Source of the DNA: an uncultured Sutterella sp. | GTDB lineage: Bacteria; Pseudomonadota; Gammaproteobacteria; Burkholderiales; Burkholderiaceae_F | Length of the DNA: 28,108 bases | Reading direction: 5' to 3' | NCBI GenBank assembly: GCA_900538905.1 | Contig: UPZS01000029.1 | Span: 1 to 28,108, forward strand | Shown here: in pieces, positions 1-28,108 of the stretch | How the letters are laid out: each line of letters starts with the position of its first letter | Numbering within the stretch: the stretch's first letter is position 1 | Position numbers and translations under genes: made by a program | The notes under the pieces: model-generated | The model's database searches: none | What the model saw: the letters and a program-made list of their open reading frames with translations, nothing else | What the model was told of the DNA's origin: nothing

Positions 1-255
1 TTCGGTACTTAGGGCACCATACCACATGGTATGCATGTCTGGTAAACACAATTCCTATTAAAAACTAATTCCAGCATCGACACATATTATCATTTTTCGA
101 ACCGCTATTCCTCCCGCGGCTAAGCCGCGGATTTCCTCGCGGATTTCTATGACGGCATCAATCCTTATAAGAATTTCCTCCGCGACTAGTGCCGCTTCTT
201 CTTTTTCGCCAACCGTATTTGTTGCAAATAGAAACATCTTTCTCTATCTAACTTG
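1..255. other. Non-coding leader region with small inverted repeats
   Basis: I see no convincing gene in this stretch. It holds two short perfect inverted repeats. CATACCA (18-24) and TGGTATG (27-33) are separated by 2 bases. CCGCGGC (114-120) and GCCGCGG (124-130) are separated by TAA. A 10-base direct repeat, CGCGGATTTC, occurs at 126-135 and 138-147. The GC-rich hairpin at 114-130 is not followed by a T run on either strand, so it is not a standard terminator. The upstream gene lies outside the window, so these could belong to its 3' region or to an operator. Confidence 0.4.
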
Positions 256-284
256 TTGAGAATGATTCTTATTTGCGATATAGT
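256..284 (+). promoter_or_regulatory. sigma70-like promoter of the candidate small RNA
   Basis: The -35 element TTGAGA (256-261) and the -10 element TATAGT (279-284) are separated by exactly 17 bases. This predicts a transcription start at about A291, the first base of the 5' arm of the folded RNA described next. The match of predicted start and fold boundary is the main reason to trust it. No start codon with a Shine-Dalgarno sequence follows closely. Confidence 0.65.
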
Positions 285-290
285 TCCACC

Positions 291-456
291 AACTGAGAAA
301 CACCTAGAGGCTTAAAGCCGAAGAGACAAGGGTTCGTTGGGGTCGAACCTGCTGCAAGCCTCTCACCAACGTTGTTCTCCTGGCGTTCGTGATGGTTTCT
401 TAGGGTTATCTTCCTTGTGCGGTGACAGGTTTCAGGCTCCTGTCACCGCTTTTTTT
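291..456 (+). ncRNA. Candidate structured small RNA, family not recognised
   Basis: About 166 nt between a good promoter and a perfect intrinsic terminator, with no credible ORF. By eye it folds as follows. P1 is 293-301 with 395-403 (9 bp, one G-U). P2 is 306-313 with 356-363 (AGAGGCTT/AAGCCTCT, 8 bp). P3 is 331-336 with 344-349 (GGTTCG/CGAACC), inside P2. P4 is 364-371 with 384-391 (7 bp with one C-C mismatch). The 3' terminator follows. P1, P2 and P4 form a three-way junction. The P3 loop GGGG (339-342) could pair with CTCC (377-380) in the P4 loop. The unpaired TTCTCC (375-380) and TCTTCC (409-414) are complementary to ribosome-binding sites, as in many trans-acting sRNAs. I could not match it to 6S, 4.5S/SRP, tmRNA, RNase P or any riboswitch I know, and it is shorter than 6S. 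A leader acting on the downstream ATPase gene is an alternative. Confidence 0.6.
419..456 (+). terminator. Intrinsic terminator of the candidate small RNA
   Basis: A perfect 11-bp stem, GCGGTGACAGG (419-429) with CCTGTCACCGC (439-449), has a 9-base loop and is followed by seven T residues (450-456). It is strong and one-directional. It lies 108 bases upstream of the ATPase start, so it ends a separate transcript or attenuates a leader. Confidence 0.85.
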
Positions 457-506
457 CGTTTATTTTCAAGGCTTCTGCAATTTTCGAACGAAAGCAAGAA
501 CGTACT

Positions 507-521
507 CTTGATAAAATCAAG
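507..521. promoter_or_regulatory. Inverted repeat upstream of the ATPase gene
   Basis: CTTGAT (507-512) and ATCAAG (516-521) form a perfect 6-bp inverted repeat with an AAA spacer, 43 bases before the chosen ATPase start. It overlaps a weak promoter-like pair, TTGATA (508-513) and TTTATT (531-536), with 17-base spacing. An operator or autoregulatory site is possible, but the match is short. Confidence 0.3.
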
Positions 522-564
522 ACCATACTCTTTATTTCATTCAATTCCACAAACATCCACGCCT

Positions 565-1788
565 ATGTCTCTCAACTTTACGTACTTGCCTCGAACGCTT
601 GAAACCGTTATCAATCGGGCCAGTCAGCGCTACAAAGGTGTCATGGTGACCGGGATGCGACAGGTCGGCAAAAGCACCATGCTGCGCCGCATGATGGGAG
701 ATCGCCGCTACGTCAATCTCGACCGCTATCAGGCTTTGGATTTGGCTCGACAAGCTCCGGATGCCTTTTTCAAGCAGTATCCGCTACCTTTGCTAATCGA
801 CGAATTTCAGAGAGCCACTGATCTCGGTTTGGAACTCAAGTCCATTCTCGATGAAACCGACGAAAGAGGACTGGTGTGGTTAACAGGCTCCCAAAAACTC
901 GGTCTCAGAAAAGCGGTCGCCGAAGCACTTTCCGGACGCGTTGCATCCTTCGAGCTTCTTCCATTCAGTCTCTACGAGCTGCAAGGAAAAGGCCCGGAGC
1001 AAATACCTTTTGTACCGACCGGTGAACTTACGCGAGGCTCGCTTGCCTCGCTCACGGTGGAAGAACTCTGGAAAATCATCTGGCAAGGCTCATGGCCCGA
1101 AGTGGTTCACGACGAGCCGGATCAACGAGATGCCTTTTTCGACAGTCTTTTGAGAACTTACATCGAAAAAGACATCCTTGCGACAGGAGTACGCCGTGTG
1201 GAGGATTTCGAGCGCTTCTTAAGCGTACTGGCAAACCGCATTGGTCAGGAATTTGCCATCGGCGAAATCCAAAAAGCCGTCGGCATTGCGGCGGAAACTG
1301 CCCGCGATTGGCTTAACGTTGCCGTCGCTACAGGCGTTGTCTATCTCTTGCCTCCTTTCTACGAAAACGTCGGCAAAACACTCATCAAGAAAAGCAAGCT
1401 TTACTTCACCGACACCGGCTTGGCAGCCTGGCTGTGCCAGTCTCCAAGTCCATCGGCTCTGAAAAACGCTTACAACGCCGAAGCGTTTTTCGAGAATTTC
1501 GTCGTCATGGAAATTGTCAAAAGCTGGAAGCACAACGGCAAAAAGCCTCTTTTCTACTTCTACCGCGATACTCGGCAAAATGAGATTGATCTTCTGATTC
1601 GCGAAGGCGACATTTACTATCCGATCGAAATCAAATCGACGGCTTCGCCTCAGCGCAAGATGCTCGACAATTTCGGCGTACTCAAAGGCGACACCATTAA
1701 GCGAGGTCCCGGCGCTCTGATCTGCACTTGCGATGAGCCTCGCTACCTCACAAGCGACGTCGTCGCCCTGCCGGTCTGGGCGCTTTAG
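565..1788 (+). CDS. AAA_14/DUF4143-family ATP-binding protein
   Basis: Predicted 407-aa cytoplasmic P-loop ATPase of the archaeal/bacterial AAA_14 plus DUF4143 type. Walker A is GMRQVGKS at residues 30-37. Walker B is LLIDEFQ at about 76-82, and a sensor-like VWLTGSQ follows near 104-110. The C-terminal half contains NEIDLLI followed by PIEIKS, the D...ExK spacing of the PD-(D/E)xK-like fold seen in DUF4143 proteins. I chose ATG 565 because it gives the family's usual N-terminus. The frame is open upstream to a TTG at 337, but that extension would read through the small RNA and its terminator. No clear Shine-Dalgarno is visible. It stands alone, 41 bases before tamA, and its cellular role is unknown. 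Such genes are often scattered accessory ATPases, sometimes suspected to be defence- or toxin-related, which cannot be shown here. Confidence 0.85.
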   Translation: MSLNFTYLPRTLETVINRASQRYKGVMVTGMRQVGKSTMLRRMMGDRRYVNLDRYQALDLARQAPDAFFKQYPLPLLIDEFQRATDLGLELKSILDETDERGLVWLTGSQKLGLRKAVAEALSGRVASFELLPFSLYELQGKGPEQIPFVPTGELTRGSLASLTVEELWKIIWQGSWPEVVHDEPDQRDAFFDSLLRTYIEKDILATGVRRVEDFERFLSVLANRIGQEFAIGEIQKAVGIAAETARDWLNVAVATGVVYLLPPFYENVGKTLIKKSKLYFTDTGLAAWLCQSPSPSALKNAYNAEAFFENFVVMEIVKSWKHNGKKPLFYFYRDTRQNEIDLLIREGDIYYPIEIKSTASPQRKMLDNFGVLKGDTIKRGPGALICTCDEPRYLTSDVVALPVWAL

Positions 1789-1829
1789 CTAACAGTTGTT
1801 GCTGGAAAACCCGCAAATCCAAGCTAGAC

Positions 1830-3593
1830 TTGGAGCGCTTGACAACCGTTTCCTTTACTTTCGGTACGCATTTGAAGAAACACCTCGTCCTTTGTCTGAC
1901 GCTTTGCCCCCTTGCGCTTTACGCCGCCGACATTTCCATCCATTTCATCGGGCTCAATGATGAACTCGCCGAGAATGTCCGCGCGCACCTGATGCAGCGC
2001 AAAGACGACGACGCCTACTCCGTAAGGAGCCGTCTGGTTTCGGCCGTCAAAGACGGCATCAAACCGTTTGGATACTACCGTCCCCGCGTCAAGATTGATC
2101 TGGTTCGCGCCGACTCGGGCGACGTTACGTCCGTCAATGTCATTGTGGATCCGGGAGAGCGCATTCACCTCACCGAGCCGCACCTCAATCTGCAGGGACC
2201 TCTAACCAAGGAAACCGAATTTGATCTCGCCGTGCAACAGATTCCGAAAGCCGGAAGTCCTCTATTACACAGCGACTACGAGCAATTCAAAGGATCCGTG
2301 CAGGCCCTGGCGTTGGAACTCGGCTATTTTGACGGCAAGTTTTCCAAACACAGCCTCAAGGTTTCGCCCCGCGAAGGCACTGCCTACTGGGACCTCGCAT
2401 ACGACAGCGGCAAGCGCTACAAATTCGGGAAGGTGAACTTTCAGAATTCGCAGATTGACGAAGCCTACCTGCGCTCACTCATTCCGTTTCAAGAGGGGCA
2501 GCCCTACGACTACAACACGTACGGCGACCTTTCGCGCAAGCTCACCGAAACCAACTGGTTCGGGTCGGTAGTCATGTCCATGCAGTTTGACAAGGCAAGA
2601 CTTGATCCCGAGCGTGTGCTTGACGTTGACGTCGCTCTGACGCCGCGCAAAGAAAATCTGGTGGAAACAGGCATCGGGTATGCCACCGACGTCGGTCCGC
2701 ATGGAAAACTTTCTTGGACACGGCCCTGGCTCAACAGCAAAGGTCACAGCCTGACAGCCGCCACCGACCTTTCGCCTGAAGAACAGGAGTTCGAGTTCAA
2801 CTACAAGATTCCCAGCCAATCCAATCCGCTCTCGGACTACTGGGCTTTGCAAAGCGGCTACAAGTACTCAACGCTCAACGACACGACTTCGTCGTCAACG
2901 GCCGTTTCCGCCGCCCGTTTTCAGCTGCTTGACTCAGGCTGGACGCGCAAGATTTCCGTCGACTGGCTCTACGACAACTTCACGCAGGGCAGTGATTCGT
3001 CAAATACGCAAATCATTTATCCCACCCTTTCGTTTTCGCGCACGCGGCAAAAAGGGGGCGTTCTGCCGACCTGGGGCGACACGCAGCGCTATGCGATTTC
3101 GGTTTCCAACACCGCCTGGGGCTCCGACATCGACTTCGTACTGCTCACCGCGCAACAAAGCTGGGTTCGCTCGCTCGGGCCCTCGCACATCTTCATCGGC
3201 CGATGGTCCGCGGGTTGGATCGAGTCGGGAAGCTTTGATCAGGTGCCGCCCGATCTGCGTTTCTTCGTGGGCGGCGACTTGAGCATCCGCGGCTACGACT
3301 ACGAATCCATTTCCCCGAAAAACGACAAGGGCGAACTCGAAGGCGGCTCAAAAATGTACACCGTTTCCGTCGAATACCAATACAACGTTACCGGCAACTG
3401 GTGGGGTGCAGTCTTTTTCGACGCCGGTCAATCGAGTCACGAATTCGATTTCGGCGACATCAAGAAAGGTGCGGGCTTCGGCATTCGCTGGCTTTCTCCC
3501 ATCGGACTCGTCAAGCTCGACCTGGCCAAGGCCGTGGGCGACCCCACGGAGGACAGCTGGAAAATCTACTTCGGTTTGGGAGGCGCGTTGTGA
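1830..3593 (+). CDS. tamA: Outer-membrane translocation and assembly protein TamA
   Basis: Omp85/BamA-family protein of up to 587 aa. It forms the outer-membrane half of the TamA-TamB complex that helps insert autotransporters and other beta-barrels. A signal peptide is visible (KKH, then LVLCLTLCPLALYA, cleaved near AAD), followed by periplasmic POTRA-like repeats to about residue 265 and a 16-strand-type barrel. The barrel contains the conserved RGYDYE segment near residues 487-492, matching the (V/I)RGF/Y lid motif, and the end resembles the C-terminus of known TamA. There is no ATG near the start. TTG 1830 gives a long n-region, and TTG 1872 would give a more typical signal peptide beginning MKKHLV. 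Neither has a clear ribosome-binding site, so the start is uncertain. The stop overlaps the tamB start, so the two are co-translated. Confidence 0.9.
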   Translation: MERLTTVSFTFGTHLKKHLVLCLTLCPLALYAADISIHFIGLNDELAENVRAHLMQRKDDDAYSVRSRLVSAVKDGIKPFGYYRPRVKIDLVRADSGDVTSVNVIVDPGERIHLTEPHLNLQGPLTKETEFDLAVQQIPKAGSPLLHSDYEQFKGSVQALALELGYFDGKFSKHSLKVSPREGTAYWDLAYDSGKRYKFGKVNFQNSQIDEAYLRSLIPFQEGQPYDYNTYGDLSRKLTETNWFGSVVMSMQFDKARLDPERVLDVDVALTPRKENLVETGIGYATDVGPHGKLSWTRPWLNSKGHSLTAATDLSPEEQEFEFNYKIPSQSNPLSDYWALQSGYKYSTLNDTTSSSTAVSAARFQLLDSGWTRKISVDWLYDNFTQGSDSSNTQIIYPTLSFSRTRQKGGVLPTWGDTQRYAISVSNTAWGSDIDFVLLTAQQSWVRSLGPSHIFIGRWSAGWIESGSFDQVPPDLRFFVGGDLSIRGYDYESISPKNDKGELEGGSKMYTVSVEYQYNVTGNWWGAVFFDAGQSSHEFDFGDIKKGAGFGIRWLSPIGLVKLDLAKAVGDPTEDSWKIYFGLGGAL

Positions 3594-6500
3594 TGAGAGT
3601 TTCTCGTCTTTTGAAATGCATCGGCTTCGCGCTGGCCGTCCCGCTGGTGCTTTGTGTCGGTCTCGTTGTCTTTGCGCTCACCCCCTGGGGGCTGCAAACA
3701 GGCGTTTCGCTCGCGCAAAAGTTCTTGCCTGAGCTTAGTGTCGGCAACGTCAGCGGCACACTCTTTGATGCGGACATATCAGAAATTCGCTATCAGACGA
3801 CGCCTGTAACTCTTGAACTTAAGCGAGTACAGTTCTCGATCGCCAATCTGCGCCCGCTCGAGCGTCATGCCGACATCAGGAAACTCCACGTTGATGGGCT
3901 CCGGGTCGCTCTCGCTGAAAATCAGGAATCCGCCGCCGAAACCGCCGCCTCAGACAACGCACCGATCTTTCTGCCGTTTTCCGTTGCGCTCACGGATGTG
4001 CGTTTCACTGACACGCACGTTCAGTCCGATGCGTTTGATGTTGCGGTTCATGACCTGTCTCTAGTCGCCTCTGCCGCCGGCGGCACGGTCACAACAGAGA
4101 ACTTGAATATTGCGGGCATCTCTGTTCATCTGCCCGAAACACCGAAGACTACTGATAAAAAAGCTGAGCCGCTGGTCGAAACGTTAAACGCGCTTTTTGC
4201 CAAACCGTTGCTTGAGCCCTTTGCAGTGCCCGAGCTGCCGCTGACCGTGGACGTAAAGGCGCTTTCGGTTTCCGATGTCAAACTCAACGACGAAACCGTG
4301 CTCGAAACGCTTTCGGCAACTTTTACCGCCGCCCCTCAAAGCGTTCACATCGCCAAACTCGTCGCTGCGCATCCGGCAGTTGACGCCTCCGTTAAGGGAG
4401 AAATGACGCTCGGCGGCATTCCCAAAGGCAAAATGGACGCTGCCGTGACGGCGCGTCAGGCTCCGTTGTCCGCCTATCCGATCACGGCCGCCGCCACTTT
4501 TGATCTCACCTCCGAAACCAATCTGACACTTCAGACGACGTCGGCACAAAAGACCCTGAAGGTTCAAGCCAACATCGAAACCGCCAAAGCCAATCCCGCT
4601 TTCCGACTGGCTGTAACGGGCGACCTGGATCTGACTGCTCTCAAAAACTTGACCGGTACCGAAGCGGAACTTCAGAACGTCGACGTCAAACTGGCAGGTA
4701 CGTACGACGCCTACGATCTTTCGATTTCAACTCGCGCCGCCTCTGCCCTTCTTGCCCGACCTGCCGATCTTTCCGTTACCGGTCAAGGGAAGAAAACCAC
4801 CTTGTCCGACCTTCGGCTGAATGCAAGCATCGGCAAAAACATGCTGCATTCCGCATTTCATGCCGCTTTGACCGACAAGAAGGCATCGGCTTCGGGCTCG
4901 GCCACACTCTCCTGGTCCGACCTCAAGGATCTGGGCAAACTGCTCCCGGCTGATTCTCCCAAAACAAACGGATCGGCAGAACTTGCCCTGACGGCCTCAA
5001 CGGCAGCAGACTTTGATCCCCGGTCTTTGGCCGTTGACATCACGTCACTTACGATCAAAGCCTCGCTAAACGATGTGCCCTTCACGGCACAAACCACAGG
5101 TCACATTCAGGGCACGGACTCGTTTGCTGTCAAAAACTTGCTTCTGAAAGCCGACAACGCCGCTCTTGAGCTCGATGCCGCATTGAAGAAGGAAACACTC
5201 TCCGGCACTTTCAGCGTCATCGCTCCCGATCTCAAGCGCGTCGACAAAACACTGCGCGGCAGCCTCAACGGTTCCGGAAAACTCGGCGGTACACTCTCCG
5301 CTCCTCAATTGTCGGCCGACCTGCACGCCTCGTCGCTTCAAGTCGCGGAAGTTTCCCTCAAGCGCGCCGACATTTCCGCCCGCATCACCACAACTCAAAG
5401 CAAAGCTGGACTGACGCCTCGAGCCGACGTTAGACTCACGGCGACCGATCTATCCGCCTCTGCGGTATCGCTCAAGACGTTGTCCGTCGACTTCTCCGGT
5501 ACGCAGACTGCGCACACGCTCAAACTGACGTCCGACGGCTCTCCGCTTGCTTTGGACGCTCAGTTGGACGGCCACCTCGACAAGCAAGGGAATCTTTGGC
5601 ATGGAGAACTCGTTTCGGCCGCGCTCAAAACCGACCGCGGAACTTGGGCGACAACGGATAAGCCCAAGTTGTCCTTCGACGTAAAAACCTCGCAGGCTAC
5701 GCTTTCTGCGCACTGTTGGAAAAGTCGCTCGCAAAGTCTCGAGGCATGCCTCAGGGAAGAAATGCATGCCGGCAATCACGGCAGTCTCGCGCTTGACATT
5801 AAAAACGCAGACTTTGCGCTCATTCGAGACCTATTGCCTCCTGACCTGGAGCTCAAAGGGCGAACCGATGCGCACGCAAACGTGACCTGGACCGCGCCTT
5901 CTCCGGAAAAGGCAACAGCGCATGTGGAGCTGACGGGAAGCGGGATTTCCGTGGCCGCCGAAACCAACGGAGCGCGTCAGACTCTGCAGCTAAACGACAC
6001 GAAACTGACGGCCGACTTTACGCCCCGGACGGCACAGATTCAAAGCGACGTAACGCTCAAGGGCGGCGGGCAATTGAAAGCCGACATCACGGTAAACGAT
6101 CCGCTCTCCAAGCGTGAATTGTCCGGTTCTGTTACGGTCGATGATGTGGAGCTCAAGCAATTCAATCCCGTGCTCGCCTCTGTGTCGCCGCAGCTTTCGG
6201 CAAACGGCAAGCTTTCGGCGGAACTCAAGCCGCGCGGCACGCTCGAAAAACCCGCGTTATACGGCGATATCAAACTTGACGCCTTTACCGCGCAAGGTCA
6301 GGCCGTGCCGTTGGACATGAAGCCCTCCAACGTCATGCTGCACTTTGAGGGAGATCAGTCCGAACTGATTGCCGACCTTGAAACCGCACAAGGGAAGATC
6401 CGCGTGAGCGGCAACGCACAATGGAGCGATCCGGAAAACCCGACGGCTCGCGTATCCGTCAAAGGCGATAAAGTGCGCGTGAGCCTTCCTCCTTACGTCA

Positions 6501-7396
6501 CAGCGCACGTAACACCGGACGTAGAGGCAAGCATTTCGCTGCAAAACCTCAATCTCTCGGGCAGTATCCAGATCAATCAGGCGCGCATCACCGTCAATGA
6601 TCTGCCCACCGGCGCCATCTCTGCGTCCGCCGACGAAGAAATCATCGAAGCCAACCAAGTGGCCGTGCGCGTCCGTACGCCGCTTAAGATCGAAAGTTCG
6701 CTGGTGATTCATCTGGGCGACGATGTGAATTTGAGCGCTTTCGGTTTAAAGAGCGAACTGCAGGGCGACGTCACGGTTACACAGAACGATCAAAACTTGG
6801 GCTTGACCGGCACGATCAAGCTGATTGACGGTACTTTCAAAGCCTACGGGCAGGATCTGGTCATCAACAAAGGCAATCTCACTTTTGCCGGCCCCGTCAA
6901 CAAGCCAATTCTCGACTTTGAAGCCATCCGCAATCCGGACGCCATCGAAGACAATGTCACAGCGGGCATCCGCATCAAGGGGCCGAGCGACGCACCGCAA
7001 ACGGAACTCTTTACGGATCCGGCCATGTCCCAAGCCGACGCCATCTCTTACATCATGCGCGGTCAAGGACTGCAAACGTCCAATGACGGCGACAACGCCA
7101 TGCTCACATCCGCCCTTTTGGGCATGGGACTTTCGCAGACAGGACAGCTGGTCTCCGGCATCGGCGAAATGCTTCGCATCAGCGAGTTGAATGTTTCCAC
7201 TGCCGGGACGGGAAACGACTCTCAGGTCGTTGTAAGCGGCTACGTCCTGCCCGGACTGCAGGTGAAATATGCGATGGGCATTTTCGACTCCGTCGCCACG
7301 CTGACGCTTCGTTATCGACTTCTGGCACGGCTTTTTGTGGAAGCCAGTTCCGGCGCCGCGCAAAGTCTCGACGTACTCTATACGTTTGAGTTCTAG
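3593..7396 (+). CDS. tamB: Inner-membrane-anchored periplasmic protein TamB
   Basis: 1267-aa AsmA-like/TamB protein, close to the 1259 aa of the E. coli protein. A single N-terminal membrane anchor (about residues 9-32) is followed by a very long repetitive beta-rich region rich in T, S, A, D and K. This is the periplasm-spanning groove now linked to both TAM assembly and phospholipid transport to the outer membrane. The last 350 residues carry the TamB (DUF490) domain, ending ATLTLRYRL...LDVLYTFEF, which is strongly family-like. I chose ATG 3593 because it overlaps the tamA stop (TGATG), giving translational coupling. The frame is open upstream to 3401, but that part lies inside tamA. Confidence 0.93.
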   Translation: MRVSRLLKCIGFALAVPLVLCVGLVVFALTPWGLQTGVSLAQKFLPELSVGNVSGTLFDADISEIRYQTTPVTLELKRVQFSIANLRPLERHADIRKLHVDGLRVALAENQESAAETAASDNAPIFLPFSVALTDVRFTDTHVQSDAFDVAVHDLSLVASAAGGTVTTENLNIAGISVHLPETPKTTDKKAEPLVETLNALFAKPLLEPFAVPELPLTVDVKALSVSDVKLNDETVLETLSATFTAAPQSVHIAKLVAAHPAVDASVKGEMTLGGIPKGKMDAAVTARQAPLSAYPITAAATFDLTSETNLTLQTTSAQKTLKVQANIETAKANPAFRLAVTGDLDLTALKNLTGTEAELQNVDVKLAGTYDAYDLSISTRAASALLARPADLSVTGQGKKTTLSDLRLNASIGKNMLHSAFHAALTDKKASASGSATLSWSDLKDLGKLLPADSPKTNGSAELALTASTAADFDPRSLAVDITSLTIKASLNDVPFTAQTTGHIQGTDSFAVKNLLLKADNAALELDAALKKETLSGTFSVIAPDLKRVDKTLRGSLNGSGKLGGTLSAPQLSADLHASSLQVAEVSLKRADISARITTTQSKAGLTPRADVRLTATDLSASAVSLKTLSVDFSGTQTAHTLKLTSDGSPLALDAQLDGHLDKQGNLWHGELVSAALKTDRGTWATTDKPKLSFDVKTSQATLSAHCWKSRSQSLEACLREEMHAGNHGSLALDIKNADFALIRDLLPPDLELKGRTDAHANVTWTAPSPEKATAHVELTGSGISVAAETNGARQTLQLNDTKLTADFTPRTAQIQSDVTLKGGGQLKADITVNDPLSKRELSGSVTVDDVELKQFNPVLASVSPQLSANGKLSAELKPRGTLEKPALYGDIKLDAFTAQGQAVPLDMKPSNVMLHFEGDQSELIADLETAQGKIRVSGNAQWSDPENPTARVSVKGDKVRVSLPPYVTAHVTPDVEASISLQNLNLSGSIQINQARITVNDLPTGAISASADEEIIEANQVAVRVRTPLKIESSLVIHLGDDVNLSAFGLKSELQGDVTVTQNDQNLGLTGTIKLIDGTFKAYGQDLVINKGNLTFAGPVNKPILDFEAIRNPDAIEDNVTAGIRIKGPSDAPQTELFTDPAMSQADAISYIMRGQGLQTSNDGDNAMLTSALLGMGLSQTGQLVSGIGEMLRISELNVSTAGTGNDSQVVVSGYVLPGLQVKYAMGIFDSVATLTLRYRLLARLFVEASSGAAQSLDVLYTFEF

Positions 7397-7414
7397 GCTG
7401 ACGCACCAAAAGTT

Positions 7415-7447
7415 TCGGCCTTCGTCGGAAGTCCCGACAAAGGCCGA
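7415..7447 (-). terminator. Hairpin between tamB and the tusA-like gene
   Basis: TCGGCCTT (7415-7422) pairs with AAGGCCGA (7440-7447), and inside it GTCGG (7424-7428) pairs with CCGAC (7434-7438), giving a 13-bp stem with one mismatch. On the minus strand it is followed by AACTTTTGG, a short T tract, so it best serves the alaS-tusA transcript. On the plus strand there is no T run, though it may still stop tamB transcription. Confidence 0.55.
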
Positions 7448-7468
7448 TTGAACGGAGAAAGAAACGCC

Positions 7469-7696
7469 TCAGTGTTCTTTGCGAATCACGTGCCGCGTTT
7501 TTCCCAAATCATCCGTTTTTTGACTTACCATGGTATGTCCGCCCTGCGTACAGAAAACATTGAGGTCTTCAATCGCATGCGGATCGTCGGTGAGTACTTC
7601 CAGCGTCTGACCGACAACCACAGTCTTGAGAGCCTTCTTGGCTTTGAGCACCGGCTGCGGGCATTTCAGCCCGCAGCAGTCAAGCGTTGCGCACAT
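7469..7696 (-). CDS. TusA/SirA-like sulfur carrier protein
   Basis: Predicted 75-aa TusA-family protein. These small cytoplasmic proteins carry persulfide sulfur on a conserved cysteine, for example for tRNA 2-thiolation or molybdopterin metabolism. The family motif CPxP is present as CPQP, with its active cysteine at residue 12, preceded by the typical D-C-x-G-L-K lead-in and an extra CC pair at 7-8. The ATG at 7696 lies two bases after the alaS TGA stop, which decides the start and implies translational coupling. An in-frame ATG at 7723 would add nine residues inside alaS and is less likely. Several TusA-like subfamilies exist, so I do not assign tusA itself. Confidence 0.82.
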   Translation of the reverse strand: MCATLDCCGLKCPQPVLKAKKALKTVVVGQTLEVLTDDPHAIEDLNVFCTQGGHTMVSQKTDDLGKTRHVIRKEH

Positions 7697-7698
7697 GA

Positions 7699-10341
7699 TC
7701 AGGCAAGCTTTTCGGCAATCCAAGCGCGAGCGCTTTCAAGCGCCGCCGGCAATGCCTTGACGTCGGACGCCCCGGCCATGGCCATATCGGGCTTGCCGCC
7801 GCCCTTGCCGCCGCACTGGGCGGCCACAAAATTGACGAGCTCACCGGCCTTGATCTTGCCGATCAGGTCCTTCGTGACGCCGGCGCAGAGCTGAGCCTTG
7901 TCGCCGCCCGTCACCGCCAGAACGATCACGGCGGAACCGAACTTGCTCTTGAATTTGTCCATGGTCTCGCGCAACGTCTTGGCGTCAATGCCTTCGAGTG
8001 TCGTCAGAAGTACCTTGACGCCATTGATGTCTTGAGCGGCACTCAACGCCTCATCACCCTGCTTGGCGGCAAGCTTAGCCTTGGCTTCGGCCAATTCCTT
8101 TTCCAGGCGCTTGACGGTTTCACCCAAGTGGTCGATCTTTTCGGGCAATTCCTGAGCCGGCGCCTTGAACTTGGCAGCAGCCGTGGCAAGCAGATCGGCA
8201 TTGTCCTGCATCAAGCGAACGGCGTTCAAGCCCGTGACGGCTTCCACGCGGCGAACGCCCGCAGAAATGCCCGCTTCGCTGATGATCTTGAAAGAACCGA
8301 TGTCACCCGTGCGAGCCACGTGCGTACCGCCGCAGAGCTCCACCGAGGTGCCGATATTCAACACGCGAACCGTCTCGCCGTACTTTTCGCCGAAAAGCAT
8401 CGTCGCACCGCTCGTGCGGGCGTCTGCAAGCGACATGACACGACACTGCACCGGCGTGTTGGCCAGGATTTCAGCGTTTACGATGTCTTCGACCTGACGG
8501 ATTTCTTCGGCGGTCATCGGCTTGTCGTGGTGGAAGTCAAAGCGCGTCACGGCGTCGTTGACAAGACTTCCCTTCTGCGCCACGTGTTCACCGAGCACTT
8601 CGCGCAAAGCCTTGTGCATGATGTGCGTCACCGAGTGGTTGCGCATGATGGCTTCACGACGCTTGGCGTCGACCACAGCCTTAAACGTATCGCCCGTCTT
8701 GACTTCGCCTTCGCAAACATGAGCCACGTGACTAAAGACGCTTGCCTTGAGCTTCAGGCAATCACGAACCTGCAAGAGCGTCGTGCCGTTTTCGAGCACG
8801 CCGGTGTCGCCCACCTGTCCGCCCATTTCAGCGTAGAACGGAGTCTTGTCGAGAATGACAAGAACGTCGTCGCCGGCCTGAGCCGCTTCAACCTGAATGC
8901 CGTCCTTGTAAACCGCCAGCACCTTGGCTTGCGGAACTTCGAGCGTGTCGTAACCCACAAATTCGTTGTTGTCGCCCGTAAAGAGTACGTCGGCGGCAAT
9001 CTTGAATTTGCCGGCGGCACGTGCCTTGTTCTTCTGCTCGAGCATGCAGGCTTCAAAGCCTTCGGTATCGACCGTCAAACCGCGTTCGCGGCACACGTCT
9101 CCCGTCAGATCCACCGGGAAGCCATAGGTGTCGTGCAGCTTAAAGGCGATGTCGCCCGGCAGCACTCCGTCCTTGCATTCGGCCATAGCTTCGTCAAGAA
9201 TCTGCATGCCGTTGGAGAGCGTCTGCAGGAAACGTTCCTCTTCGGCACGAATCACTTCGGCAATCCTCGGATTCTTGATTTCCGGATAGATATCGCCCAT
9301 TTCACGGGCAAGCGGCTCGATCAATTTGTAGAAGAACGGACCGCGGGCGCCGAGCTTGTAGCCGTGGCGGATCGCACGACGGCAGATGCGACGAATCACG
9401 TAAGCACGCCCCTCGTTGCCGGGCTTGACGCCGTCGGCCACGGCAAAGCCGCAGGAACGGATGTGGTCGGCGATCACCTTGAGAGACGGGCTCTGCGGAT
9501 CGACATTTTCGGCACCGGCCTCTTCAACGGCTTGCTTCGCAGCACGCATCAGATTTTGGAAGAGATCAATATCGTAGTTGGTGTCGACTTGTTGCAAAAC
9601 GGATGCCAAACGTTCCAAGCCCATGCCGGTATCGATGTTGGGCTTGGGCAGACGGTTCATGTTGCCTGCCGTGTCGCGGTTAAACTGCGTAAACACCAGG
9701 TTCCAGATTTCCATGTAACGGTCGCCGTCTTCGTCGGGGCTTCCCGGAGGGCCTCCCTGAATCTTGGGGCCGCGGTCAAAGAAGATTTCCGAGCACGGAC
9801 CGCAGGGGCCGGTGTCGCCCATCATCCAGAAATTGTCGGACATGTAGCGGGCACCCTTATTGTCTCCGATGCGCACAATGCGCTCCGCAGGCACGCCGAT
9901 TTCTTTATTCCAGATGTCGTAGGCTTCGTCGTCTTCGATATAGACCGTCACCCAGAGGCGTTCGGCCGGAAGCTTATAAACCTTCGTGAGCAGTTCCCAG
10001 GCCCAGGCAATGGCTTCACGCTTGAAATAGTCGCCGAAGCTGAAATTGCCGAGCATTTCAAAAAACGTGTGGTGACGAGCCGTGTACCCGACATTGTCCA
10101 AGTCGTTGTGCTTGCCGCCGGCGCGGATGCACTTCTGAGCCGTCGTTGCACGCTGCAGGCTCTTATCCAAACCAAGGAAATTATCCTTGAACTGGTTCAT
10201 CCCCGCGTTGGTAAACAGCAGCGTCGGGTCGTCTTGCGGGACCACGGGGCTCGAAGCCACAATGGGGTGTCCCTTGCTCTCGAAGAACTTCAGAAAAGCC
10301 GTACGAATCTCGGCGGCCGTCATGTAAGTGTCGGGTTTCAT
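7699..10341 (-). CDS. alaS: Alanine--tRNA ligase
   Basis: 880-aa class II alanyl-tRNA synthetase (E. coli 876 aa), which charges tRNA-Ala and clears mischarged Ser/Gly. The N-terminal catalytic core shows [32 protein letters not shown] and [18 protein letters not shown]. The editing domain has the zinc ligands HSVTH (569-573) and CGGTH (Cys670, His674), matching the E. coli HxxxH and C666xxxH670 set. The C-Ala domain has the glycine-rich [14 protein letters not shown] near the end. I chose ATG 10341 by alignment with the family N-terminus. ATG 10323 is possible, and no strong ribosome-binding site separates them. The frame runs open to 10425 without family support. The tusA-like gene follows after 2 bases. 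Confidence 0.96.
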
Positions 10342-10403
10342 AGAGATATGTGTGAGTCTTATCCAAGAGTCGTGCAACCGTGTTTTGCGGGCACAACAAA
10401 TCC

Positions 10404-10420
10404 GCGGGTGTTGCACCCGC
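10404..10420 (-). promoter_or_regulatory. Inverted repeat in the alaS leader
   Basis: GCGGGTG (10404-10410) and CACCCGC (10414-10420) form a perfect 7-bp inverted repeat with a 3-base loop, flanked by further complementarity (TTGCGGG upstream and CCCGCAA downstream). It lies 63 bases ahead of the alaS start on the transcribed strand and has no T run. It could be a leader hairpin or protein-binding site controlling alaS. This is not a T-box, whose conserved elements are absent. Confidence 0.35.
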
Positions 10421-10467
10421 AACAATTCGGGGAATTTTACAGGAAAGGAAAACGGCGGAAATGATCT

Positions 10468-10501
10468 GCCGCAGGTTGGGCATCACAATGCCTCCTGCGG
10501 C
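10468..10501 (-). terminator. Two-part hairpin after glmM
   Basis: CCGCAGG-type outer arms, GCCGCAGG (10468-10475) with CCTGCGGC (10494-10501), enclose an inner GGCAT (10479-10483) and ATGCC (10488-10492) stem with a CACA loop. It begins 14 bases after the glmM stop. There is no strong T tract after it on the minus strand, so it may slow or protect the transcript end rather than terminate fully. alaS could still be read through from glmM. Confidence 0.4.
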
Positions 10502-10514
10502 TGAACATTTTTGA

Positions 10515-11849
10515 CTAATCCAACGCCTGAGCCATACGCTCGGCCAACTGTCGGGCCACTTCCTTGTCCTGCGCTTCAACCATGATGCGCAACAGCGGCT
10601 CGGTTCCCGACGGACGGATCAGCACGCGTCCGCTGCCGGAGAGCTCCGCTTCACAGGCCTTGATCGCAGCAGCAAACTTTTCGTTGCCCTTCCAGTCATA
10701 GCCTTTTGCAATGCGGCGATTGATGAGGACCTGCGGCATCAACTGCAAATCGGCCGTGAGTTGGGCCAGATCCTTTCCGCTCGAGACAACGGCCGCCAAA
10801 ACCTGCAAAGCGCTCACAATGCCGTCGCCCGTAGTCTGGCAATCAAGCGCAATCAAATGTCCTGAGCTTTCGCCGCCGTAAAGCCACCCCTTTTCGAGCA
10901 GCTTTTCCATCACGTAGCGATCGCCCACCTTGGCACGCTCAAACGGGATGCCGAGTTCGGCAAACCGTTTTTCCAACGCGAAATTGGTCATCAGCGTCCC
11001 CACGACGCCCGATGATTTGCCCATCGTTTGAATACGCTCGCGCGCCATAACGTACAAAAGCGCGTCACCGTTGTAGACGTTGCCCTGATTGTCGGCCATG
11101 ATCAAGCGATCGGCGTCACCGTCAAAAGCCAACCCCAAATCTGCGCCCGCCTTAGCCGTTCTTTCGGCCAAATCGTCCGTATGTGTGGCGCCGACGTCAC
11201 GGTTGATGTTAAAGCCGTCCGGTTCAACACCGTCGGACACAATGTCGGCACCCAGTTCATGGAACACCGAAGGAGCCGCGTGATACGCCGCTCCGTGCGC
11301 GCAATCGAGATAAAGCTTCATGCCTTTGAGGTCGAGACCGGTCGGGAACGTGCTCTTGCAGAATTCGACGTAACGACCGCAGGCATCATCGAGTCGATAG
11401 GCTTTCCCCAGCGCATCGCTGGCCACGCATTGATAGCCCTTGGCAATTTCGGCCTCGATTTCCTCTTCGACCGCATCGGGTAATTTGGTACCGCCGGCCG
11501 AGAAGAATTTGATGCCGTTGTCATGGTAGGGATTGTGGCTTGCACTGATCACCACGCCCGCATCCAGACGCAAAGCACGGGTGAGATAGGCAACGGCAGG
11601 CGTCGGTACCGGACCGCACAGCACAATATCCACGCCGGCAGCCGAAAAACCCGCCTGCAGCGCGGCTTCAAGCATGTATCCCGACACGCGCGTATCTTTG
11701 CCGATCAGAACCGTGGCGCGAGCCGTTTTACTGTGTCGGGCAAACACGCGGCCGGCCGCCTGCCCAAGCAACAACACAAAGTCCGGCGTAATCGGAGCTT
11801 CACCTACCGTACCGCGTACGCCGTCGGTTCCAAAAAACTGTCTTGCCAT
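10515..11849 (-). CDS. glmM: Phosphoglucosamine mutase
   Basis: 444-aa alpha-phosphohexomutase that converts glucosamine-6-phosphate to glucosamine-1-phosphate, feeding UDP-GlcNAc for peptidoglycan and LPS. The start FGTDGVRG is diagnostic. The phosphoserine is Ser104 in ISASHN. The metal loop DGDADR has aspartates 243, 245 and 247. The phosphate-binding [10 protein letters not shown] is near the C-terminus. ATG 11849 has AAAGGA upstream as a ribosome-binding site. It lies 62 bases after folP in the same direction, matching the conserved ftsH-folP-glmM order of beta- and gammaproteobacteria. Confidence 0.97.
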
Positions 11850-11911
11850 TTTTTCTCAATCCTTTCGTCAAACGCTCAACGCGCTTGCTGCAAAACTCGA
11901 ATTTTTTAATT

Positions 11912-12769
11912 TTAGCGAGCCGCCTGCAGGGCCTGCCAAACATCAAAAGCCTCCCGGGTTTCCCGTACGTCGTGCACGCGAACAATTTGAGCGCCGCGCT
12001 CGGCGGCAAGCAAGGCTCCCGCTACGCTCGAAACGATACGTTTGGAAGGATCGGCTTGGTTCGTTGCGGTACCGATCGAAGTTTTGCGCGACAGCCCCAT
12101 GAGATACGGACGACCGCTTGCCACAAAACGTTCGGTGTGCTTCAAAATGCTGAAGTTGTGTTCAAACGTCTTTCCGAAACCGAAACCCGCGTCCCAACAG
12201 ATTTGCGCCGGCTTGACGCCTTTGATCAAAAGCGCCTCTTCACGGCGCCTGAGATAAGTTTCGATTTCGCCGAGCAAATCTTCGTAGTCGGGACGGTTTT
12301 GCATCGTCTGCGGCGTGCCCTGCATATGCATGATCACGAGCCCCGCACCGCTTCGCGCGGCCACATCTTCGGCGCCGGGCAATTCAAACGCGCGAATGTC
12401 ATTGAGAATGCATGCGCCGGCCTCGAGGCTGGCCTGCATCACTTCGGGCTTACTCGTATCAACCGACACAGACAGCCCCTCCTGCGCAAGCGCCCGCACC
12501 ACAGGTACCACGCGGCGGATCTCTTCTTCAACGCTGACCTCAGATGCTCCCGGACGGGTTGATTCTCCGCCGACATCCAGAATGTCGGCACCTTGTTCGG
12601 CCAAACGCTTGCCCCAAGCCACAGCCGCTTCAAATTCGTTGTGCGTGCCGCCGTCGGAAAACGAATCGGGCGTCACGTTCACGATGCCCATGATGAGCGG
12701 TCGCGTGAGATCCAGTAGGCGATCCCGACATTGCCAGGTTGTGGCCCGCGCGCAAATTTCTGTCTGCAC
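11912..12769 (-). CDS. folP: Dihydropteroate synthase
   Basis: 285-aa TIM-barrel enzyme joining p-aminobenzoate to dihydropterin pyrophosphate in folate synthesis, the target of sulfonamides. Motifs are GIVNVTPDSFSDGG (residues 28-41), DVGGESTRPG (65-74) and a C-terminal RVHDV that closes the pterin/phosphate site. The start is GTG at 12769, chosen because AAAGGA lies seven bases upstream and no suitable ATG exists. An intrinsic terminator ends directly against that ribosome-binding site, so expression must come from readthrough or a promoter I cannot place within about 60 bases. No resistance-associated insertion is obvious in the loops seen. Confidence 0.96.
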   Translation of the reverse strand: MQTEICARATTWQCRDRLLDLTRPLIMGIVNVTPDSFSDGGTHNEFEAAVAWGKRLAEQGADILDVGGESTRPGASEVSVEEEIRRVVPVVRALAQEGLSVSVDTSKPEVMQASLEAGACILNDIRAFELPGAEDVAARSGAGLVIMHMQGTPQTMQNRPDYEDLLGEIETYLRRREEALLIKGVKPAQICWDAGFGFGKTFEHNFSILKHTERFVASGRPYLMGLSRKTSIGTATNQADPSKRIVSSVAGALLAAERGAQIVRVHDVRETREAFDVWQALQAAR

Positions 12770-12783
12770 GATTGTGTCCTTTC

Positions 12784-12810
12784 AAAAAAACGGCGGGACT
12801 TGCCCGCCGT
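12784..12810 (-). terminator. Intrinsic terminator between ftsH and folP
   Basis: On the minus strand ACGGCGGG pairs with CCCGCCGT (12803-12810 with 12790-12797), with a 5-base loop, and is followed by seven T residues (12790 down to 12784). It begins 21 bases after the ftsH stop and ends two bases before the folP Shine-Dalgarno (AAAGGA, 12777-12782). Confidence 0.85.
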
Positions 12811-12831
12811 CAAATGATTCGATAACGCTAA

Positions 12832-14781
12832 TTATTTCGGCTCTTCTTTGTCCGAAGCATGTGCTTCGTGAGGAACATCATCCGCGGGAGCCTTGGCTTC
12901 CTGCATCGGCTCCTCAACCTTTTCTTCCTTTCGAGGTTCGGGCTTGGCCGTTCCCGTCATCGGAGACTTGGGCGGACGCGGCTCATTGCCGGCAAGAATG
13001 TCGTCAATCTGATCGCCGTCAATCGTTTCCCAATCCAAAAGAGCCTTGGCCATGCGGTGCATTTCCTTCTGATGGCCTTCAATGAGGTCTCGCGCACGCT
13101 TGTATTGTTCGTCGAGAATGCGGCGGATTTCAGCATCAACCTGCTGCATTGTCTTTTCCGAAATGTGCGTGGTCTTCGTCACCGAACGGCCGAGGAAGAC
13201 CTCACCCTCGTTTTCGGCATAGACCATCACGCCCATCTTGTCGCTCATGCCGTAACGCATCACCATATCGCGAGCAAGCTGAGAGGCACGCTCAAAGTCA
13301 TTGCTCGCCCCGGTCGTCATCTGATTCATGAACACTTCTTCGGCAATGCGACCGCCGAAGAGGATGGCGATGCGGGTAAGCAGATAGTCGCGATCGTACG
13401 AGTAACGATCTTCTTCGGGCAACTGCATCGTCACGCCGAGCGCTCGGCCGCGCGGGATGATCGTCACCTTGTGCACCGGATCCGACTTGGGCAGAAGCTT
13501 GGCAACCAGCGCGTGACCGGATTCGTGATAGGCCGTATTGCGGCGCTCGTCTTCGGTCATCACCATGGAGCGGCGCTCCGCCCCCATCATGATCTTGTCC
13601 TTGGCCAATTCAAAGTCGTTCATTTCCACCACGCGACCGTTGCGGCGTGCGGCAAAAAGAGCGGCTTCGTTAACGAGGTTGGCAAGATCGGCACCGGAGA
13701 AGCCCGGCGTACCGCGTGCAATCACGTCGGGCTGCACGTCGGAGCCGATCGGCACCTTTTTCATGTGCACGTTGAGAATCTGTTCGCGACCGCGGATGTC
13801 GGGCAACGGCACCACGACCTGACGGTCAAAGCGCCCCGGACGCATCAAGGCAGGATCAAGCACATCCGGGCGGTTGGTTGCGGCAATGACGATGACGTTG
13901 GTGCCGGTTTCAAAGCCGTCCATTTCCACAAGCATCTGGTTGAGCGTCTGTTCGCGCTCGTCGTTGCCGCCGCCAAGACCTGCGCCACGCTGGCGGCCCA
14001 CCGCATCGATTTCGTCGATAAAGATAATGCAGGGGGCGTTTTTCTTGGCGTTTTCAAACATGTCGCGCACGCGGGCCGCGCCCACGCCTACGAACATTTC
14101 CACGAAGTCAGAGCCGGAAATCGAGAAAAACGGCACGCCGGCTTCACCGGCAATGGCTTTGGCAAGCAAGGTTTTGCCGGTACCGGGCGAACCCACGAGC
14201 AGAATGCCGCGCGGAATATGGCCGCCCAAACGCTGAAACCGCGACGGATCGCGCAGAAACTCCACGACTTCCTGCACGTCTTCCTTGGCTTCGTCGCACC
14301 CTGCCACATCGGCAAAGCGCACTTTATTGGCCGAATCGTCAAGCATGCGCGCCTTGCTCTTGCCAAACGAAAAGGCGCCCGACTTGCCGCCCTGCATTTG
14401 ACGCATGAAGAAAATCCACACGCCGATCAAAAGCAGCATCGGGAACCAGCTCACAAGAATTGTCTGCAAAAACGACGGTTCTTCTTCGGGCTTGCCGAAG
14501 ACCTGCACGCCGTTTTTACGCAGATCGTCAACCATCCACAGGTCGCCCGGGCTTGTAATCACGTAGGAAGCGCCTTCAACAGGCGTCACCGTGATCTTGC
14601 GGCCCTGCACGTCCACGCGGCGAATCTTGCCGTCCTTGGCATCCTGCATGAACTGCGTGTAGCTCGTCTGTTCGGCGTTCATGGGCGCTGTGGCCGAATT
14701 GTCGAACTGCCGGAAAACAGTAAAGAGTACAAAAGCGATGAGCAACCAAACCGCTACGCGGCCGATCATTCTGTTGTCCAA
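12832..14781 (-). CDS. ftsH: ATP-dependent zinc metalloprotease FtsH
   Basis: 649-aa inner-membrane AAA+ protease that degrades damaged membrane proteins and regulators such as LpxC. TM1 is at about residues 8-24, a periplasmic segment follows, and TM2 is at about 107-127. Walker A GSPGTGKT is at 197-204. Walker [10 protein letters not shown], the SRH region with NRPD...RPGRFDR, and the zinc-protease HESGH at 419-423 follow. The tail is charged (K/E/P-rich) and poorly conserved. TTG 14781 is chosen because AGAGGA lies at a good distance upstream. ATG 14769, four codons in, would be too far from it. A terminator follows the gene. rlmE precedes it with a 195-base gap. Confidence 0.97.
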
Positions 14782-14801
14782 GATATTCCTCTGTCTTGTG
14801 C

Positions 14802-14829
14802 GGACGGCCCCCCAAAAGCCAGACCGTCC
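14802..14829 (-). promoter_or_regulatory. Hairpin in the ftsH 5' leader
   Basis: GGACGGCC (14802-14809) and GACCGTCC (14822-14829) can form an 8-bp stem (one G-U) with a 12-base loop in the untranslated leader, ending about 10 bases before the ftsH ribosome-binding site. It has no T tract. A role in temperature- or protein-dependent control is possible but not shown. Confidence 0.3.
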
Positions 14830-14912
14830 TGTCTCGAATCAAAATAAAAAATGGTCAGTGGCGTCTTTTGACACGAAATAGATGCCGACACCGAAGCACG
14901 TTAAGCCTATAG

Positions 14913-14937
14913 CAAAACCCGGACAAATGTCCTGGGT
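14913..14937 (-). terminator. Hairpin after rlmE
   Basis: CCCGGAC (14918-14924) pairs with GTCC(T)GGG (14929-14936), with an AAAT loop and one bulged T. On the minus strand the hairpin is followed by TTTTGC. It lies 40 bases beyond the rlmE stop. The T tract is short, so termination may be partial. Confidence 0.45.
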
Positions 14938-14976
14938 CAATGCCTGAGATTGGTTAACAAAGTTTGCTCGAGACGC

Positions 14977-15627
14977 TTACTTTTGCTTCAGGCGACGGGC
15001 CACCACGTACATTTCCGCACTCGAATTGCGGCTTGCCTCGGGTTTGCGCTGCGCCACACTCACGAAATGCTTCTTACAGTTTTCAATGAACTGAGAGTAA
15101 CCCGACCCCTGAAAAGCCTTGGTGACAAAGACGCCTTCGGGCTTGAGGTGCTCAACGGCAAAGTCAAGCGCGAGTTCATTGAGAAGGAGACTGGCGTTGG
15201 CGTCGACCATGGCAATGCCTGATAGGTTCGGTGCCATGTCGCTGATCACGACGTCAAGCTTGTCCCCGCCGAGAATTTCATTGAGCTTGTCGGCAACTGC
15301 CTGCTCGCGGAAGTCCCCCTGCAGAAACGTCACCCCGTCGATGGGCTCCATCGGCAGGATGTCCATGGCGATAATGCGGCCCTTCAATTCGCCGTTTTTG
15401 TCGGTGAGTCGCTCGCGCACGATCTGCGTCCAGCTGCCCGGGGCGCTGCCGAGATCAGCCACGTTCATACCGGGGCGAAAGAGGTGTTCGGTATCGTCGA
15501 GTTCCGTGAGTTTATAAACGGAGCGGGCACGATAGCCCTCGCGGCGACTCTTTTTTACGAAAGGATCGTTGATGTGGCGCTCGATCCAAGCGCGGTTGGA
15601 ACGTAGTTTTTTTAGGGATTTGGGCAT
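14977..15627 (-). CDS. rlmE: 23S rRNA (uridine-2'-O)-methyltransferase RlmE
   Basis: 216-aa FtsJ/RrmJ-family enzyme that methylates the ribose of U2552 (E. coli numbering) in the large-subunit A loop, a late 50S maturation step. The SAM-binding motif is DLGSAPGSWTQ, and the catalytic K-D-K-E set is K39, D130 (in SDMAPN), K170 (in VTKAFQG) and E205. These sit at constant offsets from E. coli K38, D124, K164 and E199. ATG 15627 is the only reasonable start, but I see no near Shine-Dalgarno. It is divergent from yhbY, another large-subunit assembly factor, across 67 bases, as in E. coli, and is followed by ftsH. Confidence 0.95.
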   Translation of the reverse strand: MPKSLKKLRSNRAWIERHINDPFVKKSRREGYRARSVYKLTELDDTEHLFRPGMNVADLGSAPGSWTQIVRERLTDKNGELKGRIIAMDILPMEPIDGVTFLQGDFREQAVADKLNEILGGDKLDVVISDMAPNLSGIAMVDANASLLLNELALDFAVEHLKPEGVFVTKAFQGSGYSQFIENCKKHFVSVAQRKPEASRNSSAEMYVVARRLKQK

Positions 15628-15640
15628 GAAAACAAATAAA

Positions 15641-15692
15641 ATGCGTCCTGCACGACTTTTTTAGGTACAAAGACGCATATTTAAATATTTAA
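15641..15692. promoter_or_regulatory. Shared rlmE/yhbY promoter region with inverted repeats
   Basis: The 67-base divergent region holds ATGCGTC (15641-15647) and GACGCAT (15672-15678), a perfect 7-bp inverted repeat with a 24-base spacer. It also holds the perfect palindrome TTAAATATTTAA (15681-15692), ending two bases before the yhbY ATG. Promoters for both genes must lie here. The AT-rich palindrome is a likely -10 zone, but I cannot fix the elements. Confidence 0.4.
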
Positions 15693-15694
15693 CA

Positions 15695-16165
15695 ATGACA
15701 GAACTAATTTTAGAGCGTAACGAAAGACTGCGCCTGCGCGCCGACGCCCATCACTTGAATCCGCTCGTGCTGATCGGAGAAAAAGGCATGACGCCGGCCG
15801 TCTTGAAAGAAATCGAGCGCGCGCTCGACGATCATGGCCTCGTCAAGGTGCATGTGGCCGGAGACGATCGCGAAGAACGCGACGAAATTTACCACACGGT
15901 GGCCGACGAACTCGGCGCCGCCCGCATTCAGGAAATCGGCAAGATGCTCGTCTTTTATCGTCCTCCCGTTGAAAAGAACGAAGAGGATATCGGCCTGGCG
16001 CAGCTGCGCGCCAAGTCTGACCCGGGCGCACGCGGCATCAAAAAGCCCGCCGACAAGAAAAAGAAGCTCGCTTTGGGCAAACCCGCCAGCGCCAAGGACG
16101 CCAAGCGCAAGAGCAAAGCGCGTGCGGCAGCCAAGCGCAAAACCAAGAAGGCCTCGCTTGCCTGA
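15695..16165 (+). CDS. yhbY: CRM-domain ribosome assembly RNA-binding protein YhbY
   Basis: 156-aa protein. Residues 1 to about 97 form a CRM domain, with the GxxG loop as GEKG in LVLIGEKGMT and the end KMLVFYRP typical of YhbY, a pre-50S-associated RNA-binding protein. E. coli YhbY is only 97 aa. Here a lysine/arginine/alanine-rich tail of about 60 residues is added, probably a disordered rRNA-binding extension. ATG 15695 is chosen by family N-terminus. There is no Shine-Dalgarno, and the ATG directly follows an AT-rich palindrome, so a very short leader is possible. A strong terminator follows. Confidence 0.92.
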   Translation: MTELILERNERLRLRADAHHLNPLVLIGEKGMTPAVLKEIERALDDHGLVKVHVAGDDREERDEIYHTVADELGAARIQEIGKMLVFYRPPVEKNEEDIGLAQLRAKSDPGARGIKKPADKKKKLALGKPASAKDAKRKSKARAAAKRKTKKASLA

Positions 16166-16186
16166 CGAACTTCAAATTTTCGTCTC

Positions 16187-16221
16187 AAAGCCTGCGGAAC
16201 GTCCAAACCGCAGGCTTTTTT
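16187..16221 (+). terminator. Intrinsic terminator after yhbY
   Basis: AAAGCCTGCGG (16187-16197) pairs perfectly with CCGCAGGCTTT (16208-16218), with a 10-base loop and a run of six T residues (16216-16221). It lies 22 bases after the yhbY stop and separates it from the PhoB-controlled transporter. Confidence 0.88.
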
Positions 16222-16259
16222 GCGAGTGCGACTGATGAGTGTGACAGCTCAATGACGGA

Positions 16260-16292
16260 TTTGTGACAACTTTGTCATAAATCTGTCATAAA
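16260..16292 (+). promoter_or_regulatory. PhoB binding sites (Pho box) upstream of PiT gene 1
   Basis: Three consecutive 11-bp units read TTTGTGACAAC (16260-16270), TTTGTCATAAA (16271-16281) and TCTGTCATAAA (16282-16292). The last two match the E. coli Pho box CTGTCATA(A/T)A(A/T)CTGTCA almost perfectly. A weak -10, TCTATT (16308-16313), lies at a fitting distance where PhoB would replace the -35. This predicts induction under phosphate starvation. Confidence 0.85.
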
Positions 16293-16341
16293 CATCTGCA
16301 AAACTTTTCTATTGAGTTGTCAACAACCCATCCGTGCTCAA

Positions 16342-18681
16342 ATGTCTGATTTTTATTTGGTCGTCCTCGGCTTTCTAGCCGTGCTGGCGTGCTTTGACTT
16401 GTTCGTAGGCGTCAGCAACGACGCCGTTAACTTCCTCAATTCCGCTTTAGGCTGCCGTATTGCTCGCTTTCGCACCACAATGTGGGTAGCCAGTCTCGGT
16501 GTGCTGCTCGGCGCCACCTTCTCCTCCGGCATGATGGAGATTGCCCGATCCGGTGTCTTTCATCCGCAGATGTTCACATTCAACGAGATCATGATTGTCT
16601 TCTTTGCCGTCATGATCGCCGACGTGCTTCTGCTGGACACGTTCAATTCTCTGGGGCTCCCCACTTCCACCACCGTTTCCATCATCTTCGAGCTGCTCGG
16701 CAGCGCCCTTGCCGCCGCTCTCTACAAGATTTACGTTGCCGACGGCAACTTCGCGGCCGTTGTTGATTACATCAACACGGCCAAGGCACTGACGATCATC
16801 TCAGGTATCTTGATTTCCGTAGGCGTTGCCTTCGTCTCGGGCATGGTCGTGCAGTACCTGATGCGTTTGCTCTTTACCTTCCACTTTGAAGCCATGTATC
16901 GCCGCATCGGCGGCATCTTCGGCGGCTTCTGCCTCACGGCCATCTTCTACTTCCTCGTCATGAAAGGCGCCAAGGGTGCGAGCTTCATGCAGCCCGAATG
17001 GATCGCGTGGATCGACGCCAATACCTCCGCCATCCTTTTGACGCTCTTCATCGGATTGTCCATTTTGTTTTCCATTTTGCTTTGGACAATCAACTTCAAC
17101 ATCTTCCGAATCGTCATTCTGAGCGGCACCTTCTCGCTTGCTTTCGCGTTTGCCGGCAACGACTTGGTGAACTTCGTCGGTGTGCCGCTTGCCGCTCTTG
17201 ATGCCGTACGCGACTTCATGGCCAACGGCACCGACGGCGACACCTTTATGATGACAAGCCTTGCCGAAAAAGGCAGCAAGGCCGCCACGATCTTCCTGCT
17301 CCTGTCCGGTTTGATCATGGTGCTCACGCTGTGGTTCTCCAAAAAAGCCCACCGCGTGGTGCAGACCTCAATCAACCTGTCTTCGAGTCAGCAAGGCGAA
17401 CACGAACAGTTCGGCAGCTCCCTGCCCGGCCGCATGATCGTGCGCAGCTCCATGACGCTCGGTTCGGTCATTCGTCAGATTCTGCCGATGCGCCTTCAGG
17501 GGGCTTTGCATTCTCGCTTCAAGCCCCGTAAGCTCGAGCGCAACGAACAGCCGCTGCCCTTCGACTATGTCCGCGCTTCCGTCAACCTGGTCCTCAGTTC
17601 CATCCTGATTGCCTCCGCGACCAGTCTTCAGCTGCCTTTGTCCACCACCTACGTGACCTTCATGGTGGCAATGGGCTCGAGCTTTGCCGACGGCGCATGG
17701 GATCGTGAAACGGCTGTTTACCGCATTTCGGGTGTGCTCACCGTCATCAGCGGTTGGTTCCTGACGGCCTTTACCGCCTGCTCGGCAGCTGCCATCGTCT
17801 GCGTGATGGTGATGATGGGCGGCACCTATATGATGGTTGCCCTCATGCTCTTTGTGCTCACGCTCCTGGTGCGCTCCAACTTCCTGAAGTCGCACTCGGC
17901 CGAACAAAAGGAACTGCGCCTGAAAAACGACGACTGCTACTCGGTACGCGACGCCATCAACGATACGGTCGGCGTGCATCTGCAGCACTCCGTGGATCTG
18001 TACGAAGCCACCGTGAAGGCCTTCCTCAACGACAACGAATCTGCTTTGCGCAAAATCAAGAGCGAATCAGCCGACTTCTTCGATATGCTGAGCCGCGAAC
18101 GCAGTATCTATTACGACATGGCCCAGCAGCGCAAGTCCGACACGAAGCTTGACCGCGACGCGCGCTATTGCTACTACCGCGCCTACACCGGTATGCGTGA
18201 AGTAGGCAGCAACCTGCAAAAGCTCACGACGACCGTGAAGGATCACATCGCCAACCGTCACCGCGTCTATAAGGGTGAACTCAAGGCCAATCTGATCCAA
18301 TTGGCAAGCGACCTGCAAAAGCTCGGCCGCGCCGTCAAGGGACGCCACGCGCTTGAATCGGTGAAACTCAACGGCAACGACATCATTCTGGAAATCGACC
18401 GCATGCAGGAAAACCTGCTCTCATCGATTGCTACGGAAAACATCTCGATGCGCGGCTGCGAGCTTTACCTCAACTTCCTGCAGTTCGCCCGCGAATTGGT
18501 CAATCGCTACAGTATCGTGGCCGTGTTACAGCACGAACTCAACGACCTGTGTGACCGCGCCAAGAGTGAAGACAAAACTGACGGTAAACCCGACCTCAAG
18601 GCGGACAAGCCTGTCTCGCACAGCGGTCCTCAAAACATCCTGCGTGCTTTGCACGTCACGGGCTTCGGGAAAAAATCCTGA
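16342..18681 (+). CDS. PiT-family inorganic phosphate transporter with PhoU-like C-terminal domain (copy 1)
   Basis: 779-aa inner-membrane phosphate permease of the PiT (PF01384) family. Residues 1 to about 510 hold many membrane segments and the two inverted PiT signatures, GVSNDAVNFLNSALG near the N-terminus and AFAGNDLVNFVGVPLAAL in the middle, split by a cytoplasmic loop (about 346-405). Residues about 515-760 form a helical cytoplasmic tail with PhoU-like character, which E. coli PitA (499 aa) lacks. In many bacteria a separate PhoU/DUF47-like protein is encoded beside pit, so the fusion suggests gating or sensing of phosphate flux. ATG 16342 is chosen by comparison with copy 2. The TTG 16312 extension lies in the promoter. 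A Pho box precedes the gene and a terminator follows. Confidence 0.92.
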   Translation: MSDFYLVVLGFLAVLACFDLFVGVSNDAVNFLNSALGCRIARFRTTMWVASLGVLLGATFSSGMMEIARSGVFHPQMFTFNEIMIVFFAVMIADVLLLDTFNSLGLPTSTTVSIIFELLGSALAAALYKIYVADGNFAAVVDYINTAKALTIISGILISVGVAFVSGMVVQYLMRLLFTFHFEAMYRRIGGIFGGFCLTAIFYFLVMKGAKGASFMQPEWIAWIDANTSAILLTLFIGLSILFSILLWTINFNIFRIVILSGTFSLAFAFAGNDLVNFVGVPLAALDAVRDFMANGTDGDTFMMTSLAEKGSKAATIFLLLSGLIMVLTLWFSKKAHRVVQTSINLSSSQQGEHEQFGSSLPGRMIVRSSMTLGSVIRQILPMRLQGALHSRFKPRKLERNEQPLPFDYVRASVNLVLSSILIASATSLQLPLSTTYVTFMVAMGSSFADGAWDRETAVYRISGVLTVISGWFLTAFTACSAAAIVCVMVMMGGTYMMVALMLFVLTLLVRSNFLKSHSAEQKELRLKNDDCYSVRDAINDTVGVHLQHSVDLYEATVKAFLNDNESALRKIKSESADFFDMLSRERSIYYDMAQQRKSDTKLDRDARYCYYRAYTGMREVGSNLQKLTTTVKDHIANRHRVYKGELKANLIQLASDLQKLGRAVKGRHALESVKLNGNDIILEIDRMQENLLSSIATENISMRGCELYLNFLQFARELVNRYSIVAVLQHELNDLCDRAKSEDKTDGKPDLKADKPVSHSGPQNILRALHVTGFGKKS

Positions 18682-18709
18682 CCGAATTAATTTCCTAGCC
18701 TGACGCTAC

Positions 18710-18747
18710 GCCCCGTACAATCCTTGCTGTTGTGCGGGGCTTTTTTT
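18710..18747 (+). terminator. Intrinsic terminator after PiT gene 1
   Basis: GCCCCGTACAA (18710-18720) pairs with TTGTGCGGGGC (18730-18740) as 11 bp with one G-U, followed by seven T residues (18741-18747). The gph ribosome-binding site begins only 15 bases later. Confidence 0.88.
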
Positions 18748-18775
18748 GCCCGCCTGAATCTTGAGGAGTATCGCC

Positions 18776-19441
18776 TTGCGCGGACTGATTTTGTTTGATC
18801 TGGACGGAACGTTGATGGACAGCGCCCCGGGGCTGGCCCACTCGGCCAATTTTCTTAGAACCCGCGCGGGACTTGCGCCGCTTCCCTACGAAGCACTCAG
18901 GGAACATTGCGGACGCGGTGCGGCAGGGCTGATCTGGGCGGGACTGCGCATGCCCACAGATGCCGTTGCCTTTGGAGCTGCCAAGCGCGATTTTCTGGCG
19001 CACTACGCGCAGATTATGGTACAAGACAGCACGCTTTTTGAAGGCGTTGCCGAGATGCTCTCGCAATTGCGTCAAACCGGGTTTGATTGGGGCATTGTGA
19101 CCAACAAAGCAATTGAGCTTGCCCGTCCTCTGTGCGAAGCCAAAGGCATCGCGAAGAACGCCGCCTGCATTCTGTCAGGGCAAAGTTTTGCCGCCGCAAA
19201 ACCCGCGCCGGACGCTTTGCTCCATGCAATGGAAACATTGGGCTATGCGGCTTGCGAAACCGTTTATGTGGGCGACGACGCTCGTGACGCTCAGGCAGCC
19301 GCCAACGCAGGCGTACCCTTCATTGCCGCTACCTGGGGCTACACCGGCAGCGGCGCGGCCGTTTCCGACTGGGGTGCGGCCGCGTTGGCCAGACAGGTTT
19401 CAGAACTTCCCGAATTGGCCGCCCGATTGCTGTCACGCTAA
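18776..19441 (+). CDS. gph: Phosphoglycolate phosphatase-like HAD hydrolase
   Basis: 221-aa HAD-superfamily phosphatase. Motif I is LFDLDGTL at the N-terminus (nucleophile and acid/base aspartates), motif II is in GIVTNK, the lysine of motif III is in KPAPD, and motif IV is [11 protein letters not shown]. The cap insertion is helical, as in Gph, which removes 2-phosphoglycolate formed in DNA repair and metabolism. Related HAD enzymes cannot be fully excluded. The start is TTG 18776, set by GAGGAG at 18763-18768. The longer TTG at 18761 would place that site inside the gene. Its stop overlaps the uvrB stop tail to tail. No promoter fits between the preceding terminator and the start. Confidence 0.85.
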
Positions 19442-21480
19442 ACACGCTCTTCCACACTTGTTTTGCCGTCGGTACCAAAGGCAAGGCGCTTCAACGCCTC
19501 GAGACGGTCGCGAAGAACGGCCGCCTGTTCGAAATCGAGATCGCGCGCGCAGGCAAGCATTTTCTTTTCGGTTTCCTTGATTTCCTTGGCCAGACTCTTG
19601 TCGTCCTTGATGTCGAGTCCTTTGATCTTGCCTTCGTCCTGTGCGCTGGCGTCAGGCCTGTAGACGCCGTCGATGATGTCACGCACTTCCTTGACGACGC
19701 TCTTGGGCGTGATGCCGTGTTCGCGGTTGTAGTCCTTTTGCTTAGCACGGCGACGTTCGGTTTCATCAATGGCCTGTCGCATGGAGTCCGTCATCGTATC
19801 GGCATACAGAATTGCCTTGCCGCGCACGTTGCGGGCCGCGCGACCGATAGTCTGGATCAGTGATCTGGTTGATCGCAGGAAACCTTCTTTATCCGCGTCA
19901 AGAATGGCCACAAGCGACACTTCCGGGATGTCCAGTCCTTCGCGCAGCAGATTGATGCCCACAAGTACATCAAAGACACCCGCGCGCAGATCCCGAATAA
20001 TTTCCACGCGCTCAACCGTGTCAATATCAGAGTGCAAATAGCGCACGCGCACATTGTGTTCGCGCAGATATTCCGTTAACTCCTCGGCCATGCGTTTGGT
20101 AAGCGTTGTCACCAGCACGCGCTCGCCCTGAGCGGCACGTTCGTTGACCTCGGAAAGCACATCATCGACCTGCGTGAGCGCCGGACGAACTTCCACTTCC
20201 GGGTCCACGAGCCCCGTCGGGCGCACCACTTGTTCAACGATTTGAGCGCTTTTTTCCAGTTCGTATGCGGCCGGCGTTGCCGACACAAAGATCGAGCGGC
20301 GCATTTTGCGCTCGAATTCGTCAAAGCGAAGCGGTCGGTTGTCCAGCGCCGAAGGCAGACGAAACCCATACTGCACGAGCGTTTCCTTTCGCGAGCGGTC
20401 GCCTCGATACATACCGCCCAACTGCCCCATCATCACGTGACTTTCGTCAAAAAACATGATGCTGTCGGCGGGAAGATAGTCGATGAGACACGGCGGAGCT
20501 TCTCCGGGAGCAAGCCCCGTGAGGTGACGCGAATAGTTTTCGATGCCCTTGCAAAAGCCCACCTGATCGAGCATTTCCAGGTCAAAAAGCGTTCTTTGCT
20601 GCAAGCGCTGCGCTTCTACGAGCTTATTGTCTCTGTATAGCTCGTCTAACCGTTCCTTGAGTTCTGCCTTGATGCCCTCCATCGCCCGAACGATCTCGTC
20701 GCGCGGCGTCACGTAGTGGCTTGCCGGATAAACAACAAAGCGCGGCACTCGCTGGCGCACTTGACCGGATAAGGGATCAAAGAGAACCACCGCTTCGACT
20801 TCGTCGTCAAAAAGCTCGACGCGCACGGCAACTTCGGCGTGCTCGGCAGGAAAGATGTCGATCGTATCGCCCCTTACGCGAAACGTACCGCGCAAAAACT
20901 CCATGTCATTGCGCTTGTACTGCATCTTGACGAGCTGGCTGATGAGATCCTTGCGTTCCTTCGTGTCTCCCGTGCGCAGAATCAGTCGCATCTGTGTGTA
21001 GCTTTCGGGCTTGCCGATGCCGTAGATGGCCGAGACCGTCGCCACGATTACCGTATCGCGACGTTCGAGAATGGATTTGGTGGCTGCAAGCCGCATCTGT
21101 TCGATATGCTCATTGACGGCCGAATCCTTTTCAATGAAAAGATCGCGCGCCGGCACATAGGCTTCGGGCTGATAGTAGTCGTAGTAGGAAACGAAGTATT
21201 CGACAGCATTGTTCGGGAAGAACTCACGCATTTCACTGTAGAGCTGCGCCGCAAGCGTCTTGTTGGGCGCCATCACGATGGCTGGTACTCCCAGGCGCGC
21301 AATGATGTTAGCCATCGTAAAGGTCTTGCCTGACCCGGTAACGCCCAAAAGCGTCTGCGCGCTGTAGCCCTCCCGAAGGCCTTCGGTAAGTTTGGAAATC
21401 GCCGTAGGCTGATCACCGGCAGGATCGAACTCCGCGTGCAATTCAAACGGAGAATGCTCAAAAGTCAGAATCTGAGTCAC
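19438..21480 (-). CDS. uvrB: UvrABC system protein B (excinuclease subunit)
   Basis: 680-aa DNA damage-verification helicase of nucleotide excision repair (E. coli 673 aa). Walker A GVTGSGKT is at 46-53. The damage-probing beta-hairpin [16 protein letters not shown] is at about 95-110. The DEAD-type MFFDESH, and the helicase motifs [15 protein letters not shown] and TIGRAARN follow. The C-terminal UVR motif ([16 protein letters not shown]) binds UvrC/UvrA. GTG 21480 gives [14 protein letters not shown], which aligns with the family start. TTG 21498 is also open, and no Shine-Dalgarno decides it. No LexA-like box was seen upstream. It converges on gph with overlapping stops and no terminator. 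Confidence 0.97.
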
Positions 21481-21658
21481 AAATACAATTCTCAACAAAC
21501 ACAGAAAGAGCGCATACGGCTAATTTCTAACGCTCAAAACAAACCGCATGCAGCCTGAAGGTCTAATATTAGTTGTTGCCGTCGGCTTAGACGTACGTTT
21601 ACAGCCGGCCGGACCAATTGGACGAAAAATTTTCAACAACAACTACACAGGGATGCAT
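21481..21658. promoter_or_regulatory. Divergent uvrB/aminotransferase intergenic region
   Basis: 178 bases that must hold promoters for both genes. The palindrome CTAATATTAG near 21563 is the most promoter-like AT-rich core, but I could not find a well-spaced -35. AGGG at 21649-21652 serves as the aminotransferase ribosome-binding site. Nothing else is recognisable. Confidence 0.3.
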
Positions 21659-22861
21659 ATGTCCGATGCTTTGTTCAGCAGCCTCGTTGCTGCACCTGCC
21701 GATCCGATCCTTGGCGTGACACAGCGCTACCGCCAGGATCCCCGTCCTCAGAAAGTGAATCTCGGGGTGGGCGCCTACATGACCGATGAAGGCGTCACGC
21801 CCGTTCTCGATGTCGTTAAGGAAGCCGAAACGGCCCTCGCCGAAGCTTGCATTCCGCACAGCTATCTGCCCATCAGTGGTCTGGACGGCTACGGCGCACA
21901 TGTTCAGCAGATGGTCTTCGGTGCCGACAGCGAGATCGTTCTGTCGGGGCGCGCCGCCACGATCCAGACTCTGGGCGGCACGGGCGCACTGAAGGTCGGC
22001 ATGGATTTCATGTTCCACATCTGCGGTGAACGTGTTGCTTCCACGTCATTGCCCACCTGGGGCAATCACAATGCCATCCTCGGCATGGCTGGCTACGAAA
22101 TCAAGCCCTATCGCTACTACGACGCCTCCACCAACAGCCTCAATTTCGATGCCATGGTCGAGGACCTCAAGGCATTGCCTGCCAAGACTCTCGTTGTATT
22201 GCACTCCTGCTGCCACAACCCGACCGGCTATGATCTCAACGAAGAACAGTGGAAGGTCGTCATCGAGATCTGCCAAAAGGGTGGCCTTACCCCCTTCCTT
22301 GACATGGCCTATCAGGGCTTCCGCGACGGTCTGGACGAAGACGCCACCGCCATTCGCATGTTTGCCGCCTCCGGCATGAGCTTCCTGGTCGCCACGTCGT
22401 TCTCCAAGTCGTTTAACCTCTACAACGAACGCATCGGCGCTTTGACAGTCGTCTGCCAGAGCAAGACCGAAGCCGACATCGTCATGACGCAGCTAAAGGC
22501 CGTGGTGCGCTGCAATTACTCCAACCCGCCTGCTCACGGCGCCTACATTGTTGAACGCGTGCTTTCCGATCCTCAAAAATACGCTCACTGGAAGCAAGAA
22601 CTCGGCGGCATGCGCGAACGCATCCGCTCGATGCGTAAGGCTTTGGCCGATGAAATGGCTCGTCTCGGCGCCAAGCGCGACTTCAGCTTCGTGACGCGCC
22701 AGGCCGGCATGTTCTCCTTTACGGGATTGACTCCCGAACAAGTTGAAAAACTGGCCGCCGACTATGGCATTTATGCCGTTAAAAACGGCCGCATCTGCAT
22801 CTGCGGACTCAACACCCGCAATGTGGAATACGTCGCCAAATCCATTGCCGAAGTGCTCTAA
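21659..22861 (+). CDS. tyrB: Aromatic amino acid aminotransferase (TyrB-like)
   Basis: 400-aa PLP-dependent class I aminotransferase that transfers amino groups between aromatic amino acids or aspartate and 2-oxoglutarate, the last step of Tyr/Phe synthesis. The N-terminus PADPILGVTQRYRQDPRPQKVNLGVGAY is typical of the AspC/TyrB family. The PLP lysine is K250 in SFSKSFNLYNERIG. HSCCHNPTG and D-M-A-Y-Q-G contact the cofactor. The C-terminus (GRICICGLNTRNVEYVAKS) resembles TyrB more than AspC, but dual activity is likely. ATG 21659 is chosen because AGGG lies seven bases upstream. An upstream in-frame extension to 21548 has no family support. A strong terminator follows. Confidence 0.9.
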   Translation: MSDALFSSLVAAPADPILGVTQRYRQDPRPQKVNLGVGAYMTDEGVTPVLDVVKEAETALAEACIPHSYLPISGLDGYGAHVQQMVFGADSEIVLSGRAATIQTLGGTGALKVGMDFMFHICGERVASTSLPTWGNHNAILGMAGYEIKPYRYYDASTNSLNFDAMVEDLKALPAKTLVVLHSCCHNPTGYDLNEEQWKVVIEICQKGGLTPFLDMAYQGFRDGLDEDATAIRMFAASGMSFLVATSFSKSFNLYNERIGALTVVCQSKTEADIVMTQLKAVVRCNYSNPPAHGAYIVERVLSDPQKYAHWKQELGGMRERIRSMRKALADEMARLGAKRDFSFVTRQAGMFSFTGLTPEQVEKLAADYGIYAVKNGRICICGLNTRNVEYVAKSIAEVL

Positions 22862-22891
22862 AACCGCTTCAGCAGGTTGATTTGCCTTCCC

Positions 22892-22927
22892 GCCGTCGCC
22901 TGGCTTGTCAGGCGGCGGCTTTTTTTT
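22892..22927 (+). terminator. Intrinsic terminator after the aminotransferase gene
   Basis: GCCGTCGCCTG (22892-22902) pairs with CAGGCGGCGGC (22909-22919) as 11 bp with one G-U and a 6-base loop, followed by eight T residues (22920-22927). Confidence 0.9.
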
Positions 22928-23002
22928 CAAAAAAGCACTTAGTTTGAATTGTCGTTATAAGTCTTTAAAATTCATGGACTTACATCCAAATCGAGCATGG
23001 TT

Positions 23003-23023
23003 TTTGCTTGAAGGTGAAGCAAA
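23003..23023. repeat. Inverted repeat upstream of tRNA-Asn
   Basis: TTTGCTT (23003-23009) and AAGCAAA (23017-23023) form a perfect 7-bp inverted repeat with a GAAGGTG loop, 25 bases before the tRNA -35. It could be a small operator or a chance repeat in AT-rich DNA. The rest of 22928-23047 shows nothing else. Confidence 0.3.
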
Positions 23024-23047
23024 GAGCAAATTTTCTTCGAAAAAAAC

Positions 23048-23076
23048 TTGCCAAAACCTAAAAACACCTATATAGT
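23048..23076 (+). promoter_or_regulatory. Promoter of tRNA-Asn
   Basis: TTGCCA (23048-23053) and TATAGT (23071-23076) are separated by 17 bases, a near-ideal sigma70 promoter. The predicted start is about 7 bases before the mature tRNA. Confidence 0.75.
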
Positions 23077-23089
23077 TCCGGTTCTGCAT

Positions 23090-23165
23090 TCCCCGATAGC
23101 TCAGTCGGTAGAGCAACGGACTGTTAATCCGTGGGTCGTTGGTTCGAGCCCAACTCGGGGAGCCA
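23090..23165 (+). tRNA. tRNA-Asn (anticodon GTT)
   Basis: 76 nt with a full cloverleaf. The acceptor stem is TCCCCGA (23090-23096) with TCGGGGA (23155-23161), G is the discriminator and CCA is encoded at 23163-23165. The anticodon stem ACGGA/TCCGT encloses the loop CTGTTAA, giving anticodon GTT at 23123-23125, which reads AAC and AAU. The T-arm GGTTCGAGCC is canonical. It is a single-gene unit with its own promoter and terminator. Confidence 0.97.
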
Positions 23166-23199
23166 CCTCTTCTTTTAGAGGGTTGCAGAAAGAAAAGAG

Positions 23200-23226
23200 C
23201 GCGTCACTTCGGTGTCGCGTTTTTTT
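23200..23226 (+). terminator. Intrinsic terminator after tRNA-Asn
   Basis: CGCGTCAC (23200-23207) pairs with GTGTCGCG (23212-23219) around a TTCG tetraloop, with one T-T mismatch, followed by seven T residues (23220-23226). It lies 34 bases after the tRNA CCA. Confidence 0.82.
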
Positions 23227-23369
23227 GTTTTTGCAAACTTGATTTTTAAAATTTATTTCAACGAATGCGGGTTCTCTCGTAGCGTCATGTAAAACACTGA
23301 TGCGACTTCTCCGCCACCCCAAAACATAACGAACTTTTGCGATACAGAGGTAACTCTGGCGCACTCAGC

Positions 23370-23399
23370 AAAAAAGCGCCGATCCGAAGATCGACGCTT
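23370..23399 (-). terminator. Intrinsic terminator after PiT gene 2
   Basis: On the minus strand AAGCGTCGATC and GATCGGCGCTT (23389-23399 with 23374-23384) form an 11-bp stem with one G-U and a TTCG tetraloop, followed by six T residues (23375 down to 23370). It lies 35 bases after the gene's stop. Confidence 0.85.
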
Positions 23400-23434
23400 C
23401 TCGTTATCAAAGCCAGCAGCAGCTGTCTTTGCCT

Positions 23435-25660
23435 TTACTGTTGTCGTTGAGCTATCTCATCCAACTGCCCTGACAGCACCGCAACGATGGAGCAGCGGTT
23501 GATGAACTCTCGTGCAAACACGAGGAAATTCAGGTAGAGCTCACAGCCGCGTACCGACAACTTATCATCCGGAATGCGACGCAGAAGTTCAGCCTGCAGC
23601 GCATCGATACGGTTGCTCGCCTCATCGGCATGCAGCATGACGTTGCGCAAATTCAGCTTGCCGCCTTCTCCGGTCGAGATCTGCTTGAGATACTGCGCCA
23701 GATTTTGCAGTTCGTTCTTCAGTTCCCCCTGGTAAATACGATGGCGGTTGGCGACGTGATCGGTCGCAAGTTTTGCCAGAGATTGCAGCGAACGACCGAC
23801 TTCGCGCATATTGGTCGATATGCGGTAGTAGCAATAGCGTGCGTCAAAGTCCTTGTTGGTAGGCTTGAAACTTGAGTTGGCCATACGATAGTAGAGGCCG
23901 CGATCCGCACTCATCTTGTCGAACAACTCATTGCTGTCCGTCTTGATCTGCCGCAGATCGGACTCTTTGTCAGCCAGGAACTTATCAACCAGTTCTCCGA
24001 AGACGGCAACCGTCTTTTCAAAGTTGACTTCCGTGCGCTCTTCAACAAGTTGCTGCATCTTATGAGCGTCATAACGCGTATCAAGATCGGCACGCATATC
24101 CACCGTATCGAGCTTGGCCTTAAGGTTGGATCGTACGAGCAGGAACACAGAACCCACGGCAAAGATCAAGGCGACAATACCCTCGCCCCAGAGCGTCAGC
24201 CAGCAAACGACTGCAGCCATAGTCGAAGCGCAAAGCGCCGTGATAAACCAGCCGCTGATCACGGTCAACACACCCGAGATACGATAAACGGCGGTTTCAC
24301 GATCCCAGGCGCCGTCGGCAAAGCTCGAGCCCATCGCAACCATAAAGGTCACGTACGTCGTCGACAACGGAAGCTTCAGGCTTGTCGCGGAAGCAATCAA
24401 TACGGCACTTACGACCAGGTTGATCGAGGCGCGAACGTAGTCAAAAGGCAGCGGTGTTTCGCCATGCTGTAACTTCTTGGGCTCAAAACGGCTGTCGATA
24501 CCCTTTTTGACACCCATCGGAATGAATTGATTCACAAGCCGGCCAAAGCCCATGCTGGCGCGCACGATCATGCGACCGGGCAGAGAACTGCCGAACTGTT
24601 CGTGTTCCCCGGAATTGCTCGAAGACAGATTGATTGAGGTTTGAATCACAATCTGGGCTTTCTTGGAGAACCACAGCGTGAGCACCATCACAAGGCCTGC
24701 CAACAGCAGCAGGAATGTGTTGGCAACCGTAGGCTTAAGCAGTCCTTCCATCGTGAAGGTGTCTGCAGCGGCACCGGAAGCAACCCACTCGTTGTAGGAG
24801 TCCAGAGCAGCAAGCGGCACGCCCACGAAGTTGACAAGGTCGTTGCCGGCAAAAGCAAATGCCAGAGCAAAGGTGCCGGCCAAAATGATGATCTTGAAGA
24901 CGTTGACGTTGGCAACAAGAATCAGAAGCTGGAAGACAATCGAGAGCACCACAAAGAGCGTTGCCACAATCGGCAGCGTGTTGTTGCTCATGAAGTCAAT
25001 CCATTCGGGGCGCATGAAGCTCGCGCCCTTGGCGCCCTTCATGACTAGGAAGTAGAAAATGGCCGTGATAGCCAACCCCGCGTAGACGCCGCCGATGCGG
25101 CGATACATTTTTTCGAAATTGAACGTGAAGATCAGTCGGGCAATGTATTGCACGACAGTGCCGGCAACGAATGCCACCGCCACCGAAATCAGGATGCCCG
25201 AAATGATCGTGAGCGACCGAGAGCTATTGATGTATTCCGCCACATCAGCCAGCGATTTACCGTCGGCCAGCAACGTAAAGGCAGCTGCGGCAAGTGCACT
25301 GCCAAGCAATTCGAACACGATCGACACGGTCGTCGAAGTCGGCAGACCGAGTGAATTGAAGGTGTCAAGCAGAATAATGTCCGTGACCATAACCGCAAAG
25401 AAAATCACCATGATTTCGTTGAAGGTGAACATTTGCGGATTGAAGACGCCGGAGCGGGCAATTTCCATCATCCCCGAGGAGAAGGTGGCGCCCAACATCA
25501 CGCCGATGCTCGCAACGAACATCGTCGTTTTAAACGAGGCGATGCGGCACCCGAGAGCAGAATTGAGGAAGTTGACGGCGTCGTTGCTGACGCCCACGAA
25601 TAGATCAAAAACAGCCAGCAGGCCCAAAAAGACCAGCAAGGCAATGTAATAGTGTTCCAT
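23435..25660 (-). CDS. PiT-family inorganic phosphate transporter with PhoU-like C-terminal domain (copy 2)
   Basis: 741-aa paralogue of the transporter at 16342-18681, with long near-identical stretches in both signatures (GVSNDAVNFLNSALGCRIA and AFAGNDLVNFVGVPLAALD) and in the block LPLSTTYVTFMVAMGSSFADGAWDRETAVYRISGV, here cited by its first and last residues only as LPLST...YRISGV. Membrane part to about residue 507, then a PhoU-like helical tail of about 230 residues, which is more diverged than the membrane part. ATG 25660 is chosen by alignment with copy 1. The Shine-Dalgarno is weak. PhoB-type repeats lie 70-110 bases upstream. The duplication may give transporters differing in affinity or in response of the tail. 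It is oriented opposite to copy 1. Confidence 0.92.
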   Translation of the reverse strand: MEHYYIALLVFLGLLAVFDLFVGVSNDAVNFLNSALGCRIASFKTTMFVASIGVMLGATFSSGMMEIARSGVFNPQMFTFNEIMVIFFAVMVTDIILLDTFNSLGLPTSTTVSIVFELLGSALAAAAFTLLADGKSLADVAEYINSSRSLTIISGILISVAVAFVAGTVVQYIARLIFTFNFEKMYRRIGGVYAGLAITAIFYFLVMKGAKGASFMRPEWIDFMSNNTLPIVATLFVVLSIVFQLLILVANVNVFKIIILAGTFALAFAFAGNDLVNFVGVPLAALDSYNEWVASGAAADTFTMEGLLKPTVANTFLLLLAGLVMVLTLWFSKKAQIVIQTSINLSSSNSGEHEQFGSSLPGRMIVRASMGFGRLVNQFIPMGVKKGIDSRFEPKKLQHGETPLPFDYVRASINLVVSAVLIASATSLKLPLSTTYVTFMVAMGSSFADGAWDRETAVYRISGVLTVISGWFITALCASTMAAVVCWLTLWGEGIVALIFAVGSVFLLVRSNLKAKLDTVDMRADLDTRYDAHKMQQLVEERTEVNFEKTVAVFGELVDKFLADKESDLRQIKTDSNELFDKMSADRGLYYRMANSSFKPTNKDFDARYCYYRISTNMREVGRSLQSLAKLATDHVANRHRIYQGELKNELQNLAQYLKQISTGEGGKLNLRNVMLHADEASNRIDALQAELLRRIPDDKLSVRGCELYLNFLVFAREFINRCSIVAVLSGQLDEIAQRQQ

Positions 25661-25729
25661 GGCTCGTTGTTGTCTTGAAGGAATATGATTTTGTCGAGGG
25701 ATTCTCGGCGCGCAGTGTGCGCTCGGTAA

Positions 25730-25769
25730 ATGACAAGATCGCTATGCTTAGATGACAAAACCATGACAA
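25730..25769 (-). promoter_or_regulatory. PhoB-type direct repeats upstream of PiT gene 2
   Basis: TTGTCAT on the minus strand occurs at 25763-25769, 25752-25758 and 25730-25736, spaced 11 and 22 bases, so all lie on one 11-bp register with the third unit degenerate. This is the layout of PhoB sites and points toward the transporter gene. No good -10 at the classical distance could be fixed, so the start site is unknown. Confidence 0.7.
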
Positions 25770-25802
25770 CACGGCCCGAGTGTGCCGTATAACACCGGTG
25801 TT
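25764..25802 (+). promoter_or_regulatory. Promoter and palindromic operator candidate of the fsr-like gene
   Basis: A -10 TATAAC (25788-25793) follows a -35-like TGACAA (25764-25769) with 18 bases between. The perfect 12-bp palindrome AACACCGGTGTT (25791-25802) overlaps the -10 and start point, as expected for a repressor operator. The -35 falls within the PhoB repeats of the divergent gene. Confidence 0.5.
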
Positions 25803-25814
25803 GGAACAATCAAA

Positions 25815-27032
25815 ATGCCCTCGCAACGTCTGACAAAAGCCGACCATCCAACAAAAACAGCGGAGCAAACCGCCTACGGTCTGCTCTTTTTGGTCTGCCT
25901 CGGACATTTCCTAAACGATGGCATCCAATCGGTAATTCCTGCTGCGCTGCCGATTCTGCGCGACGCGCACGGCCTGACGTTCACGCAAGTGGGACTCATC
26001 ACTTTGGTGATTCAGGTTACAAGCTCGCTGCTTCAGCCCTTGGTCGGACTCACAACAGACAAACACCCGACCAAGTACATGCTCGCCATCGGCATGTGCA
26101 GTACGCTTGTCGGTCTGGTGGCCTTGTCACAAGCATCCGTTTTTGCTTCCATGCTCCTTGCCGTAGCCTTTCTCGGATTCGGTTCGGCCGTGTTCCATCC
26201 GGAAGCTACACGGATTGCTCAATTTGCGTCCGGCGGTCGCAAAGGATTGGCTCAATCGGTCTTTCAGGTCGGAGGAAACGCCGGCATGGCTTTGGGGCCG
26301 CTCGCGGCCGCTTTCGTTGTGATTCCCTACGGGCAGGCAAGCATTGCCTGGTTTGGAATTGCCGCGGGCTTAGCTGCAATCGTAATGTTGAGGGTCGGCA
26401 CATTGGCGGCTGCTCGGCAAAGGCGGCAGTCACGACAAGTCCTTCAAAATCCAGTGCAAAGCTCGATCAGTCGGTCACTTGCCGTGCTCTTTGTGGTTCT
26501 CTTCTTGTTGATGTTCTCCAAACAGGTCTACATTGCCTGCCTACAGAACTATCTGACGTTCTATTTGATCGACACATTCGGCATGACCATATCGGCCAGC
26601 CAATACGTGCTTTTCGGCTTTCTGGCGATGAGCGCTATCGGGACAATCGCCGGCGGCCCGCTGACAGATCGCTTCGGCAGCCGTGCCGTCATTCTCTTTT
26701 CGATACTCGGCGCCGCACCGTTCACGCTCATGATTCCTCACGTCGGACTTCAGATATTCGTCTTTTTGGCTCTGGCCGTGTCGTTCATCATGTCATCGGC
26801 CTTTTCCGCCATTCTCGTCTGTGCGCTTAATGCCGCACCGACGCATGTCGGCTTGATCTCGGGGGTTTTCTTCGGTGTGAGTTTTGGTATGGGCGGCATT
26901 GCGACAGCGCTTTTTGGCTCGGCAGCCGACGTTGTGGGACTGCGGAGCGTGTTCATCGTGATTTCCTTCCTGCCGCTGATCGGATTGGCCGCTTTGCTTT
27001 TGCCCAAGAATTCTTTGAGTACGTCAGACTGA
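25815..27032 (+). CDS. fsr: MFS transporter, fosmidomycin-resistance (Fsr) type
   Basis: 405-aa major facilitator with about 12 membrane segments, the same length as E. coli Fsr (406 aa). Family-specific strings are HFLNDGIQS, VTSSLLQPLVGL followed by TDKHP (the MFS loop 2-3 motif), GFGSAVFHPEATR and GGRKGLAQSVFQVGGNAG. Members export fosmidomycin and possibly other phosphonate or small acidic compounds. The natural substrate is unknown. ATG 25815 is chosen over GTG 25782, because the latter lies upstream of the -10 and would be untranscribed. A weak GGAA is 11 bases before it. It is divergent from the phosphate transporter, which fits a phosphonate or phosphate link only loosely. Confidence 0.88.
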   Translation: MPSQRLTKADHPTKTAEQTAYGLLFLVCLGHFLNDGIQSVIPAALPILRDAHGLTFTQVGLITLVIQVTSSLLQPLVGLTTDKHPTKYMLAIGMCSTLVGLVALSQASVFASMLLAVAFLGFGSAVFHPEATRIAQFASGGRKGLAQSVFQVGGNAGMALGPLAAAFVVIPYGQASIAWFGIAAGLAAIVMLRVGTLAAARQRRQSRQVLQNPVQSSISRSLAVLFVVLFLLMFSKQVYIACLQNYLTFYLIDTFGMTISASQYVLFGFLAMSAIGTIAGGPLTDRFGSRAVILFSILGAAPFTLMIPHVGLQIFVFLALAVSFIMSSAFSAILVCALNAAPTHVGLISGVFFGVSFGMGGIATALFGSAADVVGLRSVFIVISFLPLIGLAALLLPKNSLSTSD

Positions 27033-27040
27033 GGTTCACA

Positions 27041-27074
27041 AAAAGAAAAGAGCCGTCCGTTGGAGCGACTCTTT
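27041..27074 (-). terminator. Terminator between fsr and the TSUP gene
   Basis: AAAGAGCCG (27047-27055) pairs with CGACTCTTT (27066-27074) as 9 bp (one G-U on the minus strand) with a 10-base loop. On the minus strand it is followed by TCTTTTT, so it mainly serves the TSUP gene, 12 bases past its stop. It may also stop fsr transcription from the other side. Confidence 0.7.
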
Positions 27075-27086
27075 CCTGATGCATTG

Positions 27087-27896
27087 TCAGAACCAGCCGA
27101 GTCCGACGGATCCTTTCCAGATGAACTGCAGCCCGATCAAAAAGACCAAAATCGAAAGCAAAACCACAAGCAGTCTCGGTTTACTCTTTTTGGCGATTTT
27201 GGCACCAAGTTGAGCACCGATGACAGCACCGGCGCCAATCATCAAGGCCGGTCCCCAGATAATGTGCCCGAGCAGCGCGTGACTCGAAACCCCCATAACA
27301 GCGCTCACGAAAAGCACGAAGGTGGATGTCGCAACCGCAATCTGCGGCGGGAACCCAAGGACGAAAACCATCATGGGAACATGAACAATGCCGCCACCGA
27401 TACCGAAGATGGAAGACAAGAATCCGACAAAGAAAGAACACAGAATACCAAGCGGCATATTGAAACGCGCCGTTGCAGGGTCCCAGTCCTCCACGCTTTT
27501 GTTGGCAGCCTTGCCGCGGGACTTCGAATACATGATGTAACCGATGAAGACCATCAGGATGCCGAAGGCAAGCGAAAAGCCTGGCCCGGAAAACCACTCG
27601 GAAAGATAGCCGCCCAGGAAAGCACCGGGCAAGGTAGCCAGCGCAAAAGGAACAGCCGCGCGCATCAGGATTCGTCGCTGTCTGATATAGGCAAATGTAC
27701 CGGAAATGGCATTGCAGAAGACAGCAAAAAGACTGGTTCCCACCACCTGTTGCACCGTCGTAAAGGTGCTGCCGTGCGGGGCAATCATGAAAAGCATGAA
27801 AATCGGAACAAGAATAAAACCGCCGCCTAAACCGAGAAGCGCACCGACGGTGCCCACGCCGATACCGAGCACTAAATATTCAAGCAGTTCCAACAT
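27087..27896 (-). CDS. TSUP-family permease (TauE/SafE, probable anion or sulfonate exporter)
   Basis: 269-aa polytopic inner-membrane protein of the TauE/SafE (PF01925) family. It has the two-fold repeat typical of the family: GLGGGFILVP at residues 22-31 and GIGGGIVHVP near 165, each in a glycine-rich re-entrant region, with about eight membrane segments and a short charged cytoplasmic loop (KSRGKAANKSVEDWD) between the halves. Members move sulfite, sulfoacetate, taurine or other small organic or sulfur anions, and the substrate here is unknown. ATG 27896 is chosen by family N-terminus, with GGAG 15-18 bases upstream. The open frame to 28013 crosses the rRNA terminator and is not used. Confidence 0.9.
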   Translation of the reverse strand: MLELLEYLVLGIGVGTVGALLGLGGGFILVPIFMLFMIAPHGSTFTTVQQVVGTSLFAVFCNAISGTFAYIRQRRILMRAAVPFALATLPGAFLGGYLSEWFSGPGFSLAFGILMVFIGYIMYSKSRGKAANKSVEDWDPATARFNMPLGILCSFFVGFLSSIFGIGGGIVHVPMMVFVLGFPPQIAVATSTFVLFVSAVMGVSSHALLGHIIWGPALMIGAGAVIGAQLGAKIAKKSKPRLLVVLLSILVFLIGLQFIWKGSVGLGWF

Positions 27897-27951
27897 GTTC
27901 CCAAATCTCCGCAGATGATTGGATAAAAAAGGTGGCGAAAGGATACACCTG

Positions 27952-27968
27952 CGGCAAGCCGATTGCCG
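27952..27968. promoter_or_regulatory. Inverted repeat in the TSUP upstream region
   Basis: CGGCAA (27952-27957) and TTGCCG (27963-27968) form a perfect 6-bp inverted repeat with a 5-base spacer, between the rRNA terminator and the TSUP start. It could be an operator, but its length makes chance possible. Confidence 0.3.
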
Positions 27969-27987
27969 AGTACAAACGCAGAAATGA

Positions 27988-28024
27988 CGAAACCCCCGAA
28001 GGAGAGACTCCAACGGGGGTTCGC
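27988..28024 (-). terminator. Terminator hairpin of the rRNA operon
   Basis: CGAAACCCCCG (27988-27998) pairs perfectly with CGGGGGTTTCG (28014-28024), and inside it GGAG (28001-28004) pairs with CTCC (28008-28011). It lies 11 bases beyond the 5S 3' end. The following minus-strand bases (TCATTTC) are only moderately T-rich, but position and strength fit an rrn terminator. Confidence 0.72.
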
Positions 28025-28035
28025 TTTAATAATTT

Positions 28036-28108
28036 AGCCTGGCAGTGACCTACTTTCACTGGAAATACAACCAACTATCATCGGCCCTGAAGCGTTTCAC
28101 TGTCCTGT
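28036..28108 (-). rRNA. rrf: 5S ribosomal RNA, 3' part, continuing past the window
   Basis: The last 73 bases on the minus strand contain GTGAAACGCTTCAG, GGCCGATGATAGT and GTGAAAGTAGGTCACTGCC, matching the 3' two-thirds of bacterial 5S rRNA, ending GCCAGGCT. The 5' part and presumably 23S and 16S lie beyond 28108. The operon runs toward the TSUP gene. Confidence 0.93.

What the first reader, a model, noticed from the sequence alone, without database searches (positions are those of the whole stretch)
291..456. Undescribed structured small RNA with its own promoter and terminator
A TTGAGA-17-TATAGT promoter predicts a start at 291, the first base of an RNA with four internal helices (293-301/395-403, 306-313/356-363, 331-336/344-349, 364-371/384-391), then an 11-bp terminator with seven Ts. 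The agreement of start site, fold boundary and terminator is unlikely by chance. Unpaired TTCTCC and TCTTCC stretches look like Shine-Dalgarno-pairing seeds, and a loop-loop contact (339-342 with 377-380) is possible. I recognise no known family.
Basis: partly seen in the sequence, partly recalled or inferred. Interest (0 to 1): 0.8.

Follow-up and report, generated by a model that had tools for sequence, protein, structure and literature searches.

The report
Fur-controlled small RNA family in Sutterellaceae
The stretch encodes a conserved, folded small RNA that bacteria related to Sutterella probably switch on when iron is scarce, and it appears to block production of iron-using antioxidant proteins such as rubrerythrin and iron superoxide dismutase.

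Summary
The finding is real. Window 288-456 holds a small RNA gene with its own promoter and terminator and a three-way-junction fold. I found 21 relatives in 14 of 67 genomes of the family. Across the 22 copies, 20 of 25 base pairs show changes on both sides and 91% of cells pair. No Rfam 15 family matches. All 22 copies carry one, including the 12 first found by models without promoter. Fur and Hfq are encoded in 12 and 13 of the 14 genomes. An exposed UUCUCCU loop and the 3' tail can pair with ribosome-binding sites. Rubrerythrin sites pair better with the own sRNA than background genes do (p 5e-6) and better than with other species' sRNAs (p 0.001). Fe-SOD gives a weaker, mixed signal. Best reading: a new, sequence-unrelated functional analogue of RyhB/PrrF/NrrF/BrrF, repressed by Fur and sparing iron under starvation. 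Expression, Fur binding and repression are inferred. In the window's nearest relative (G018) both targets rank poorly.

The parts
256..274 (+). Fur-type box TTGAGAATGATTCTTATTT, overlapping the -35 hexamer and the spacer
   Evidence: Weight matrix from other species' copies scores it 27.0. The next best site in 1.16 Mb of G018 plus the window, after the two sRNA promoters, scores 20.2. A like box precedes all 22 copies.
256..284 (+). sigma-70-type promoter TTGAGA-17-TATAGT
   Evidence: in 13 of 22 copies, the window included, the box ends exactly 13 nt before the modelled start.
288..456 (+). small RNA gene (about 166-169 nt), three-way junction plus terminator; 5' end inferred at 288-291
   Evidence: Fold; homologues and covariation.
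288..406 (+). closing helix P1: 288-290/404-406 and 293-301/395-403
   Evidence: A6 helices 1 and 2: 10 of 12 pairs with changes on both sides.
307..362 (+). P2: lower helix 307-313/356-362, upper helix P2b 330-336/344-350, exposed loop UUGGGGU 337-343
   Evidence: P2b: 5 of 7 pairs with changes on both sides (one further pair fails in 13 of 22), visible in the unfitted MAFFT alignments too. A GGGG 7-mer is exposed in 19 of 22 copies (not both G015 copies or G058). The lower helix was seen only in single folds, not counted.
363..392 (+). P3 hairpin with exposed anti-Shine-Dalgarno loop UUCUCCU (375-381)
   Evidence: 5 of 6 pairs with changes on both sides, with gaps in 5-6 rows. A UCUCC 7-mer is exposed in the P3 loop in 18 of 22 copies, in the tail in 3, and nowhere in one G055 copy.
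403..417 (+). single-stranded 3' tail GGGUUAUCUUCCUUG, second seed region
   Evidence: Accessible; in relatives it pairs with sodB and rubrerythrin ribosome-binding sites.
419..456 (+). intrinsic terminator, 11-bp stem 419-429/439-449 and T7
   Evidence: A strong hairpin follows all 22 copies, with a T-rich stretch in 21; one G054 copy has only 2 T in 9.

Best explanation
This is a trans-acting, Fur-repressed small RNA. With iron present, Fe-Fur sits on the box in the promoter and keeps it off. When iron is scarce it is transcribed and ends at its own terminator, whose U-run would suit Hfq. Its exposed UUCUCCU loop and its 3' tail pair with the ribosome-binding sites of mRNAs for iron-containing antioxidant proteins (rubrerythrin, Fe superoxide dismutase, possibly others), block translation and so spare iron. 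Shown by sequence comparison: the RNA family, the fold, the Fur-type box in every copy, the Fur and Hfq genes, and species-matched complementarity at rubrerythrin. Inferred: transcription, Fur binding, Hfq use, repression, and the targets in the window's own species.
For: Fold and covariation. Fur-type box upstream of 22 of 22 copies. A matrix trained on the 9 copies seen first scores the other 13 at 14.6-32.0; in 5051 random 60-mers the 99.9th percentile is 9.7 and the largest 18.9. All 8 new places that a model found at E 0.003 or lower have it. The next best box in G018 lies just before an anaerobic heme-use gene, ChuW/HutW (TIGR04107 above cut-off). Fur in 12 of 14 genomes, Hfq in 13 of 14. 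Rubrerythrin against own sRNA, 11 genes vs 258 background: p 5e-6; vs 35 strong-SD genes: p 1e-4; without the two that prompted the test: p 7e-5 and 8e-4 (correcting). Matched vs swapped sRNA, tail plus loop: p 0.0012 (11), 0.0028 (10). In a G017 sample sodB ranks 1 of 300 and rubrerythrin 1 of the 299 called genes, which lack sodB; in a G053 sample sodB ranks 4 of 293. sodB with tail, matched vs swapped: p 0.0003 (14), 0.0046 (12). The C-terminal domain of G018 SodB is closest to Fe-SODs.
Against: No expression data. The sodB tail was chosen after seeing the scan; tail plus loop for sodB is not significant (p 0.16 with 14, 0.31 with 12), nor is the loop alone (p 0.57, 0.66). sodB vs strong-SD genes is only p 0.026 (14), 0.088 (12). 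The test noted beforehand for rubrerythrin, tails only, gave p 0.073 (11) and 0.17 (10). In G018, nearest to the window, sodB ranks 334 of 955 and rubrerythrin 161 of 954. Iron-protein enrichment in G018 is weak: Mann-Whitney p 0.027 for 24 of 935 genes picked by motif, Fisher tests not significant. Weak hits in G015, G055, G053 and one G054 copy were accepted partly because of the box, and one G055 copy first surfaced through its box, so for those the box is not independent. The box was also part of the query of the first BLAST.
Confidence: 0.8

Rival explanations
1. A Fur-regulated sRNA, but with other main targets (for example molybdopterin/Fe-S oxidoreductases in the G018-window lineage), the rubrerythrin and sodB pairing being a by-product of strong Shine-Dalgarno sites meeting an anti-SD loop.
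For: In the G018 sample the top-scored gene is a Mo/Fe4S4 oxidoreductase (second), and the tail segment that pairs with it is shared with the window. The loop is plain anti-SD.
Against: Rubrerythrin beats strong-SD genes (p 1e-4) and prefers its own species' sRNA (tail plus loop). In G053 its site UUGAGACCCCCGA is not SD-like yet matches that species' tail.
Confidence: 0.3
2. An sRNA that acts mainly by binding a protein or a metabolite, since it is rigidly folded and has invariant GGGG and near-invariant CUCC loops that could form a fixed tertiary contact.
For: Compact three-way junction, GGGG in all copies, complementary loops.
Against: Free-standing with its own terminator; tail and loop fit the own species' rubrerythrin sites best.
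Confidence: 0.1
3. A 5' leader or attenuator of the downstream gene (in the window an AAA_14/DUF4143 ATPase).
For: Its end lies 108 bp before the presumed ATPase start codon (565) on the same strand; a DUF4143 protein also follows one G015 copy.
Against: The downstream gene differs between most copies, while the divergent upstream neighbour queA is shared by 7 genomes. A terminator-like hairpin ends every copy.
Confidence: 0.03
4. A small protein gene or a chance fold.
For: Short frames of more than 15 codons occur in 9 of 22 copies.
Against: No frame is shared beyond the near-identical G053/G055 pair; covariation.
Confidence: 0.01

Closest known systems
BrrF of Burkholderia cenocepacia (same order; passages of PMC7377471 seen)
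   Same: Iron-starvation sRNA under a Fur-controlled promoter, with predicted targets including sodB and Fe-S enzymes.
   Different: By those passages BrrF is 126 nt, is cut from the hemP transcript, ends at a U-run without a stem and always lies downstream of hemP. Here: own promoter and terminator, different fold. Model R3 gave no accepted hit beyond genomes already known in 399 genomes of the order (limited sensitivity).
RyhB / PrrF / NrrF (Rfam families, details recalled)
   Same: Fur-repressed, iron-sparing, sodB among targets; PrrF occurs as tandem copies, as here in G002, G013 and G054.
   Different: No match to these families in Rfam scans to E 10 for window 1-1000 or E 5 for 16 relative loci.
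IsrR of Staphylococcus aureus and FsrA of Bacillus (passages of PMC11257911 seen; the rest recalled)
   Same: Iron-regulated sRNA; IsrR has three C-rich regions that can pair with ribosome-binding sites.
   Different: Different hosts and no Rfam relation; here the seeds are a UUCUCCU hairpin loop and a GGGGU-led tail around a three-way junction.

Membership tests
Fur-regulated iron-sparing sRNAs (functional class) | Fur box in the sRNA promoter | tested here: met
   22 of 22 copies by sequence; Fur binding itself not testable here.
Fur-regulated iron-sparing sRNAs (functional class) | Fur protein in the genome | tested here: met
   12 of 14 sRNA-bearing genomes; none found in G002 and G014, both of which have many contigs.
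Fur-regulated iron-sparing sRNAs (functional class) | Pairs with mRNAs of iron proteins | tested here: inconclusive
   Strong for rubrerythrin across species, mixed for sodB, poor in G018.
Fur-regulated iron-sparing sRNAs (functional class) | Induced by iron starvation | not testable with these tools
   No expression data.
RyhB, PrrF, NrrF (Rfam families) | Match to the family covariance model | tested here: not met
   No match at gathering or lenient thresholds.
BrrF | Located downstream of hemP and processed from its mRNA | tested here: not met
   Own Fur-type promoter; the upstream neighbour is a divergent queA in 7 genomes. The gene left of the window's copy lies outside the window.
6S RNA and other known structured RNAs | Rfam match | tested here: not met
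   The only overlap in relatives was a sub-threshold CcsR1 match at the 3' end of the G016 copy (24.3 bits, cut-off 65.3, E 0.094).

The most novel reading that the evidence does not exclude
A new RNA family that evolved independently of RyhB, PrrF, NrrF and BrrF in Sutterellaceae and relatives. Its preferred targets are rubrerythrin and Fe-SOD, the oxidative defence of oxygen-sensitive bacteria, and its loop and tail coevolve with the targets' ribosome-binding sites from species to species.
Probability: 0.6. Interest if true: 0.65.

Novelty: new member of a known kind. Interest (0 to 1): 0.56.

Why it matters
Sutterella and its relatives are common gut bacteria (recalled), and the listings seen here showed no described iron-responsive sRNA for them. 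If right, this gives them a RyhB-like regulator, a ready covariance model for annotation, and a clear case of sRNA-target coevolution at rubrerythrin, a defence protein of oxygen-sensitive bacteria.

Tried and rejected
Rfam at gathering and lenient thresholds found nothing credible. The E. coli Fur consensus with up to 3 mismatches gave no match in the window; the box is recognised through the family's own matrix. A plasmid search gave nothing. Unbiased target ranking in G018 with Pfam scans of 20 of the top 30 genes gave 3 iron-linked proteins (Mo/Fe4S4 twice, a NUBPL/Mrp-type Fe-S carrier). I drew a control set of 30 genes but never named it, so no enrichment is claimed. Motif-labelled iron genes gave only a weak shift (p 0.027 for 24; subsets from 0.0025 to 0.67). 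Order-wide search with R1 and R3 (399 genomes, 8-9 candidates scored per genome) gave one extra weak hit, G296, rejected for lack of a box and terminator. Ten weak hits in all were rejected, largely because they lack a box. Controls for species matching: sodB with the P3 loop, and the fur (11 of 12 loci) and fumarase (7) genes with tail and loop, gave p 0.4-0.75; several fur starts were mis-called, so those serve only as arbitrary sequence. A first tail test used wrong tails for two copies (p 0.0017 and 0.0097) and was redone. One search failed in its script. My trimming cut three G054 copies short of their tails; one search repeats the background tests with full lengths (sodB p 0.0016 became 0.0009, rubrerythrin 6e-6 became 5e-6). 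The first sodB background test missed 3 of 14 genes (p 0.002). Rubrerythrin: 24 loci were fetched and 11 first-type genes tested. Left out: G054 and G058 (found only inside long frames), G055 (no match), one G021 locus where no start was found, further paralogues of G015 and G021, and the adjacent second genes of G014 and G016, for which the script returned the first gene's start again. Six second-type genes were scored apart: -11.6 (G019), -9.8 (G002), -6.4, -6.2, -5.2, -1.8 (G018).

Full report
Observation. The fold is more stable than 200 of 200 shuffles (z -3.48). The promoter alone is at chance level (1 found, 1.0 expected).

Surroundings. No whole genome is held for the window. Downstream are an AAA_14/DUF4143 ATPase (565-1788) and TamA (1830-3593), then TamB, AlaS and others. 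A scan with TamA reached Sutterella massiliensis (G001) and a Sutterellaceae MAG, S34M_St_31 (G002).

Relatives. BLAST of window 246-456, promoter included, over 67 genomes of G002's family gave full-length or promoter-anchored relatives in G018 (82% identity), G013, G002, G015 and G017. Four further matches had looked like a box only; one of them (G055) later proved a true copy. A covariance model without promoter and terminator (R1) added G019, G014, G016, G020, G021 and G054. R2 and R3 added G058, further copies in G054, and G055 and G053. In all there are 21 copies in 14 of 67 genomes, plus the window. R3, built from 18 of them, recovers all 22 at local E 0.015 or lower. Copies lie in tandem a few hundred bases apart in G002, G013 and G054 (two pairs), about 1.9 kb apart in G015 and about 3 kb apart in G055. 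G001, a named Sutterella, gave no credible match. In 399 genomes of the order no accepted match lay outside the genomes already found, with only 8-9 candidates scored per genome.

Structure. On the 22-row model-fitted alignment, 91.2% of cells pair, 20 of 25 pairs have changes on both sides, and none of 500 shuffles or six slides comes near; one P2b pair fails in 13 of 22, and P3 has gaps in 5-6 rows. The fitted alignment favours the structure. A plain MAFFT alignment of 7 copies gives the same sign: 89.1% paired, 11 of 25 pairs, 0 of 500 on four of five measures and 43 of 500 on the fifth; RNAalifold on the first MAFFT alignment of 9 kept only P2b. No reading frame is shared beyond the near-identical G053/G055 pair. 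GGGG on the P2b loop is exposed in 19 of 22 copies; UCUCC is exposed in the P3 loop in 18, in the tail in 3, nowhere in one G055 copy. A hairpin follows all 22 copies, with a T-rich stretch in 21.

Fur control. Between -35 and -10 lies TTGAGAATGATTCTTATTT; many relatives read TTGCGAATGATTCTCATTT. With a matrix from the first 9 copies the other 13 score 14.6-32.0; random 60-mers reach 10 in 0.1% of cases, the largest being 18.9; 10 rejected hits reach at most 7.9. For weak hits (G015, G055, G053, one G054 copy) the box itself helped acceptance, and the rejected hits were rejected largely for lacking it. For the 8 new places at E 0.003 or lower the model score stood alone, and all 8 have the box. 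In 1.16 Mb of G018 the best box other than the sRNA promoter precedes a ChuW/HutW heme-use gene. Below a score of about 15 the counts are at the level of random sequence. Fur is found in 12 of 14 sRNA genomes, Hfq in 13 of 14.

Context. A queA-like gene is the divergent upstream neighbour in 7 of the 14 genomes (the G013 protein named). tamA follows in the window (after the ATPase) and in G002. G014, G017 and G019 share a downstream gene; otherwise the downstream gene is not conserved, so a leader role is unlikely.

Targets. In mechanical scoring (duplex energy plus opening costs, start -35 to +20) sodB of 14 of 14 genomes scored better than 258 background genes (p 0.0009; 0.007 with 12 after removing near-duplicates) but only marginally better than 35 strong-SD genes (p 0.026; 0.088). 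Species-matched tails fit sodB better than swapped ones (p 0.0003 with 14, 0.0046 with 12), but the tail was picked after seeing the scan, the loop alone shows no preference, nor does tail plus loop (p 0.16 and 0.31). Samples of mechanically called genes ranked sodB 1 of 300 in G017 (about 0.37 of 2.5 Mb) and 4 of 293 in G053 (0.4 of 3.0 Mb), but 334 of 955 in G018. In the G017 sample the best called gene is a rubrerythrin with the same CAGGAGAAUACCG site. This led to a test on rubrerythrin noted beforehand for tails. Tail alone gave p 0.073; loop alone 0.0027; tail plus loop 0.0012 (11 genomes) and 0.0028 (10). Against background the p value is 5e-6, and 7e-5 without the prompting pair. Six of 11 rank within the top 10 of 259; the others are 21st, 43rd, 50th, 76th and 100th. 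In G053 the site is UUGAGACCCCCGA, not SD-like, and matches that species' GGGGUCUC tail. In G018 rubrerythrin ranks 161 of 954, and the top candidate there is a Mo/Fe4S4 oxidoreductase. The window's own targets could not be tested.

Literature. I saw passages of PMC7377471 (BrrF) and PMC11257911 (IsrR). In the main texts of PMC11109978 and PMC8632094 term searches for Sutterella, Burkholderia and ferric uptake found nothing. Searches for Sutterella/Sutterellaceae sRNAs or regulatory RNAs and rubrerythrin with small RNA showed no report of this RNA in the listings; many papers matched by count and only the listed ones were looked at, in a library lacking most subscription journals.

Verdict. 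A real sRNA family, not in Rfam 15, under a Fur-type promoter: a new member of the functional class of iron-sparing sRNAs. Confidence: RNA family about 0.97, Fur control about 0.93, rubrerythrin/SodB targeting about 0.7 for the family and lower for the window's own species.

Noticed in passing
G018 C12, G020 C15, G017 C2, G021 C13: sRNA, rubrerythrin, sodB and (except G021) fur lie on one contig within roughly 20-55 kb of each other, so the regulator and its predicted targets may share a conserved neighbourhood.
   Followed up: partly
L062:1084-1960: One tandem pair of copies in G054 lies directly downstream of an rRNA operon (5S at 1084-1198).
   Followed up: no
L059:1501-1624: The G016 copy has two UUUCUCCUG stretches, one in the junction before P3 and one in the P3 loop.
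   Followed up: no
window 565-1788; L052:1895-3046: An AAA_14/DUF4143 ATPase follows the sRNA both in the window and after one G015 copy.
   Followed up: partly
window 110-150: GC-rich inverted repeats (CCGCGG...CCGCGG) upstream of the promoter, perhaps the terminator of a gene beyond the window's left end.
   Followed up: no
L260 and L262 (G019, G017): The second rubrerythrin, with an N-terminal rubredoxin-like stretch, of G019 also has a site matching the sRNA tail (UAGGAGAAUACCCA); that of G017 differs by a U-to-C change within the match.
   Followed up: partly
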